Shown here piece by piece: positions 1-64,000 of a stretch of 64,000 bases of DNA (its first letter is position 1; each line of letters opens with the position of its first letter). The DNA is taken from positions 1,364,001 through 1,428,000 of the forward strand of contig NZ_JBANRL010000001.1 in assembly GCF_037154015.1 (NCBI RefSeq), read 5' to 3'. The DNA comes from Altererythrobacter aquiaggeris. Lineage in GTDB: Bacteria > Pseudomonadota > Alphaproteobacteria > Sphingomonadales > Sphingomonadaceae. The translations under genes were made by a program, and so were the position numbers. The notes below the pieces were generated by a model, which saw only the letters and a list, made by a program, of their open reading frames with translations, had not been told where the DNA came from and searched no databases.

Positions 1-248
1 TCGAGGCGGCGCATTTCATGGTGCAGCAGTCCAACCGCGTTCTTCTGGTCATCATCGGATCTGAAACTGTTGGAACACACCAGTTCCGCCAGTCCCTCGG
101 TCTGGTGGGCCGCAGTCATGTGACCCGCACCGCGCATTTCTGAAAGGCGCACTTTCACACCGCGGCGGGCCAGTTGCCAGGCCGCTTCCGAACCCGCCAG
201 GCCGCCGCCAATTATGTGAACGTCATATCCGGATGTCTGGTCAGTCAT
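1..248 (-). CDS. trmFO: tRNA (uracil-54-C5)-methyltransferase TrmFO, N-terminal part, cut by window edge
   Basis: Only the first 82 codons lie in the window; the gene continues to the left. The translation starts [21 protein letters not shown], an FAD-binding Rossmann fold with the GGGLAG turn. It is followed by a SEMRGAG stretch and an ELVCSNSFR stretch typical of the folate-dependent TrmFO family, which makes ribothymidine at position 54 of tRNA from methylenetetrahydrofolate. The related MnmG has a different N-terminus, so TrmFO is preferred. The ATG at 248-246 is divergent from the YhhN gene that begins at 311, so the two share a 62-base intergenic stretch that must hold both promoters. 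Confidence 0.88.
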
Positions 249-310
249 GCCGCAATCGGATAGCAGCGAAAATCCGGCACACAAGCGATGTCGCAACACA
301 AGGGTTCAAA

Positions 311-991
311 ATGCCAGTTCGCACATTGGCCAGCAGGCGACCGTTACTGCTTGCTTCGCTCGCCTGCGCCGTCGCTTATTATTTTATTGCAGACAGCGGG
401 GTTTTGCCCGGTGTGGCGGTCATTGTGTTGAAAGGTGCGGGTGTCGCACTGCTGGCTGCTTACGCGTGGCTCCGGCATTCAGGCCGTGACGCTCACCTTC
501 TGGCGCTGGTCATGGGTCTTTCTGCCCTGGGCGATATGGCCATCGAATTGAGCGCTGCTGCGGGGGGCGGGATGTTCCTGTTGAGTCATCTGGCCGCGAT
601 CTTACTATATTCGCGCAATCGCCGGGCCTCGACTACCCCAAGCCAGAAAGCCGCAGCGTTGGCCCTCCTGTTTCTCACACCGGTGATCGCCTGGATTTTG
701 GTGTCGCAGACCGATGGCGCGATCGGTGTTGCGATTTACGCTTTGGTGCTGGGCGCAATGGCCGCTTCAGCCTGGACAAGCCGCTTCCCGCGCTATCAGG
801 TTGGTATCGGAGCCGTTATGTTTGTCATATCGGATTTGCTGATATTCGCAGACATGGAATTGCTGTCACAAAGCCCGATACCCGGGTGGTTGATATGGCC
901 GTTGTATTTTATCGGTCAATTCATGATCGCGACGGGTATAATTCAGACTTTGCGCGGAGAGCGGTCTGACTCAGCGGAGGAGATCGCTTGA
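311..991 (+). CDS. YhhN family membrane protein (lysoplasmalogenase-like)
   Basis: A 226-residue, very hydrophobic protein with about eight predicted membrane segments and little soluble sequence, matching the YhhN/TMEM86 family in size and in the patterns LSALGDMAIE and GAVMFVISDLLIF (acidic residues at the ends of helices). Characterised members hydrolyse the vinyl-ether bond of lysoplasmalogens; whether this bacterium makes plasmalogens is unknown, so the substrate is inferred. The reading frame is open upstream to 233, but ATG 311 is preceded by AAGGG at 6 bases spacing and gives the family's usual length, so it was chosen. It ends ten bases before the convergent dioxygenase gene. Confidence 0.75.
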   Translation: MPVRTLASRRPLLLASLACAVAYYFIADSGVLPGVAVIVLKGAGVALLAAYAWLRHSGRDAHLLALVMGLSALGDMAIELSAAAGGGMFLLSHLAAILLYSRNRRASTTPSQKAAALALLFLTPVIAWILVSQTDGAIGVAIYALVLGAMAASAWTSRFPRYQVGIGAVMFVISDLLIFADMELLSQSPIPGWLIWPLYFIGQFMIATGIIQTLRGERSDSAEEIA

Positions 992-1001
992 GGGGTTTTT
1001 G

Positions 1002-1841
1002 CTAACCATCCCAGGCCGCGATCGTGGTTCGGTGCAATTTTCGCCTGAACCCCTCGTAACCGCCAGTGGCCTTGTGCAGGACCGACCGGTTGTCCCACAT
1101 CACCAACATCCCTTCCGACCAGCTATGGCGGTAGATAAATTGCTCGCGGCCTTGCCATTCGATCAGCTCTGCCAATAATTCGAATGCGTCAGCGTCTGGC
1201 AACCCCTTGATACCGATGATGTAACCCAGACAGCTGAAAATTGCTTCCTCGCCCGTTTCGGGATGCTTTTGTATCAAGCGGTGTTCCTGCGTGCCGAACG
1301 CGCTTTTGTCCGGACGGATTGCCATCGTGCGGCCTTCGTCCTTGTCGCCGTATGCTCCATCCGGTGCGTAGGCTCCGCGCGCACTATGAATTGCCGTAAG
1401 CGTTCGCAACGCGGACTTGCGAACTTCAGGCAGAGCGTGAAATGCGGCTATCTGATCCGAGAAAAGCGTATCACCGCCCTGTGGCGGTATCTCCAATGCA
1501 GTCAGACAGGTCCCGGCTGGGGGCCTGGCAAGAAAACTCCAGTCGCTGTGCCAATTCTCGGCAAATAACGGCGTTTTCTCGTCTGCTTCCCGCTTGATAG
1601 CGGCAATATGCCGGCGGCCCGGGATCGGATCAAAAAACGGATCCTTACCAAAACCGCCCATTGCGATTGTAAAACGTTCGAGCGCATCATTATCCAGATG
1701 CTGGTCCGGAAACGCCAGAACCCGGTGCTTTAGCCATGCGTTGCGTATCTCGCGGATTGTCATGGGGTCCAGCGGAGCCGACAGATCGGCTCCGCTAACG
1801 CTGGCACCGCACGACGCGCCAGACGGGTGGACAGTCAGCAT
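1002..1841 (-). CDS. TauD/TfdA family Fe(II)/2-oxoglutarate dioxygenase
   Basis: The 279-residue protein has the TauD/TfdA double-stranded beta-helix layout. The HxD iron ligands are in WHSDWSF (about His98 and Asp100), and a distal His lies in RKLHRTTI near the C-terminus, followed by the Arg-containing stretch that binds 2-oxoglutarate in this family. Members hydroxylate taurine, alkylsulfonates, aryloxyalkanoates and similar small acids; the substrate here cannot be read from the sequence. The start ATG at 1841 shares one base with the gyrA stop (TGATG), so translational coupling to gyrA is likely; a GTG at 1844 is an alternative start three bases upstream. No sulfonate transporter or sulfur gene lies next to it. 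Confidence 0.82.
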   Translation of the reverse strand: MLTVHPSGASCGASVSGADLSAPLDPMTIREIRNAWLKHRVLAFPDQHLDNDALERFTIAMGGFGKDPFFDPIPGRRHIAAIKREADEKTPLFAENWHSDWSFLARPPAGTCLTALEIPPQGGDTLFSDQIAAFHALPEVRKSALRTLTAIHSARGAYAPDGAYGDKDEGRTMAIRPDKSAFGTQEHRLIQKHPETGEEAIFSCLGYIIGIKGLPDADAFELLAELIEWQGREQFIYRHSWSEGMLVMWDNRSVLHKATGGYEGFRRKLHRTTIAAWDG

Positions 1842-4627
1842 CACTCAGGCGGATCTTTTCCGATATCCGCGTCGGACTGAGGCGTTGTAACCGGAGTGGT
1901 CACGTTCGCATCACGTCCCACGATCTCCTCGATGATTGCCTCCTCCGCCTCGTTTTCCGGTTCTTCCTGCTCGTCAAGCCGGACTGCCCCGACGACCGTT
2001 TCCTTCTTCGCGACGTCGAACAGTTTGACCCCGGCACTGGCCCGCCCGATCACCCGCATGGTGGCAAGCCCGATGCGGATCAGCTTGGCCTGATCGGTAA
2101 CGAGCATCAATTGGTCAGCTTTGGTCGCCGTAAAACTTGCCACGACAGGGCCATTACGCGCGATGTTATCGATATTTGTAATGCCCATACCCCCGCGTCC
2201 GGCACAGCGATATTCGTAGGCTGATGAAATCTTGCCATAGCCGTTAGAGCAGACGGTCAGGATAAACTGCTCCTCATCCGCCATTTTCTGATGTTCATCC
2301 GAAAGCGCAGGCGCATCCGCATCAGCCTTCCAGGGGGCGTTTCGCAAATACTGGTCGCGCTCCTCAGGCGTGGCTGTGCCAGAATGAAGGATCGCAAGCG
2401 ACACCACTTCGTCACCTGCTTCCTTGAACTTCATTCCGCGGACACCCGTCGAAGTGCGCGACACGAATTCACGGACATCCTCGCCGGAAAAACGGATCGC
2501 CTTGCCCAGCCTTGTTGCCAGCAAAACATCATCACCCGCCTCAAGCAGAGCGACACCGATCAGACGGTCTTCGCTTTGTTCATCGAATTTCATGGCAAAT
2601 TTGCCGTTCGAGGGAATATTGGTGAAACTGTCCATGCTGTTGCGCCGGACGCTGCCCTTGGCGGTTGCAAACACGACCGTGAGCGCTCCCCAGCTTTCTT
2701 CATCTTCAGGCAATGGCAAAACCGTGCGGATTGTTTCGCCATCATCCAATGCGGGGAGCAGGTTTACGATCGGGCGGCCGCGGGTGGTCGGGCCGCCTTC
2801 AGGCAGCTTCCAGACTTTCAGCCTGTAAACCTTGCCACTGGTCGAGAAGAACAGCACCGGATTATGGGTGCTGGTAACGAACATTTCGCTGACTGCATCC
2901 TCGTCCTTGGTGGCCATCCCGGCGCGCCCTTTGCCGCCCCTGTGCTGGGCCCGGAAGGTCGAGAGCGGCGTTCGTTTTATATAGCCGTCCAAAGTGACCG
3001 TCACGACCATCTCGTCCCGCTCGATCAGGTCTTCGTCATCCAGACCATCCCATGCCGGCGCGATTTCGGACACACGCGGCGTGGCGTAGTTCTCGCGGAT
3101 TTCGACGAGCTCTTCGCGCATTACGCCATACAGTTTTACGCGGTCGCCCAGGATCGAAAGATATTCTTCGATTGCAACCGCCAGCTCTTTCAATTCGTCG
3201 CCGATTTCGTCGCGGCCAAGGGCAGTCAGTTTTTGCAGGCGCAGATCGAGGATTGCCTTAACCTGCACTTCGGACAGCTGATACGTCCCGCCTGCCTGAT
3301 CGGCATTCGGTTCGATCGCCTCGACCAGCCGGATATATTGCGCGATATCGCCGATCGGCCACTTTTTCGCGAGCAATTTCGCCCGCGCTTCGGCAGGGTT
3401 GGACGAACCGCGTATCATCGCGACCACTTCATCCATATTGGTAACTGCGACAACCAGACCAAGCAACACATGGGCGCGGTCGCGCGCTTTGTTGAGTTCA
3501 AACTTGGTCCGCCGGGTGATCACTTCTTCGCGGAACTGGATGAACGCCTCGATAATATCGCGAAGCGAAAGTGTTTCAGGCCGGCCGCCGCGAATGGCGA
3601 GCATATTGGCAGGGAAACCTGACTGGGCAGGGGTGTGCCGCCAAATCTGGTTCAGCACCACCTCGGCAGTCGCATCGCGCTTGAGATCGACGACAACACG
3701 GACACCTTCGCGGTTGGACTCGTCGCGAATATCGGAGATACCTTCGATCCGCTTGTCCTTTGCAGCCTCGGCAATTTTTTCAACCAGTGCTGATTTGCCC
3801 ACCTGATACGGGATCGAAGTCAGCACGATTGACTCGCGATCGCCGCGAGTTTGTTCGATCTTATGGCGGGCGCGCATCAGGATGGACCCGCGGCCGGTCG
3901 TGTAGGCCGATTTAGCGCCTGCAGAACCCAAAATGATGGGGGCGGTGGGAAAGTCCGGTCCGGGAATTATCTCGAATAATTCTTCGGTGGTAATTCCGGG
4001 GTTCTCGATGAACGCCAGGCAGCCATCGATCACCTCGCCAAGATTGTGCGGCGGTATGTTGGTTGCCATGCCGACAGCAATACCGCCTGCGCCATTGACA
4101 AGAAGGTTCGGGAACCGGGCCGGCAGAACAACGGGTTCCGAGCGGGAGCCGTCATAATTGTCCTGAAAATCGACCGTGTCCTTGTCGAGATCGTCGAGCA
4201 AGGAATTGGCGACCTTCGCAAGCCGGGCTTCCGTGTAACGCATGGACGCTGGCAAATCGGGGTCCATCGAACCGAAGTTGCCCTGACCATCGATCAGCGG
4301 CAGGCGCATCGACCAGTCCTGCGTCATCCGGGCCAAAGCCATGTAAATCGCGCTATCGCCGTGCGGGTGATAGTTACCCATCACGTCACCGACGATCTTG
4401 GCCGATTTGCGATAGGCGCGGCCCGCAACGAAGCCGCCCTCCTGGCTGGCGAACAGAATGCGCCGGTGAACCGGCTTCAAGCCATCGCGGACATCGGGCA
4501 GCGCGCGCGAAACAATCACGCTCATCGCATAGTCGAGATAGCTTGTTTTCATCTCGTCGACGATGTCGATGCGTTCAAATTCCCCTAGCGGAGAAGCGGG
4601 TTCGAGAATGTCGTTTTCGTCGCTCAC
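1841..4627 (-). CDS. gyrA: DNA gyrase subunit A
   Basis: The 928-residue protein is full-length GyrA: breakage-reunion domain with the catalytic Tyr131 (SMRYTEARL, equivalent to E. coli Tyr122), then a beta-pinwheel C-terminal domain opening with the GyrA-box (QHRGGKG), and an acidic tail rich in Glu. With GyrB it introduces negative supercoils using ATP. The quinolone-resistance region reads [15 protein letters not shown]: Ser92 matches E. coli Ser83, but the residue equivalent to Asp87 is Met96. The start codon is GTG at 4627; no strong Shine-Dalgarno precedes it. Downstream it overlaps the dioxygenase gene by one base. Confidence 0.98.
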
Positions 4628-4933
4628 ATGATACTTTCAAAACGTGGCCGCAGTGGGCCTGATCAGGCTTGTATCACTAGAGCAAGATGCGTGTGTTAGC
4701 GAGTCAGGGGTGCATTGCCGTCAGCTATTGACCGCCGTTTTCCACATATGCTTCCGCGATCGGACCGATCCCCCGAAAATCCCCGCCGGCCAGCGACATT
4801 CAATCGTCATTCAGACACATAATCCTACACCGCTGATTGCAATAGACGGTGTATCCCGGCAGGAAAGCCGGAACAATTTTCCCCTTGGATGCTAATTGAT
4901 ATATAATAACCCGGTTTCAGGAGAGAACTGACT
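4628..4933. other. 306-base divergent intergenic region between gyrA and the TPR-like gene
   Basis: No coding frame is convincing here. Towards the right end there is a perfect TATAAT at 4902-4907 within an AT-rich run, followed by CAGGAGAGAA at 4918-4927 as ribosome binding site for the gene at 4934. No good -35 box (TTGACA-like) is visible at 16-18 bases upstream of the TATAAT, so the promoter call is weak. The gyrA promoter must lie in the left part, but no consensus was recognised. Confidence 0.4.
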
Positions 4934-6400
4934 ATGATCCGCAATCAATCCTCAGCGCAGAAGCGCTCGTCCCTTCGCCCCGCGTCTCATCTGGCGTTGG
5001 CAATCGCTTTGGCAACGGGCGCATTTGCAGCCAGTTCGGCCATCGCGCCTGCGGCCTATGCCCAGGACAAGCCGAAATATTCGAAGAAATTTGAAAAGGC
5101 CGGTACACCAGCGGTCGAAGCCCTGCAGAAACTTGACAATGATCCAGCACTGGCAGCGATAGTCGCGCAAATTTCTACGGCTGATGACGCCGCGAAATCG
5201 GCATTGAGAGCCCAGCTGGTTTCCCAAACCGACATCCTGACCAAAATCGCTGCCATGAATGCTGCGGCCGAGACTGTCGACGATCGCTACACCGCCGGTC
5301 AATACACGCTGAACTGGGGCGTGAAAGCCGGTGATCCGGAGTATCAGCAAAAAGGTATTCTGATGTCGCTTGAGTCGGGCAAGACCCCGCCTCAAAAGGT
5401 CGCAGAGTATAACTGGTTTGTCGGGTCGATCGCATTTCAGAAAGATGATTGGTCAACCGCGCAGACATATGTCCGCCGGGCGATCGATGGCGGTTGGACA
5501 CGAGCAGGTGTCGTGGCTGTGCTTGGCGAAAGTTATTTTCGCGCAGGTGACATCGCAGGTGGCACGCAGGCTATTCTGGATCTGTCCCAAAGCAATCCGG
5601 CATTGGTCGACGAGGGCGCGATTACCGGCGCGCTGAAGTATGCCTATGACGGCGGCAAATTTTACGAGGTGGTCAAGCTGGTCACTTTGTTGAACGACAG
5701 GTTCCCTTCAGAAGCTTCGAGCCGCTATTATGACAACGTCCCGCGCCAAACCGCTGGCGATATGTCGGCTGACGAACTGAACGGTGCCATCGCGAAACTT
5801 CTCGCAGAAGAAAACAGCCCCGAAAACTGGTCGTTCGCGACAACCGCAATCGTCGAGAACAGCCGCTACACCGAGGCCGAATCGGTTGATGCGATGCGTT
5901 TGCTGATGAGAACGAATGCGCTGCGCCGCGGCGGAGAGTTCCGTGATTATTTGCGCGGCCTCAACCCGTCACTGTATCCCACCGAAGCACAATCGATCAT
6001 CGATGCGGCAATCGCATCAGGCGCGCTGACAAGTGCCGAACTTGCCGAAGCGATTTCGCAGACAAAGAGCAACTCCGGGTCGGACAGGCAGTATCTGAAC
6101 GACAAGTCCAACCGTGCCCGCGCCTCCAGCGACGCCAAAGTGGCCAGTTCATTGGCCAACACGGCGCTTTCTCTGGGTGACCCGGTCACCGCTCAGGAGA
6201 TGTTCGAGCTGGTCGTAAACAGGGGCGGAGCTGATATCGATACCGCGCTTATCCGTCTTGGAATTGCGCGTCTGGATCAGAAAAACTTTGACGGCGCGCG
6301 CGAGGCATTCTCGCGCGTTACAGGCAAGCACAAAAGCCTTGCGAACCTGTGGACAACCTATGCGAAGAACCAGCAGTCTTCTGCCGGCACGACAATGTAA
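4934..6400 (+). CDS. Exported TPR-like repeat protein of unknown function
   Basis: A 488-residue protein with a clear signal peptide (basic start, hydrophobic stretch, cleavage probably after AYA near residue 43). The mature part is helical, with degenerate tetratricopeptide-like helix pairs; examples are the stretches around residues 155-200 (FQKDDWSTAQTYVRRAIDGG) and 440-470 (LDQKNFDGAREAFSRV). It is likely periplasmic and may serve in protein-protein contacts or envelope stress, but no specific role can be assigned. A strong ribosome binding site (CAGGAGAG) precedes ATG 4934, and a rho-independent terminator follows at 6429, so it is probably a single-gene transcript. Proteins of this type are common in Sphingomonadales with no described function. 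Confidence 0.8.
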   Translation: MIRNQSSAQKRSSLRPASHLALAIALATGAFAASSAIAPAAYAQDKPKYSKKFEKAGTPAVEALQKLDNDPALAAIVAQISTADDAAKSALRAQLVSQTDILTKIAAMNAAAETVDDRYTAGQYTLNWGVKAGDPEYQQKGILMSLESGKTPPQKVAEYNWFVGSIAFQKDDWSTAQTYVRRAIDGGWTRAGVVAVLGESYFRAGDIAGGTQAILDLSQSNPALVDEGAITGALKYAYDGGKFYEVVKLVTLLNDRFPSEASSRYYDNVPRQTAGDMSADELNGAIAKLLAEENSPENWSFATTAIVENSRYTEAESVDAMRLLMRTNALRRGGEFRDYLRGLNPSLYPTEAQSIIDAAIASGALTSAELAEAISQTKSNSGSDRQYLNDKSNRARASSDAKVASSLANTALSLGDPVTAQEMFELVVNRGGADIDTALIRLGIARLDQKNFDGAREAFSRVTGKHKSLANLWTTYAKNQQSSAGTTM

Positions 6401-6428
6401 TCGTTATTTGATTACAGCGTGAACAATG

Positions 6429-6457
6429 CGGCGCGAACTGCGGTTCGCGCCGTTTTT
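6429..6457 (+). terminator. Rho-independent terminator of the TPR-like gene
   Basis: Perfect 10-bp stem (CGGCGCGAAC at 6429-6438 with GTTCGCGCCG at 6443-6452), a four-base loop, then five T. The T-run is present only for the rightward transcript, so it terminates the gene ending at 6400 and not the convergent NYN gene. Confidence 0.9.
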
Positions 6458-6476
6458 GTATCGGTCCGATATTTTA

Positions 6477-7199
6477 CTATCTGAGGCGCCGCACCAGAAG
6501 TTGGCTGCCCGCGCGTTCGAGCTGGAAATTGTCCAGGGCGGCAAACAGTTCGGACAGGCTTTTATAGCCGTAGTTCCGCACATCGAAACTTGACCGGTTG
6601 CCCGCAATCTGCCCGACCTGCTGTAGCTTGGCGAAACCTTTCTCGTCACGTTTCGCCTCCTTGTAAGCTGCTCCTATCAGCTCCATCAGATCATCGTCCA
6701 AAGCGGCTCTGGACACGCCTTCACGCTTCCCGCTGGGTGTATCGTCGTCAGCGTTGTTTGCGATGAGTTTTGCGACATCGATAAACCGGGTGCAAACCGA
6801 TTTGAACGACTCGGGCGTTTTCGCCTCGCCAAAGCCGTAAACGATTATCCCGTCCTGTCGCAGACGCGTAACCAGCGGTGTGAAATCGCTGTCCGAAGTC
6901 ATGATGCCAAACCCGTCAACCTTGCCCTGGTATAACAAATCAATCGCATCGATCGTCATCGCCATGTCGGTCGCGTTTTTACCTTTCGTCACGTCGAATT
7001 GTTGCTGCGGCCTGATACCGTATTTGTTGGTGATTTTGTCCCACGGTGCCAGATTGTCTTTTGCAAAGTTGCCATAGGCCCGGCGGATGTTGACCTGACC
7101 CAGCTCAGCCATGACCGTGAGGGCAGGGTCGATGCCGCGATGCGTGACATTGTCAGCATCGATCAGCAAGGCGATGTTTTTCAGATTTTCTGTGCTCAT
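6477..7199 (-). CDS. NYN domain (PIN-like nuclease) protein with C-terminal OST-HTH/LOTUS domain
   Basis: A 240-residue protein. The N-terminal half is a NYN/LabA (DUF88) domain: an IALLIDADN strand with the first acidic cluster, then TDMAMTIDA and MTSDSDFTPL with the further acidic residues expected in PIN-like RNases. The C-terminal region (about residues 150-235) resembles an OST-HTH/LOTUS RNA-binding domain (SELFAALDNFQLER and the preceding YGYKSL). A role in RNA cleavage or RNA-guided control is inferred from the family only. The open frame reaches 7304, but ATG 7199 directly before STENLKNIALLIDADN fits the family start, with GCCGG just upstream. It is convergent with the TPR-like gene. 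Confidence 0.85.
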   Translation of the reverse strand: MSTENLKNIALLIDADNVTHRGIDPALTVMAELGQVNIRRAYGNFAKDNLAPWDKITNKYGIRPQQQFDVTKGKNATDMAMTIDAIDLLYQGKVDGFGIMTSDSDFTPLVTRLRQDGIIVYGFGEAKTPESFKSVCTRFIDVAKLIANNADDDTPSGKREGVSRAALDDDLMELIGAAYKEAKRDEKGFAKLQQVGQIAGNRSSFDVRNYGYKSLSELFAALDNFQLERAGSQLLVRRLR

Positions 7200-7242
7200 C
7201 CGGCTATCGATACAGGCTGTCCGCCGCCATGCAACCAGCGTT

Positions 7243-7884
7243 CTAGTCAGCCGGTGCGAACTCGCCCGATTTCTCATCCAGCAAATGCAGCACACCGTCG
7301 GCAATCGCGAAGAACGTCCCGCGCAAGACCAGAGATCCTTCCGCCTCTTTCTGCTTGATATTGGGAAATGTCCGCAGGTTTTGCAAACTGACCTTCACGC
7401 CTTCATGCTCCATCGCGCGTTCCGCTTCTGGTCCCGTAGTCCCGTGTCTCGCAATCACAGCGTCGCGGCGGCTGTCGAGCATGGAAATCCAATTAGCGAT
7501 GAAGCCGCCGTGGCCAGGCTCGGTCCCGTGAAGGTCGCGCGTGAGTGCAGCCTTGCACCCGCCGCACATCCCGTGCCCCATCACGACGATCTGGCGCACC
7601 TTCAACACTTCTACCGCAAATTCGAGTGCTGCAGAAACGCCGTGCAATCCGGGTGTCGTTTCATAGGGAGGGACTAATGCCGCAACGTTTCTGACGACAA
7701 AAACCTGTCCGGGATCGACATCGAACACTTGCGCTGGATCAACCCTGCTGTCCGAACAGGCAATAACCATCAATTTGGGCGATTGGCCATGTGAGGCAAG
7801 CCGGTCATATCGCTCGCGCTGCTGGGCATATGCGTTTTTCTGAAAGCGGCGATAACCTTCGAGCAGTTGGGCAAACTCGGGCAC
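7243..7884 (-). CDS. Beta-class carbonic anhydrase
   Basis: 213 residues, the usual size of beta-carbonic anhydrases. The zinc ligands and catalytic dyad are visible: Cys43, Asp45 and Arg47 in ACSDSRV, and His104 and Cys107 in GHGMCGG. It interconverts CO2 and bicarbonate in the cytoplasm. The start is a GTG at 7884 that shares one base with the stop of the PII-like gene (TAGTG), so the two are translationally coupled. Together with the SbtA-like transporter upstream it forms a bicarbonate uptake and conversion operon. Confidence 0.95.
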   Translation of the reverse strand: MPEFAQLLEGYRRFQKNAYAQQRERYDRLASHGQSPKLMVIACSDSRVDPAQVFDVDPGQVFVVRNVAALVPPYETTPGLHGVSAALEFAVEVLKVRQIVVMGHGMCGGCKAALTRDLHGTEPGHGGFIANWISMLDSRRDAVIARHGTTGPEAERAMEHEGVKVSLQNLRTFPNIKQKEAEGSLVLRGTFFAIADGVLHLLDEKSGEFAPAD

Positions 7885-8195
7885 TAGAAACGCTCCCCTC
7901 TAATCACCTCGACTTCGCCGATCGTCAGCAAGAACCCCTGCGCGGACAAAAGCGGTGAGATTGCAGCGACAAAACTATCGGCCTTTTCTGCCGACGAGAG
8001 CGCGATGACCATCGATTTTGCCGACGCTCCGGTCAAATCGTCCGTTCGCCACTTGCCCGAACGCGATCCGCCAGCAGCGACGCGGACGATGCTATAGCCA
8101 GAAATATCGGCCTGCTGGATCATCGTAATCACGCGGGGCAGGAGCGCGGTATCGGTCAAAATCTCGATCCGTTTGCGGGTGACAGTTACGGCCAT
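7884..8195 (-). CDS. PII-like signalling protein, SbtB type
   Basis: 103 residues with the length and beta-alpha-beta pattern of the PII superfamily. The central flexible loop (GGSRSGKWRTDDLTG, residues 42-56) sits where the T-loop is found, and the C-terminus (GEVEVIRGERF) matches the last strand. It lacks the canonical GlnB Tyr uridylylation motif. Its place directly between an SbtA-like transporter and a carbonic anhydrase points to SbtB, which in cyanobacteria binds adenine nucleotides (including cAMP) and controls SbtA. Ligands in this organism are inferred. Confidence 0.8.
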   Translation of the reverse strand: MAVTVTRKRIEILTDTALLPRVITMIQQADISGYSIVRVAAGGSRSGKWRTDDLTGASAKSMVIALSSAEKADSFVAAISPLLSAQGFLLTIGEVEVIRGERF

Positions 8196-8212
8196 AATCG
8201 TTCCTTGGTTCC

Positions 8213-9205
8213 TCAGCCCAGCGCGCGGGCGACCGCAGCAAACAGCGGAATGCCCAGAATTATGTTGAAGGGAAACGTGACGCCCAGCGACATTGCAAGC
8301 GATATGCCCGGATTGGCTTCGGGCAATGACAATCGCATGGCGGCAGGCACCGCAATGTAGGATGCGCTCGCCGCCAGCACCCCCAGAATTGCTGCATTGG
8401 CGATGCCCAATCCGATTGCAGTGCCAACCACAACACCGATGGTTCCGTTAACGATCGGAAAGGCCACGGCGATTGCGACAAGGACAGGGGTAAGTGCACG
8501 GCTTTCAAACAAACGCCGGGATGCGACCAGTCCCATGTCAAGCAGGAACAGGCATAGAACCCCTTTGAAACCGGCGGTGAAGAACGGGCTGACCGGCGCA
8601 TAGCCGTCGCCGCCCACTATCCAACCGATTGCAAACGCTCCGAGCAGCAGCATAACCGACGCATTGGTCAGTACTTCCTGCGCAAGTCCGCCAGATCCGG
8701 TTTGTGCTTCCGGTTCGCTTTTATCTGAAAACCGCCGAGCGAGGAGCAAGCCGGTGATGATTGCCGGTGTTTCCATAAGAGCCATAACCCCGACCATGTA
8801 GCCATCGCTGTCCAAGCCGGCCCCCCTGAGCAATTCGACCGCTGTCACAAAAGTCACAACACTGACTGAGCCATAATGCGCTGCAATCGATCCCGCGTTG
8901 ATCGGATCTGTCTTAGCCAGTCGCAATATTGCAAAAACCATCAGCGGCATCAGAAACGACAGGGCCATGCCTGCTATGGCGGCAAAGATGACTGTTTCGG
9001 TTAGCCCGGTCTGGGCGATTTCGACGCCGCCCTTCAGGCCGATCGCAGCCATCAGATAAATCGACATGGCCTTGGCGATCGGGTCCGGGATCGACAGGTC
9101 CGACCGGACGGCAGCCGCAAGAAATCCCAGCACGAAAAACAGGACAACGGGCGAGGCGAGCGTTTCGAGAATCATCGCAGCGTTGTTACCCAGGCTGGTA
9201 TCCAT
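8213..9205 (-). CDS. SbtA-like sodium-dependent bicarbonate transporter
   Basis: About 330 residues with around ten membrane segments in two halves separated by a soluble linker (RRFSDKSEPEAQTG). The pattern SPVVLFFVLGFLAAAVRSDLS with IGLKGG, AAHYGSVSVVTF and the second-half NGTIGVV / SASYIAVPAAMR stretches match the SbtA (DUF897) superfamily. It probably imports bicarbonate with Na+. The frame is open to 9286; the ATG at 9205 (MDTSLGNN) and that at 9175 (MILETLASP) are both plausible and neither has a strong ribosome site. The stop lies 17 bases before the SbtB-like gene, so the three genes form an operon. Confidence 0.85.
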   Translation of the reverse strand: MDTSLGNNAAMILETLASPVVLFFVLGFLAAAVRSDLSIPDPIAKAMSIYLMAAIGLKGGVEIAQTGLTETVIFAAIAGMALSFLMPLMVFAILRLAKTDPINAGSIAAHYGSVSVVTFVTAVELLRGAGLDSDGYMVGVMALMETPAIITGLLLARRFSDKSEPEAQTGSGGLAQEVLTNASVMLLLGAFAIGWIVGGDGYAPVSPFFTAGFKGVLCLFLLDMGLVASRRLFESRALTPVLVAIAVAFPIVNGTIGVVVGTAIGLGIANAAILGVLAASASYIAVPAAMRLSLPEANPGISLAMSLGVTFPFNIILGIPLFAAVARALG

Positions 9206-9353
9206 GGCAATGGAACACATATTGTAATGCGCGGCTTCTGCACCACCGGGGAAGGGAGATTGGCGCCAGGCAGGCCAATCAGCCATCCTGAAACTTCAAT
9301 CCGTCCCGTTGCAGCTATTGAAGCGGCGGGGCCGGACCGCTACGTGATCCTCA

Positions 9354-10292
9354 ATGGCCATACAGACCGACATTTCGCTTCGCCCGGCGCGCGCCCGCAA
9401 ACCTGACTGGATTCGCGTAAAAGCTCCTGTCAGCAAGGGGTATAATGAGACCCGCAAACTGATGCGCGATCTGGGATTAAACACCGTTTGCGAAGAAGCA
9501 GCCTGTCCCAATATCGGCGAGTGCTGGACGAAAAAGCACGCAACGGTGATGATTCTGGGCGATGTTTGCACCCGCGCCTGTGCGTTTTGCAATGTCAAAA
9601 CAGGCATGCCGCGAGTGGTCGATCCGCTCGAACCAGAGCATACCGCCGTTGCTGCCGCCAAGCTCGGGCTGGAACACATCGTGGTGACCAGCGTGGACCG
9701 TGACGATCTGCCGGATGGCGGAGCAAGCCAGTTCGTAAAGGTGATCGAAGCGTTACGCAGGACGACACCCGACACGACAATCGAAATCCTGACACCTGAC
9801 TTCCGCAACAAAATGCGCCCGGCTGTCGAAGCCATTTGTGCAGCTGGACCAGATGTTTATAACCATAACCTCGAAACGGTTCCAAGATTGTATCCGACTA
9901 TTCGTCCCGGTGCGCGCTACTATGCGTCTTTGCGTTTGCTCGAAGAAGTGAAGGCGCATGATCCGATGATCTTCACGAAATCCGGGATCATGCTGGGGCT
10001 GGGTGAACAGCGTCTGGAAGTTCATCAGGTGATGGACGATATGCGAAGCGCAGACATCGATTTCATGACAATGGGCCAATATTTGCAGCCAACGCCCAAA
10101 CATGCGGCTGTCGAAGACTTTGTGACCCCCAAGCAATTCGACGCCTTTGGTTCCATAGCGCGTGCGAAAGGCTTTCTGCAGGTCGCTTCCAGCCCGTTGA
10201 CCCGGTCGAGCTATCATGCCGGAGATGATTTCGAACAGATGCGTCTGGCGCGCGAGACGAAGCTGGCCAAGGCCGCTGCGAAAACTCGCTAG
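9354..10292 (+). CDS. lipA: Lipoyl synthase
   Basis: 312 residues. The auxiliary 4Fe-4S cluster ligands Cys46, Cys51 and Cys57 and the radical-SAM CX3CX2C (Cys72, Cys76, Cys79 in [10 protein letters not shown]) are all present, and the C-terminal Ser of the SSYHAGD stretch gives the third-ligand position known for LipA. The enzyme inserts two sulfurs into protein-bound octanoyl groups. It serves the E2 subunits, including the one encoded at 43.1-44.4 kb. It is divergent from the SbtA-like gene. Its TAG shares one base with the GTG start of the next gene. Confidence 0.97.
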
Positions 10293-10750
10293 TGCCGGGC
10301 GTTCACCAGGTCCGCCAATTGCCTTATTCGGCCGAACAGATGTTCGATCTGGTTGCCGATGTGCAAAGCTATCCTGAATTTCTACCCTGGGTCGTCGCGA
10401 CGCGCGTCAAGTCAGACGGTGAAACCGAAATGCTGGCGGATATGCTGGTGGGTTTCAACAGCTTGCGCGAAAAATTTACTTCGAAGGTCATTAAGGACCG
10501 GCCGGCCAGGCTGGAAGTACAATATATCGACGGACCTATGCGGGACCTCAGCAACCGGTGGATTTTCATGCCCGCAGACAGCGGCTGCACAGTGGATTTC
10601 TGTGTCGATTTTACCTTTAACAACCGTGTCTTCGAAGCCTTGGCGGGCCAGTATTTCGACCGCGCCTTTCGGAAAATGATGGCGGCATTCGAAGACCGCG
10701 CCCACGCGCTTTATGGCAACAGCAACTCCAACGCGCAAACGGTGGCCTGA
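10292..10750 (+). CDS. COQ10/RatA-like START-domain protein (ubiquinone-binding family)
   Basis: 152 residues in the SRPBCC/START fold: the family opening PYSAEQMFDLVADVQSYPEF(L)PW and the central SLREKFTSKV are clear. Members of this family are coenzyme Q-binding COQ10 proteins in mitochondria and the RatA toxin-like proteins in bacteria; the alphaproteobacterial proteins are generally regarded as COQ10-like. It starts with GTG overlapping the lipA stop (TAGTG). The last 40 bases overlap the 3' end of the convergent pncC gene. Confidence 0.85.
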   Translation: MPGVHQVRQLPYSAEQMFDLVADVQSYPEFLPWVVATRVKSDGETEMLADMLVGFNSLREKFTSKVIKDRPARLEVQYIDGPMRDLSNRWIFMPADSGCTVDFCVDFTFNNRVFEALAGQYFDRAFRKMMAAFEDRAHALYGNSNSNAQTVA

Positions 10751-11208
10751 AGGCGGACTTGCGCCCGGTTGGCGCTGCTGAACAACTTCATCTCCGATTC
10801 GGGCTGCTCGTCTCCGCGAACCGCTTTAGCAAATACGACCGTCCCGACTGGCTTCAGATCGCTGCCTCCATCAGGACCAGCAATACCGCTGACCGCGACC
10901 GCAATATCAGCGTTGCTGTGTTTCAGCGCGCCTTGAGCCATTGCCCAGACGCAGGCGACAGATACAGCGCCCAATGCCTCGATTATATCGGGCTGCACTT
11001 CGAGCATTTCCATCTTGGATTCGTTGGAATATGTCACAAAGCCGCGGTCCAGCACAGCGGATGATCCCGGAATTTCGGTCAGTGCTGCAGCCACGAGGCC
11101 GCCGGTACAGCTTTCGGCCAGAACAATTGTTCGTCCAAGCGCCGAATTTTCTTCGACAACCCTGCGCGCCAGTTTTTCAATTTGCACCGGTAACACGGTC
11201 TCACGCAT
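10711..11208 (-). CDS. pncC: Nicotinamide-nucleotide amidohydrolase PncC (CinA C-terminal domain type)
   Basis: 165 residues, the size of stand-alone CinA C-terminal domain proteins; the N-terminal MoCF-like half of full CinA is absent. The family signature LAESCTGGLVAA with the catalytic Ser, YSNESK and SGIAGPDGGS are present. It deamidates nicotinamide mononucleotide to nicotinate mononucleotide in pyridine nucleotide recycling. The start ATG at 11208 overlaps a tiny upstream frame by one base (TGATG; see next feature). The gene lies directly downstream of ispDF on the same strand and overlaps the convergent COQ10-like gene by 40 bases. Confidence 0.9.
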   Translation of the reverse strand: MRETVLPVQIEKLARRVVEENSALGRTIVLAESCTGGLVAAALTEIPGSSAVLDRGFVTYSNESKMEMLEVQPDIIEALGAVSVACVWAMAQGALKHSNADIAVAVSGIAGPDGGSDLKPVGTVVFAKAVRGDEQPESEMKLFSSANRAQVRLQATVCALELLLP

Positions 11209-11255
11209 CAAATCGAACCGGCGCAGCAGGCGTGAATGGCATTTGATCGCTTCAT
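11208..11255 (-). CDS. Possible 15-codon leader peptide coupled to pncC
   Basis: A short frame (MKRSNAIHACCAGSI) begins at ATG 11255, preceded by AAGAGGA at 6 bases spacing, and stops with TGA whose last base is the first base of the pncC ATG. pncC itself has no Shine-Dalgarno of similar quality, so translation may be handed on from this leader. The alternative is that it is chance. Confidence 0.35.
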   Translation of the reverse strand: MKRSNAIHACCAGSI

Positions 11256-11266
11256 GACGCGTCCTC

Positions 11267-12415
11267 TTAATTAAGTAAAATCGTAACCGCGGCCTGCGCT
11301 GCGATACCTTCGCCCCGTCCAGTGAACCCCAGCCGTTCGGTCGTCGTCGCTTTAACGCTAACGCAGTCTGCATGCACGTCGAGCAATTCTGCCAATTTGC
11401 TGCGCATGGCGGCTCTGTGTGGACCGATCTTGGGCGCTTCGCAAATGATCGTCAAATCGACGTTGCCGACACGGTACCCGGCCTTGTTCAAAAGCAGAAG
11501 CGCATGGCCGACGAAGCGATCCGAACTTGCGCCTTTCCATTGCGGGTCGTCGGGCGGGAAATGATCGCCGATATCTCCAGCACCTGCCGCGCCCAGCATG
11601 GCGTCAACCACAGCGTGCAGCGCCACATCGGCATCGCTGTGGCCGGACAAGCCATGCGAATGTTCGATCTTCAAACCGCACAACCACAATTCCTCGTTTT
11701 CAACCAGGCGGTGGACATCGAAACCTGTCCCGACCCTCAGCGTTAGTTTATCGGGCAAGAAATCCTCCGCAAATGTCAGCTTGTGCAGTTTTTCGTCGCC
11801 CGCCACGTGGACAACACTCAACCCGAACGCGTGCGCCACTTGTGCATCATCCCCGGCGCCGCGTTCGCCCCTCCAGCTTTTATGCGCCGCCAGAATATCG
11901 GCGAGCACAAACCCCTGCGGTGTCTGGACCCTTCGCAGGCTATCGCGTTCGGCACTTCCGCTCATAATCCCCGCTTCGTCCACTGATAGACTGTCCACCA
12001 CCGGTAGCACAGGTATGGCACCCTGATGGTGCTGCAAAGCGCCCAGCAGACGCGCGATGACGTCGTCGCCCAGATCCGGACGGGCCGCATCGTGGATCAG
12101 AACCAGCTGCGGAGCATCGTTTTCCGCAAGCGCCAACGCACGTACAACCGATTCCTGGCGCGTCATGCCCCCTGTCACCAGCCGGATACCGGGCAGGCCG
12201 GCAAGCGCAGCTTTTGCGAGACGCTCGGCTCCATCCGGGATTGCGACGATAATCGGCGATGCACCCGCGGACGCAAAGGCGTTTGCCGAGTGCCATACGA
12301 CGGGCTTTCCGCGCCAGTTTGCAAATTGTTTGGGTACCGGCTGCCCGGCGCGCAATCCCTCGCCTGCCGCAACAATTATTGCAGAGAAAGGGGGAAGGGG
12401 TCGTGTTTCGCTCAT
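11267..12415 (-). CDS. ispDF: Bifunctional IspD/IspF (2-C-methyl-D-erythritol 4-phosphate cytidylyltransferase / 2,4-cyclodiphosphate synthase)
   Basis: 382 residues, a fusion typical of alphaproteobacteria. The N-terminal half (1-225) is the cytidylyltransferase, with the IIVAAGEGLRAG nucleotide loop, PKQF and HDAARP. The C-terminal half (about 226-382) is IspF, with GTGFDVHRL, the metal-binding SGHSDADV and KATTTERLGFTGRGEG. The two halves carry out steps 3 and 5 of the non-mevalonate isoprenoid pathway, giving precursors for quinones, hopanoids and carotenoids. It is transcribed away from dusB and lies just upstream of pncC. Confidence 0.97.
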   Translation of the reverse strand: MSETRPLPPFSAIIVAAGEGLRAGQPVPKQFANWRGKPVVWHSANAFASAGASPIIVAIPDGAERLAKAALAGLPGIRLVTGGMTRQESVVRALALAENDAPQLVLIHDAARPDLGDDVIARLLGALQHHQGAIPVLPVVDSLSVDEAGIMSGSAERDSLRRVQTPQGFVLADILAAHKSWRGERGAGDDAQVAHAFGLSVVHVAGDEKLHKLTFAEDFLPDKLTLRVGTGFDVHRLVENEELWLCGLKIEHSHGLSGHSDADVALHAVVDAMLGAAGAGDIGDHFPPDDPQWKGASSDRFVGHALLLLNKAGYRVGNVDLTIICEAPKIGPHRAAMRSKLAELLDVHADCVSVKATTTERLGFTGRGEGIAAQAAVTILLN

Positions 12416-12494
12416 GTCTTGCGGCGCTTAATCTCTGGACCAACGGACTGCAATCAACTAAGCGCTGCCTGTTTTTTAGGCACACATTGACATA

Positions 12495-13511
12495 ATGACG
12501 AAACTTCCAACTCCTCCAGCGTTCAAACCGATAAACATCGGACCTGTTGAAATCGCCTGTCCGGTGGTTCTGGCACCGATGACAGGTGTTACGGATATGC
12601 CGTTTCGCACATTGGTGCGCCGGTTCGGATCAGGCCTGAATGTGACCGAAATGATCGCCAGCCCGGCAATGATCCGCGAAACGCGGCAGTCATTGCAAAA
12701 GGCGGCGTGGCATCCTGCCGAAGAGCCTGTTTCGCTTCAACTGGCCGGCTGTAGCCCCGATGAAATGGCTGAAGCCGCGAAACTGAATGCCGATCGCGGG
12801 GCGGCAATAATAGACATCAATATGGGCTGTCCGGTGAAAAAGGTCGTCAACGGCGATGCCGGCTCCGCCCTGATGCGTGATCTGCCGCTTGCAGCCAGCC
12901 TGATCAAAGCCACTGTGGAAGCTGTTGACGTGCCGGTGACGGTCAAGATGCGTATGGGGTGGGATCACGATAGTCTGAATGCACCCGAACTGGCGCATAT
13001 TGCGGAAGATCTGGGCGCGAAACTGATTACCGTTCATGGCCGCACGCGTTGCCAGATGTACCGCGGCAATGCGGACTGGTCGTTTATCCGCAAGGTGAAG
13101 GACGCGGTTTCGGTGCCTGTGATCGCAAACGGAGATATCAACACAATCGATGATAGCGCGCAGGCGCTGGCGCAAAGCGGGGCTGACGGGATCATGATCG
13201 GGCGCGGCGCCTACGGCAAACCGTGGCTGCTGGGACAGGTTATGCATTGGCTTGGAACTGGCGAGCAGTTGGATAGCCCCACCTTCGATGACCAGTATGC
13301 ATTGCTGGTCGAACATTACCGCGCCATGCTTGATCATTACGGAACGATGGTCGGTTCCAAAGTCGCACGAAAACATATCGGCTGGTACACCAAGGGGCTG
13401 CATGGCAGTGCGGAATTCCGCAACAAGGTCATGCTCATCGAAGATCCGGAGCAAGTCCTGGGCGAGATTGAACGGTTTTACGATCCGTTTTTGCGGCGAC
13501 GGGCAGCATGA
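12495..13511 (+). CDS. dusB: tRNA-dihydrouridine synthase B
   Basis: 338 residues with an FMN-binding TIM barrel: [13 protein letters not shown] at the start, [10 protein letters not shown] with the catalytic Cys, and IANGDI plus [13 protein letters not shown] at the phosphate-binding end. It reduces uridines in the tRNA D-loop. The order dusB-ntrB-ntrC is conserved in many alphaproteobacteria. Its stop overlaps the ntrB start by four bases (ATGA), so this gene heads a five-gene run that ends at ntrX. Confidence 0.95.
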
Positions 13512-14557
13512 CCGGCGCTGCGGCACGACTGGTCGCCAGCCTGCCGCTTGCCATTTTCACGATCAAACCGGATTTGACCATTGCGTCCGCCAATCCCGCT
13601 GCAGAACATCTCACCACGCTCGGCACGAAGCGGCTGATCGGCAGACAGATCAACGATGTACTGACATTCGCAGACCACAAGCTGGCTGACCGTGTTGCGG
13701 CATCGGACGGCGAGTTGCTGGCACATGGCGCTGTCATTTCGATTGGCGAGCTTCCCGAAAGGAAATTCGATTTATCGCTATCACCGCTGCTCGGTAAAGA
13801 GGGGTGGCAGGCGCTTACCCTGTCGGAGGCGGAAAACGGCAACGCGCAATCACCGGATATGGAAAGTTCGATCCTGCGTGCGCCTGCCATCCTTTCGCAC
13901 GAAATCAAGAATCCTCTGGCGGCGATAGGCGGCGCAAGCCAGTTGCTCGGCCGGAAACTGGCGGGCAAAGAACTCGATCTGACAAAACTCATCACCCGGG
14001 AAGTCGGCCGGATCGCTTCGCTGATCGACCGGATGCAGACCTTGGGCAGCGAGATGCCCGAGCCCGCAGGTGCATGCAATCTCCACGAGGCTATCCGACG
14101 AGCGAGAGCGGTTGTCGAAACCGCCGATGCGCAGCCGGTTACGTTGACTGAAGAATTCGATCCCTCGCTTCCCAGCGTTCACGCAAACCAGGATGCGTTG
14201 GAACAGGTGCTGATAAACCTTCTGAGCAATGCCATGCACGCTTGTGCGGCGAGCGAGGAGCCGCGGATCACCGTTCGTACCAGATTTGCCAGCGGGCTAA
14301 AGCTGAATGTCCTGCGTCTTGGCCGGTCTATCCAGCTGCCGATCGAGGTCAGCATTATCGACAATGGTGCAGGGGTGGATAAATCGGTCAGCGATCACAT
14401 TTTCGAACCGTTTGTCAGCACCCGCAAAGACGGGCAGGGACTAGGCCTCGCGCTGGTCAGCAAGCTGGTGCGGGACATGAACGGCCGCATTGCGCACGAT
14501 CGTGACGAGAGAAATTCACTGACCATCTTTCGCCTGCATTTGCCGGTCGCACCATGA
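13508..14557 (+). CDS. ntrB: Nitrogen regulation sensor kinase NtrB
   Basis: 349 residues, cytoplasmic, without membrane segments. It has an N-terminal PAS-like sensor region (about 1-110), the H-box [11 protein letters not shown] with phospho-acceptor His131, the N-box ([11 protein letters not shown]) and the G-box motifs ([15 protein letters not shown]). NtrB phosphorylates and dephosphorylates NtrC under PII control according to nitrogen status. It overlaps dusB upstream and ntrC downstream by ATGA junctions, so the three are translationally coupled. Confidence 0.95.
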
Positions 14558-15966
14558 ACCGTGCTGCCAATATATTGTTGGTCGAAGACGATCCGTCGAT
14601 TGCGATGGTTATAACCGCCGCTCTGGAAGAGGAAGGCCATTCGGTCGCGCATAGCGAAAGCATAGCCGGGCGTGACGAATTGCTTGGCTCGCAACATTTC
14701 GATGTCATGCTGACCGACGTCGTTCTCACCGATGGAGACGGGATTTCAAGCCTGGCATCCATAACCGCGAATTATCCCGGTCTGCCGATCATAATCCTGA
14801 GCGCGCAAAACACGCTGGATACTGCCGTGCGCGCAAGTGATACGGGCGCCTTTGAATATTTCCCCAAACCGTTCGATCTCGACGAACTGGTGCGGACGGT
14901 CGAGCAGGCGGTGACCCAGCGCGCGGCCCCGTCCGCCGCACAAGACAATCCAAACGACAGCCTGCCGCTCGTCGGGCGAAGTAAAGCCATGCAGGGCGTA
15001 TTCAGGATGATTACACGCGTTTTGCGTAATGACCTGACTGTCCTCATCCTTGGCGAATCCGGCACGGGCAAGGAACTGGTTGCGGAGGCCATCCACGAGC
15101 TGGGCTCTCGCCGCAGCGGCCCGATGATCACGGTCAATGCAGCGGCCATTCCCCGCGAACTTATAGAAAGCGAGTTGTTCGGGCACGAAAAGGGTGCTTT
15201 TACCGGCGCCGTCGCACGATCGATCGGGAAGTTCGAGCAAGCCCAGGGTGGCACGTTATTCCTCGATGAAATCGGCGATATGCCGATCGAGGCGCAAACA
15301 AGGCTGCTGAGAGCTTTGCAGTCGGGCACGATTAACCGGGTTGGCGGTGCTGACGACATTGCAGTCGATGTCAGGATCATAGCTGCGACCAACCGTGATC
15401 TTGCACCGATGATTGCGGCCGGACAGTTCCGCGAAGATCTGTTCTACCGCTTGAACGTCGTTCCGATCGACCTGCCGCCACTTCGTCAACGTGCTGATGA
15501 TATTCCAGCTCTGGCGGAACATTTTCTCAGACTTGCCGAAGGTGAGGGCCTGCCGCGACGAATCCTTCATCGCAGTGCGGCGGATGCACTTTCGGGCCGA
15601 AAATGGCGCGGAAACGTGCGAGAATTGAAGAATGTGATTTACCGCCTGGCATTGCTGGCACGAGATGAAGTGATCGATTCAGGCACTGTCGCTGACCTTT
15701 TGACCGAACCCGCAGTCAATGAAGCGGCACAAACGGGTTTTGCGGGTGCGCTGGCCGCATGGCTGGCAGGCAATCCGGACGCAGACGGGAACCTGTATCA
15801 TGGTGCGTTGACCGCATTCGAAAAACCACTGTTCGAATATGCCCTGCAAAGCACCGATGGGAACCAGTTGAAGGCCGCAAGCAAACTTGGCATCAATCGT
15901 AATACCTTACGTAAAAAATTGCAGGATCTGTCCATCAATCCTGACAAATTCAGTCGCGGTAATTAA
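14554..15966 (+). CDS. ntrC: Nitrogen regulation response regulator NtrC (sigma54 activator)
   Basis: 470 residues in three domains. The receiver domain (1-120) has acidic residues at 11-12 and the phospho-acceptor Asp55. The sigma54-interaction AAA+ domain (about 145-370) has Walker A GESGTGKE, an intact GAFTGA loop and Walker B GGTLFLDEIGD. The C-terminal Fis-type helix-turn-helix carries KLGINRNTLRKKL. The intact GAFTGA means it can contact sigma54, unlike NtrX downstream. The start overlaps ntrB by four bases. Confidence 0.97.
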   Translation: MNRAANILLVEDDPSIAMVITAALEEEGHSVAHSESIAGRDELLGSQHFDVMLTDVVLTDGDGISSLASITANYPGLPIIILSAQNTLDTAVRASDTGAFEYFPKPFDLDELVRTVEQAVTQRAAPSAAQDNPNDSLPLVGRSKAMQGVFRMITRVLRNDLTVLILGESGTGKELVAEAIHELGSRRSGPMITVNAAAIPRELIESELFGHEKGAFTGAVARSIGKFEQAQGGTLFLDEIGDMPIEAQTRLLRALQSGTINRVGGADDIAVDVRIIAATNRDLAPMIAAGQFREDLFYRLNVVPIDLPPLRQRADDIPALAEHFLRLAEGEGLPRRILHRSAADALSGRKWRGNVRELKNVIYRLALLARDEVIDSGTVADLLTEPAVNEAAQTGFAGALAAWLAGNPDADGNLYHGALTAFEKPLFEYALQSTDGNQLKAASKLGINRNTLRKKLQDLSINPDKFSRGN

Positions 15967-16025
15967 GCTTCTAAAAGCCCAAAAAACTTGCAAAAAAGCC
16001 ACAGCGGCGTTGTAAAGAGGCAACG

Positions 16026-18290
16026 ATGAACGAGACGCCTAACCAAGCCGCGCTATCACAGCGCCGATCTGCTCCCGATGCAGACAGCCGCAGGTCACCG
16101 CGCTGGCTTCGCAAGGCAGTCGTGGCATTGCGTCGTGCAAATTTTTACGGTCTGCTCGAAATCGCCAGTTTTGCGTCTCTGGTCGGAATGGTCGCCACCG
16201 CCTATCTTGCGTTCAGCAATGCGCCCAGCAGTGGTGCTCTGCTGCCTGCGACACAGGCGGGAATGCTGCTCGTCGGAACGTTGATCCCGGCTATGGCGCT
16301 GCTTGTCCTGGCAGGCCGGCGCATGGCGATCCGCAGGGCCGCCGGTAGCACCGCCCGATTGCACGTCAGGCTGGTTTTCTTTTTCTCGTTGATCGCGGCA
16401 ATACCAACGCTGCTGGTGTCCGCATTCGCCGCCTTCCTGTTCCAGTCAGGCGTTGAATTCTGGTTTTCCGATGATTCCCGGGGCCTGATGCAAAATGCCA
16501 ACCGGCTCGCAAAAGCATATTATGAGGATAACCAGCGCAACGTGGGAGAGGAAACTGTCGCCATGGCCGGCGACATGCGCTTCTATCTGGAGCGTGCGTC
16601 GATTACCGACGACGATTTTGCGGATTACTACTTGTTTCAGGCTCAGGGCCGCGAAGTGAGCGAGTCCGCAATTCTTCAGGAAATGGATGACGGGTCGGTA
16701 AGGGTCGCGGCCCTGTTCGACCTTGCCGAAGGAAATCAGCCGGAAAAACTCGCCCCCGAGATGTTTGCACAGATCAAGGGTGGCGAAAGCGTTGCGGTCG
16801 CGGCGAGCGCAAACCGGATCGAGGCACTGGCTGCAATCGACCGTGTCAGCGGAATTTACCTGTATAATGCGCGTAGCGCAGAAGTCGGTCCGTTCACCCA
16901 GTGGGAACGCGCTCAGAATGTCAGCACAGCATATGACAGCCTCACGCGCCGGGCGCGGGCTTTGCAATTGCAGTTCAATCTGGCGCTGTTTTTCGTTTCA
17001 TTGTCGCTTGTCGGATTGGCCGTGTGGTTCGCTTTGAGATTTGCAGACCGGCAGGTCGAACCCCTTACCGAACTTGTCGCGGCTGCACGCCGGGTCGGAT
17101 CGGGCAACTTCGCCATGCGGGTTGACGGCCGTACCGGAGCTGACGAGATCGGTCTGCTCAACCGCGCTTTCAACCGGATGACTGCCCAGATTGCCCGGCA
17201 GACGGAAGATCTGGTGAGCGCAAACACGCAAATTGACCAACGCCGATCATTTATCGAAGCTGTTCTGGAATCTGTAACGGCCGGTGTGATTTCGCTGAAC
17301 CCGCATGGCGAAGTGCTGCTGATCAACAGCACTGCACAAAAACTGCTCATCGACGACCCGGATTTTATGCCGGTCGGCAATCACCTGGCGGAATTTGCAC
17401 CGCAAATCGATGCTATGCTCGACGCGAAAGTCACAAGCGGCCTGGTCCAGCATAACAAGGGCAATGATTTGCTGACTTTGGCAGTAAAGGTGACCAGTGC
17501 GACCGATGGGCACGTGATCACATTCGAAGACATCACCAGCCAGTTGCTGGACCAGCGGCAGGCCGCGTGGTCTGATGTCGCCCGCAGGATTGCGCATGAG
17601 ATTAAAAATCCGCTGACACCCATTCAGCTGGCCACCGAACGGCTAAAGCGGCGCTATCGCCGGCAAATCGAGGCTGACGGCGACCTGTTCGATGAATTGA
17701 CCAATACGATCATTCGCCAGGTTGGTGATCTCAGGAAAATGGTTGATGAATTTTCCAGCTTCGCACGGCTGCCCAAGCCGGTTTTCCGTAAGGAAGACGC
17801 GCTCGATTTGGTCAGGCAATCGCTGTTCCTGCAAGAGGTTGGCAAACCGGAAATCGCCTTCACCCTGACGGGACCCGACACTGAACGCATATTGATCGAA
17901 TGCGATCGCCATCAATTCGGTCAAGCGATGACCAATGTTCTGAAGAACGCGGCAGAGGCTGTGGAAGCAAGGGCGAACCACGCAGAGCCGGACTTCAAGG
18001 GCCGCATAGCCGTACATGTCGAGGCGTCGGAGACAATGTTCACGATTGCGGTCAGCGACAACGGGATCGGTCTGCCCAAAGACAGTGAGAGCATTCTCGA
18101 ACCCTATATGACCACCCGCGAAAAGGGGACCGGCCTGGGTCTCGCGATCGTTAACAAGATTGTCGAGGAACATGGCGGAGACATGAGCTTCGCCAATTCC
18201 GACATCGATACCAAAGAAGGTGGGGGCACCACCGTGAAATTGCGCTTTGCGCGCGAACCCGCAGTCTCGGCAGAGGAAACGGCGCTATGA
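16026..18290 (+). CDS. ntrY: Membrane-bound sensor kinase NtrY
   Basis: 754 residues. The N-terminus has about three membrane helices (residues 40-140), then an extracytoplasmic sensor region, another helix near 320-340 and a HAMP linker (FADRQVEPLTEL). A PAS domain follows (about 405-500). The kinase core has the H-box ARRIAHEIKNPLTPIQ (His near residue 524) and the ATP-binding DNGIGLP and GTGLGLAIV motifs. NtrY partners NtrX in alphaproteobacteria and is linked to nitrogen and redox/respiratory control. A 59-base gap separates it from ntrC. Confidence 0.95.
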   Translation: MNETPNQAALSQRRSAPDADSRRSPRWLRKAVVALRRANFYGLLEIASFASLVGMVATAYLAFSNAPSSGALLPATQAGMLLVGTLIPAMALLVLAGRRMAIRRAAGSTARLHVRLVFFFSLIAAIPTLLVSAFAAFLFQSGVEFWFSDDSRGLMQNANRLAKAYYEDNQRNVGEETVAMAGDMRFYLERASITDDDFADYYLFQAQGREVSESAILQEMDDGSVRVAALFDLAEGNQPEKLAPEMFAQIKGGESVAVAASANRIEALAAIDRVSGIYLYNARSAEVGPFTQWERAQNVSTAYDSLTRRARALQLQFNLALFFVSLSLVGLAVWFALRFADRQVEPLTELVAAARRVGSGNFAMRVDGRTGADEIGLLNRAFNRMTAQIARQTEDLVSANTQIDQRRSFIEAVLESVTAGVISLNPHGEVLLINSTAQKLLIDDPDFMPVGNHLAEFAPQIDAMLDAKVTSGLVQHNKGNDLLTLAVKVTSATDGHVITFEDITSQLLDQRQAAWSDVARRIAHEIKNPLTPIQLATERLKRRYRRQIEADGDLFDELTNTIIRQVGDLRKMVDEFSSFARLPKPVFRKEDALDLVRQSLFLQEVGKPEIAFTLTGPDTERILIECDRHQFGQAMTNVLKNAAEAVEARANHAEPDFKGRIAVHVEASETMFTIAVSDNGIGLPKDSESILEPYMTTREKGTGLGLAIVNKIVEEHGGDMSFANSDIDTKEGGGTTVKLRFAREPAVSAEETAL

Positions 18291-18320
18291 CGGTTTCAAT
18301 AATATTCTGGAGGATGCGTG

Positions 18321-19706
18321 ATGGCGCTTGATATTCTGGTTGTCGATGACGAACCCGACATTCGCGACCTGGTCGCAGGCGTGCTCAGTGATGAAGGTTA
18401 CGAATGCCGGACCGCCGGTGACAGCGTATCGGCGTTGGCAGCGGTCGATGAGAGGCGTCCAAGCCTGGTGCTGCTTGACGTGTGGCTGCACGGAAGCCCG
18501 ATGGACGGCCTCGAAGTCCTTGACGCCATCAAGCAACGGGAGCCCGAATTACCCGTGATCATCTTTTCCGGTCATGGAAATATCGATACCGCTGTGTCGG
18601 CCGTCAGCCGCGGGGCAATGGACTTTATAGAGAAGCCGTTCGAGGCAGAGCGGTTGCTCCATCTGGTGGGAAGGGCAACCGAAACCGAACAGTTGCGCCG
18701 GGAAAACACCCGTTTGCGCAGCAATTCCTCCGCGACCGACGAGTTCACCGGAAGCTCTGCGGCGATCAATCAGGTTCGCGCCACTTTGAAGCGTGTGGCG
18801 AGTACCGGTAGCCGCGTACTTGTGATGGGACCCGCTGGCGCCGGTAAAGAGGTGGCGGCGCGCTTGCTCCATGGGTGGAGCGCCCGGTCGCAAGCCGCAT
18901 TCGTCACCGTCAATTCTGCCCGGATCACGCCTGAAAGCTTCGAACATGACTTATTCGGCGAAGAGGCCGACGGCAAGCTCGTCCGGCCCGGGCTTCTGGA
19001 ACTCGCCGACGGGGGAACCCTTTACCTCGATGAAGTGGCTGATATGCCGCTGTCCACCCAGGCTCGCATATTGCGCGTTCTGACCGACCAAAGCTTTGTC
19101 CGGGTTGGGGGAAGCCGGCAGATTGGCGTCGATGTTCGCGTGGTGTCTTCGACATCCAAAGATCTCGAGATAGAAATCGAGGAAAAGCGCTTCCGCGAGG
19201 ATCTGTTTTATCGGCTCAATGTGGTGCCGGTAGAAGTTCCGTCACTGTCAGATCGGCGTGATGATATCCCAGCGCTGGCAGACCATTTTTTTGCGCGCTA
19301 TGCGGCCGAACAGGCTATTCCGGCGCCGGACATAACGGCAGAAGCCCTGGCCGCCTTGCAATCATATGACTGGCCCGGAAATGTTCGCCAGCTGCGTAAT
19401 GTGGTGGAACGGACAATCATACTTGCCCCGCGAGATCGCCTGAACTCGATCGATTCGGACATGCTGCCTTCAGAAGTGACCGGAGGAAAGCTTGGTGGGA
19501 CCAGCGGAATTTCGGCGCTGATGGGCGTGCCGCTTCGCGAAGCGCGTGAGAGCTTCGAACGCGAATATCTTTCCGTCCAGATCAGACGGTTTTCGGGTAA
19601 CATCTCGAAAACTGCCGCTTTCATCGGCATGGAACGGTCTGCGCTTCATCGCAAATTGAAATTGCTTGGAATGGCAGACCGGAAAGCCGAGAATCGCAAA
19701 GGATAG
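18321..19706 (+). CDS. ntrX: Response regulator NtrX
   Basis: 461 residues: receiver domain (DILVVDDEPDIRD, phosphorylated Asp in LVLLDVWLHGS), AAA+ domain with Walker A GPAGAGKE and Walker B GGTLYLDEVAD, and a Fis-type C-terminus (KTAAFIGMERSALHRKL). The GAFTGA loop found in NtrC is missing; at that place the protein reads FGEEADGKLVRPGLLE. This loss is usual for alphaproteobacterial NtrX and suggests it does not act through sigma54. The ATG at 18321 is preceded by CTGGAGGA; a GTG three bases upstream is possible. Confidence 0.95.
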   Translation: MALDILVVDDEPDIRDLVAGVLSDEGYECRTAGDSVSALAAVDERRPSLVLLDVWLHGSPMDGLEVLDAIKQREPELPVIIFSGHGNIDTAVSAVSRGAMDFIEKPFEAERLLHLVGRATETEQLRRENTRLRSNSSATDEFTGSSAAINQVRATLKRVASTGSRVLVMGPAGAGKEVAARLLHGWSARSQAAFVTVNSARITPESFEHDLFGEEADGKLVRPGLLELADGGTLYLDEVADMPLSTQARILRVLTDQSFVRVGGSRQIGVDVRVVSSTSKDLEIEIEEKRFREDLFYRLNVVPVEVPSLSDRRDDIPALADHFFARYAAEQAIPAPDITAEALAALQSYDWPGNVRQLRNVVERTIILAPRDRLNSIDSDMLPSEVTGGKLGGTSGISALMGVPLREARESFEREYLSVQIRRFSGNISKTAAFIGMERSALHRKLKLLGMADRKAENRKG

Positions 19707-19845
19707 GAACCTCGCATCCTCCCAATCATTACGGACAGGTAGGGAATGCTAATTGCAATACCCAAAATCCGGCGCCGGCTCCCATCGGGCAACGCGATGC
19801 CAGAATGCGGACGTAAGGCAGTTCGCCAAAAAAGAGGACTGAACC

Positions 19846-20397
19846 ATGCCATCAGAAGGGACGTTAACCCCTCGGCCAAAGCCAGCGCCCAAGGTAACAG
19901 AGAAAACAAACAAACAGACAAACCTTCAGGACCAGTTCCTCAATATTCTGCGCAAAAACAAGACACCGGTGACGATGTTTCTGGTCAAGGGGGTCAAGCT
20001 GCAGGGAATCATTACCTGGTTCGATAACTTCTCGATCCTGTTGCGGCGCGACGGCCAAAGCCAGCTGGTTTACAAACATGCAATTTCCACCATCATGCCG
20101 GGTCAGCCCATGGACGCTGACGAATTCGACAGTTCGGGAGGAAACCCGAAACAGCGCCTGCTTCAGGATGTATTTCTGTCCAGTGTCCGCGATGTTTCCG
20201 TCCAGGTGACGATGTTTCTGGTCAACGGAGTGATGTTGCAGGGTAGAATTGCTGCCTTTGATCTGTTCAGTGTCTTGCTTGAACGTGACGGATTTGTGCA
20301 ACTCGCTTACAAGCACGCCGTCTCTACTGTACAACCTGCAGAGTCTGTCGATCTGACCGGCGAAGATTTAACCGATATTAGTGGTGATATAGACTGA
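19846..20397 (+). CDS. hfq: RNA chaperone Hfq with two tandem Sm-like domains
   Basis: 183 residues, about twice the bacterial norm. Residues 27-85 are a canonical Hfq core ([31 protein letters not shown]). Residues 106-164 repeat it ([31 protein letters not shown]). The linker and the tail are acidic. One chain thus carries two Sm folds; a ring of three such chains, rather than six single-domain ones, can be imagined, but this is inference. The second copy has diverged around its RNA-proximal face (RDVSVQ for RKNKTP). AGAGGA lies 8 bases before ATG 19846. hflX follows with a four-base overlap. Confidence 0.95.
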
Positions 20398-21716
20398 GCT
20401 TCGACGATAACCTCCAAGGCGAAGTATCGCGCGGCGCGCGAGCTATTGTCGTATGTCCGGAAATCCGGGGCCGCCCCAGCGGCACTGATCCGGCTGCCCG
20501 GCTTGAGGAAGCGCGCGGGCTGGCTCTGGCCATCGGGATTGTCGTGGCTGACGCCATTACGCTGCCGATCCGCGAAGTTAAGCCCAACACTTTGTTTGGT
20601 GCGGGGCAAGTCGATAATATTGCGACAGCCTGCGAGTTGGAAAATGCCGAACTTGTCGTTGTTGACGGCGCACTATCCCCGATCCAACAGCGGAATCTGG
20701 AAGACAGGTTGAAACGCAAGGTCATTGACCGGACCGGGTTGATCCTGGAAATTTTTGGAGAACGTGCGGCAACAGCCGAAGGGCGTTTGCAAGTCGAACT
20801 GGCGCATCTCGATTACCAGCAGAGCCGTTTGGTACGAAGCTGGACGCATCTCGAACGCCAGCGCGGCGGCTTCGGTTTTCTGGGCGGCCCCGGGGAAACG
20901 CAGATCGAGGCCGATCGGCGCATGATCCGTCAAAGAATGGGCAGGTTGCGAAAGGACCTCGAGCAGGTGAAAAAAACGCGGACGTTGCACCGCGAACGGC
21001 GGGGCAGGGCACCGTGGCCGGTAATTGCGCTGGTGGGTTATACCAACGCCGGGAAATCCACTCTGTTCAACCATTTGACTGGTGCAGATGTCATGGCAGA
21101 AGATCTGCTTTTCGCTACGCTTGATCCAACAATGCGGGCAATTCGTCTGCCCGGCGTGGAAAAGGCTATTCTGTCCGATACCGTAGGCTTCATTTCCGAC
21201 TTGCCGACCCAGTTGGTCGCTGCCTTCCGCGCTACTCTCGAAGAAGTGACTGCGGCCGATATCGTTGTCCATGTGCGAGATATTTCGAACTCTTCGTCAG
21301 CTGCACAAAAAGAACAGGTGTTACAGGTTCTGAAAGATCTGGGCGTCATGGGGGGGGAGGGCGACACTGCGCCGATCCCGATGATCGAGGCATGGAACAA
21401 ATGGGATCTGCTGGATCAGGAAAGGCGCAACGAACTCAAGCCGATCATATCTGAAAACGATGAAATATTGCCAATTTCAGCAATCACTGGAGAAGGCGTT
21501 GACGCACTGATTGCCCGTATCGGCGCAATGCTGACATCGACCGCCAGAACCTACGAATTCAACATCGAAGCGGGCGACGGGCAGAAGATCGCTTGGCTGC
21601 ATGCCCACGGTGAAATTATCAAGGACGAGGATGGCGGCCAACGCGATGGCGGCCCCCTGCGCCACATGGCGGTACGCCTTACTCCTAAAGAATTTGGCCG
21701 GTTTGAAGCGCTCTAA
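20394..21716 (+). CDS. hflX: GTPase HflX, probably starting at CTG
   Basis: The GTPase domain has P-loop [17 protein letters not shown] and NKWDLL, and the HflX-specific N-terminal domain has GAGQVDNI and the [13 protein letters not shown] hinge. HflX binds and splits stalled 70S ribosomes. The first ATG/GTG/TTG start in frame is GTG 20544, which would cut off a conserved part: the upstream codons read [19 protein letters not shown], as in other HflX proteins. The frame is closed by TGA at 20385-20387, and the only near-start codon before this conserved region is CTG 20394, overlapping the hfq stop (CTGA). GGTGAT at 20383-20388, matching the 16S anti-Shine-Dalgarno end, lies 5 bases before it. 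The length is then 440 residues. Confidence 0.93.
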
Positions 21717-22471
21717 TCGCTTTCGGCGCGCTTGACGGCTTGCCATAAAGTTTCCTGCTCGCCGAGACTGAGCGACGCAAAACTGCCTCCTGCCAGAGAT
21801 TCCATTGCGCGGTAGCGGCGTTCGAATTTTGCATTAGCCGCGCGCAGCGCGTCCTCCGGCGCAATTCCGGATTTTCTTACCAGATTTACGGCAGCGAACA
21901 GCAGGTCACCTGCCTCTTCCAACCGGTGAGCGTCGCCGTCGGCATCGGCAAGTTCATCCATCTCCTCACGGACTTTGGCTGCGGGGCCGCTCGTATCTGG
22001 CCAGTCAAACCCGTCCCGCGCAGCGCGCCGTTGGAGCTTTTCGGCGCGCAATAGACCCGGCAAAGCATTTGCAACACCGTCCATGGCACTGGTCTCGCCT
22101 TTATCATGGCGTTCGGCCTCCTTGAGTGCCTCCCACCTGATTTCCACATCCGTTTGATCATCGTCACCGAAGATGTGCGGGTGCCGCGCCTCCATTTTAT
22201 CGGAGATGGTTGCGGCAACATCTTCAAAGTTAAAGAGATCCAACTCATCAGCCAGCTGCGCATGAAACACGACTTGCAGCAGCAGATCGCCAAGTTCGGA
22301 TTGCAATTCGGTCATGTCGCCACGCTCAATAGCGTCCGCAACTTCGTACGCTTCCTCAATTGTATAGGGCGCGATGGTTTGAAAGGTTTGCGCCCGATCC
22401 CATTCGCAACCTTGCTGGGGATCGCGGAGGCGTGACATTATGCCGAGGAGGCGGCTTAGTTCCTGGGACAT
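21713..22471 (-). CDS. mazG: Nucleoside triphosphate pyrophosphohydrolase MazG
   Basis: 252 residues with two MazG repeats. The first has EWDRAQTFQTIAPYTIEEAYEVADAI and ELGDLLLQVVFHA, with the EEXXE and EXXD metal ligands. The second has REEMDELADADG and EAGDLLFAAVNLVRK. It hydrolyses NTPs to NMP and pyrophosphate, clearing aberrant nucleotides and affecting (p)ppGpp levels. The stop overlaps the convergent hflX stop by four bases. Confidence 0.95.
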   Translation of the reverse strand: MSQELSRLLGIMSRLRDPQQGCEWDRAQTFQTIAPYTIEEAYEVADAIERGDMTELQSELGDLLLQVVFHAQLADELDLFNFEDVAATISDKMEARHPHIFGDDDQTDVEIRWEALKEAERHDKGETSAMDGVANALPGLLRAEKLQRRAARDGFDWPDTSGPAAKVREEMDELADADGDAHRLEEAGDLLFAAVNLVRKSGIAPEDALRAANAKFERRYRAMESLAGGSFASLSLGEQETLWQAVKRAESD

Positions 22472-22543
22472 GCTAGATTGATAATATATATTATGTTAAG
22501 TTTACTCGTGCTGCTCGTTGGTTGCGCTCTGCCGAACCGGTTT

Positions 22544-22714
22544 TTAACGGACGGCATTGATAAACAGCGTCGCGACGGCGAAAATCGCTGCCCACGCTAA
22601 TCCCATTACAATCCATTTTTTGGCTGACATCTGCCGTGCTGCCAATGCGCCGATCGGCAAAATGATCGCCAACCCGACAACCACAATCGTCTGCCAATCC
22701 AATGTTTCGCTCAT
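22544..22714 (-). CDS. Small membrane protein, 56 residues, unknown function
   Basis: A short frame that starts at ATG 22714, overlapping the stop of the upstream MBL hydrolase gene by four bases (ATGA), and ends with TAA at 22544. The product starts MSETLDWQTIVVVGLAIILP and ends FINAVR. It has two hydrophobic segments (about 10-25 and 35-53) joined by a basic loop (AARQMSAKKW), so it is a two-span inner-membrane protein. The coupled start and clean membrane pattern support it as a real gene. It is too short to assign to a family with confidence. Confidence 0.75.
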   Translation of the reverse strand: MSETLDWQTIVVVGLAIILPIGALAARQMSAKKWIVMGLAWAAIFAVATLFINAVR

Positions 22715-23478
22715 GCGTTTATCTCCAGACCGTCATACCCTACCTGTACGCCATCGGGAATTTCACCACACAGCGTGAGATAGTCCATACTTTTGTCGAG
22801 ATGGGTCAGGATTGCCTTGCGGGCGCCCGAACGTGACACCAACTCCAGTGCCATTTCAAGGTGCGCATGCGTAGGATGCGGCTCGCGGCGGAGACAATCC
22901 GTCACGAGCAGATCGCAATCGGCAAAAACATCCACCATCTCGTCAGTGATTTCACTGAAGTCCGTCGCGTAACCGATTGATTTACCATCGGCTTCGAACC
23001 GGAACGCGGTGCTTTGCGCCGGCCCGTGCGGCATCTGGCACCAGCTTATTCCGAAGCCGGCGAACATCCGCAGCCGGTCAAGATTTTCAAGCTCTACTAT
23101 GGTGTGATAACCATGTTGGCCGGAAAAAACATACCCGAACCGGTTGCGGAGCCGTCTGGCTGTTTCGGCATTGGCAAACCCCGGGATCGGCCCTGCACGG
23201 CCATAACGGAGCGGACGAAGATCATCGATGCCGTGACAATGATCTGCGTGATCGTGCGTCCAGAATACTGCATCGATGGAATCGATCCGTTCTCGGAGCA
23301 ACTGCGTGCGCAGATCGGTCGATGTATCTACCAGAATGCGCTTGCCCTGATCATTTTCAACCATGATCGAAACGCGAGTGCGCCGGTTTTTCGGCTCGGC
23401 GGGATCGCAAGCCCCCCAGTCATTTCCGATCCGCGGGACCCCCATGGATGTGCCGGAACCCAGCATCAGCACCTTCAC
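22711..23478 (-). CDS. MBL-fold metallohydrolase (PhnP-like)
   Basis: 255 residues with the metallo-beta-lactamase fold. The metal motif is THDHADHCHG; further ligands are the His in QMPHGP, the Asp in GYATDFSE and the His in ILTHLDKS. The opening LMLGSGTSMGVPRIG, with a conserved Cys shortly after, is typical of the PhnP-like phosphodiesterases found next to tatD in alphaproteobacteria. The likely reaction is hydrolysis of a cyclic or diester phosphate; the substrate is unknown. It overlaps tatD upstream (ATGA) and the small membrane protein gene downstream. Confidence 0.9.
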   Translation of the reverse strand: MKVLMLGSGTSMGVPRIGNDWGACDPAEPKNRRTRVSIMVENDQGKRILVDTSTDLRTQLLRERIDSIDAVFWTHDHADHCHGIDDLRPLRYGRAGPIPGFANAETARRLRNRFGYVFSGQHGYHTIVELENLDRLRMFAGFGISWCQMPHGPAQSTAFRFEADGKSIGYATDFSEITDEMVDVFADCDLLVTDCLRREPHPTHAHLEMALELVSRSGARKAILTHLDKSMDYLTLCGEIPDGVQVGYDGLEINA

Positions 23479-24251
23479 CGGGATGCCTTCGTAAACAAAC
23501 CGAAGAAATTGCCGGTGGTGATCCGGCTCAGTTCTTCAACGGAAACGCCGCGCAAATCAGCCACAAACCGGGCCGTATCTGCAACGAAAGCCGGTTCGCA
23601 GGTTTTTCCGCGATTTGGCACCGGGGCGAGAAATGGCGAATCTGTTTCAACCAGAATCCTGTCATCAGGAATGGTCTTGGCGACGTCCTGAAGATCCCTG
23701 GCGTTCTTGAATGTAACGATACCCGACAAGGAAATAGTCAGTCCAAGCTCCAGCACTTTCGCACCGAAATCGGCAGAGGCGGTGAAACAGTGGATGAGCG
23801 CTGGAAACCGCCCGATCTCCATCTCCTCTGCCAATATCGCCGCGGTATCGCTTTCGGCGGCGCGAGTGTGGATGATGATCGGCAGTCCCGTCTCGCGAGC
23901 GACGCCGATGTGCATTCGAAACAAGGCCTTTTGCACATCACGATCGGATTTGTCGTAATAGTAGTCGAGGCCGGTTTCTCCGATGGCAATCACTTTGGGA
24001 CTGCGCGTTTTTGCCAATAAGGCTGCCGCGCCCAAATCGGCGTGTCCGTCAGCCTCGTGCGGATGTATTCCTACGCTGGCCCAAACATCCGGCTCGCGCT
24101 CGGCAGTAGCGATCACCTGATCCCACTCGCTCTGGCGGGTGGAAATATTCAGAAACCCCCCTACTCCGGACTGGCGTGCGCGCATCAGAACAGTTTTCTG
24201 CTCTTCGACCAGCCCATCATATTCGAGATGGCAATGGCTATCGATCAGCAT
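23475..24251 (-). CDS. tatD: TatD family metal-dependent DNase
   Basis: 258 residues in a TIM barrel of the TatD amidohydrolase group: MLIDSHCHLEYDG with the first His pair, GETGLDYYY with the Glu ligand, and downstream His and Asp in HTRAAESD, IHCFTAS and VETDSPFLAP. Family members are 3'-5' exonucleases and D-aminoacyl-tRNA deacylase relatives. The start ATG 24251 shares a base with the metG stop (TGATG); GTG 24254 is an alternative. metG-tatD-MBL is a conserved trio, seen here with four- or one-base overlaps. Confidence 0.95.
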   Translation of the reverse strand: MLIDSHCHLEYDGLVEEQKTVLMRARQSGVGGFLNISTRQSEWDQVIATAEREPDVWASVGIHPHEADGHADLGAAALLAKTRSPKVIAIGETGLDYYYDKSDRDVQKALFRMHIGVARETGLPIIIHTRAAESDTAAILAEEMEIGRFPALIHCFTASADFGAKVLELGLTISLSGIVTFKNARDLQDVAKTIPDDRILVETDSPFLAPVPNRGKTCEPAFVADTARFVADLRGVSVEELSRITTGNFFGLFTKASR

Positions 24252-25795
24252 CACGCGGCTGCCGGCATTTCTAGGCGCGGGAAAGCGGGCGCCGGGCTAT
24301 CGACCCGTATCTCACCGAGAGTAATATCCTGATCCAGCGCAGCAAAATCGCGCGCATCAGCAGGAATGCATAATGCATCGAGCAGTTTTGCCGCAGCATC
24401 CGGCACTACCGGGGAAACCGCGATCGCCAGATCGCGGATACATCCGCAGAGCGTGGCAAGCACACGCTGCATCCTTACCGGATCAGTTTTTCGAAGAGCC
24501 CAGGGGGCCTGTTCATCCACGTAAGCATTGCAAGCGAACACAGCTTGCATCCAATGGTCCAGACCGTGCGAGAACGCCAGATCATCAAACGCCGCGGGCA
24601 GTTCGTCGCGGCAGGCTTTAAGCACTTTGGCGCGCAGATCCCGATCTTCAGCCGCGATATCGCCATCGGCCAGAATCCGCCCATCGCAGTTTTTGACGAT
24701 GAAGCTCAAAACGCGTTGAGCCAGATTCCCGAACGAATTGGCCAGTTCGGCGTTGCTCCTGGTGACGATGGCCTCGGGTGAAAAACTGCCATCCTGACCG
24801 AAAGCCACTTCGCGCATCAGGAAATAGCGCAGGACATCGACGCCGAATTCACTAGCCAATTCAATCGGATCGGTAACATTTCCCAGAGATTTACTCTCCT
24901 TCTGGCCGCGATTGAGCAAGAATCCATGGCCAAAAACTTTTTTGGGCAGAGGCAGTTTTGCGCTCATCAAAAATGCTGGCCAATAAACCGAATGAAACCG
25001 CACGATATCCTTACCAATCAGGTGAAGGTCGGCTGGCCAGAACTTCGAAAAATTCTCCGTTTCTTCAGGGAAGCCAAGCCCGGTCAGATAATTGGTCAGC
25101 GCATCCACCCAAACATACATCACATGATCGTCGCTGCCTGGGACTTTTACCCCCCAATCGAAGCTTGTCCGCGAAATCGAAAGATCGCGCAGTCCGCCCG
25201 CCACAAACGATGCCATTTCATTGCGCCGGCTATCGGGCTTTAAAAATTCCGGATTATTCTCGTACAAAGCAATTAACTTGTCCTGAAAGGCCGAGAGTTT
25301 GAAGAACCAGCTTTCCTCTACAGTCCATTCTACCGGTGTGCCTTGGGGTGAAAGCTTTTCCTCGCCGTCGCCTTGTTCGAGTTCGCTCTCGTCGTAATAG
25401 GCTTCGTCGCGGACCGAATACCAACCTTCGTAACGATCGAGATACAGATCACCGTTTGCTTCCATGCGGCGCCAAAGTTCCTGGCTTGCCTTGTGGTGAT
25501 CGGCTTCGACAGTCCTGAGAAACCGGTCATACTTAACATTCAAAGCATCGCACATCGCGATAAAAATGCGCGACATTTCATCAGCAAGCATCCGCGGGCT
25601 CTTGCCAAGTTCACGCGCCTTTTGCGCCATTTTCAAGCCATGCTCGTCTGTGCCGGTCTGAAACCTGACATCAAAACCCTGCAAACGTTTGAAGCGCGCC
25701 ATGACATCGGCCGCAATCGCTTCATAGGCGTGCCCGATATGCGGGGGCCCGTTGGGATAGCTGATGGCAGTCGTGATGTAATAGGTGTCGGCCAT
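24251..25795 (-). CDS. metG: Methionyl-tRNA synthetase
   Basis: About 514 residues, a class I synthetase without the C-terminal tRNA-binding extension. The HIGH motif is PHIGHAYEA. The second signature reads KESKSLGNV, where most MetG proteins have KMSKS. The zinc-type knuckle of E. coli MetG is not evident, placing it in the short group. An upstream GTG at 25840 would add 15 residues, but ATG 25795 (MADTYYITTAISYPNG) matches the family start. It lies 32 bases after holB and overlaps tatD by one base. Confidence 0.96.
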   Translation of the reverse strand: MADTYYITTAISYPNGPPHIGHAYEAIAADVMARFKRLQGFDVRFQTGTDEHGLKMAQKARELGKSPRMLADEMSRIFIAMCDALNVKYDRFLRTVEADHHKASQELWRRMEANGDLYLDRYEGWYSVRDEAYYDESELEQGDGEEKLSPQGTPVEWTVEESWFFKLSAFQDKLIALYENNPEFLKPDSRRNEMASFVAGGLRDLSISRTSFDWGVKVPGSDDHVMYVWVDALTNYLTGLGFPEETENFSKFWPADLHLIGKDIVRFHSVYWPAFLMSAKLPLPKKVFGHGFLLNRGQKESKSLGNVTDPIELASEFGVDVLRYFLMREVAFGQDGSFSPEAIVTRSNAELANSFGNLAQRVLSFIVKNCDGRILADGDIAAEDRDLRAKVLKACRDELPAAFDDLAFSHGLDHWMQAVFACNAYVDEQAPWALRKTDPVRMQRVLATLCGCIRDLAIAVSPVVPDAAAKLLDALCIPADARDFAALDQDITLGEIRVDSPAPAFPRLEMPAAA

Positions 25796-25826
25796 AACGG
25801 GCGCGGAAGCTTTCGTAAAAGTTGGG

Positions 25827-26783
25827 TCAGGCCGCTTCACTAGGGTTTGCCGCCTTGGCGAGCAAGCTACCGATTTCCATGATCAGCAGCCCGGCGTCGA
25901 AATTATAGGTCGGAGCCTGTGCACCAAGTTTTACAAGCTGCGAATGCGCTTCGATGATGCCCGGCAAGCGTGATTTGTCTGCCCCCGTGAGTTCAGCAGC
26001 CAGAACCCCGCGCGCAACGTTCAATGTCGTCAGGATCCGGTCCCGGCCCGGCCGCGCGCCAAGCGTATCGGATAATTGACCTCTCAGCGTAAAGCTGGAA
26101 TCACCGCTCCGCGAAATCTCGCGCAGCAAACGGTCCAGCGCGCCCAGATTATGCTCGACAAACTCAAGTGCGGCACCGGGCGAACCCCCGGCCAGCGCAA
26201 TAGCCGCATCACGTGTGGACGCATCCACGTCAGGCGCCTTCGCGGAAACAATCTGGCCAAGCTGGACATCTGTTAGTGAAGCGAAGCGAAGCACACGGCA
26301 CCGTGACCGGATAGTTGGCAACAAGCGCGCCGGCCGGTGGGCAACAAGCACGAAATATGTTCCCGCTGGCGGTTCTTCCAGACTTTTGAGCAAAGCATTC
26401 GACGCAGATTTTTCAAGATCGTCCGCCGGATCGATGATGATTACCCGGCGATCACCCAGTGTCGGCCGCGTGTTCAAACGCTTTTGCATCTCGCGGATTT
26501 GCGCGACCGAGATATTGCGCTTTGCCTCGAACGGTGTGCCCTCATCCCGCTTCTTTGCTTCCTTGTCATCCTTGGGCAGATTGGTGAGCGTTATTATGTC
26601 CGGGTGCGGCGCTGAAATCGGCGGGCTTCCCGGCTCGGCCACAAGCTCGCGCGCCGCATCTACGGCAAAATGCGCCTTACCCAGCCCCTGCTTGCCGGCG
26701 AGCAGCCAGGCATGGTGCATCCTTGGGCCGGATTGAGCATCGCGCCATTGCTGCCATGCGTCTTCGTGGCCGACCAACGCCAT
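25827..26783 (-). CDS. holB: DNA polymerase III subunit delta prime
   Basis: 318 residues in the AAA+ clamp-loader family. The N-terminal HHAWLLAGKQGLGKAHFA has the Walker A with Ala in place of Thr/Ser, as expected for the non-hydrolysing delta prime. IIIDPADDLEKSASNALLKSLEEPP and the SRC motif (TIRSRCRVLRF) are typical. It helps load the beta clamp. The start ATG 26783 shares a base with the tmk stop (TAATG). The tmk-holB-metG-tatD order is common. Confidence 0.95.
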   Translation of the reverse strand: MALVGHEDAWQQWRDAQSGPRMHHAWLLAGKQGLGKAHFAVDAARELVAEPGSPPISAPHPDIITLTNLPKDDKEAKKRDEGTPFEAKRNISVAQIREMQKRLNTRPTLGDRRVIIIDPADDLEKSASNALLKSLEEPPAGTYFVLVAHRPARLLPTIRSRCRVLRFASLTDVQLGQIVSAKAPDVDASTRDAAIALAGGSPGAALEFVEHNLGALDRLLREISRSGDSSFTLRGQLSDTLGARPGRDRILTTLNVARGVLAAELTGADKSRLPGIIEAHSQLVKLGAQAPTYNFDAGLLIMEIGSLLAKAANPSEAA

Positions 26784-27421
26784 TAGTCGTCTGCCAGAAG
26801 CGGCGCGATTGCCGCCACAATTTTCGCGTGGATCGCTGCCGGACTGCCTGTGCCGTCAATCCTTGCGAATCTTCCCGGATCTTCATCGGCGAATTGACTG
26901 AAAGCAGCCGCTACCTTCGCGTGATAAAACGCGCTGCGGCCACCAATACGGTCATCATTTCCGCCATCACGTGTAACAAGTCGTTCCGAGACCATGGATG
27001 CGGGGACTTCGATCAGAAAAGTGAGATCCGGCAGTAACCCCTCACTGCCGATATCGTGCAGGGTAAGAATATCCTTGTCGCCCAGCCCGCCGGCGCCGCC
27101 TTGATATGCGCGGCTGGAATCGACAAACCGGTCACATATCACCCACTTCCCCTGTTCGATCGTTGGCCGGATTGTCTTTTCGACATGGTCGGAGCGGGCG
27201 GCTGCAAACAGGAGCGCCTCTGCTCGCGGCCCCCACCCCTCGCCTTCGGATGAGAGCAACAGATGACGAATGTTCTCCGCGCCGCCGGTCCCGCCCGGCT
27301 CGCGGGTCAGGATGCATTCGATGCCCCGCTTACCAAGTGCCGAAGCAAGCATTGCAGCCTGCGTCGATTTGCCAGCGCCCTCGCCCCCTTCGAATGCGAT
27401 GAATTTCCCCCGCACTATCAA
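26783..27421 (-). CDS. tmk: Thymidylate kinase
   Basis: 212 residues: P-loop FEGGEGAGKST, the DR(F/Y) motif in ICDRFVDSS, and a LID region. It phosphorylates dTMP to dTDP. The start is probably TTG 27421, overlapping the carboxypeptidase stop (TTGA) and preceded by GAGG at 8 bases; GTG 27415 is also possible and would give MRGKFIAFEGG. Confidence 0.96.
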   Translation of the reverse strand: MIVRGKFIAFEGGEGAGKSTQAAMLASALGKRGIECILTREPGGTGGAENIRHLLLSSEGEGWGPRAEALLFAAARSDHVEKTIRPTIEQGKWVICDRFVDSSRAYQGGAGGLGDKDILTLHDIGSEGLLPDLTFLIEVPASMVSERLVTRDGGNDDRIGGRSAFYHAKVAAAFSQFADEDPGRFARIDGTGSPAAIHAKIVAAIAPLLADD

Positions 27422-28578
27422 ACCAATGACCTCAGGCCGTTATAAAGGCGCCAGAACACTCCCGCCCGTTCAACCGGGATGTCCGAGACCAACGGGACCG
27501 TCGTTGTCGGCAGCCCTTCCACCTGGACCTGCAAATCGGCAATTGCCGTATCCGTGCCGAACGGAGCCCGGACCGGCCCGCGATATCGCACATTCAGCTC
27601 GACGCCAGGATCCTGGCCTTTGGGGAAAGTTACGAAGATATCTTCCGGGGCAACCAGATTGACGTGTCCGGCGTTGCCATCCTGAACGGGAATTTCCGCG
27701 AGAATCTGGCCAGCGCGGAAGATGCGCCGCGATTCGAAATTGGCTAATCCCCACTCGAGAAATTCACGCGCTGCCCGGTTTCTTGCGCCCGCGCTACTAC
27801 TGCCCGCCACAATCATGACGACGCGCCGTCCATCCCGCGCAGCCGTTCCCAAAAATCCGTATCCAGCCTGATTGGTGAAGCCGGTTTTGATACCGTCCGC
27901 ACCATTAACGACGCCAATGGTCGGGTCATGATTATCCTGCGCGATACCATTATACGACATTCCCTTGTTGCCGATATAACGGCCGTAAAGTTCTGGGTGC
28001 CTTTCGACCAAGGCCCGAGCCAGTTTCGCCAGATCGCGGGCTGTCGTGAATGTCCTGCCTTCATCAGGCCAGCCATTGGGTGTTCCAAAATAGCTGTTGT
28101 TCATTCCTAATTTTCGCGCAGACTTGTTCATCTGGTCGATCCAGCCATCCACCGATCCCGCGGCGTTGAGCGCCAACAGGACACTTGCATCATTGGCGGA
28201 AACCGTTGTTATGCCCATCAATAACTGATCGACTGTAACCCGCTGGTTCAATGGCAGGAACATGGTCGATCCCTTGCGGTGCCAGTCTTCGAACGTCGTT
28301 TCGTCCATCACGAAAGACTGACGTGCGGAAATGCGGCGTTCCTCCATCATCTGGAAGGCGACCAAAGTGGTCATGACCTTGGTTATCGAAGCCGGTACAA
28401 ATCGCCGGTCACTATCGCGCGCGAACAGCGTCTGTCCCGAATTCAGATCCAGCATCAATGCAATCGGTGCATCGTCGGCTGCCGGTATCCCCGCCATCGC
28501 CGAAATGCGCACAGGGAAGCTGACGACTGCCAGCAGCAATAAAATCTGGAACAACCTGCTCAAAACCGCTCCTGCCAC
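27418..28578 (-). CDS. D-alanyl-D-alanine carboxypeptidase (PBP5/6 type)
   Basis: 386 residues. A hydrophobic signal segment (residues 5-28) is followed by the peptidase S11 domain with all three active-site motifs: Ser64-x-x-Lys67 (ASITK), Ser127-Ala-Asn129 and Lys231-Thr-Gly. The C-terminal domain (about 290-370) is the PBP5-associated beta-rich region, and the C-terminal amphipathic end (FWRLYNGLRSLV) would hold it on the membrane. It trims the terminal D-Ala from peptidoglycan stem peptides. It sits between rlpA and tmk in a leftward run. Confidence 0.95.
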   Translation of the reverse strand: MAGAVLSRLFQILLLLAVVSFPVRISAMAGIPAADDAPIALMLDLNSGQTLFARDSDRRFVPASITKVMTTLVAFQMMEERRISARQSFVMDETTFEDWHRKGSTMFLPLNQRVTVDQLLMGITTVSANDASVLLALNAAGSVDGWIDQMNKSARKLGMNNSYFGTPNGWPDEGRTFTTARDLAKLARALVERHPELYGRYIGNKGMSYNGIAQDNHDPTIGVVNGADGIKTGFTNQAGYGFLGTAARDGRRVVMIVAGSSSAGARNRAAREFLEWGLANFESRRIFRAGQILAEIPVQDGNAGHVNLVAPEDIFVTFPKGQDPGVELNVRYRGPVRAPFGTDTAIADLQVQVEGLPTTTVPLVSDIPVERAGVFWRLYNGLRSLV

Positions 28579-28596
28579 CGGACCGGAGCCGGGTGA

Positions 28597-29565
28597 TTAA
28601 CCTACTGGTGAAACTCTGGCATCACTATAGCCTGCAGCTTTGACCTTGGCGAGCGCCGCTTGCGCTTCTCCACGGCTGTCAAAAGGACCCGTGCGAACGC
28701 GGAAATAGCGTCCGTCCGGCACGACAAATCCGCCCAGACCTTTTGCTGCCTTATCGGCGTTGCTGCGCACCGAAAAGGCAGCTGCCTGGACGACGTAATC
28801 ACCCGTAGCCGCTGCCAATCCAGTCGCTGTTTCGACCGATGAACGCCGGCGCACCACGGCTTGCGTCCGGGCAGACGCGGTTGCTGTGGGCTCAATGGGT
28901 GTCAGTGCATAGTTGGCCCCGCTCGTAATCGGGCCTGCAGAAGGCGCGATAAAAGGCCTTGCAGGGCTTGGAGTGCCAACCGCAATCAAAGGTGTGGAGC
29001 CGTTATCTGGAAGTTTGCGCTTTAACACCGCAAGCAGCGACGCAGGCGTTTCCATGCGCTGCGAAGCGGGTCCATCCATTCTCAGTTTGGCGCGGTCGAT
29101 TTCGGGCGGATTGACCCGCCGGACCCTGATCGGCGCGCCGTCGGATATGCCCAGTTGGCTGGAAGCGTCTTGCGACAAACCGAGCAGACGAAACCCCGCC
29201 ATAGGGCCGCGCTCCTCCACCCGGACCAGAATCGTCCGGCCGCTGTCCAACGCTGTCACTTCCGCATAACTTGGCACGGGCAATGTGCGGTGCGAGGCGG
29301 TCACGCCTGCCCCTGCGGTTATCATTAGCCCGGCATAACCTACCTCGTCATAATTGAGCGAATCTGTGGGCGTGTAGAGCTTTCCGTCGACCGAAAACGG
29401 GTCGCCGATGATCACCGGGTAATCGGCAGCAGGCCCGTTCCGCACCGAATCAGATGCCGCAGCAACGTCTGCTTCGCTGTGGCTGGCCGCGTTGCACGAC
29501 GAAACAGCTATTCCGACCGACAATAAAGCGATCACTCCAGTCGAATTTTTACCGTTTGATCTCAT
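28597..29565 (-). CDS. RlpA-like lipoprotein with C-terminal SPOR domain, degenerate active site
   Basis: 322 residues. A lipoprotein-type signal ends at a Cys in AVSSC (about residue 24). A double-psi beta-barrel domain (about 60-155) contains ASHRTLPVPSYAEVTALDSGRTILVRVEERGPM, and a SPOR domain (about 245-320) binds denuded glycan at division sites. Compared with active RlpA lytic transglycosylases, the YG...TASGE stretch with the catalytic Glu is missing and DRGP has become ERGP, so catalysis is doubtful. It overlaps the transglycosylase gene upstream by 17 bases, implying coordinated expression of two peptidoglycan proteins. Confidence 0.88.
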   Translation of the reverse strand: MRSNGKNSTGVIALLSVGIAVSSCNAASHSEADVAAASDSVRNGPAADYPVIIGDPFSVDGKLYTPTDSLNYDEVGYAGLMITAGAGVTASHRTLPVPSYAEVTALDSGRTILVRVEERGPMAGFRLLGLSQDASSQLGISDGAPIRVRRVNPPEIDRAKLRMDGPASQRMETPASLLAVLKRKLPDNGSTPLIAVGTPSPARPFIAPSAGPITSGANYALTPIEPTATASARTQAVVRRRSSVETATGLAAATGDYVVQAAAFSVRSNADKAAKGLGGFVVPDGRYFRVRTGPFDSRGEAQAALAKVKAAGYSDARVSPVG

Positions 29566-30568
29566 CTGCTAACAACCCAACACTCATAGCGTAATAGTTT
29601 GAGCAGTTGTATTCGAGGATAACCTTGTAATTTCCGGTTAAGAGCCACGCAGATTCGTTTTGACCATCGGGTTCGAACAGCGATGCCATGACGTCATCGG
29701 CGAGGTACTGCTGTGGACGAACGCCCAAATTGCGCCATTCCGCAACGGTTTTCCATTGACTGTGACGTTCGTGAACACGCGGACAGACGGGTGAACGGGT
29801 TTTGTTTTTGATGACTTCCCGGTTCAATGAAGCGGGAACAAATGCTTTGACGCCCCATGGCTGCCCGTTGCGCCAGCCTGCATCACGAAAATAGTTCGCT
29901 ATGGATGCCAAGGTGTCGTCGCGGCTATTCCAGATGTCCCGATCCCCGTCACCGTCGCCGTCTTTTGCCAGGCGCAAATAGACGCTGGGCAGGAACTGGG
30001 GATTGCCAAACGCGCCGGCCCAACTCCCTTTCAGGGTAGATCGATTAACCCCTAAATCCGCAATCTTGAGCAAATCTATGAATTCACCGGAAAACAGATC
30101 ACGCCGCCGTCCTTCCCACGCCAGTGTTGCCAGCGAACGCGACAGGTCGAAATCGCCGGTATAGCTGCCATAATTTGTTTCATGGCCCCAGATTGCAATC
30201 ACGATTTCACCGGGCACCCCGTAATCGCGCTCGATATTGCGTGTCGCTGTGCGGGTTGCCGCAAACATATTTCTGCCCCCGGTGATGCGCGCCGTATCAA
30301 CGTGACGATCAATATAGGGCTGTAACCGGGGAAATCCGCTTTGCGTCGGTGAACCGGGTTGACCGCGGTCAAGTTCGATCACCCTGCTGTTGGGTGTGAG
30401 GTCATACGTCATACGCCGGATTGTCGGCTCGCTCACCCCCTCAGCGCGGGCGCGGGCCTTCAGGACTTCGAGATAGGCATCAAACGAAACGTTTTGAGCC
30501 GAAGCGCCAACGGGGATCGTAAGTGCCGCAGCACTGGCGAATGCGAGGAGGCGTTTTAGAGATTTCAT
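29549..30568 (-). CDS. Lytic murein transglycosylase, MltB family
   Basis: About 339 residues with a type I signal peptide (cleavage near ASAQ). The catalytic Glu is in IWGHETNYG, and the family GSWAGAFGNPQFLPS follows. It cleaves the glycan between MurNAc and GlcNAc, forming 1,6-anhydroMurNAc, in the periplasm. ATG 30568 (MKSLKRLLAFA) was preferred to two slightly longer starts because it gives a normal signal peptide. It probably heads a leftward unit with rlpA and the D,D-carboxypeptidase. Confidence 0.93.
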   Translation of the reverse strand: MKSLKRLLAFASAAALTIPVGASAQNVSFDAYLEVLKARARAEGVSEPTIRRMTYDLTPNSRVIELDRGQPGSPTQSGFPRLQPYIDRHVDTARITGGRNMFAATRTATRNIERDYGVPGEIVIAIWGHETNYGSYTGDFDLSRSLATLAWEGRRRDLFSGEFIDLLKIADLGVNRSTLKGSWAGAFGNPQFLPSVYLRLAKDGDGDGDRDIWNSRDDTLASIANYFRDAGWRNGQPWGVKAFVPASLNREVIKNKTRSPVCPRVHERHSQWKTVAEWRNLGVRPQQYLADDVMASLFEPDGQNESAWLLTGNYKVILEYNCSNYYAMSVGLLADEIKR

Positions 30569-30684
30569 ATCCAGCATCTCGCATAGATTAGCTGTCTGCA
30601 AAATGACTCATTCGAGTTTTTCCCGGTTTCACCACTGAAAGCATAACATGTCGGCAGTTTTCGGCAGCAAATCCTGGTCAGACA

Positions 30685-30710
30685 AAGAAAAGCCCCGCAA
30701 AAGCGGGGCC
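30685..30710 (-). terminator. Rho-independent terminator of the small exported protein gene
   Basis: Stem of GCCCCGC (30693-30699) with GCGGGGC (30704-30710), a four-base loop, then TTTTCTTT on the minus strand (30692-30685). It follows the gene ending at 30736 and separates it from the transglycosylase unit. Confidence 0.9.
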
Positions 30711-30735
30711 TTCCAAACAAATTTTCACGATCAGG

Positions 30736-30966
30736 TTATTGGCTAACCGGCAGATCTTCTCTGCCTTCACCGTCGCTGTCACCGATCAGGATAACACCAA
30801 GGATAATCGCTGCGATTGCAGCAAGAACCAAAGGCGCACGAGGAGCAGCACCCAGCTCGCTCTTCTCAGCGGCTGGTGCAGAAGCACGATCAGCAGCCTG
30901 AGCGACAACTGGCGTAGCGATCAGCGAAAGTGCAGCGGTCGAAGCGAGAATTTTACGTGAAATCAT
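30736..30966 (-). CDS. Small exported or membrane-anchored protein, 76 residues
   Basis: The product has a signal peptide (MISRKILASTAALSLIATPVVAQA), a short Ala/Glu-rich linker, one hydrophobic helix (about 45-62, PLVLAAIAAIILGVILIG) and an acidic tail. Similar small proteins are frequent in Erythrobacteraceae and have no known function. A rho-independent terminator follows, so it is its own transcript. It is the last leftward gene before the low-GC island. Confidence 0.75.
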   Translation of the reverse strand: MISRKILASTAALSLIATPVVAQAADRASAPAAEKSELGAAPRAPLVLAAIAAIILGVILIGDSDGEGREDLPVSQ

Positions 30967-31392
30967 TATCTAAGTCCCTTTGAAGTCGAATCTCTATCTC
31001 GGCTTTAGCAACTAACCACCAAATACTACAATCTCTTTTCGCCAGCCGGATCGAGGAGCCCACACATAGTGATATAATTACCACCGCCCGTCGATGCAAA
31101 TCCGGCTGGTCCAAATAATTCTGTGGCAGACAGGGTGTCCGGCAAATATTCGTACTTTTGCTTAATTATCAAGAGCTTAAGGGCAAATATTTGGCCCTCA
31201 CCGTTATCAACCCTTACATGCGCGCAAGGCTGCAATTTAGCTAGATTGGCATACTAGTCGGGTTTAGAACCGGACTTTTTGCCAAGAAACGCTCTGTGCC
31301 AATAGTTCGCGATCTTAATTTTTAAAATTCAGCGAAAGGATTGAAACAAATCAAATTTCACGTAATTCTATTGCGAAAGCAAAGGGAGAGGC
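30967..31392. other. 426-base intergenic region containing the left border of the island
   Basis: No convincing gene. Composition becomes AT-rich from left to right. At 31124-31137 there is a 14-base sequence with 13 matches to the 3' end of tRNA-Ser in the same orientation (see repeat). AACCCTTACA at 31209-31218 recurs at 40609-40618, just inside the right end. The promoter of the exonuclease gene must lie in the last 150 bases, and AAAGGGAGAGGC before 31393 is its ribosome site. A 69-codon leftward frame with a TTG start (31026-31235) has no ribosome site and is not called. Confidence 0.5.
31124..31137 (+). repeat. Candidate left attachment site (imperfect copy of tRNA-Ser 3' end)
   Basis: TGGCAGACAGGGTG matches TGGCGGACAGGGTG at 40719-40732 at 13 of 14 positions as a direct repeat. 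The right copy is the CCA end and acceptor stem of the tRNA gene next to the integrase. The match stops abruptly after 14 bases, shorter than most tRNA att sites, so this is only a candidate. Confidence 0.4.
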
Positions 31393-32244
31393 ATGAAATT
31401 CATTGCAGTCGACTTGGAAACCGCCAACCCACGGATGAGCAGCATTTGTCAGATTGGCATTGTTGCATTTGAAAACGGCGTGGAAACCCGCTCTGAAACT
31501 ATCTTGCTTGACCCGCAAGATTACTTTGACCCGTATAATGTCAATATTCATGGAATTGACGAAGCAGCTGTTCGCGGAGCGCCAACCTTTCAGCAAGTTC
31601 ATAACCGAATCTGTGAGTTAGTTGCTGGCGAAATCGTCGCCTGTCACACACATTTTGACCGTGTAGCGCTTGCGCAGGCTTGTGGTCTGCATGAGTTGGA
31701 CCCGCTGCCTTGCAACTGGCTCGATACAGCACGTGTCGCGCGGAGGGCTTGGAATGAATTTTCAAAAACTGGTTATGGACTCAAAAACATAGCGAGTAAG
31801 TTCGGTATTGAGTTTCAACACCATGATGCTGAAAGCGATGCTCGTGCTGCGGGCTTAATTCTAATCAGAGCAATGCAAGATACGGGCTTTTCGCCAAGCG
31901 AATGGGTTGATCGGTGCAAAAGTAGTGGCACTTCATCGCAAGGTTTTAGCGTAAAGCGCGAAGGTGATGGCGATGGACCGCTGCTTGGAGAAACCATAAC
32001 ATTTACTGGCTCACTTCTCGTTCCGCGCCGTAATGCCGCTGACATGGCGCATGAAGCAGGGGCGGCAGTCAGTCCCGGTGTTACGAAGAAAACATCATTA
32101 CTTGTCGTTGGCGATCAAGACATTGAGCGGTTGAATGGCAAATCAAAGAGCGGAAAACACCGCAAGGCGGAGGCACTAATCGAGGGTGGCCAATCCATTC
32201 GGATTCTTGGAGAGGCAGACTTCATGAAGCTATGCAAAACCTAG
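31393..32244 (+). CDS. DEDDh 3'-5' exonuclease fused to a BRCT domain
   Basis: 283 residues. The N-terminal domain (1-165) is a DnaQ-like exonuclease: AVDLETAN with Asp and Glu, a central HTHFD, and the C-terminal HHDAESDA giving the His and Asp of the DEDDh group. The C-terminal domain (about 195-280) is a BRCT domain like that of NAD-dependent ligases (GETITFTGSL, the small-residue turn EAGAAV, LLVVGDQD). Such exonuclease-BRCT fusions occur in phages, islands and some polymerase III epsilon-like proteins. It probably trims DNA ends in replication, repair or defence. AAAGGGAGAGGC precedes the start. It is the first cargo gene of the island. Confidence 0.9.
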   Translation: MKFIAVDLETANPRMSSICQIGIVAFENGVETRSETILLDPQDYFDPYNVNIHGIDEAAVRGAPTFQQVHNRICELVAGEIVACHTHFDRVALAQACGLHELDPLPCNWLDTARVARRAWNEFSKTGYGLKNIASKFGIEFQHHDAESDARAAGLILIRAMQDTGFSPSEWVDRCKSSGTSSQGFSVKREGDGDGPLLGETITFTGSLLVPRRNAADMAHEAGAAVSPGVTKKTSLLVVGDQDIERLNGKSKSGKHRKAEALIEGGQSIRILGEADFMKLCKT

Positions 32245-32435
32245 CATTTCTTGCCGGTTGAATTTGAATGTCAGAGCCATTGGTTGGAACATTACACATA
32301 TGCTCACAAGCTGATTCAGCCTCTTCAATGTGGACCACACCTTAATCAATTTCGACTGGAAAAAACTTAATGATCTTTGAAATCATTGACGTTATATGGC
32401 CAAAATGAACAAAGTTTTGATAGAGGCGCACTTTT

Positions 32436-32843
32436 GTGGGTGATTTCCCAAAATGGATGCCGGATGGCTGCCCACAAGATTCCGAAGAAATTGAATGCAC
32501 CTTGTATCGTGGTTGTAAGGACAATCCCCCTAGTGATGAGGATTTAACACCACACGCGCTTTCTTCGAAGCCGCGCAAGCAGAAACTAGCAGAAGGTATG
32601 GGCTGCATCGGCTTCGCACTGTCTGTTTGGGTGACTGAAGCAGATGCAACTCATGCGCAAAAGCTATTCCCTAAGCTGGGTGCAAAGTGGCATATTTTTG
32701 CAGCGAAAGTTTCGAAGACTGATGGACAGCTTGCGGCAACCCCGTCCAGAAGCCAGCCCGGGCATCACAGTTATTGGCCGTATGAGAACGTCGATTTGAA
32801 GGGTCGCCTTTCCTTAGCAATTCCTCCATTGGTTAATTCGTGA
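32436..32843 (+). CDS. Unknown protein, first gene of a coupled two-gene cargo unit
   Basis: 135 residues, not recognised. It starts at GTG 32436 (GAGG about 10 bases upstream); an internal ATG at 32457 could also serve. The sequence is mostly soluble with Cys at three positions in the first 60 residues and a His/aromatic cluster near the end (HHSYWPYENVDL). The stop overlaps the next gene (TGATG), so the two products are probably made in fixed ratio. Base composition is that of the island, lower in GC than the flanks. The 190 bases before it hold no gene. Confidence 0.65.
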   Translation: MGDFPKWMPDGCPQDSEEIECTLYRGCKDNPPSDEDLTPHALSSKPRKQKLAEGMGCIGFALSVWVTEADATHAQKLFPKLGAKWHIFAAKVSKTDGQLAATPSRSQPGHHSYWPYENVDLKGRLSLAIPPLVNS

Positions 32844-34009
32844 TGGCTGGCTCAAACGCTTTTAATGCAAATTGGACCGGTGAGGTGCTCTCTCCGGACG
32901 AGATCCTGTATTATCTCGATGGCCCCGCAATATTCTTGAAGAGCGTTGGACCGTTCACGTTCCTTTTTGTAAAAGCGGACGAGAAAGACGAGTGCGATTT
33001 CTACATTGCCTCGCAAATTGCTAGTAAACAGGTCCGCTATTTGAAATCAGGCAAGCTGTCTGTGCGTGGAGCACTTCTAAGCGGTAACCTGTGGGTGTTT
33101 GAGCTAGATTTGGACTTGACCGTGCTTCGGCACGAAGAGGTGAGCGAAAGCGAAATTGAGTCTTTCCTTCCGCAACAGGGAATAGCGCTTCGGGCAGACT
33201 TTGGCGTTGTCCCAGATTCAGTTCAACAATCTGAAGCGTCATATGCGTTCAAGTTCTTTGGCGATGAGATGAGCGAGAAGGGCATGCCGTTCTCGACGTT
33301 TAAGGGTCTGGTTGATGATGTTTATTCGACACTTCGCAAGGTCTTAACCCCCCCATCTTTAGGGCACGGTAAATCTACTGGAGTTTTGGATTTTCCTGTT
33401 CGCCAACCCGAATTTGCAAGCTTAGTTATTGCAGTAGATGCCCCAGAAATAGATTTGGCTCGTTTCAAGCGAGGAAAGAAGACTAAGGATTTAGACGCAA
33501 ACGAGGTTTTGGCAGAATCTGAAGTGTTGGGCGTTGATTTTGCTCAGCACCTCAAGCGGACAGTGGACGTGATGGGAGCACACGGACTTCCTGATAAGTA
33601 TGCAAGCGACAACCTCGACTTCCTCCTCACACTCGTCGATATATTACCCAGCCAACGCGGCGATGTTAAGCGGATGCAGTTCTCGACAAATGGTAGGGGT
33701 AAAACTGACGTATTCGTCGACGTTGACCTTTTGACTGCCGAAAAAATTCGAGCGTCTGTCAGAGAAGTTGAAGACCAAGAAGCAAGGGTTCATGGTTTTA
33801 TTTCTGGGATTTTGGAGGGGTCTAATTCGCTTAGGATTAAGACCATCTACAAGAGAGAAATCACTTGCAAATTGAGCGCCGAAATATTTGATGAGATATT
33901 GGGCGAAGGTAAGTTGGTGATCGGAAAGCCAGTAATTGTAGAGGGTCTTTTCACAAAGCGCCAGTTACGGGATTTCATGAAGGTTGAGGTTCGGCCCACA
34001 TTTCCTTGA
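32843..34009 (+). CDS. Unknown protein, second gene of a coupled two-gene cargo unit
   Basis: 388 residues, not assigned to a known family. The first 200 residues look like an alpha/beta domain (alternating hydrophobic strands such as VGPFTFLFVKADEKDECDFYIAS). The middle is helical. The last 80 residues have a strand-rich pattern resembling a small beta-barrel (VHGFISGILEG, LRIKTIYKREITCKL, GKPVIVEGLF). No membrane segment, Walker motif or clear nuclease motif was seen. ATG 32843 overlaps the upstream stop (TGATG); GTG 32840 is the alternative. It is followed by a 200-base gap. Its place among island cargo suggests, but does not show, a defence or host-interaction role. Confidence 0.7.
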   Translation: MAGSNAFNANWTGEVLSPDEILYYLDGPAIFLKSVGPFTFLFVKADEKDECDFYIASQIASKQVRYLKSGKLSVRGALLSGNLWVFELDLDLTVLRHEEVSESEIESFLPQQGIALRADFGVVPDSVQQSEASYAFKFFGDEMSEKGMPFSTFKGLVDDVYSTLRKVLTPPSLGHGKSTGVLDFPVRQPEFASLVIAVDAPEIDLARFKRGKKTKDLDANEVLAESEVLGVDFAQHLKRTVDVMGAHGLPDKYASDNLDFLLTLVDILPSQRGDVKRMQFSTNGRGKTDVFVDVDLLTAEKIRASVREVEDQEARVHGFISGILEGSNSLRIKTIYKREITCKLSAEIFDEILGEGKLVIGKPVIVEGLFTKRQLRDFMKVEVRPTFP

Positions 34010-34225
34010 TAGGTTCGGGTTCACGTATGTCCGCCGATATTGCATCACAAGTGACTGTATTTGATAACGTTATTTTTAAATAGCTCGGTGGCGTTGCCTT
34101 CAACCCTTACCCTGATGCTTCAACTGCAATTTTGGAGTGCTCAATAAATTAAGAATATCTTTGTAGACAAATGACTTGTTTCGCTCAATGGCCAGAGCAT
34201 TGGCGAAAAACAGGGGGTATTGGCT

Positions 34226-34579
34226 TTGTCTGAACTTGAAAATTTGCGCGCTACTCAATTGGATAAAAATGAGACTTCAAGTGGCTCGCCTGAGCGACTT
34301 AGCGATAGCAAAAGAATGCTCATAGAGCAGCGAATTGCGAACGAAAAACCAAGCACCGGCGCGGCTTATCTCCTTTGCCTTTTTCTTGGCGCTTTCGGCA
34401 TACACCGACTCTATCTTGGCGAAAAAGGAACTGGCATTGTGATGCTAATTCTTGGCATAACTATCATTGGATTGCTCGTCACTGGCGTGTGGGCATTCAT
34501 CGACTTGTTTTTAATTCCATCAATCATCCGTAGACGGATGGACGAATTGCGGCAGCGTCTTACCCTAGAAGCGATGTGA
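34226..34579 (+). CDS. TM2 domain membrane protein
   Basis: 117 residues from TTG 34226 (GGGGG lies 8 bases upstream; TTG 34220 is also in frame). After a charged N-terminal part (1-40), the TM2 signature appears: AYLLCLFLGAFGIHRLYLGEKGTG, then a second hydrophobic helix (VMLILGITIIGLLVTG) and a third short one. The charged C-terminus is cytoplasmic. TM2 proteins occur in all domains of life; bacterial members are often cargo in mobile elements and their role is unknown. It is the last rightward gene before the oppositely oriented block. Confidence 0.85.
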   Translation: MSELENLRATQLDKNETSSGSPERLSDSKRMLIEQRIANEKPSTGAAYLLCLFLGAFGIHRLYLGEKGTGIVMLILGITIIGLLVTGVWAFIDLFLIPSIIRRRMDELRQRLTLEAM

Positions 34580-34590
34580 TCTAGCCGGCT

Positions 34591-34962
34591 TCAGATTGCC
34601 CCCCACCCGCGATAGCGAATATCCTCTACGCCTATGCCAGCCAGAGCAAGCGGGTCGATGATACCGCCGCTCTGGCTGGCAATGGGTAAATTGTTAGGCT
34701 GTGGCGGGATTTCAGTCGCGTCCGGCACATAAACCGCCCAAAGCGTCCTAGCGCCTGTGGTGGCCGTGGCGCGCCTCACTAGATCGCTAAGGCTTTCACC
34801 CTCTTGCCGGTCAATCTCGAAGTTAGGCCCACCGATGCCCACAATATCAGCTTCGCAAGCATCCTCGACAGCAAACATCACTGTGGGCAGTTGACGGTGC
34901 CGGGAATTGCGTTGCTTTTCCAGCCGCTGAATACGCCGGGTCAATGTCAGGTGACGAGCCAT
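34591..34962 (-). CDS. Island protein of unknown function with N-terminal coiled-coil-like motif
   Basis: 123 residues, starting MARHLTLTRRIQRLEKQRNSR, a short basic helical stretch often seen in small phage proteins. The rest is soluble with no recognised motif. The start ATG 34962 shares one base with the stop of the upstream gene (TAATG). It is convergent with the TM2 gene, 11 bases away. The combination with the next gene resembles paired small proteins near phage packaging genes, but no packaging gene is present here. Confidence 0.6.
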   Translation of the reverse strand: MARHLTLTRRIQRLEKQRNSRHRQLPTVMFAVEDACEADIVGIGGPNFEIDRQEGESLSDLVRRATATTGARTLWAVYVPDATEIPPQPNNLPIASQSGGIIDPLALAGIGVEDIRYRGWGAI

Positions 34963-35279
34963 TATTTGCCCTCAACTTCATCTAGTCGGCTATTCAATTT
35001 CTCGACACTTTCACGTTCTAGGGTGCGGCTAATTTCGGTTAGGACGTAAACGAGCTTGCCACCTTTAAGCAGGTCAATCTCGCCAGCTTCTAAGCCGCGA
35101 TAAACGCGGGCCATTTCCCGGCGAATTTGCGGGCTATTCTCAAGGCGCACATACCTTTTCCGAGTTTTCTTTGCGGGGGGAGGGGTAGGCTCAATTCCGC
35201 TAGCAGCGGAGGTTTCAACCGCATTGCCGTTACAAAAATCCGCGCTATTGGCGGCGAAAGAGGGCCATCCGTCTGCCAT
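34962..35279 (-). CDS. Island protein of unknown function
   Basis: 105 residues. The N-terminal part is low-complexity (Ala/Pro/Ser-rich, with a basic KKTRKRYVR patch), and the C-terminal half is helical (EMARVYRGLEAGEIDLLKG, then LTEISRTLERESVEKL). The pattern is common in prophage-associated hypothetical proteins, possibly DNA- or terminase-associated. It starts at ATG 35279 rather than at the longer frame end of 35288. It is coupled to the downstream gene by TAATG. Confidence 0.55.
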   Translation of the reverse strand: MADGWPSFAANSADFCNGNAVETSAASGIEPTPPPAKKTRKRYVRLENSPQIRREMARVYRGLEAGEIDLLKGGKLVYVLTEISRTLERESVEKLNSRLDEVEGK

Positions 35280-35336
35280 GATCTGCAAAATAATAAGTCA
35301 AATTTTTTGCTTGGCAAGTTCTATTCACAAATTCTG

Positions 35337-35693
35337 TTAATCAATGTAAGTCGATAAGCAATTTGGCACACTTTCTTTTGTGCGTGTCTGAAGCCAAGGT
35401 TCGGTGTTAGCTAGCTTTGAATTCATTCGCGCCAAAATATATTGACTAAGTTCAGCTTCAGCATCATATATAATTTTAATAGATGCCTGTATTTCGTCAC
35501 GACAATCATACATTTCAAACCTTTCAAACATTAGACTAGCGTATTCTTGGTTTTCTTTGAGCTTAGCCTTAGTTGAACGATAGCTCTGAGCTTTCTTAAA
35601 ACCGGGCATTTCCACAAGCTCTTTTCCGGCTTCTATTTCATTCAAGCAGTTCATTAAAACTCGCACATTATTTAATGCAGCTGGTGAGGACAT
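35337..35693 (-). CDS. Island protein of unknown function, mostly helical
   Basis: 118 residues, not recognised. The sequence is charged and helical from end to end, with a stretch FERFEMYDCRDEIQASIKIIYDAEAEL that could form a coiled coil. A good ribosome site (TTTGGAGT, about 9 bases before ATG 35693) supports expression. Codon use is AT-rich as elsewhere in the island. No toxin or antitoxin signature was seen. Confidence 0.55.
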   Translation of the reverse strand: MSSPAALNNVRVLMNCLNEIEAGKELVEMPGFKKAQSYRSTKAKLKENQEYASLMFERFEMYDCRDEIQASIKIIYDAEAELSQYILARMNSKLANTEPWLQTRTKESVPNCLSTYID

Positions 35694-35757
35694 TTTAGTT
35701 ACTCCAAATTTTAGGTATTGGTTGGCGGCGACAGCCTGACCATTGCCGGCAACTCAA

Positions 35758-36510
35758 TTAGCCATGAAAGCCAGCTCCGGGCAGCTTGCTATGAATTGCC
35801 TTGGACTTAGCAATATCAGCATCATACTTGTCTAAGCCTTTGCCTAGCTGAGTAATGCCGCGCATATAACCGGAATAAGCTTGCTTCCAGCGAGCATCAG
35901 CTTTTGTCAGGCGCTCAAGATCAGCAACACCGGCAGGGTTGGCTTTAGTGTGGGCGCGCAACCTAATGCTTTCGCGTTGCTCGCTGTTGAGGCCAGTAAT
36001 CAATTCAGGCGAGTTGATTAATATTGCAATTGTCCGGCCATCATCGCTGTCCAACATTTTTGCGATTTCAGCCATCTTATCACTTTGCGATAACCCATAA
36101 AACGCGCCTGTAACGGCATTGATATAGAGCGGGTCAACTTCTGTGAGGTTAGCATCAGCATCAAGTTGCTTCATTGTTCGCTTAATCGCGTTCGCAAGCC
36201 CTGTGCCCACATTATTGAGGATGCTAATGGCTGTCTTGTCTGTGTCTTCAATTTTGACTTTAACGTCCTGCGCGTGTTGAGCCGGGGTAACTGTGGGAAG
36301 CCGGTTAACTCGCACATCATCGACATAGCCAAGCAATTCTTCAATGCGCCCGCCACCATCAAAAGCCGCTTTAAGCTCCGGGATATTGCTAGGGTTATCC
36401 TCATAGCCAAACTTGTTCAGATGATCGGACACACGCGCATTGCCATCGGTGCCTTTTGGAAAGACAGGTGCGAGTTCATCATTGAATTTAAAATTTGGGT
36501 TGGTAGCCAT
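35758..36510 (-). CDS. Island protein of unknown function, 250 residues
   Basis: Soluble, helical protein without recognised motif. It begins MATNPNFKFNDELAPVFPKG; AAAGGA 9 bases upstream of ATG 36510 decides this start over a TTG 30 bases earlier. The middle contains LLGYVDDVRVNRLPTVTP and a run of amphipathic helices (AISILNNVGTGLANAIKRTMKQL). It follows the replication gene and the start-less open frame on the same strand. It may be an accessory replication or structural protein of the element; this is inference from position. Confidence 0.6.
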   Translation of the reverse strand: MATNPNFKFNDELAPVFPKGTDGNARVSDHLNKFGYEDNPSNIPELKAAFDGGGRIEELLGYVDDVRVNRLPTVTPAQHAQDVKVKIEDTDKTAISILNNVGTGLANAIKRTMKQLDADANLTEVDPLYINAVTGAFYGLSQSDKMAEIAKMLDSDDGRTIAILINSPELITGLNSEQRESIRLRAHTKANPAGVADLERLTKADARWKQAYSGYMRGITQLGKGLDKYDADIAKSKAIHSKLPGAGFHG

Positions 36511-36718
36511 TTCAGTAATTCCTTTGGGTTTGTCGGACAATGAGTCCGCCGATTAACGTTGTAATTGTTTCATAAATTGCGCAAAAATAGCCATTGGCCA
36601 TTCTTCACCCTTACATTCATCATTTGTGTCATTTTCTCCTTCAAGTATTGATTGAATAACTCTAGTAAGACTTTCTAATAGTGTTGTAATTATTGGAGCC
36701 TTTTTCGTTTCTGATAAA

Positions 36719-36749
36719 TATGGGGAGAGGTTATTAAGCCCTCCCCATA
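36719..36749. promoter_or_regulatory. Hairpin between the replication gene and the downstream island genes
   Basis: A nine-base stem TATGGGGAG (36719-36727) with CTCCCCATA (36741-36749), extended inside by GG/CC. No T-run follows on the minus strand, so it is not a classical terminator; an mRNA stability or attenuation element is possible. Confidence 0.45.
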
Positions 36750-36750
36750 A

Positions 36751-36767
36751 TATATACGTAGTATATA
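36751..36767. promoter_or_regulatory. Palindrome TATATAC-gta-GTATATA, possible operator
   Basis: Perfect seven-base inverted repeat around a three-base centre in an AT-rich stretch, right next to the hairpin at 36719-36749 and 32 bases after the replication gene. It could be a binding site for a regulator, possibly the AlpA-like protein, or part of a promoter for the genes at 36.5-34.6 kb. Confidence 0.35.
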
Positions 36768-36798
36768 TAGGTGTGTGTGAGCGGTCCTTTTCTGCGAG

Positions 36799-38889
36799 TT
36801 AGCGGTGGGTCGGCGATAGTGTGAGCGGGTGGTCGGCGGGAGGGTCGGCGGAAACTAATCGCAAGCCAGATCGGTCTTTACCCTGCTCTGCATCACGCCA
36901 GAGAAAGCCACGTTCGATAGCTTTTAACTTAAAAAGCCGCTCCATAGCTTCTTCAAGCCGGGGCTTTCCGATGCTATTACTTATCGCCATTTTTGAGAAT
37001 ATTGTGGGAGCAAAAGTCCGACAATGAAGTTCGGAGACAGCTCGTTTTTGGTTCAAACGTTCACGCAAACAATTCAGAAATACTTCATTGTCTCCATTAT
37101 CCTGAACTTTTTTTGCAATCTCTTTTGCAACATCAGGTTCTAAATCCTGATCGCGAACGAACGAGCCGCTATGCCAACGGAAAGTTATGTTATCGCCAGC
37201 GCGGCCATAGTTGGACTTTGCCCTAGTCAGGATGCGAGCGTCCCTGTCAGGGATTAGGCCATCGGATAATGTGGGGACCGCTAAGAACAGCCGCGAACGA
37301 ACCTGATTTTCCCAAGCGGTGGAGCCGGAATAACCATCACCAGACTTATTAGGATGGCCAATCAGGACGATGGCCGCGCCAGTTTCAGCCGCCAATCCGT
37401 TTAGCAAATTTTGGAATGATGCGACTTGGTGACGATTGTTTTCATCGCCAGAATAAAAGTGAGCAACGTTATCCAGAACGACATAAGAAGCGCCCATTGT
37501 TTTGATGTTTCGCTCTAGCCAGTGATAACCCGGAGCAACGGTCATTTTGCCGTTGCGGTCGAACGTTGCCAGCTCATTGTCGATTGCCCCTGCTAGCGAG
37601 ACAATGCCCATTTGACCTTTGAAGGCTGACAGGTTCACCCCTAGCGAAGCTGCAATGGTCAACTGGCGGCGCTGAAGCTCGCCGGTATCGTCCTCGCACG
37701 TGACATAAAGCGAAACGCCTCTGGTCGTCGCTTGGCCAAGGCACGGCTGGCCAAGGGCTACAGTGCTGCACATGAGCTGGCTTAGGAGCGACTTACCGCT
37801 ACCGCCGGCACCAGTGAAAAAGGTAAGCTGGCCAGCCAACACGAAGCCAGAGATTGCATATTGTAAAACAGGCGGCGCAACACCGGCCCACATACTAACA
37901 TCGAGAACTTGCGGTTCATTGGCTGTTTCAGGAAAGAACTTATTGCCGTTTACGGTAAAGCCACTTGCGGCTTGATCTAGCGGCAATTCATTGAATGCGC
38001 CTTCAATCGTGCGCTGCCGGTAGTCTTTCCGGGATTGCGTTTTTTGGCGGTCGCCTGCGGGGCTAGCAAGCCAAATGCGTTCAACTTGGGCGCGGTTGCC
38101 AGATAAGCGAGCAAGCACATTGCATAGCTCCATATCACCCGCGCTATGGTCACCGCGATGCGAGCTTAGATCGCCGTGATAGAGAGCGTTGCGCGCCGGG
38201 TCGCTACAAAGTTGCGCGACAATGTCCGTATCGCTTTGTGAAGCCTCTCTGTCGGGCTGTATGCCAGCCGCGTTCGCCTTTTCGCCGCCCATTTCGTTGA
38301 AGAGCAGCGATGCCAATTCTTGACGTTCTTCAATCCCAACATTGTGAACGACATTGCCTGTCATTGTAGCGTAGCGTTCGTGCGGATACAGCTCAACTTT
38401 ATCGCGCCGCCGCCCATGTGGAAGGTTGGCTTTGACGATAATGTGAACGCCAGTGCCTGAAGGGCTTAGTTCAGTGTAACTGTTGAATTCTTCGACAATC
38501 AGCTTTTGCTGTTCGACTTTGTGAGCGTCGCCTTTGGGATCATCAAGATCAATAAAGCAATAAGGGTCATTTTCGGTAAAGACAAAACCAATGCCAAATC
38601 GGGGATTATTAGATGCAACGTTCGCCGCAGTTGTATAATCAGACCAATCATTAGCATTTGTTACACTAGCTTTTTCGCCAGTAATCGGATTAAACGGGAC
38701 TTTATTGGATTTATCAAATAACACCCATTGATGATACTCGCGCAATTCTTCCGGAATATTCGAATGCGCTTTCCCTATAGGCGCACCGACGCTATCAGCA
38801 CCGGGCGGCTGCGCAGTCGCTGAAAAATGTGTGGAGCATGGCCCCGGAGCGTTATCCCTTGTCGCTGCGGGGTTTTCATTATCGGCCAT
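36799..38889 (-). CDS. Replication protein: PrimPol-like N-terminal domain fused to RepA/AAA_25 ATPase
   Basis: 696 residues. The N-terminal half (about 45-210) resembles the phage NrS-1 polymerase type of primase-polymerase: HQWVLFDKSNKVPFNPITG, the acidic CFIDLDDP and LSPSGTGVHIIVKA. The C-terminal half (about 330-560) is a RecA-like RepA/AAA_25 ATPase with Walker A TGAGGSGKSLLSQ, ASYVVLDNVAHF as Walker B and IVLIGHPNKSGDG as sensor. A C-terminal helical tail follows. It likely starts replication of the excised island. The start ATG 38889 comes 2 bases after the xis-like stop, so the two are co-translated. Its TAA is followed by an in-frame open extension. Confidence 0.85.
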   Translation of the reverse strand: MADNENPAATRDNAPGPCSTHFSATAQPPGADSVGAPIGKAHSNIPEELREYHQWVLFDKSNKVPFNPITGEKASVTNANDWSDYTTAANVASNNPRFGIGFVFTENDPYCFIDLDDPKGDAHKVEQQKLIVEEFNSYTELSPSGTGVHIIVKANLPHGRRRDKVELYPHERYATMTGNVVHNVGIEERQELASLLFNEMGGEKANAAGIQPDREASQSDTDIVAQLCSDPARNALYHGDLSSHRGDHSAGDMELCNVLARLSGNRAQVERIWLASPAGDRQKTQSRKDYRQRTIEGAFNELPLDQAASGFTVNGNKFFPETANEPQVLDVSMWAGVAPPVLQYAISGFVLAGQLTFFTGAGGSGKSLLSQLMCSTVALGQPCLGQATTRGVSLYVTCEDDTGELQRRQLTIAASLGVNLSAFKGQMGIVSLAGAIDNELATFDRNGKMTVAPGYHWLERNIKTMGASYVVLDNVAHFYSGDENNRHQVASFQNLLNGLAAETGAAIVLIGHPNKSGDGYSGSTAWENQVRSRLFLAVPTLSDGLIPDRDARILTRAKSNYGRAGDNITFRWHSGSFVRDQDLEPDVAKEIAKKVQDNGDNEVFLNCLRERLNQKRAVSELHCRTFAPTIFSKMAISNSIGKPRLEEAMERLFKLKAIERGFLWRDAEQGKDRSGLRLVSADPPADHPLTLSPTHR

Positions 38890-38890
38890 C

Positions 38891-39076
38891 TTAAGCAGCC
38901 GCCGCTTCTTCGAGCTTTTTCGCAATGAAAGCCTGAATGTCGGATTGGGCAATAAGTGTCTTTCCGCCAAGTTTTACCCGGCGCAATTCTCCCGATTTCA
39001 TCATTGAATAAATTAAAGTGGTGCCAACGCTAAGTTGCCTTTTAGCCTCGTCGACCGAGAGCAAACTATCTGGCAT
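38891..39076 (-). CDS. AlpA/excisionase-like DNA-binding protein
   Basis: 61 residues with the MerR-like winged helix of the helix-turn-helix 17 family: LLSVDEAKRQLSVGTTLIYSMMKSGELRRVKLGGKTLI, then a short helix and an Ala-rich end. Such proteins act as Xis factors or as activators of integrase genes in P4-like elements and satellites. The ATG at 39076 is preceded by GGAAGGA at about 6 bases. This site lies in a leader with two possible hairpins. It runs into the replication gene with TAAG before ATG. Confidence 0.85.
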   Translation of the reverse strand: MPDSLLSVDEAKRQLSVGTTLIYSMMKSGELRRVKLGGKTLIAQSDIQAFIAKKLEEAAAA

Positions 39077-39196
39077 GGTCGTTCCTTCCAATTGAAGGCC
39101 CGCCAAAACGAAAAAGTGGCGGCGGGCTGTGAATGCCGCCACCCCCTAAGGGTTACTCGGATAGTCGGCCTTGCCCCTATCCAGCTGCTGAAATCG

Positions 39197-39225
39197 AATT
39201 TGCCCGTCAGTTCAGTTCGTGTCAA
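39197..39225 (-). promoter_or_regulatory. Possible promoter of the xis-like and replication genes
   Basis: A perfect TTGACA (39225-39220) is followed after 17 bases by CAAATT (39202-39197), a weak -10. The leader to ATG 39076 is over 110 bases and holds a stem GCCCGCC/GGCGGGC (39127-39121 with 39104-39098) and a smaller stem that overlaps the ribosome site GGAAGG. Confidence 0.35.
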
Positions 39226-39299
39226 ACGAAAATAGGCGAATTAATAAGAATAAATTCCTAAATTGTCTATCAACGGCTTATTTCTGCCATTCCTGAAGG

Positions 39300-40568
39300 C
39301 TATTTTATTTTATTCAACAATACTACATTATCAATGCCAAGTAAAAAGCTGCCCCAAACATTCATTAGTTCAATGCGTTTATCATAGTATTTAGTTCTAA
39401 GGTAAGCTGCTTCAGTTGCATTAGTGTTTGCGTGATTAAGTGCAGCTTCAGCGACTTTATCAGGAAAGTTGGTTGCTTCAGCAATCCAGTCGCGGAATGA
39501 GCTACGCGCAATTCCATGAGCGGTAACGCCGGGATACGCCGCCTTCAGCACTTTATTGACAGCAACATCGGAGATTAAACCACTCCTGCCACCACGAAAC
39601 ACGAGATCATTGTGGGCAGATTTATCAGCGGCAAGTTGCTCTAGGATTTCGACAGCTTCAGAATTCAATGGGACATTGTGGCCATCACCATTTTTTGCGC
39701 GTTCACCGGGCAATCGCCAGACCTTTTCAGCCAAGTCTATTTCTGCCCACAATAGGCCGCGCACTTCCATTGATCGCGCCGCCGTTAGAATTGAAAACCG
39801 CAAAGCCAGTGCAGAGACAACTTCAGGTTTGTCGCGAAGCTTGGCCATGATCGCCGGGACTTCACGCCAAGGTGGAGCTGCATGGGGCTTCAGCTTGCCT
39901 TTATCTTTGGCGACCTTTCTAGGCGACACATTGCCAAAGCTGATTTTCAGGTTGCCTTGCCATCTAGCCGGGTTGCTGCGGTCAATTTCGAGTTCGTGAA
40001 AGGCATAATCTAAGATTGCTTCAATGCGCATTCTGACACGGCTGAAGGTTTCAATTTTGCCATCATCCCACAATGGTTTAATTGTCCGCTTCACATCATC
40101 GCGGGTTATGTCAGCCGCCAGCTTGCTGCCGATTTCAGGATAGACATAATCGCGCAACGTGTTGCGCCATTGCTGGCGATGCTTTGGGTTGCTCCAATTC
40201 TTTTCAGCTTCAGCTACATATTCTTCAGCGTAGGCTTGGAAAGTCTGCCCAAGCGAATCAGCACAATCAAGCTCATTCAACTTTCGCGGGTCGCGACCTT
40301 CAGCAATTTCAGTGCGCAATTCATCTTTGAGTTCGCGAGCTTTGGCCAAACTGATTTCAGGGTAAGAGCCAAGACCGATTTCGATAACTTTGCCGCGAGT
40401 TTCAGCATCAGCCCAAGTTGCGGTTTGGGCAACTTTGAACCTGAAAAGCCAGCTTTCACCTTTGCCACGAAAGCGAATATAGAGGTTTTCACCATCAGAA
40501 AGCTGTTTATCAAGCCCTTTACCGGACATTGCCTTAAGCTTTTTATCCGTAAGTAACTTAGAAGCCAT
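39300..40568 (-). CDS. Tyrosine site-specific integrase (P4/DUF4102 type)
   Basis: 422 residues. The N-terminal DUF4102 arm-binding domain reads KLLTDKKLKAMSGKG...YIRFRGKGESWLFRF. A core-binding domain follows, then the catalytic domain with Arg in LTAARSMEVRG (about residue 265), HGIARSSFRDW (His and second Arg) and the nucleophile Tyr in AAYLRTKYYDKR (about 389). It would catalyse integration at the tRNA-Ser 3' end, 150 bases away. The HGIAR spacing is one residue longer than the HGFR often seen. The ATG 40568 was preferred to a GTG four codons upstream. A 223-base gap after its stop separates it from the xis-like gene. Confidence 0.95.
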   Translation of the reverse strand: MASKLLTDKKLKAMSGKGLDKQLSDGENLYIRFRGKGESWLFRFKVAQTATWADAETRGKVIEIGLGSYPEISLAKARELKDELRTEIAEGRDPRKLNELDCADSLGQTFQAYAEEYVAEAEKNWSNPKHRQQWRNTLRDYVYPEIGSKLAADITRDDVKRTIKPLWDDGKIETFSRVRMRIEAILDYAFHELEIDRSNPARWQGNLKISFGNVSPRKVAKDKGKLKPHAAPPWREVPAIMAKLRDKPEVVSALALRFSILTAARSMEVRGLLWAEIDLAEKVWRLPGERAKNGDGHNVPLNSEAVEILEQLAADKSAHNDLVFRGGRSGLISDVAVNKVLKAAYPGVTAHGIARSSFRDWIAEATNFPDKVAEAALNHANTNATEAAYLRTKYYDKRIELMNVWGSFLLGIDNVVLLNKIK

Positions 40569-40718
40569 GATATTTGCCACCTTTCGCGCCAGCCCAATTA
40601 TTTACACAAACCCTTACACGAGAGTTTGGCAGTAGGCGTAACTAGGCGAAAAGCTATGAAGCTCTGCGAAAGCAAAAGTCAAGGTTTTCTGCGGTTTTTG
40701 GGGATTTTGGGAGGTTTT

Positions 40719-40732
40719 TGGCGGACAGGGTG
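40719..40732 (+). repeat. Candidate right attachment site inside tRNA-Ser
   Basis: TGGCGGACAGGGTG is the CCA end and acceptor stem of tRNA-Ser read on the plus strand, and matches 31124-31137 at 13 of 14 positions. Just left of it, the direct repeats of GGTTTTTGG-like sequence at 40694-40720 could be integrase arm sites. Confidence 0.4.
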
Positions 40733-40808
40733 GGATTCGAACCCACGGTGGGCTTGCACCCACGCCGGTTTTCAAGACCGGTGCATTCGACCACTCTGCC
40801 ACCTGTCC
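40719..40808 (-). tRNA. tRNA-Ser (anticodon UGA), target of the island
   Basis: 90 bases including an encoded CCA. The acceptor stem is GGACAGG (40808-40802) pairing with CCTGTCC (40729-40723), the anticodon loop is CTTGAAA with anticodon TGA, a long variable arm is present (GTGGGTGCAAGCCCAC) and the T-loop reads GGTTCGAATCC. Discriminator base G. The integrase gene lies off the 3' end, as usual for tRNA-targeting islands, and the tRNA remains intact. Confidence 0.97.
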
Positions 40809-40887
40809 GCGCGGGAAATGCCGCTAGCGCCCAATTGCGCGCTTGTCACCACCATCTTGGCATATTCTGCTGCGCGGTGCAGTTCAT

Positions 40888-42300
40888 CTAGATATGTAAC
40901 GCCTTGCCATAGGCGCTCAATACGCTCTCATGCATCATCTCGCTCAAGGTGGGATGCGGGAAGATTGTCTGCATCAATTCTGCTTCGGTTGTCTCCAGCG
41001 TTTTCCCAATAGTGTAGCCCTGAATCAACTCGGTCACTTCTGCGCCGATCATGTGCGCGCCGAGTAGCTCGCCGGTCTTGGCATCGAACACCGTCTTGAT
41101 AAAGCCCTCTGCCTCGCCCAGCGCGATGGCCTTGCCATTGCCGATAAAGGGGAAGTTACCGACTTTCAGCTCGTATCCCGCATCTTTCGCCTTTGCCTCG
41201 GTCATGCCGATGCTGGCGATCTGCGGGTGGCAATAAGTACAGCCCGGAATGTTGTTGCGGTCCAGCGCGTGCGGGTGAACATCCTTGTTCCCCAATTCCT
41301 GAGCAATCGCCTCGGCCGCCGTTACACCCTCATGGCTGGCCTTATGCGCGAGCCAAGGTCCGGGCACGCAGTCTCCGATTGCCCAAAGACCCTTGGCGCC
41401 TGTGCGGCCGAAATCGTCGATCTGGATAAAGCCGCGGTCCATTTCCGTTCCCTGTTCCTCCAACCCGATGTTTTCGGTGTTGGGCTGTATTCCGATGGCG
41501 ACGATGACATGGCTGTACTCTCCGGATGTGACCTTGCCATCCTTGCCCTTGATCTTGGCGGTCACGCCCGCTGCGCCGGCCTCCAGACCTTCAATCCCGG
41601 TGCCGGTCATAATGGTCATACCCTGCTTTTTAAGCGCTTTTTCGAGGAAGGCCGACACTTCCGCATCCTCGACAGGCACCACCCGGTCGAGCATTTCCAC
41701 GACGGTCACTTCCGCACCCATGTCATTATAGAAACTGGCAAACTCGATCCCGATTGCGCCCGATCCGATCACCAGCAACTTGCTTGGCATTTCGGTCGGC
41801 GTCATCGCATGGCGATATGTCCAGATGCGCTTCCCGTCAGCGGGAGCGAACGGGAGGTTGCGTGCCCGTGCGCCCGTTGCGACGATGATATGCTTGGCGG
41901 TGAGCGTTTCGGTGCCCTTCTCGCCCATCACTTCCAGCTTGCCCGGGCCGGCCAACCTGCCCTCGCCCATGTGAACCGCAATCTTGTTCTTTTTCATCAG
42001 GTGCCCGATGCCCTGATTGAGCTGTTTGGATACGCCGCGCGACCGCTTCACCACCGAATCCAGATCGGCGGTGATATGCTTGGCTGCGAGGCCATAATCC
42101 TTTGCGTTCTTCATATAATGGAAGATCTCTGCCGAACGCAGCAGCGCCTTGGTCGGGATACATCCCCAGTTGAGACAGATACCGCCCAGCAGCTCGCGCT
42201 CGACAATTGCGACCTTGAGCCCGAGCTGCGCTCCGCGGATTGCCGCGACATAGCCGCCGGGTCCGGATCCAAGAACGATCATGTCATAATGCTCAGACAT
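40888..42300 (-). CDS. lpdA: Dihydrolipoyl dehydrogenase (E3)
   Basis: 470 residues: FAD-binding GSGPGGY, redox-active Cys42 and Cys47 (GGICLNWGCIP), an NAD-binding GSGAIG stretch, and the C-terminal His-Glu pair in IFPHPTLSEMMHE. It re-oxidises dihydrolipoamide of the pyruvate dehydrogenase complex; the E2 gene is 800 bases upstream in the same direction. It starts 3 bases after the thioesterase stop. The tRNA-Ser gene lies just downstream. Confidence 0.97.
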   Translation of the reverse strand: MSEHYDMIVLGSGPGGYVAAIRGAQLGLKVAIVERELLGGICLNWGCIPTKALLRSAEIFHYMKNAKDYGLAAKHITADLDSVVKRSRGVSKQLNQGIGHLMKKNKIAVHMGEGRLAGPGKLEVMGEKGTETLTAKHIIVATGARARNLPFAPADGKRIWTYRHAMTPTEMPSKLLVIGSGAIGIEFASFYNDMGAEVTVVEMLDRVVPVEDAEVSAFLEKALKKQGMTIMTGTGIEGLEAGAAGVTAKIKGKDGKVTSGEYSHVIVAIGIQPNTENIGLEEQGTEMDRGFIQIDDFGRTGAKGLWAIGDCVPGPWLAHKASHEGVTAAEAIAQELGNKDVHPHALDRNNIPGCTYCHPQIASIGMTEAKAKDAGYELKVGNFPFIGNGKAIALGEAEGFIKTVFDAKTGELLGAHMIGAEVTELIQGYTIGKTLETTEAELMQTIFPHPTLSEMMHESVLSAYGKALHI

Positions 42301-42303
42301 TAC

Positions 42304-42711
42304 TTACTCCGCATCATTTGCTGTTAGCGCAGGCTCTTCAACCGCATCGCTCACCGGACGCGGGCGGTCGGAATCGTCGAGCAGCACGAATTTGAAGGTC
42401 CCATTGGCTACCATGGTGGTCGCTTCGCCATTACGCTCGCGGGCAATGGCTTCGGCGGCGATAGTAAGCGATGTGTTGCCAATATGCGTGATATCGCAAA
42501 AAACGGACAGCTCGTCGCCCACCGCCATAGCGCCGGGAAAGGCAAAATCGGTTGCGCTCACCACCACGGCCTTCCCCTGCCCCCGCCGCGAAGCAAGCGC
42601 CCCAGCGCCAAGCGCCATTTGCGCCATGAGCCATCCGCCGAACACGCCGCCATAAGGGTTGGTGTCGGCAGGCATCGCGGTGACCCGGATCAGGGGGGTA
42701 CGATCAGACAT
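42304..42711 (-). CDS. Hotdog-fold acyl-CoA thioesterase (YciA type)
   Basis: 135 residues, the length of single hotdog-domain thioesterases. It has PYGGVFGGWLMAQM, the acidic residue in SATDFAFPG, and a C-terminal strand pattern. It would hydrolyse acyl-CoA esters. It overlaps the membrane protein gene upstream by eight bases and sits 3 bases before lpdA, so it belongs to the pdh transcript. The substrate is not evident. Confidence 0.85.
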   Translation of the reverse strand: MSDRTPLIRVTAMPADTNPYGGVFGGWLMAQMALGAGALASRRGQGKAVVVSATDFAFPGAMAVGDELSVFCDITHIGNTSLTIAAEAIARERNGEATTMVANGTFKFVLLDDSDRPRPVSDAVEEPALTANDAE

Positions 42712-43087
42712 CAATCCCTCCTGGAGAAAATCGCCTTGCGATCAAAAGCCACACAACGGATGTCAAACCACCGGCGAAACCGCCAAGCAGGGCCTCCGGA
42801 AAATCTTGAGAAAGGCCAACAAGCATAGCAGCTCCGGCAATTGTCGAAGTGGCAATCACGGCCAGATTTATGCCCGCTCCGTTCAGCATCCGTCTTGCCA
42901 GGGAATAGGTAGGCCAAACCACAGCGAACGTACCGAAAAGCGTAAATGGAACGACGAAGAATGCCATTCCGATCGACCTTTCGAGGTCCAAAAACCGGGA
43001 ATCGCTTGCCGGAGTCACCAATACAATCGCGATAAACAGACCGCTTATCAATGCCACAACCAACGAAAGAAGGACGCGAATAAACAT
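42704..43087 (-). CDS. Four-span membrane protein of unknown function
   Basis: 127 residues with about four hydrophobic segments (residues 5-25, 40-58, 72-90, 98-118) and a few charged turns (DSRFLDLERS, RRMLNGAG). AGGGGGTG precedes ATG 43087. It lies between pdhC and the thioesterase gene with tight spacing, so it is part of that operon. No family was recognised; a passenger protein in the pdh cluster is the only inference. Confidence 0.7.
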   Translation of the reverse strand: MFIRVLLSLVVALISGLFIAIVLVTPASDSRFLDLERSIGMAFFVVPFTLFGTFAVVWPTYSLARRMLNGAGINLAVIATSTIAGAAMLVGLSQDFPEALLGGFAGGLTSVVWLLIARRFSPGGIDV

Positions 43088-43096
43088 TTGCACCCC

Positions 43097-44371
43097 CTAG
43101 GCTACCAATCCCAGCGGTGCCTCGACCAGTTCCTTGAACACCTTCATAAGTTCCGCACCATCCGCGCCGTCAATTGCGCGGTGGTCGAAGCTGCCCGTGG
43201 CGCTCATCACGGTGGCAACATCCAATGCGCCTTCGACAACATAAGGGCGTTTCTCGCCAGCGCCGACAGCCAGAATCATCGCCTGCGGCGGATTGATGAC
43301 AGCGTCGAATTGTTTGATACCAAACATCCCCAGATTGCTGAGGCTGGCGGTACCCCCCTGATATTCGTGCGGCTGCAATTTTCCGTCGCGCGCTTTGCCC
43401 GCAAGGTCTTTCATCTCATTCGAGATTTGCGAAATGCTCTTGTTCGCCGCATCAACGATGATCGGAGTGATAAGGCCGGAAGGCGCCGCGACAGCGACCG
43501 AAATATCGGCCCGGCTGAACTTGCGCAATTCTTCGCCCGCAAAGCTGACATTACACTTTGGAACGCGGACCAGCGCCTTTGCCAACGCTTTGATCAGCAA
43601 GTCGTTGACCGACAGTTTGACCCCTTCTCCTTCCAGAGCAGAATTGAGTTCGCTGCGAAGTTTGAGCAGCTTGTCGAGCTGCACATCGACGGTCAGATAA
43701 ATGTGCGGAATCGTCTGCTTGGCTTCTGTCAAACGTTTGGCGATTATCTTGCGAACATTGTTAAGTTTTTCAGCTTCGTACGGAATACCGAAATCGGTGG
43801 CTTCGCCGGACGGTGCAGCGCGTTGCGAAGTGGCGGTGTCCGCCGATTTGGCTACCCCTGCCTTAGCTCCCTCAACATCAGCCTTCACAATCCGGCCATT
43901 GGGACCAGAGCCCGATATCGAATCCAAATCGATGCCGCGATCAGCCGCCAAACGTTTGGCCAAAGGCGAAGCGACAACCCGGTTGCCCGCAGCTTGCGGC
44001 TTTAGTGAAAGATCGGGCGCGGCTACGCCATCTGGCTGCGTCCTCAACTTATCCTCGTCCAGAGACAGCTTTGCTTTGGCAACTGATTCAGTTTTAGCCG
44101 GAGCAGCAGCGGCGGCAGATACATTCTCGCCGTCAACAGCCAGCATGGCAATTACGGCGCCCACAGGCACGCCTTCAGTGCCTTCGGCTACAGCGATTTT
44201 GGCGATTACGCCCTCATCGACGGCCTCGAACTCCATCGTGGCCTTGTCAGTTTCAATTTCGGCCATGATATCGCCAGCGACGACCGTATCGCCTTCCTTG
44301 ACGAGCCACTTTGAAAGCGTGCCCTCTTCCATCGTGGGCGAAAGTGCGGGCATTTGAATTTGAATCGGCAT
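43097..44371 (-). CDS. pdhC: Pyruvate dehydrogenase complex dihydrolipoamide acetyltransferase (E2)
   Basis: 424 residues: one lipoyl domain with the lipoylated Lys43 in ETDKATM, a peripheral-subunit binding domain (about 130-170, [16 protein letters not shown]), and the catalytic domain with the DHRAIDG active site near the end. It transfers the acetyl group to CoA. E1 genes are not in the window. The gene is divergent from the Usp gene at 44499 with 127 bases between. Confidence 0.95.
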
Positions 44372-44498
44372 GTATCGAGCTGGCTTTCCGTAGCGTCGCA
44401 GATGTTACGCACCTGTTGGCCAATTTGCGCCTCGGGGGCAAGGTTCTTGCACTGAATACGTTTTCAAGTGATATTCTTCCATCAAGGGGAAAGTCGCG

Positions 44499-44960
44499 AT
44501 GCGCATTTATCTGGTTATCATGGACGAGACTGACGAGGCGACCAAAGCTGTTCGCTTTGCATCGCGCCGCGCACTTGCAGTTGGCGCCCGGTTGCACATA
44601 CTTGCCTTGGTTACCCCGCAGAATTTCAACGCATTTGGCGGCGTTCAGGCGACCATCGAACAGGAAGCGCGTGATCGTGCGGAGGCGCTCGCGATGGGCG
44701 CGGCTGGATCGCTGTTCGACGAAAGCGGCCGCATGCCAACCATCGCGGTCCGCGTCGGAGAAGGACAGTCTGTCATTCGTGAATATCTGGCGAACGAACC
44801 CGACGTTGCTGCGCTGGTTCTGGGTGCGGCTGCGGAATCAAACCCCGGTCCGCTCGTAACCCATTTCTCGGCAGTATCCGGGCAGCTCCCCTGCCCTTTG
44901 ATCATTGTGCCGGGCGGGCTTACCGATGAAGAAGTTGACGTTGTTTCGATTGCCGACTGA
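44499..44960 (+). CDS. Universal stress protein family (UspA-like)
   Basis: 153 residues with one Usp domain: the N-terminal strand RIYLVIMDETDEATKAVRFASRRA and the C-terminal half with LVLGAAAES and the final strand CPLIIVPGG. The nucleotide-binding G-x2-G-x9-G-S/T motif of ATP-binding members is not complete, suggesting a UspA-like, non-ATP type. AAGGGGAAAG precedes the start. It is convergent with rnr (14 bases apart). Confidence 0.85.
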   Translation: MRIYLVIMDETDEATKAVRFASRRALAVGARLHILALVTPQNFNAFGGVQATIEQEARDRAEALAMGAAGSLFDESGRMPTIAVRVGEGQSVIREYLANEPDVAALVLGAAAESNPGPLVTHFSAVSGQLPCPLIIVPGGLTDEEVDVVSIAD

Positions 44961-44974
44961 TGGGGCTGTGTAGA

Positions 44975-47290
44975 TTATTTTTTTCGTCCCTGATGGCGGA
45001 TGTTGCCGGGCCGGCCGCGCTTGCCTTGCGCGTGTCGCTGCTTCGCGCGTGCGTGTTTCCCGCCCTTGCCAGATCCGTCCTTGCCGCCGGGCCCGCGGCC
45101 CTTGTGCGCTGCACCGGCGCGTCTGTTGCCGCCGCTTGAAACCGGATTGCCGCTTTCATCCAGCACTTCGAATTTAAGGGCTCCGGTCAAAGGGTTCGCT
45201 TCGCCGAGCCTTAGTTTCAGCCGGTCACCAGCCGAATATGTCAAACCGCTGCGCTCACCTATCAATGACTGTGCAGCCTCGTCATAGCGGAAGAAATCAT
45301 TGCCCAGCGTGGACACTGGCACCAGTCCATCCCCGCCTAACCCGATAATCGTTGCAAAAAAGCCGAAGTTCTGGACGCCGGTAATCCGTGTCTCGAAATC
45401 TTCACCGACGCGCGCTGAAAGCCAGGCGGCCACATACCGGTCGATTGTGTCGCGTTCGGCCTCCATTGCCCGCCGCTCCGTCTTGCTGATTGCTTCGCTG
45501 ATTTGACCAAGATCGTCACGATCCTTCTCGGACAAACCGGATAGCGCAGGGATTTTCGACTTTGGCCGGGGTTGTTCCAGGCCGAATGAATCCACCAATG
45601 CGCGGTGCACCAGCAGATCGGCATAGCGGCGGATCGGTGATGTGAAATGGGCGTAACTGCCGAGCGCGAGGCCAAAATGTCCCGCATTGCCCGGTCCGTA
45701 ATAGGCCTGCGTCTGGGTGCGCAAAACCGCTTCCATAACCAGCGCCTTCTCGGTCTCGTCGGTGACATCTTTCAGCATACGGTTGAACAAGCTGGGCGTG
45801 ACCACCTGACCCAGCGCAAGGTCTTTGCCCGACGCAGCGAGAAACTCTTTCAGTGCGACGAGTTTTTCGCGGCTTGGCGTCTCATGAACACGGTAAACAA
45901 CGGGCGCCTTTTTGCTCTCTAACGCTTTCGCGGCAGCGACATTGGCGGAAATCATGAAGTCTTCGACGACGCGGTGTGCATCAAGCCGTTCGCGCACCGC
46001 AATCTCGGTTATCTTGCCCTGGTCGTCCAGCATCACGTTGCGTTCGGGCAAATCCAGTTCCAGCGGGTCGCGATCGGCGCGCGCAGATGCGAGCGCTTTC
46101 CAGCAGTTCCACAGGTTTGTCAGTTCTTCACCGGCCTTGCCGCTGTCGATCCGTTCCTGCGCATCCTCATAGGCCATGACTTCCGCGATTCTGACGATTG
46201 CGCGCGTGAAGCGGAAGTCGCTGACCTTGCCCCCCGCGCTGACTTTCAAGTGACACACCATCGCCGCGCGGTCGTCTCCTTCGCCCAGCGAGCATACATC
46301 CGCGCTCAGTATTTCGGGAAGCATCGGGACAACACGGTCGGGAAAATACACGGAGTTGCCGCGCTTACGTGCCTCCCGGTCAAGTTCGCTGCCGGGGCGG
46401 ACATAATAGCTGACGTCCGCGATCGCGACGATGGCCTGAAACCCGCCCTTCCCATCAGGTTTTGCCCAGATCGCATCATCATGGTCGCGGGCGTCCGCCG
46501 GGTCGATTGCAATGATTGGCAAATGGCGCAAATCCTCGCGGTGTTCGGTGCTTAACGGTAGCTTTGCCGCAACTTGCGCCTCGTCGAGCGTTTCCTGCTG
46601 GAACACATTGGGAATACCATGTTTCGAGATTGCAATCAGGCTAAAGCTTTTGGGCGCCAGCGGATCACCAAAAATTTCGATTACCTTGACACCCGCCCGC
46701 GGTGACTTTCCCGCAGCTTCGGCCTGAACCAACTGTCCTTCTTCAGCCCCGCCAAGGTCCGCAATAGGCGACGCGTTGCGCACCCGTTTGTCGACGGGTG
46801 CAAGCCAGGGCTTCCCGGCCCCGTCAATTTCCACAACCCCCATCATACCTTCGCCCTCAACCGGGAGCTTTTTCATGACGAAAGCGCGTATGCCATTGCC
46901 GGCCTCTTCGGTGCGCGCGAGAATTCTGTCGCCTTTGCGAACCGTATGGCCCTTCTTCTTCTCGACGATCCTGATCCGTGGCGGCGGCGCGCCATCGTCC
47001 GGCTTCCATGTCTCGGGTACCGCAAATGCTTCCCCGTCGGCGATTTCGACAACCCGCAACACGGTCACTTTGGGAACGCCGCCCATCCGGTGATACGCAC
47101 TGCGCCGGCCGTCTATCAGACCTTCTTCAGCCATATCCTTGAGCAAGCTTTTAAGCTTGATCTTTTCTTGACCTTTCACGCCAAAAGCTTTCGCAATTTC
47201 GCGTTTTCCGCTTGGCGTTTCGGCCGTTCTGATAAAATCGAGGATCTGCTCGCGCGATGGCAAGCCTTGAAATGTTTGTTTGCGTGGCAT
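44975..47290 (-). CDS. rnr: Ribonuclease R
   Basis: 771 residues. A winged-helix N-terminus (about 10-80), two cold-shock domains, the RNB catalytic domain with the metal-binding IDPADARDHDDAIWA, an S1 domain (about 630-705) and a Lys/Arg/Gly-rich tail typical of RNase R. It is a processive 3'-5' exoribonuclease for structured RNA. The frame is open upstream to 47437, but ATG 47290 (MPRKQTFQG) fits the family; the longer start would overlap the next gene. The 5' end is divergent from the ATP-grasp gene at 47350. Confidence 0.96.
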   Translation of the reverse strand: MPRKQTFQGLPSREQILDFIRTAETPSGKREIAKAFGVKGQEKIKLKSLLKDMAEEGLIDGRRSAYHRMGGVPKVTVLRVVEIADGEAFAVPETWKPDDGAPPPRIRIVEKKKGHTVRKGDRILARTEEAGNGIRAFVMKKLPVEGEGMMGVVEIDGAGKPWLAPVDKRVRNASPIADLGGAEEGQLVQAEAAGKSPRAGVKVIEIFGDPLAPKSFSLIAISKHGIPNVFQQETLDEAQVAAKLPLSTEHREDLRHLPIIAIDPADARDHDDAIWAKPDGKGGFQAIVAIADVSYYVRPGSELDREARKRGNSVYFPDRVVPMLPEILSADVCSLGEGDDRAAMVCHLKVSAGGKVSDFRFTRAIVRIAEVMAYEDAQERIDSGKAGEELTNLWNCWKALASARADRDPLELDLPERNVMLDDQGKITEIAVRERLDAHRVVEDFMISANVAAAKALESKKAPVVYRVHETPSREKLVALKEFLAASGKDLALGQVVTPSLFNRMLKDVTDETEKALVMEAVLRTQTQAYYGPGNAGHFGLALGSYAHFTSPIRRYADLLVHRALVDSFGLEQPRPKSKIPALSGLSEKDRDDLGQISEAISKTERRAMEAERDTIDRYVAAWLSARVGEDFETRITGVQNFGFFATIIGLGGDGLVPVSTLGNDFFRYDEAAQSLIGERSGLTYSAGDRLKLRLGEANPLTGALKFEVLDESGNPVSSGGNRRAGAAHKGRGPGGKDGSGKGGKHARAKQRHAQGKRGRPGNIRHQGRKK

Positions 47291-47349
47291 CAACGCTATA
47301 TGGGCGGCGCCCACAGGTGCTGCAATGGGCGCCGGGAACGGATACCCCG

Positions 47350-48204
47350 ATGATGCGCTGTCAAGCGATGGACGCGACAATTCTAGGACACCAGGCGGGT
47401 CGTCGCGACGCGTTGGCCCACGCTCGAATCCAGACAACCTACCGCTTAATGCATGGGCGGTTCGCTGATCTCGGCAATCCGGACCGTTTTACCGAGCTTG
47501 TTCAAATGCGGAAACTTCTCGACCGGGACCCGCGCATGACCCAGCGGTCCGACAAATTGAATGCCAAATCCATAGTCGGCGATGCGCTCGGTTATGAATG
47601 GATCATACCCACCAAGTGGCAAGGTACCCGGCTCCCGCGCCAAAATGAATTTTGCGGGCCGACAATCGTCAAATCAAGTCATGGCTGCAACCAGTATCAC
47701 GTTATGCGCGAACCACCGTCGGCCCTCCAGTGGAACCTGTTGCGGGCACGTTCGGCGCGATGGATGCGCGGACCTTACGGCTATTGGCTTGATGAATGGT
47801 GCTACCGCGATGTGCCATTGGGCCTGTTGGCAGAAGGTCTGGTGGGCGATAGCGGCGCATTGCCTGTCGATTACAAAATCTACGTTTTTGGCGGCCGCGC
47901 AACGCACGTGCAGGTTCATCTCAACAGATCCGGGAATCACACCTGGATCCTTCACGACCGTGACTTTACAAAACTAGTTCCCCAACAATCAGGCGAAGCA
48001 GTGAAACCTGACAGTCTGCAAGATATGCTGGCTGCAGCCGAAGAACTTGCCCGCGGATTTTCCTTTGTCCGGGTGGATTTTTACGAGGTTGGCCGCAGAC
48101 CATTGTTCGGAGAATTCTGCTTCTACCCAGGTTCTGGCCTGGATCCGTTCGCCGCCGACTGGGTAGATGCGGAACTGGGGCAATTATGGAAAGCGGCGCT
48201 CTAA
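47350..48204 (+). CDS. TupA-like ATP-grasp family protein
   Basis: 284 residues from ATG 47350 (a longer frame starts in the rnr 5' end). The first third has RFTELVQMRKLLDRDPRMTQRSDKL, the centre PTIVKSSHGCNQYH and DYKIYVFGGRATHVQVHL, and the C-terminus GFSFVRVDFYEVGRRPLFGEFCFYPGSG. These are the TupA/ATPgrasp_TupA features: ATP-binding loops and an acidic metal site. Family members are linked to teichuronopeptide or polysaccharide modification; the substrate is unknown. The last four bases overlap proS on the other strand. Confidence 0.8.
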   Translation: MMRCQAMDATILGHQAGRRDALAHARIQTTYRLMHGRFADLGNPDRFTELVQMRKLLDRDPRMTQRSDKLNAKSIVGDALGYEWIIPTKWQGTRLPRQNEFCGPTIVKSSHGCNQYHVMREPPSALQWNLLRARSARWMRGPYGYWLDEWCYRDVPLGLLAEGLVGDSGALPVDYKIYVFGGRATHVQVHLNRSGNHTWILHDRDFTKLVPQQSGEAVKPDSLQDMLAAAEELARGFSFVRVDFYEVGRRPLFGEFCFYPGSGLDPFAADWVDAELGQLWKAAL

Positions 48205-49742
48205 TAGGCTTTTGCTACAAATATACGCTCCACCGCAAGCTCACCGGTGAAAACACAGGGTCCGTCAGCCGGCTCGGCATCAATCGGGACATTGCGGATC
48301 GTCAGCTTCAAACTCTTCAATTGTTCGACAACTTTTTCCAGCGCATCGCCGCTTGGTTTGGCCCATTGCACTTCGACCCATCCCGGGAACTTTGTGTTTT
48401 TTGTGTAGAATTGCTTGAGCGCATCAAAACTGGATATGCCGCGCGTGATGTTCTGGTCCCGGCGCGCCGCCGCTGCTGCAAATAACCCCTGTTGAATTTC
48501 TTCAAGCAGCGATCCAATCGAAGATGCCGCATCATCACGCGGTGGCGAGGCAAAATCCGGCTTGCCGTTTTCGTCCCACAAGGCATCGCGCCTTAGCACA
48601 CTTACTTTCCCACTTTCCATATCGCGGCCGCCGACCTCGATAATGACAGGGGCACCCTTGCGCACCCAGTCCCACCGTTTCGCGGCAGCTTTGCCGGGTT
48701 TCTTGTCCAGCAACACCCGGACTTTCTCGCCCAGGGCGGTCTGGCTTGCGATGGCTGCGTGCAATTCCTCGCAATAGGCAACCAGAGCTGCATCTTCGGG
48801 CTTGTCGCGCAGCATTGGCAAAATGACCACCTGCCATGGGGCGATGGCCGGCGGCACCTGCAGACCATCATCGTCGCCGTGGGTCATGATGACACCGCCG
48901 ATCAGCCGCGTCGAAACTCCCCAACTGGTCGTATGGCACAACTGCTGGGCGCCGTCCCGGTCTTGATAGAGGATGCCCGACGCCTTTGCAAAATTGGTGC
49001 CGAGATAATGCGATGTGCCTGCCTGCAGCGCCTTGCCATCCTGCATCATCGCTTCGATGGACCATGTTTCGACCGCGCCAGGGAAACGTTCATTTTCCGG
49101 CTTCTCGCCAGCGATTACCGGCATTGCGAGATCATCTTCTGCACAAGCACGGTACACGTCGAGCATACGGAGCGTGTGTTCCCTCGCGCCATCCGCATCC
49201 GCATGGGCTGTATGACCTTCCTGCCAAAGAAACTCGCTGGTTCGCAAAAACATTCTGGTCCGCATTTCCCAGCGCACCACGTTAGCCCACTGATTGGTCA
49301 GGAGCGGCAAATCACGCCAACTCTGGATCCAGCGCGACATGGCATCGCCAATAATGGTTTCCGAGGTTGGCCGGACAACCAGTGGCTCTTCCAGCTTCGC
49401 TTCCGGATCAGGGATCAGTTTGCCGTCACTGTCAGCGATCAGGCGGTGGTGCGTGACGACCGCCATTTCCTTTGCAAAACCTTCAACGTGGTCTGCCTCA
49501 CGCTCGAAATTGGAGAGCGGGATGAAAATCGGGAAATAGCAGTTTTCATGGCCGGTGGCTTTAATGCGGTCGTCCATCAGGCGCTGGATGCGTTCCCAGA
49601 TTCCGAAGCCCCACGGTTTGATGACCATGCAGCCACGGACACCCGATTCTTCGGCCAGGTCTGCCGCGGATATAACGGCCTGATACCAGGCCGCGAAATC
49701 ATCATCGCGTTTGACAGTCAGGGCATGGCGGATGTTGGACAC
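48201..49742 (-). CDS. proS: Prolyl-tRNA synthetase (short, INS-less form)
   Basis: 513 residues; class II synthetase without the editing insertion of E. coli ProS. The motif 2 region (VVRWEMRTRMF) and motif 3 are present, as are a His-rich motif 1 region (CYFPIFIPLSNFEREADHVEGFAKE) and the anticodon-binding C-terminus with TSWGVSTRLIGG. GTG 49742 (MSNIRHALTVKRDDDFAAW) is preceded by GAGGAA at about 10 bases and preferred to the 18-residue longer start. The stop overlaps the TupA-like gene by four bases. Confidence 0.93.
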   Translation of the reverse strand: MSNIRHALTVKRDDDFAAWYQAVISAADLAEESGVRGCMVIKPWGFGIWERIQRLMDDRIKATGHENCYFPIFIPLSNFEREADHVEGFAKEMAVVTHHRLIADSDGKLIPDPEAKLEEPLVVRPTSETIIGDAMSRWIQSWRDLPLLTNQWANVVRWEMRTRMFLRTSEFLWQEGHTAHADADGAREHTLRMLDVYRACAEDDLAMPVIAGEKPENERFPGAVETWSIEAMMQDGKALQAGTSHYLGTNFAKASGILYQDRDGAQQLCHTTSWGVSTRLIGGVIMTHGDDDGLQVPPAIAPWQVVILPMLRDKPEDAALVAYCEELHAAIASQTALGEKVRVLLDKKPGKAAAKRWDWVRKGAPVIIEVGGRDMESGKVSVLRRDALWDENGKPDFASPPRDDAASSIGSLLEEIQQGLFAAAAARRDQNITRGISSFDALKQFYTKNTKFPGWVEVQWAKPSGDALEKVVEQLKSLKLTIRNVPIDAEPADGPCVFTGELAVERIFVAKAY

Positions 49743-49822
49743 GGTTACTGTTTCCTCGAGTTCGAAATCATTCGCCCGCGCCCTAGCCGCGTGCACGCAG
49801 CCAAGTCGAGCGCTGACTTCAG

Positions 49823-50386
49823 TCAGTCGCCCAGCTTGTCCAGCTTCTTCTGCATTTCTGCCATTTGCGCGCGCAACGATTCCAGTTCAGCATCGCGCTT
49901 CGCCTCGATATCGGTTTGCTTCTTGCTCCCGCGCGCACCGGGAAGGAAAGCATCCGTCGCCGCCTTGACCATCGCAAGATTTGTCTCGGCAAGTTTGGCA
50001 ATCGGATTGGCACCGATGCCCGATTCAAAGGCCTCGCGCAGCTTGGCCTGATTATTGCGAAAATTCTTCATCGACGCTTCGAGGAATTGCGGCATCATCG
50101 CCTGCATCGAATTGCCATACATGCCTATCAGATCACGCAGGAATGAAACGGGCAGCATCTGTTCGCCGCCGCTGGCTTCTTCTTCCATGATTATCTGGGT
50201 CAGAATCGAATGGGTGATGTCGTCGCCGCTTTTCGCGTCCAATACCTGGAAATCGACCTTTCTGCGGGTCATTTCCGCAAGGTCATCCAGTGTGATATAA
50301 CTTGACGAAGCGGTGTTATACAGCCTTCTGTTGGCATATTTCTTGATTGTAATCGTCTCGCCTTCAACATGGCTTCGCTTGGCCAT
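49823..50386 (-). CDS. phaR: Polyhydroxyalkanoate synthesis repressor PhaR
   Basis: 187 residues. The N-terminal DNA/PHB-binding domain reads TITIKKYANRRLYNTASSSYITLDDLAEMTRR, and the PHB accumulation regulatory domain follows (MEEEASGGEQMLPVSFLRDLI). The C-terminus is helical. PhaR represses phasin and its own gene and is released by PHB granules. ATG 50386 has GGGAG at 7 bases. TGC-rich repeats lie just upstream (50400-50463). No phaA/B/C/P gene is in the window. Confidence 0.93.
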   Translation of the reverse strand: MAKRSHVEGETITIKKYANRRLYNTASSSYITLDDLAEMTRRKVDFQVLDAKSGDDITHSILTQIIMEEEASGGEQMLPVSFLRDLIGMYGNSMQAMMPQFLEASMKNFRNNQAKLREAFESGIGANPIAKLAETNLAMVKAATDAFLPGARGSKKQTDIEAKRDAELESLRAQMAEMQKKLDKLGD

Positions 50387-50399
50387 TGAGCACTCCCTT

Positions 50400-50463
50400 A
50401 TGCTGCGCAATTGCTGCAATGATGCTGCGCAATATCTTGGCTTAGCATCTGCAGCAATCGCAG
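50400..50463. promoter_or_regulatory. Probable PhaR autoregulatory operator, TGC-rich repeats
   Basis: Upstream of phaR, ATGCTGCGCAAT occurs twice as a direct repeat (50400-50411 and 50422-50433), exactly 22 bases apart (two helical turns), with the palindrome ATTGCTGCAAT (50410-50420) between. Further right CTGCAG at 50449-50454 and CGCAG add TGC/GCA motifs. In Paracoccus, PhaR binds TGC-rich sites upstream of its own gene. Confidence 0.65.
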
Positions 50464-50477
50464 TGCAACATAATGGT

Positions 50478-51533
50478 TCAATCCGGCACGGTTCGCTCGA
50501 ACCTCTGGCCCAGCATGGTCAGCAATTCGTATTGCGAAATGCCCGACTGGGCAGATGCGGCGGGCAGATCATACGGAATATCCACAAAATCGCCCTCGCC
50601 GATATCGGGTGCGCCGCTGCAATCGACGACCACCATATCCATCGAAACCTTTCCGAGGACCGGCAGCGGGCAGCCTTCGGCCTCGAAGATAGCCTTACCG
50701 CCCCACGCCCGGAGAAATCCGTCGGCATAACCAATCGATACAACACCCACCCGCATATCGCACTGTGCGGTAAATCGGGCATTATAGCCCACGCTGTCAC
50801 CGGCAGTCAGATTTCGCATCTGGATAATCATCGCCTGAAGTTTTACGACCTGGCGTATCCTGCCCGCGAGTTCGCTTCGTTGCACACCGCCGTAGAGCGA
50901 TATGCCCGGACGGGTAACATCGAACAGATAGTCCGCGCCCAGTGCGATACCGGCACTATTGGCCAGACTAAGTTGTGCGGCGTTTATCTGGCTTGCTACA
51001 CCGCGAAACTTGTTTAGCTGGGCAGCATTCATCGCACTGTCTTCGTCGGCACAGGCGAGGTGTGACATCAGGCACCGCACATCCAGGCTCGCCAACAGCG
51101 GGTCTGCACAGTCAGCGACGGGTATGCCGAGACGATTGATGCCGGTGTCCACCATCAAATCGCAGGCCCCTCCCCCGGTTTCAAGCCACAACTTCGCCTG
51201 AAAAATACTGTTGATCACCGGGATGACGCCGGTCGCTCTGGCATACTGCGCATCCTGGGAACTTATCGGACCATGAAGAACCGAAATCTGGTTAGCCGGA
51301 ACCATAGCCGCAACACCGGCCACCTCACCCCAATGCGCTACGTACCAGTGTTTACATCCGGCATCCCGGAGTGAGGGAACAACATTGCGGGTGCCCAGCC
51401 CATAGGCGTTTGCCTTGACGGCGGCTCCGGTGCTGGCGGTTCCAGATATTGCATCCAGCGCGCGCCAGTTTCCGGTCAGAGCATCCCGATCGATTATCAG
51501 CCGCAGAGTCGGCGTTATGCTATCAGGTTTCAT
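50478..51533 (-). CDS. alr: Alanine racemase
   Basis: 351 residues. The PLP Lys is Lys40 in AAVKANAYGLG; the catalytic second Tyr lies in VGYNARF; the Arg of MVDTGINRLG and YADGFLRAWGG are typical. It supplies D-Ala for peptidoglycan. ATG 51533 overlaps the MFS stop by 11 bases; a longer frame reaches 51584. It is transcribed after the MFS gene and towards phaR. Confidence 0.93.
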   Translation of the reverse strand: MKPDSITPTLRLIIDRDALTGNWRALDAISGTASTGAAVKANAYGLGTRNVVPSLRDAGCKHWYVAHWGEVAGVAAMVPANQISVLHGPISSQDAQYARATGVIPVINSIFQAKLWLETGGGACDLMVDTGINRLGIPVADCADPLLASLDVRCLMSHLACADEDSAMNAAQLNKFRGVASQINAAQLSLANSAGIALGADYLFDVTRPGISLYGGVQRSELAGRIRQVVKLQAMIIQMRNLTAGDSVGYNARFTAQCDMRVGVVSIGYADGFLRAWGGKAIFEAEGCPLPVLGKVSMDMVVVDCSGAPDIGEGDFVDIPYDLPAASAQSGISQYELLTMLGQRFERTVPD

Positions 51534-53193
51534 TATCAGCAAAGTCGGTTGGCGGGCCGGATGGAAGCCCCCACACTGCGACAAGCAAGCCGAACGCCAC
51601 CACTATCCAGGTGTACCAGAGCCCCGAATAGGCATTACCCGTGCTGGCCACGATATAGCCTGCGATAAGCGGTAAAAATCCGCCAAGATATCCTGCTCCG
51701 ATATGATACGGGATCGACATTGAACTGTAGCGAATTCTGGGCGGAAACATCTCAGACAGCAATGCCGCAACCGATCCATAGGTCAGCGCCGAAAGCGCAC
51801 CCATGCCCAGAAGCAGCAAGATTATTCCAATGATATTGCCCAGCGGCGGTGTCTGCCTGGAGAAGTCGTAGCCATTCGTTTCCAGCAAGCGGGTCAGCGT
51901 CAATTTGCGCTGCGACGAATCCTCCCAGTCGATAGTCCCGGTTGAAAGATCGTTATCCTTACCGCCGATGGTCATGACAGTCGGGCCGGCCTGCGCCGAA
52001 GTGCTTCCACCCGGTGCGATATCATAGGGTATGCCAAGCGCACTCAGATCTTGCAGCAAAATGCCGCACTGTGTTGACTGCGTTTCGGCAAAGGGATCAT
52101 ATTTGCACGCGGTTCCCGACACGACAACAGGCGCTTCTCGGGCGCTCGTTTTCAAGCCGGGATTGGCAAGCGCTCCGATGCCCCAGAACACCGGGAAAAG
52201 TAGCAACAACGTGAGGACCGCGCCGACAACGATCGGTTTTTTGCGACCGACCTTGTCCGACCAGCGGCCGACAATAAGATAAAACACCATCGACAGCGAA
52301 CCTGCGATCAGCATGATGATTTCCACCAGCCCGTCTTCCATCCGCATCGGCCCTCGCAAAAACGCCAGTCCCGAAAAAAATGCGGTGTACCAGATTACCG
52401 TCAGGATTCCCGCGACGCCGAACAGGGCGACAAATATGCGCTTCTTGTTGCCGGGATAGGTGAAGCTTTCGATGAACGGATTTCCTGCCGTTTCGCCCGC
52501 GTCTTTCATTGCCTGAAACACCGGGCTTTCGCTCAATTTCAAGCGCATCCAGAGTGATATACCCAGCAGCACAATCGACAGCAGGAACGGGACACGCCAG
52601 CCCCAAGCAGCAAATTCATCGGCTGGAATTAACATCCGGCAAACGATTACGACCAGAATCGAGAGAACAAATCCGCCCACCACGCTGGCTTGAATAAATG
52701 CGGTATAGAACCCGCGTTTTTCAGGTGGAGCGTGTTCGGCCACGTAAATTGCGGCTCCCCCATATTCGCCGCCGAGCGCAAGACCCTGCAAAATCCGTAG
52801 CAGGATCACAATGATCGGTGCTGCGATACCGATGCTCGCGGCGCTGGGGATCAATCCCACACCGGCGGTAGCCACGCCCATCAGCGTAACCGTGACGAGA
52901 AAGGTGTATTTCCGGCCCAGTTTGTCGCCCATATAACCAAACAGGATTGCGCCTATCGGGCGAAAAGCAAACCCGATCGCAAAAGTTGCCCAGGTCAGCA
53001 ATACCGCCAAAGTTGCATTGTCCGAGGGGAAAAACGCTTGCGAGATTATCGCGTAGAGCGTTCCATAAATGAAAAAATCATACCATTCGAACACCGTGCC
53101 GGCGGAAGATGCAGCGATGACAAGCCGTATTTCCTTCTGCGTGGGTTCGCGCATGGTGCCACTGCTTGTCTGGATTGCTGCTGCGTCTGTCAT
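51523..53193 (-). CDS. MHS family MFS transporter with a long insert in the second half
   Basis: 556 residues; the MHS signature is GTVFEWYDFFIYGTL and the loop GDKLGRKYTFLVTV. It resembles ProP/KgtP-type symporters of organic acids and osmolytes. Twelve helices are expected, but a stretch of about 100 residues (about 345-450; ANPGLKTSAREAPVV through WEDSSQRKLTLTRLLE) is hydrophilic and would form an extra periplasmic domain. It contains two Cys (CKYDP, STQCGIL) that could form a disulfide. The substrate is unknown. It overlaps alr by 11 bases. Confidence 0.85.
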   Translation of the reverse strand: MTDAAAIQTSSGTMREPTQKEIRLVIAASSAGTVFEWYDFFIYGTLYAIISQAFFPSDNATLAVLLTWATFAIGFAFRPIGAILFGYMGDKLGRKYTFLVTVTLMGVATAGVGLIPSAASIGIAAPIIVILLRILQGLALGGEYGGAAIYVAEHAPPEKRGFYTAFIQASVVGGFVLSILVVIVCRMLIPADEFAAWGWRVPFLLSIVLLGISLWMRLKLSESPVFQAMKDAGETAGNPFIESFTYPGNKKRIFVALFGVAGILTVIWYTAFFSGLAFLRGPMRMEDGLVEIIMLIAGSLSMVFYLIVGRWSDKVGRKKPIVVGAVLTLLLLFPVFWGIGALANPGLKTSAREAPVVVSGTACKYDPFAETQSTQCGILLQDLSALGIPYDIAPGGSTSAQAGPTVMTIGGKDNDLSTGTIDWEDSSQRKLTLTRLLETNGYDFSRQTPPLGNIIGIILLLLGMGALSALTYGSVAALLSEMFPPRIRYSSMSIPYHIGAGYLGGFLPLIAGYIVASTGNAYSGLWYTWIVVAFGLLVAVWGLPSGPPTDFADNET

Positions 53194-53218
53194 TCACCCT
53201 CCCGGTATGCGGGGGTTG

Positions 53219-53647
53219 TTACCGCTGCACTCGCAAATTGCAAAGCGCTTCGCTCGCCGCTCTCCACGAAAGCATCACGGCCCCGTGCCTTGCGGGGTAA
53301 TTTCTGACCTCATCGAGCAGATGCAAGTCCGGCCAATGCGGTAGGGCTGCGGCACCGGCAAGCCATGCCGCCACATTACCGGACGCTTCGACTATCTGGG
53401 CAGGGGACTTGCCCACCGCATGGCGCGCGAAAATCGCGGCTCCTGCCTGACCCATCGCGCAGGCCGAAACGGTCATGCCAAGTCTGCCGATGCCTGTATT
53501 CCCATCGATCTCGAAACCGGCGAGGATCGCACTGCCGCAACTTTGCGAGCGCGCTTCGGAAATATAAGGCAGTGATGGGTTAAAAGGATAGTCAGCAAGC
53601 TCTGTTGTCAACCCAAGCACAACGGGTGTGTAGAGCTTTACGCTCAT
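53219..53647 (-). CDS. NifU/IscU-like iron-sulfur scaffold-related protein
   Basis: 142 residues of the IscU N-terminal fold. Cys37 (SQSCGSA) and Cys63 (SACAMGQ) match the first two ligand cysteines; the third is absent: the ARH turn reads ARHGAVML, with Ala123 where IscU has Cys. A Cys136 occurs further on. It could be an altered scaffold, a carrier or an accessory factor. The protein overlaps cvpA by four bases (ATGA). Confidence 0.8.
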   Translation of the reverse strand: MSVKLYTPVVLGLTTELADYPFNPSLPYISEARSQSCGSAILAGFEIDGNTGIGRLGMTVSACAMGQAGAAIFARHAVGKSPAQIVEASGNVAAWLAGAAALPHWPDLHLLDEVRNYPARHGAVMLSWRAASEALCNLRVQR

Positions 53648-54174
53648 TCCGGGCTTTCAAGAGTTTCAGGTTCTTGGCGTAACCGCTCGCGTCGTTCCTC
53701 GATCAGATGGACCAGAGCTTTGGAACTGGAGTCCACAAAAGTGTAACTTCTGGCCGAACTGATCCACGTCGGACGCCCTTTTTCGCCCCAAACGGTATCA
53801 TAACCTAGCACCAGAACCGAAAAGCCCAGCACAATAATAATCATGCCTTTGATCACTCCAAACCCGAAGCCCAGAACACGGTCGATGGGACCAAGAATTG
53901 AATTTCGTGAGGCCTTGCCGACATTCCCGGCGATCAACTTCATCGCGGCATAGGGGATCAGGAGCAATGTCGCGAATGCGAGAACCGCAGCACCCGATGG
54001 CGTGCCGATACGCGGCAAAAGCCATTCAGTGAACGGTGTGTGCAAATAATGGATCGCGAAAAGCGCCAGAATCCACGACGCAAGCGAAAACACTTCCTGG
54101 ACAAACCCGCGCATGAAGCCGCCAATCGCCGCGACGCCCACAATTACCAGAACGATGATGTCCAAGCCTGTCAT
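53644..54174 (-). CDS. cvpA: CvpA family membrane protein
   Basis: 176 residues with four membrane helices and the CvpA opening DIIVLVIVGVAAIGGFMRGFVQE; Gly-rich loops and the PIDRVLGFGFGVIKG stretch are diagnostic. CvpA proteins are linked to colicin V production and envelope or bile-salt resistance. It lies 14 bases after radA and overlaps the IscU-like gene. Confidence 0.92.
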   Translation of the reverse strand: MTGLDIIVLVIVGVAAIGGFMRGFVQEVFSLASWILALFAIHYLHTPFTEWLLPRIGTPSGAAVLAFATLLLIPYAAMKLIAGNVGKASRNSILGPIDRVLGFGFGVIKGMIIIVLGFSVLVLGYDTVWGEKGRPTWISSARSYTFVDSSSKALVHLIEERRERLRQEPETLESPE

Positions 54175-54188
54175 ACCCTGGCTCGATA

Positions 54189-55553
54189 TTAGCTTGCCAT
54201 TATCCGGTCAACGAGATCGGGCAATCTTTTCATCACACGGTAGCTAAGGCCGGTTGTCCCGCCGGACGGTTCTTCCGGACCATATCCTGTTGAAAAGCCT
54301 AACTTTGCCGCTTCTTTAAGCCGAAGTCCGCCATGCGCCACGGGCCGTATCTCGCCTGCCAAAGAAATTTCGCCCTGCCACACCGAATTGCCGGTTAACG
54401 GCTTATCAGCCAACGCAGAGACCAATGCGGCCGCCACGGCAACGTCTGCCGCGGGATCGGCAAGCCGGTATCCGCCCGCCACGTTGAGATAGACTTCCGC
54501 ACTGCTGAAATTAAGCCCGCAGCGCGATTCGAGAACCGCCAGAAGCATGGCCAGCCGGCTACTGTCCCAGCCGACCACCGATCGGCGCGGCGTTGCACCG
54601 CTTTGTAGCCGGACTATCAGTGCCTGGATTTCGACCAACACAGGACGCGTTCCCTCGACCGCAGGGAACACTGCACTTCCCGCCAACGGTTCACCTTGTC
54701 CTGACAGGAACAATGTCGAAGGATTGCCAACCTCCTCCAAACCGTCGCCTGCCATTGCGAAGACACCGATTTCATCGACCGCACCAAACCGGTTCTTGAG
54801 TGCGCGCAGGATGCGATACTGGTGGCTCCGCTCCCCTTCAAAGGCCATGACGACATCGACCATATGTTCGAGCACGCGCGGTCCGGCAATCGAACCGTCT
54901 TTCGTAACGTGTCCGACCAGCACAAGTGCGCAACCGCTTTCCTTGGCATAGCGGATCAGTTCAAACGCACAGCCGCGCACCTGGCTGACGGTGCCCGGTG
55001 CTCCCTCGATCGTGTCGGAATGCATGGTCTGGATCGAATCGATCACCAGCAACGCGGGGGTTTCCATATTGCCCAGCGTCGTGAGAATATCCCTGACAGA
55101 TGTGGCCGCCGCCAGTTTCACCGGCGCATCCGCCAGACCCAGTCGTGCAGCTCGCATACGGACCTGGCCCGATGCTTCCTCACCGCTCACGTAAACCGCG
55201 CCCCCGCCATCCTTGGCGACCTTGGCTGCTGCTTGCAGAAGCAAGGTCGATTTACCGATACCCGGATCACCGCTCATCAAAATGGCGGAACCTGGCACCA
55301 GCCCGCCGCCAAGCGCCCGGTCAAACTCGGCCAGCCCGGTTGCCCGCCGCTCGAGCGGCACGCTCGGCGCATCTAGCGGCACGAATTCCACCGGCCTGCC
55401 GCCGCTCGACAAATCATGTTTTTGTGAAAACACGGTCGCCGGCGCATCCTCCGCCAGCGTGTTCCACTCACTGCAATCGGCACATTGCCCCTGCCAGCGG
55501 TGCGATACGCCTCCACAAGCCTGGCAGATATAGCGTCGTTTGGTTTTGGCCAT
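54189..55553 (-). CDS. radA: DNA repair protein RadA
   Basis: 454 residues. A four-Cys zinc finger (Cys10, Cys13, Cys24, Cys27), Walker A GDPGIGKST, the RadA-specific KNRFG motif, and a C-terminal Lon-protease-like domain (SLAGEIRPVAHGG). RadA drives branch migration in recombination. ATG 55553 (MAKTKRRYICQACGG) fits the family. The frame is open to 55625. It is divergent from the patatin-like gene at 55624. Confidence 0.96.
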   Translation of the reverse strand: MAKTKRRYICQACGGVSHRWQGQCADCSEWNTLAEDAPATVFSQKHDLSSGGRPVEFVPLDAPSVPLERRATGLAEFDRALGGGLVPGSAILMSGDPGIGKSTLLLQAAAKVAKDGGGAVYVSGEEASGQVRMRAARLGLADAPVKLAAATSVRDILTTLGNMETPALLVIDSIQTMHSDTIEGAPGTVSQVRGCAFELIRYAKESGCALVLVGHVTKDGSIAGPRVLEHMVDVVMAFEGERSHQYRILRALKNRFGAVDEIGVFAMAGDGLEEVGNPSTLFLSGQGEPLAGSAVFPAVEGTRPVLVEIQALIVRLQSGATPRRSVVGWDSSRLAMLLAVLESRCGLNFSSAEVYLNVAGGYRLADPAADVAVAAALVSALADKPLTGNSVWQGEISLAGEIRPVAHGGLRLKEAAKLGFSTGYGPEEPSGGTTGLSYRVMKRLPDLVDRIMAS

Positions 55554-55623
55554 CACCATCCGATAGTAGGAACGGAACGGGAACGCAATTGCCTTTGTCA
55601 GCGCAATTGGGCACAACACGGTC

Positions 55624-57942
55624 ATGCGGCAAAAGGAACTCAGAATTGCGCTGGTATGTTACGGCGGGGTAAGTCTGGCCGTGTATATGCACGGCGTTAC
55701 AAAAGAGCTCTGGAAGCTGGCACGTGCGAGCCGCGCGTTCCATTCCGAAGACCACCTGCCCGTTGGCGCAGAAGGCATCTACAATGAACTGCTGTGCCAT
55801 ATCGAGGCGGAGCGTGATCTGAAACTGAGGGTCCTTCCCGACATTCTCACCGGCGCAAGCGCAGGCGGGATCAATGCAGTTTTCCTCGCCCAGGCCATTC
55901 ACTCCGGCCAGTCGCTCGAACCGCTTACCGATCTCTGGCTCGAATATGCCGACGTCGAGGCGCTGACCGATCCGGACGCCGTGCCGTGGTCCAGAGTTGC
56001 CAAGCTGTGGGCGATGCCACTGGTTGGCTGGCTGCTGCGGCGCCCGGGGAACATGGTGTCCGACAGCGTGGCGAGCGAAACCCGCGAAGAAGTTCGCGGC
56101 AAAATCAGCAGGCTGGTACGCGGCCGGTGGTTCGAACCGCCATTTTCTGGGCTGGGGTTTTCGAAACTGCTTTGCAATGCGCTGGATTCGATGGCCCGGG
56201 AGAACGCCGATGCGCCTTTACTGCCGCCCAACCATCCGATCGACCTGTTTGTAACTGCAACCGACTTTCGCGGTTACCTGGAGCTTCTACGTCTTAACAG
56301 TCCGCCGGTTGCAGAAGAAAGCGAGCACCGCCTGCCGGTAAGTTTTCGCGGCCGGGTCCCGCGTGAGGGCGGCGTGAATCTGGCCGATCCGCTGGAACTG
56401 ACATTGGCTGCGCGCTCCACCGCAAGCTTCCCGGGCGCGTTTCCGCCGCTGCAACTTTCGGAAATAGACCGGCTGGCCGCTGCCACCGGCCGGCAATGGA
56501 CAGGCCGGGCTGATTTTCTTGAACGGATCATGCCGGTGCACGTCAAACACGGCAACGTGGACAATGTTTCTCTCATAGACGGTTCGGTGCTGATTAACGC
56601 ACCTTTCGGCGGCGCCATTTCGGCGCTCAAAGGACGCCCGGCCCAGCGCGAAGTCGATCGGCGGTTCGTATATATCGACCCGCGGCCCGACCGGTTCGGC
56701 ACGCAGCACAAGGAAAAACGTGGCGCCAAAGTCGGATTTTTCTCGGCAATACTGGGATCGCTTTCCACCCTTCCGCGCGAACAACCCATCCGCGATAATC
56801 TGGAAGAAATCGAGGCGCAATCACTGGAAGCCGAGCGTATGCGGCGGATAGTGAATGCACTGCGTCCGGAAGTAGAATCGGCAGTTGAGCGGCTGTTTGG
56901 CCGAACGCTGTTTCTTGATAAGCCGACACCAAAGCGGTTGAAGAGCTGGCGGAACAAAGCCCAGCAAGCGGCTGCGGAACAGGCGGGCTATCCATTTCAT
57001 GCCTATGCGCAGACGAAGTTTGACGGGATTGTCCAGCGCCTCGCCCGCGTAACGATGCAGGCCGCACCTCATCTTATGATGACGGATCCGATGCTGATCG
57101 AACAACGGCTTCGCAGTGAACTGGCTGCGCGCGGGTTGGACAATCTGGGTGCACCCGCCGGCGGCGCTTCGCCCGAGGCAATCGTGTTCTTTCGCGAACA
57201 TGACATTGGTTTCAGAATTCGCCGTCTGCGTCTGATCGCGCGCCGTTTGTCACGCGAATGGGAGACCGATCCGATGCTGAGCGACGGCGACGGCGATACC
57301 GCGCGCGAGGCCATATTCGCAATACTTTCCCTGTATTTTGAACGGGAAGGCGCGGCTTACATGAGCGAGAGCTTTGGCGAGATAGCCAATAACGTCCTCA
57401 CGAATCCCGGCGCAGTACTCGATGCGTTTTCTGGGCAGCGCGAACTGGTTGAGATCGACGATCAGGCAGAACAGATGCTGGCTGTCGCTTTGGCGGGGAT
57501 GTCCAGGGAATTGCGGCGGCGCGTGCTGCTCGCCTATCTAGGTTTTCCGTTTTACGATGTCGCCACGCTACCGCTTTTGCGTAACGAAGGACTTACCGAA
57601 TTTGACCCGATCAAAGTCGACCGGATTTCGCCGGATGATGCGATTTCGATCCGCGCGGGCGGAACGCTGGCCACCCTGCGCGGCACCGAATTTTATAATT
57701 TCGGCGCCTTTTTCAGCCGCGCTTACCGGGAAAACGACTATCTATGGGGTCGGCTTCACGGCGCGGAGCGAATGGTCGATCTTGTATGCTCGACCGTTGA
57801 CGAACCGCTCGACGCAGAAATGGTTGCCAACTTCAAGAAAAGGATATTTTTGGCGATTCTGACAGAGGAAGAAGGTAGGCTAACCGCAGATAGCAATCTT
57901 GTCCCGACGGTACGCGGCGAAGTTGAAGAACAGCTGGGGTAA
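55624..57942 (+). CDS. Patatin-like phospholipase family protein, large form
   Basis: 772 residues. A patatin domain (about 5-350) has an N-terminal CYGGVSLAVYMHGV oxyanion region, the nucleophile Ser79 in GASAGG and the Asp in SLIDGSVLIN, so the Ser-Asp dyad is intact. The long C-terminal region (350-772) belongs to the DUF3376-type extension. It may release fatty acids from membrane lipids; the target is unknown. It starts just after the radA 5' end on the other strand and ends 14 bases before the convergent dnaJ. Confidence 0.88.
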   Translation: MRQKELRIALVCYGGVSLAVYMHGVTKELWKLARASRAFHSEDHLPVGAEGIYNELLCHIEAERDLKLRVLPDILTGASAGGINAVFLAQAIHSGQSLEPLTDLWLEYADVEALTDPDAVPWSRVAKLWAMPLVGWLLRRPGNMVSDSVASETREEVRGKISRLVRGRWFEPPFSGLGFSKLLCNALDSMARENADAPLLPPNHPIDLFVTATDFRGYLELLRLNSPPVAEESEHRLPVSFRGRVPREGGVNLADPLELTLAARSTASFPGAFPPLQLSEIDRLAAATGRQWTGRADFLERIMPVHVKHGNVDNVSLIDGSVLINAPFGGAISALKGRPAQREVDRRFVYIDPRPDRFGTQHKEKRGAKVGFFSAILGSLSTLPREQPIRDNLEEIEAQSLEAERMRRIVNALRPEVESAVERLFGRTLFLDKPTPKRLKSWRNKAQQAAAEQAGYPFHAYAQTKFDGIVQRLARVTMQAAPHLMMTDPMLIEQRLRSELAARGLDNLGAPAGGASPEAIVFFREHDIGFRIRRLRLIARRLSREWETDPMLSDGDGDTAREAIFAILSLYFEREGAAYMSESFGEIANNVLTNPGAVLDAFSGQRELVEIDDQAEQMLAVALAGMSRELRRRVLLAYLGFPFYDVATLPLLRNEGLTEFDPIKVDRISPDDAISIRAGGTLATLRGTEFYNFGAFFSRAYRENDYLWGRLHGAERMVDLVCSTVDEPLDAEMVANFKKRIFLAILTEEEGRLTADSNLVPTVRGEVEEQLG

Positions 57943-57956
57943 TCCGATTGAGACGC

Positions 57957-59084
57957 TTAACTGCCAAATGCATCCTTGATCTTGTCGAAAAACCCGCGAC
58001 ATTCAGGGCTTTCTTCGCCAGTCTCGCTTTCCTGGAATTCCCGGAGTAGTTCCTTTTGTCTGGCGGTCAGTCTGGTTGGTGTTTCGACTGCAATTTCCAC
58101 CACAAGATCGCCGCGACCGCGCCCTTGTAGCACGGGCATACCAGCGCCGCGCTTACGCAGCTGCTTGCCGCTCTGAATGCCGGCAGGAATCTCGATCGAA
58201 TGCGTATCTCCGCCCGGATCAGGTATCTCGACCGTTCCGCCCAGCGATGCGGTGCTGAAGCTGATCGGCATCCGGGTTACCAGGGTCGTGCCTTCGCGTT
58301 CGAAAACACCGTGCCGCTGAATATGCAGGAAAATATACAAGTCGCCCGGAGGCGCACCTTGCGGTCCGGCCTCGCCCTTACCCGACAAGCGGATCCGCGT
58401 GCCGGTATCGACACCGGGCGGGATATTGACATCCAGTTTCTGGGCAGCGTCAACCGCGCCCTCGCCCCGGCAGTTCTTGCACGGGGATTCGATGATCTCG
58501 CCGCGCCCGTGGCAAGTGGGACAAGCCCGCTCGACCACGAATAATCCCTGCTGCGCACGAACTTTCCCGTGGCCGTGGCAAAGGTTGCAAGTCCGCGTGC
58601 CGGTACCGGGTTCCGCTCCGGTGCCGGTACAGATGTCGCACTTTTGCGAGACTTCGATTTCGATCTGCGCGTCTTTACCGTGAAATGCTTCTTCAAGCGT
58701 AATTTCCATGTCATAACGCAAATCTGCGCCGCGGCGAGGTTGGCGTTGACCGCCTCCGCCGCCAAATCCGCCGCCGAATATGGTTTCGAAAATGTCGCCC
58801 AGATCTGAGAACCCGCCTTGCGGGCCGCCCCCTCCGCCGCCATTCATGCCTTGCTCGAAAGCAGCATGGCCATATCTGTCATAAGCCGCTTTTTTCTGCG
58901 GGTCTTTCAGACAGTCGTAGGCCTGGCTGATCGCTTTGAACCGCGCTTCGCTATCGGCATCGCCCGGATTGCGGTCAGGATGAAACTTCATCGCAAGTTT
59001 GCGGTATGACGATTTGATCGCCGCCCCGTCCGCATTTCGGGAGACTTCAAGCAAGTCGTAATAATCGATTTCGGTAGCCGGCAC
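57957..59084 (-). CDS. dnaJ: Chaperone protein DnaJ
   Basis: 375 residues: J-domain with HPD (MKFHPDRN), Gly-rich linker, four zinc-binding CxxCxGxG repeats (CDICTGTG, CNLCHGHG, CPTCHGRG, CKNCRGEG) and the C-terminal substrate domains. It stimulates DnaK ATPase. The start is GTG 59084 with AGGGA about 9 bases upstream. It follows dnaK after 74 bases holding a hairpin. Confidence 0.97.
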   Translation of the reverse strand: MPATEIDYYDLLEVSRNADGAAIKSSYRKLAMKFHPDRNPGDADSEARFKAISQAYDCLKDPQKKAAYDRYGHAAFEQGMNGGGGGGPQGGFSDLGDIFETIFGGGFGGGGGQRQPRRGADLRYDMEITLEEAFHGKDAQIEIEVSQKCDICTGTGAEPGTGTRTCNLCHGHGKVRAQQGLFVVERACPTCHGRGEIIESPCKNCRGEGAVDAAQKLDVNIPPGVDTGTRIRLSGKGEAGPQGAPPGDLYIFLHIQRHGVFEREGTTLVTRMPISFSTASLGGTVEIPDPGGDTHSIEIPAGIQSGKQLRKRGAGMPVLQGRGRGDLVVEIAVETPTRLTARQKELLREFQESETGEESPECRGFFDKIKDAFGS

Positions 59085-59101
59085 TTACACGGTCCCTTCC
59101 A

Positions 59102-59142
59102 TAAAGGATGCCGCCCCCGATTTCGCGGAGGCGGCCCCTTTA
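59102..59142 (-). promoter_or_regulatory. Hairpin between dnaK and dnaJ
   Basis: Stem TAAAGG (59102-59107) with CCTTTA (59137-59142) and an inner stem GCCGCC (59110-59115) with GGCGGC (59130-59135). No T-run follows on the minus strand, so it may be an attenuator or mRNA processing element that lowers dnaJ relative to dnaK. Confidence 0.55.
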
Positions 59143-59158
59143 GTCATCGCCGTCAGGC

Positions 59159-61099
59159 TTACGCCTTCGTATCTTCGCTGGCGCTTTCGTCCACTTCGGA
59201 GAATTCGGCATCTACCACATCTTCGTCAGCCTTGGCGGCCTCATCGGCAGCATCGGCATCACCAGCATCTCCGGCAGCAGCTTGTTCCTGCTCGTAAATC
59301 GACTGGCCCATCTTCATCGCGACTTCGGTCAGAGCCTGGGACTTGGCATTAATGGCATCCGCATCGTCGCCTTCGAGCGCTGTCTTGGCTTCAGCCAGCG
59401 CCGCTTCCACGTCGGCCTTGAGCGATGCGTCGATCTTGTCGCCATGCTCTTCCAGCTGTTTTTCAGTGGCATGGACAAGGCTGTCCGCATTGTTGCGCGC
59501 TTCGGCGCTTTCGCGGCGCTTCTTGTCTTCTTCCGCGAACTTCTCCGCATCCTGAACCATCTGATCGATGTCAGCTTCGTTCAGACCGCCAGACGCCTGG
59601 ATCCGGATCTGCTGTTCCTTGCCGGTGCCCTTGTCTTTAGCCGAAACATTCACGAGACCGTTGGCATCGATATCGAAAGTCACTTCAATCTGCGGAACAC
59701 CGCGCGGGGCTGACGGAATACCGATCAGATCGAACTGGCCGAGAATTTTGTTGTCCGCAGCCATTTCGCGCTCGCCCTGGAATACACGGATCGTCACCGC
59801 CTGCTGATTATCCTCAGCGGTCGAATAGGTCTGTGATTTTTTGGTCGGGATCGTGGTGTTGCGGTCGATCATACGGGTGAAAACGCCGCCCAGTGTCTCG
59901 ATACCCAGCGACAGCGGGGTGACGTCGAGCAACAGAACGTCCTTGACGTCGCCCTGCAAGACACCTGCCTGAATGGCAGCACCCATTGCAACGACTTCGT
60001 CAGGGTTTACGCCGGTGTGCGGTTCCTTGCCGAAGAATTCTTCGACCACCTTACGCACCTTGGGCATACGGGTCATACCGCCAACCAATACAACCTCGTC
60101 AATCGCACTCTTGTCGATACCGGCGTCTTTCAGCGCTTTCTTGCAAGGCTCCAGCGTCCGCTTGATCAGCGCGCCGACCATCTTTTCAAGATCCGAGCGG
60201 CTGATGGTTTCCACCAGATGGAGCGGGGTCGAAGCGCCGCCTTCCATACGTGCAGTGATAAACGGCAGATTGACTTCGGTCGTCTGGGCAGAAGACAGTT
60301 CGATCTTGGCCTTTTCGGCAGCTTCGCGGAGGCGCTGCAAAGCAAGCTTGTCGGTCTTCAGATCCATGTTCTCTTTTTTCTTGAACTGGGCCGCAAGCCA
60401 TTCGACGATTTCGGCATCGAAGTCTTCGCCGCCGAGGAATGTGTCCCCGTTGGTCGATTTCACTTCAAACACCCCGTCGCCGATTTCAAGAACGGAAATA
60501 TCGAATGTACCACCGCCAAGATCATAAACCGCGATGGTCTTGCCGTCTTCCTTGTCCAGCCCATAAGCCAGTGCGGCTGCTGTCGGCTCGTTGATGATAC
60601 GCAGCACTTCGAGACCGGCTATCTGGCCGGCATCCTTGGTTGCCTGACGCTGGGCATCATTGAAGTACGCAGGGACTGTGATGACAGCCTGCGTCACATT
60701 CTCACCAAGGTAGGCCTCGGCGGTCTCTTTCATCTTTTGCAGGATGAAAGCCGAAATTTGCGAAGGGCTGTACTTCTCGCCGCCGGCTTCGACCCATGCA
60801 TCGCCGTTTTTGCCTTTGACGATGTCGTACGGAACCAGTTCCATGTCCTTTTTGGTCATGGGATCTTCAAACCGGCGGCCGATAAGGCGCTTGATCGCAA
60901 AGAGCGTGTTATCCGGATTGGTAACTGCCTGACGCTTGGCCGGCTGGCCGATCAGACGTTCGCCGTCTTTGGTGAAGGCAACGATCGAAGGCGTGGTACG
61001 CGCACCTTCGGAATTTTCAATAACCTTGGGCTTTCCGCCATCCATTACAGCAATACAGCTGTTGGTGGTTCCAAGGTCGATACCGATTACTTTAGCCAT
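59159..61099 (-). CDS. dnaK: Chaperone protein DnaK (Hsp70)
   Basis: 646 residues. It opens with [19 protein letters not shown] and has the phosphate loops [13 protein letters not shown] and [10 protein letters not shown]. The linker [16 protein letters not shown], the substrate domain and the acidic C-terminal tail ([13 protein letters not shown]) follow. An RpoH-type promoter lies about 92 bases upstream (61191-61218). Confidence 0.99.
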
Positions 61100-61190
61100 G
61101 GTTTCCCCATCTCACTATTCAATACTGGACGCCGGCATTGCCGCTTCCCAAAAAAAGGCGAAGCTGTCATGCGGCTCGATTACAGGCGGG

Positions 61191-61218
61191 ATATAGGTGC
61201 GGTTTTGCTTGGCACAAG
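61191..61218 (-). promoter_or_regulatory. RpoH (sigma32) promoter of dnaK
   Basis: On the minus strand CTTG (61218-61215) and CCTATAT (61197-61191) are separated by 17 bases, matching the alphaproteobacterial RpoH consensus (CTTG, 17-18 bases, CYTATNT). The start site would be near 61184, giving a leader of about 85 bases. No CIRCE-type inverted repeat was seen. Confidence 0.8.
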
Positions 61219-61265
61219 GGAAGCCAGCGACTACTTTTCGCAACAATCCAAAAAGGGACATTTTT

Positions 61266-61748
61266 ATGAAAACGACGCTTTTGACCGCCACCGCTCTTGC
61301 ATTTGCCACTCTCGGGCTGGCAGCTTGCGGGGAAACCGCAACAGAAACGCCTGGCGCACAGGTCGAGGGAATTCCCGGGGTTTCGGTTGAGAATGCGCGC
61401 CTGGTCCTCCCCGCTGTCGCCGGCAATCCGGGCGTCGTTTATTTCGATATCAAAAATGACGGCGAACGCGGTGTCGCCATCCGCAATGTTGATGTCGCGG
61501 CAGCGCAATCTGCACAGCTGCATGAAATGGCGGAGTGGGAACTCAAGATGCAGATGATGCCGATGGATCAGAAAATGGTTGAACCCGGCCAAACTGTCAG
61601 TTTTGAACCCGGCGCCTATCACGTCATGGCCAACGGCATTGCAGAAGGCACTGCCGCGGGTGGAACCACCGAAGTTACCTTGACCTTTTTAGGCGGCGAC
61701 AAGATCAGCTTTCCGGCTGATGTCCGCGCCGCGGGTGAAGATCGCTGA
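61266..61748 (+). CDS. PCu(A)C family copper chaperone lipoprotein
   Basis: 160 residues. A lipoprotein signal with lipobox LAAC (Cys near residue 21) is followed by the DUF461 domain. The Cu(I)-binding motif is visible: LHEM, then MQMMPM and AYHVM at the expected distances (H-x-M ... M ... H-x-M pattern). PCu(A)C delivers copper to the CuA site of cytochrome oxidase in the periplasm. ATG 61266 has AAAGGGA about 7 bases upstream. It heads a three-gene rightward group and is divergent from dnaK. Confidence 0.9.
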   Translation: MKTTLLTATALAFATLGLAACGETATETPGAQVEGIPGVSVENARLVLPAVAGNPGVVYFDIKNDGERGVAIRNVDVAAAQSAQLHEMAEWELKMQMMPMDQKMVEPGQTVSFEPGAYHVMANGIAEGTAAGGTTEVTLTFLGGDKISFPADVRAAGEDR

Positions 61749-61756
61749 ACGAAAAT

Positions 61757-62257
61757 TTGAGGAATAATCCGGCCGCTTCCTGCCCGATCGGCGGGGAGCG
61801 GCCGCTAACTTCGGGTGAAAGGGCGCTCGCACAGAGCGTCTTTGGTACCGCAATCCGCTATGATGAAGTACGCATTCGGCGCAAGAAATGGTTTCCCTTG
61901 CAGCCCAGGCGCGTGACGATGGCGCCGCGCGGCCACATCCACTTTCACCCTCACAGCGAAGCTTATTGCGAGGACTTCTCACAAGTCTCCGTCATTCGTC
62001 AGGGGCTGTTTATCCACGAGATGGTGCACGTTTGGCAAAGCCAGCAAAAGGGCCGCTGGTGGCTGGTTTTCAACCGGATGCCCTGGGCGCGCTACGATTA
62101 CAGTCTGAAGCCGGGCTGGGGTCTGGAGCGATACGGGATCGAGCAGCAGGCAGAGATCGTGAAACACGCATTCTTGCTTAGAAATGGCTTTGCATTGGCC
62201 GGTGCGACCGATGCGCGTGCCTATGATCTGCTGGTGAAATTTCCCGGCGCAAGTTGA
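61757..62257 (+). CDS. HExxH-containing protein (putative zinc metallopeptidase-like)
   Basis: 166 residues, starting at TTG 61757 (no good Shine-Dalgarno; no other start before the conserved region). It has IHEMVHVWQSQ, an HExxH zinc motif, followed by a possible third ligand Glu in GIEQQAEIV. No signal peptide is seen, so it is probably cytoplasmic. Similar short proteins exist in Erythrobacteraceae as unknowns. It begins eight bases after the copper chaperone stop. Confidence 0.65.
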   Translation: MRNNPAASCPIGGERPLTSGERALAQSVFGTAIRYDEVRIRRKKWFPLQPRRVTMAPRGHIHFHPHSEAYCEDFSQVSVIRQGLFIHEMVHVWQSQQKGRWWLVFNRMPWARYDYSLKPGWGLERYGIEQQAEIVKHAFLLRNGFALAGATDARAYDLLVKFPGAS

Positions 62258-62332
62258 GTTGGCCGGTTTGATTTGATACCAAATCGGGCAGCATCCGGGC
62301 GGCCCAACCCGCGCCCGGCCAGCGAGTCCAGC

Positions 62333-63496
62333 ATGGAGATCACAGACTACGGCATGTCGCGCGAACGCGGCTTTCTATCGCATTATGAAATCGATGCGGT
62401 CACGCTCCCGCCAAGGTTTGACGAAACGTTGCGGGCGGCGAATAATCTTTCGGGCCTGCTATCCACAGGGCGCATACGGCATTGGCTGCATATGCTACCG
62501 GACCCGGTACTTGAAGACTGGGTGATTTCCGCACCGGACGAAGAGCTTCGCACCGCAATGGTGCATTACAGCTTTCTGGTGCAGGCTTATGTCTGGGGCG
62601 AAACCATACCGCCTGCTGCCCTCCCCGCCAATTTGGCAAGGCCGATTGCGGCGTTGGCCAAGCAACTTGGCCAGGCACCGTTGTTGCCATATTCGGGCTA
62701 TGTGCTCGACAATTGGGCGCGGCTGGACAAGCATGGCCCGATCGCTCTCGACAATATATTCATGTACCAGAATTTTGCGGGCGGTGACGACGAAAACTGG
62801 TTCGTACTTATCCATGTCGCGATCGAGGCACAGGCCGGCGTTTTGCTCGACAATGCGGTGAAGCTGGTAGATGCGGCGCATTCCGGAAATGCCGGGGAGG
62901 CCGAGCGGCTGCTGACCGAAATGGAGGGCGCTTGGGAGAATATCTACGAGATTTTCAAGCGGATGCCCGAACGCTGCGATCCGTATATCTATTTCCAGCG
63001 TGTCCGGCCCTACATTCATGGCTGGGCCAACAATCCGGCGCTGGGCGGCGGGCTGATTTACGAAGGCGTCGACGCCTTTGGAGGAATGCCGCAGGCGCTG
63101 CGCGGGCAAACCGGATCACAAAGTTCGATCGTCCCCGCGATGGATGCGCTTTTCGGCGTTACGCACAGTGACGACCCGCTGAAAAGCTTCCTCGACGAAT
63201 TGCACAATTATCGGCCCGTTTTGCACCGCAGGTTCATCGATGACCTGGCCAGGCAATCGAACTTGCGAACATTTGTCGAACTGTCAGATATCCAGTCGCT
63301 GAAAAATGCGTTTAACAGATGTACCGAACAAGTGGCGCGTTTTCGCACCCGGCATCTGGAATATGCTGCCAGCTATATCAACAAACAGGCCGCCAATGTT
63401 CCAGGCAATGATCCCGATGTCGGAACAGGCGGCACACCTTTCATGAAATATCTCAAGAAACACCGCGACGAAAATCGCGCGCAAACTGTGGCCTAG
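62333..63496 (+). CDS. Indoleamine 2,3-dioxygenase family heme protein
   Basis: 387 residues, the usual size. The proximal heme His lies in FRTRHLEYAASYI, and the substrate/propionate loop GTGGTPFM is intact; the N-terminal substrate-pocket helix has LLSTGRIRHWLHML. The family opens the pyrrole ring of tryptophan or related indoles with O2. It is distinct from the common bacterial tryptophan 2,3-dioxygenase. No kynureninase gene is nearby, so the pathway role is open. ATG 62333 preferred; the frame is open from 62273. Confidence 0.85.
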   Translation: MEITDYGMSRERGFLSHYEIDAVTLPPRFDETLRAANNLSGLLSTGRIRHWLHMLPDPVLEDWVISAPDEELRTAMVHYSFLVQAYVWGETIPPAALPANLARPIAALAKQLGQAPLLPYSGYVLDNWARLDKHGPIALDNIFMYQNFAGGDDENWFVLIHVAIEAQAGVLLDNAVKLVDAAHSGNAGEAERLLTEMEGAWENIYEIFKRMPERCDPYIYFQRVRPYIHGWANNPALGGGLIYEGVDAFGGMPQALRGQTGSQSSIVPAMDALFGVTHSDDPLKSFLDELHNYRPVLHRRFIDDLARQSNLRTFVELSDIQSLKNAFNRCTEQVARFRTRHLEYAASYINKQAANVPGNDPDVGTGGTPFMKYLKKHRDENRAQTVA

Positions 63497-63505
63497 CGCC
63501 AAGAA

Positions 63506-63534
63506 CGGAGGCGCTGCATAACGCGGCGCCTCCG
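63506..63534. terminator. Hairpin between the dioxygenase gene and grpE, possible bidirectional terminator
   Basis: A nine-base stem CGGAGGCGC (63506-63514) with GCGCCTCCG (63526-63534) lies between convergent genes ending at 63496 and 63544. There is no T-run on either side, so termination efficiency is uncertain. Confidence 0.5.
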
Positions 63535-63543
63535 CGTCGCTTA

Positions 63544-64000
63544 TCAGTCCGGCTTTTTGGCAACAGCCACCATGGCCGGGCGCAAAAGGCGATCCTTGAT
63601 CATGTATCCAGCCTGCATCTCCTGCACAATCGTGCCCGGTTCCGCATCATCGCTGGGTATTTCAAGCATCGCCTGATGCTGGTTCGGGTCGAGCGGAAGC
63701 CCGACCGATGCGATCCGGCTGATGCCGTGCTGGTTGAACACCTTGTCCAACTCGCGCTGCGTTGCCTGAATGCCCTGCACCAGACCTTTGAACTTGCTGT
63801 CTTCACGCAGATCTTCTGGGATTGCCTCGATCCCGCGTGACAAATTGTCAGCCACCGACAGAACATCGCGGGCAAATCCGGTCGAGGCATAGGTCCGGGC
63901 GTCGGTGATGTCCTTTTCCATCCGGCGGCGCACATTCTGGGTTTCAGCTTTCGCATAAAGCGTTTCCTGCTTTGCTGCCTCCAGATCGTCGCGCAAGGAA
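63544..64000 (-). CDS. grpE: Nucleotide exchange factor GrpE, C-terminal part, cut by window edge
   Basis: The frame runs to the end of the window with about 152 codons of the C-terminal part. It has a long N-terminal helix (LRDDLEAAKQETLYAKAETQNVRRRMEKD) and the beta domain (GLPLDPNQHQAMLEIPSDDAEPGTIVQEMQAGYMIKDRLLRPAMVAVAK). GrpE releases ADP from DnaK. It is separated from dnaK by a three-gene group on the other strand, so it is not in the dnaKJ operon. Its start is outside. Confidence 0.95.
   Translation of the reverse strand, partial: SLRDDLEAAKQETLYAKAETQNVRRRMEKDITDARTYASTGFARDVLSVADNLSRGIEAIPEDLREDSKFKGLVQGIQATQRELDKVFNQHGISRIASVGLPLDPNQHQAMLEIPSDDAEPGTIVQEMQAGYMIKDRLLRPAMVAVAKKPD

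Follow-up and report, generated by a model that had tools for sequence, protein, structure and literature searches.

The closest described relative of the locus analyzed here is PD-T4-10, a system found in E. coli by phage-resistance selection (Vassallo et al. 2022, Nat Microbiol; PMC9519451). It consists of two overlapping open reading frames, of which B is toxic and is neutralized by A; A could not be deleted, deletion of B abolished resistance to T4, and the system defends against T-even phages (PMC9519451). The literature that we searched describes no molecular mechanism for PD-T4-10. Among DUF6575 proteins, a function is, to our knowledge, known only for PD-T4-10.

In Altererythrobacter aquiaggeris, the window, which is the whole stretch of 64,000 nucleotides that was analyzed, contains an integrative island whose GC content (45-51%) is lower than that of its flanks (53-61%). 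Two overlapping genes in its cargo, here called A and B, probably constitute a toxin-antitoxin-like anti-phage module of the PD-T4-10 kind, with predicted toxic and defensive properties. The island and its genes are laid out as follows:

31125-31137, + strand: left attachment site GGCAGACAGGGTG, a copy of the tRNA-Ser 3' end identical to the right-hand repeat at 12 of 13 bases
31393-32244, + strand: DEDDh 3'-5' exonuclease with a C-terminal BRCT-like domain, 283 aa (Pfam, PHROGs, NCBIfam)
32436-32843, + strand: protein A, PD-T4-10_A relative and predicted antitoxin, 135 aa, GTG start
32841-32845, + strand: TGATG stop/start overlap of A and B (TGA 32841-32843, ATG 32843-32845)
32843-34009, + strand: protein B, predicted toxin/effector, 388 aa from the ATG at 32843 or 389 aa from a GTG at 32840
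34220-34579, + strand: TM2-domain membrane protein, 119 aa
34591-34962, - strand: conserved backbone gene (homologues in sister islands L047 and L048)
34962-35288, - strand: conserved backbone gene (homologues in L048 and L046)
35337-35693, - strand: island gene with no assigned function (open reading frame listing, Pfam search)
35758-36540, - strand: conserved backbone gene, 260 aa
36799-38970, - strand: primase/helicase-like replication protein with AAA_25 (Pfam, PHROGs)
38891-39142, - strand: excisionase-like HTH protein (PHROGs)
39300-40580, - strand: tyrosine integrase of the island, adjoining tRNA-Ser (Pfam)
40719-40808, - strand: tRNA-Ser(tga), the integration site, with the right attachment repeat GGCGGACAGGGTG at 40720-40732

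The original prediction had taken the four rightward genes at the left end as the cargo of a satellite-like element and as a possible new defense system. All four reading frames are present as listed, and the TGATG junction of the middle two can be read directly in the sequence.

The resemblance of this pair to PD-T4-10 begins with gene order, as A precedes B on the same strand and the two genes overlap, here through a TGATG that probably couples their translation. It extends to homology of A over nearly its full length, a comparison made through the PADLOC models and the homologue in genome G342 and not with the E. coli proteins themselves. The PD-T4-10_A model of PADLOC matches protein A with an E value of 1.2e-6 (residues 12-125 against model positions 26-141 of 148) and is matched by 8 of 11 members of the A family, at best with 1.6e-10. 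Furthermore, a profile comparison of protein A with the A protein of G342, which precedes a full-length PD-T4-10_B match (L003, 8e-26), gave an E value of 1.8e-7 and a probability of 94%. For the first codon of A, the beginning MGEFPAWFPEGCP of the homologue in L027 favors the GTG at 32436. Both members of the pair had been described as lacking any recognized domain; this holds for Pfam, PHROGs and NCBIfam, in which neither A nor B has a significant match, but not for PADLOC, in which A is matched as PD-T4-10_A. The idea of a wholly new system is thus superseded, since the pair is a distant relation of one already assayed in E. coli (PMC9519451). When the A and B profiles were run against the sequences of solved structures, nothing beyond chance matches came up. 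A weak match of A to DUF6651 (0.14) was disregarded.

Protein B is connected to known families through its relatives. The Pfam model of DUF6575 (PF20215) did not match the window's own B at E values up to 1, and the PADLOC PD-T4-10_B models did not match it either. Among the nine proteins of the B alignment A5, eight match DUF6575 (best 9.6e-7) and three match PD-T4-10_B (best 3.5e-10), and one relative of B (G452/L021) lies above the Pfam cut-off for DUF6575. The AlphaFold model of B (pLDDT 85, pTM 0.68) suggests a DUF6575-type N-terminal domain, a middle domain and a C-terminal OB fold resembling those of IF1, YgiW, SSB and RPA. Using Foldseek, the model was matched to a phage DUF6575 protein (BFVD A0A8S5QA00) with an E value of 4.3e-16 over 419 alignment columns, covering most of B, at a global TM of only 0.3, and therefore the arrangement of the domains may differ. 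Judged by its homologues and its predicted structure, B is a member of the DUF6575 family. The structure prediction and remote-homology search suggested in the original prediction have in this way led to PD-T4-10_A for one protein and to a DUF6575 protein with an OB fold for the other.

The likeness of B to its PD-T4-10 counterpart is confined to the N-terminal part, in which the DUF6575-type domain is common across the family, whereas the C-terminal half of the window's B is predicted to be an OB-fold module instead of the PD-T4-10B C-terminus. Because of this unlike half, we treat the pair as a variant within the PD-T4-10 kind, distinct from PD-T4-10 proper; taken together with the lack of a PD-T4-10_B match, it also means that toxicity may not carry over. 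The C-terminal parts of several B-family proteins resemble, by weak matches, nothing more than candidate defense proteins of PADLOC (PDC-M32A and PDC-M63B), and a published test of PDC-M63AB in its native host saw no defense (PMC12409345). As a widespread fold, the OB fold does not pinpoint a target. A match of B relatives to SesA (0.027) was disregarded.

The pair recurs well beyond this island. Using profiles of A and of the N-terminal domain of B, and with the G342 pair added, we counted 21 distinct B loci besides the window, and in 18 of these A immediately precedes B (the loci without A are L004, L035 and L038). These B loci belong to Pseudomonadota, Acidobacteriota, Myxococcota, Planctomycetota and Actinomycetota and to two viral contigs. 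Within the order of the window's genome the pair is rare and patchy, being present in 4 of 401 genomes, that genome included. Full-length homologous pairs were found in G300 (A 40% and B 41% identity) and in the Acetobacteraceae genome L027 (A 48% and B 44% identity). The pair of G300 adjoins a tyrosine integrase at tRNA-Gly, that of G342 a serine recombinase, and that of L025 an integrase in a prophage contig; several copies are outside evident mobile elements. Two observations speak against a defensive toxin-antitoxin pair: the relatives L027 to L030 lie in ordinary chromosomal surroundings, and some decaying copies combine a damaged A with an open reading frame of B. The neighborhood survey proposed at the outset thus gave a divided answer, with the pair recurring at 18 other loci, some of them beside integrases, but never beside an exonuclease. 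It is neither a known housekeeping or structural phage gene pair nor restricted to a single island. Contig loci of B were recovered only with an alignment-based query, as a single B protein used as the query gave no hits in viral and genome contigs; for A, an alignment of the whole set of proteins proved too heterogeneous for the contig scan. In tblastn searches, the window's B had no match in phage records and matched only a Rhizobium N-terminal fragment in plasmids.

Across these loci, the B proteins have in common an N-terminal domain (~110 residues), and the remainder differs. In proteins of the window type, the shared domain is followed by the predicted middle domain and OB fold; other B proteins end in a PD-T4-10B-type C-terminus, which is also found alone in P2-like prophages, and three members of the family carry an M78 (ImmA/IrrE) peptidase at this position. 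Such constancy of A and of the N-terminal domain, set against C-termini that vary, points to the N-terminal domain as the probable site of action of A and to the C-terminus as the probable effector.

The island of the original prediction is genuine, as seen from its low GC content, its integrase at a tRNA gene, its attachment repeat and its empty sites. The two copies of the repeat correspond at a level for which the expected number of chance matches is 0. Both same-genus genomes examined (G297 and G356) have an empty site in which the flanks are joined at the 3' end of the tRNA. From the repeat and the empty sites, therefore, the island extends over ~9.6 kb (~31.1 to 40.7 kb) and has been mobile in evolutionary terms. 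A scan for promoters and terminators gave no excess over shuffled sequence. Like P4-like satellites and tRNA-targeting islands, this element has an integrase at a tRNA, an excisionase-like protein, a primase-helicase and a variable cargo end; integration at a tRNA together with its own integrase, excisionase-like and replication genes makes it a candidate satellite-like element. It differs from P4-like and PICI satellites in that no packaging, capsid-remodeling or capsid-interference gene was recognized on it with Pfam and PHROGs.

Two sister islands, in G111 (L048) and G745 (L047), have the integrase and several backbone genes in common with the island. Outside the backbone, G111 holds proteins without assigned function, one of which reads as a membrane protein. 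The corresponding cargo of G745 includes a Hydrolase/Hydrolase-TM pair recognized by PADLOC (8e-82 and 3e-28) and a PDC-S60-like protein; therefore, at least one further island of this type bears defense genes. The left end of the tRNA-Ser island type is a place to seek more of them.

If the pair works as its relationship to PD-T4-10 suggests, A would be translated first, in step with B through the overlap, and would bind B, probably at the DUF6575-type N-terminal domain, holding it inactive. Phage infection would then disturb the balance between A and B and free B. The C-terminal part of the freed protein, comprising the middle domain and the putative nucleic-acid-binding OB-fold module, would stop growth, possibly by acting on nucleic acid or translation, and the spread of the phage would be blocked, so that the pair would work by abortive infection.

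Other readings of the locus have to be weighed against this one. That the exonuclease-BRCT protein, A, B and the TM2 protein form one new defense system, as first suggested, now appears very improbable. The four genes are adjacent and co-directional in the cargo region, and the exonuclease domain, a solid assignment (Pfam RNase_T, 6.5e-17), resembles the nuclease of the PADLOC candidate PDC-S48 (1.8e-30), but neither the exonuclease nor the TM2 protein has a homologue near the pair at any other pair locus. Relatives of the exonuclease occupy ordinary chromosomal settings, without A or B nearby in any of the four family genomes inspected, and the one in G075 sits exactly between recN and ligA. 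Of 151 family genomes, 25 have TM2 proteins, among them G297 and G356, both of which are without the pair, and gaps of ~190-210 bp flank the pair on either side. Since the two outer genes are absent from the other pair loci and have relatives without the pair, A and B are a unit of their own, and the genes for the exonuclease-BRCT and TM2 proteins most likely travel on the island as passengers independent of it. As for what these passengers encode, the TM2 protein was correctly recognized (3e-15), as was the exonuclease; its BRCT domain is weak in Pfam (0.0013, below the cut-off) and supported by PHROG DNA-ligase matches. A defense module at the left end of the island is hence retained for the A-B pair, through the PD-T4-10_A match, DUF6575, recurrence and the sister island, and given up for the four genes together. 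The roles within the pair could also be reversed, with B the regulator of A and A an active ADP-ribosyltransferase-like enzyme whose target might be, for example, NAD or a molecule of the phage. The confident model of A (pLDDT 93) agrees with this, as its top Foldseek matches among solved structures are nearly all of the ADP-ribosyltransferase fold, RES and ParT toxins included, and seven residues (P9, C12, P13, C57, S63, H110 and W114) are invariant in an alignment of 16 homologues from several phyla. We nevertheless hold it to be highly unlikely: these fold matches are weak (best E 0.067, probability 0.63, TM ~0.4), the strand-1 arginine (Arg25) is kept in only 13 of the 16 homologues, no conserved glutamate is visible across them, and the toxic partner in E. 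coli is B and not A (PMC9519451). With low confidence, we describe A as a degenerate, probably non-catalytic ADP-ribosyltransferase-like fold, which would resemble the RES/ParT toxins in predicted fold, by a weak match, and differ from them in its place on the antitoxin side and in lacking the conserved glutamate.

A rival closer to our reading is that the pair is a toxin-antitoxin module that mainly stabilizes the island against loss, phage defense being secondary or absent. An antitoxin-first order of small overlapping genes is typical of toxin-antitoxin loci, which is the arrangement seen here, and the pair is found next to integrases on integrative elements. We judge this role unlikely, however, as several copies are not part of any evident mobile element and the sister island carries other PADLOC defense genes in its cargo and not a known stabilization module. 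Moreover, the only tested relative was picked out by selecting for resistance to phages, and it protects against T-even phages (PMC9519451). A non-defensive function, regulatory or in the handling of nucleic acid, for the use of the host or of the element, would suit the resemblance of the OB fold to domains of IF1, SSB and RPA and the copies placed among chromosomal genes. It has, in our view, a very small chance of being right given the homology to a tested defense system, the patchy distribution in the order, the mobile contexts and the defense genes in the cargo region of the sister island.

Taking the preferred reading, an anti-phage module of the PD-T4-10 kind, beyond this locus, it is possible, and we suggest it tentatively, that A and the DUF6575 proteins make up a broad modular family of immune pairs. 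Such pairs would combine a degenerate ADP-ribosyltransferase-like A with a sensor-like N-terminal domain and interchangeable C-terminal effectors (OB fold, PD-T4-10B type or M78 peptidase), and PD-T4-10 would be one branch among them. This picture appears to be undescribed in the literature searched for DUF6575 and PD-T4-10. Joining PD-T4-10 to a family that spans at least five phyla, with differing C-termini, provides a concrete and testable plan, and it raises the questions of which part of B is bound by A, what each C-terminus targets and whether A itself senses phages.

An M78 (ImmA/IrrE-like) peptidase was found joined to the DUF6575-type N-terminal domain, which in the window opens the predicted toxin B of the cargo pair, at three loci:

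L021, 7159-9168: DUF6575-type N-terminal domain and M78 peptidase
L037, 642-2387: DUF6575-type N-terminal domain and M78 peptidase
L039, 5953-7839: DUF6575-type N-terminal domain and M78 peptidase

The gene for A, the predicted antitoxin, lies immediately 5' of the fusion in all three, and the M78 part shows likeness to the PADLOC models capP and RmrA.

Several copies of the A/B pair appear to be in decay. A is damaged (broken or shortened) at L030, L032 and L034, B is shortened at L031, L036 and L038, and a search beside B at L035 found no A gene. In some of these copies B is still open despite a damaged A, which would be unexpected if B were always toxic. On the Rhizobium plasmid pRlX5 (L004:3355-4510), two N-terminal fragments, one from GmrSD and one of the DUF6575 type from B, overlap each other and look like decayed defence genes.

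The C-terminal module of PD-T4-10_B also stands alone at the ogr end of P2-like prophages, without A or the DUF6575 domain, as in Salmonella NZ_CP092913.1 (L011:3369-4010; PADLOC, 1.3e-34), where ogrK and fieF flank it. Copies of this lone module with at least 99% identity occur in 159 of 5,426 E. coli genomes.

The sister islands carry cargo other than that of the window island. In G745 (L047:4252-7761) this comprises a Hydrolase/Hydrolase-TM pair together with a PDC-S60-like protein; in G111 (L048:11458-13311) a 309-aa protein of unknown function accompanies what appears to be a membrane protein, and the two may be an unrecognised defence pair. The window's own genome seems to retain parts of a second such island elsewhere (C1, ~128-129.4 kb; L046:8675-9850), where the backbone genes at 34965 and 35761 have homologues; neither an integrase nor a cargo homologue was found near these.

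In genome G075 (L070:6649-11302), recN is directly followed by a relative of the island's exonuclease-BRCT gene that overlaps the ligA start, suggesting a role in DNA repair for this exonuclease family.
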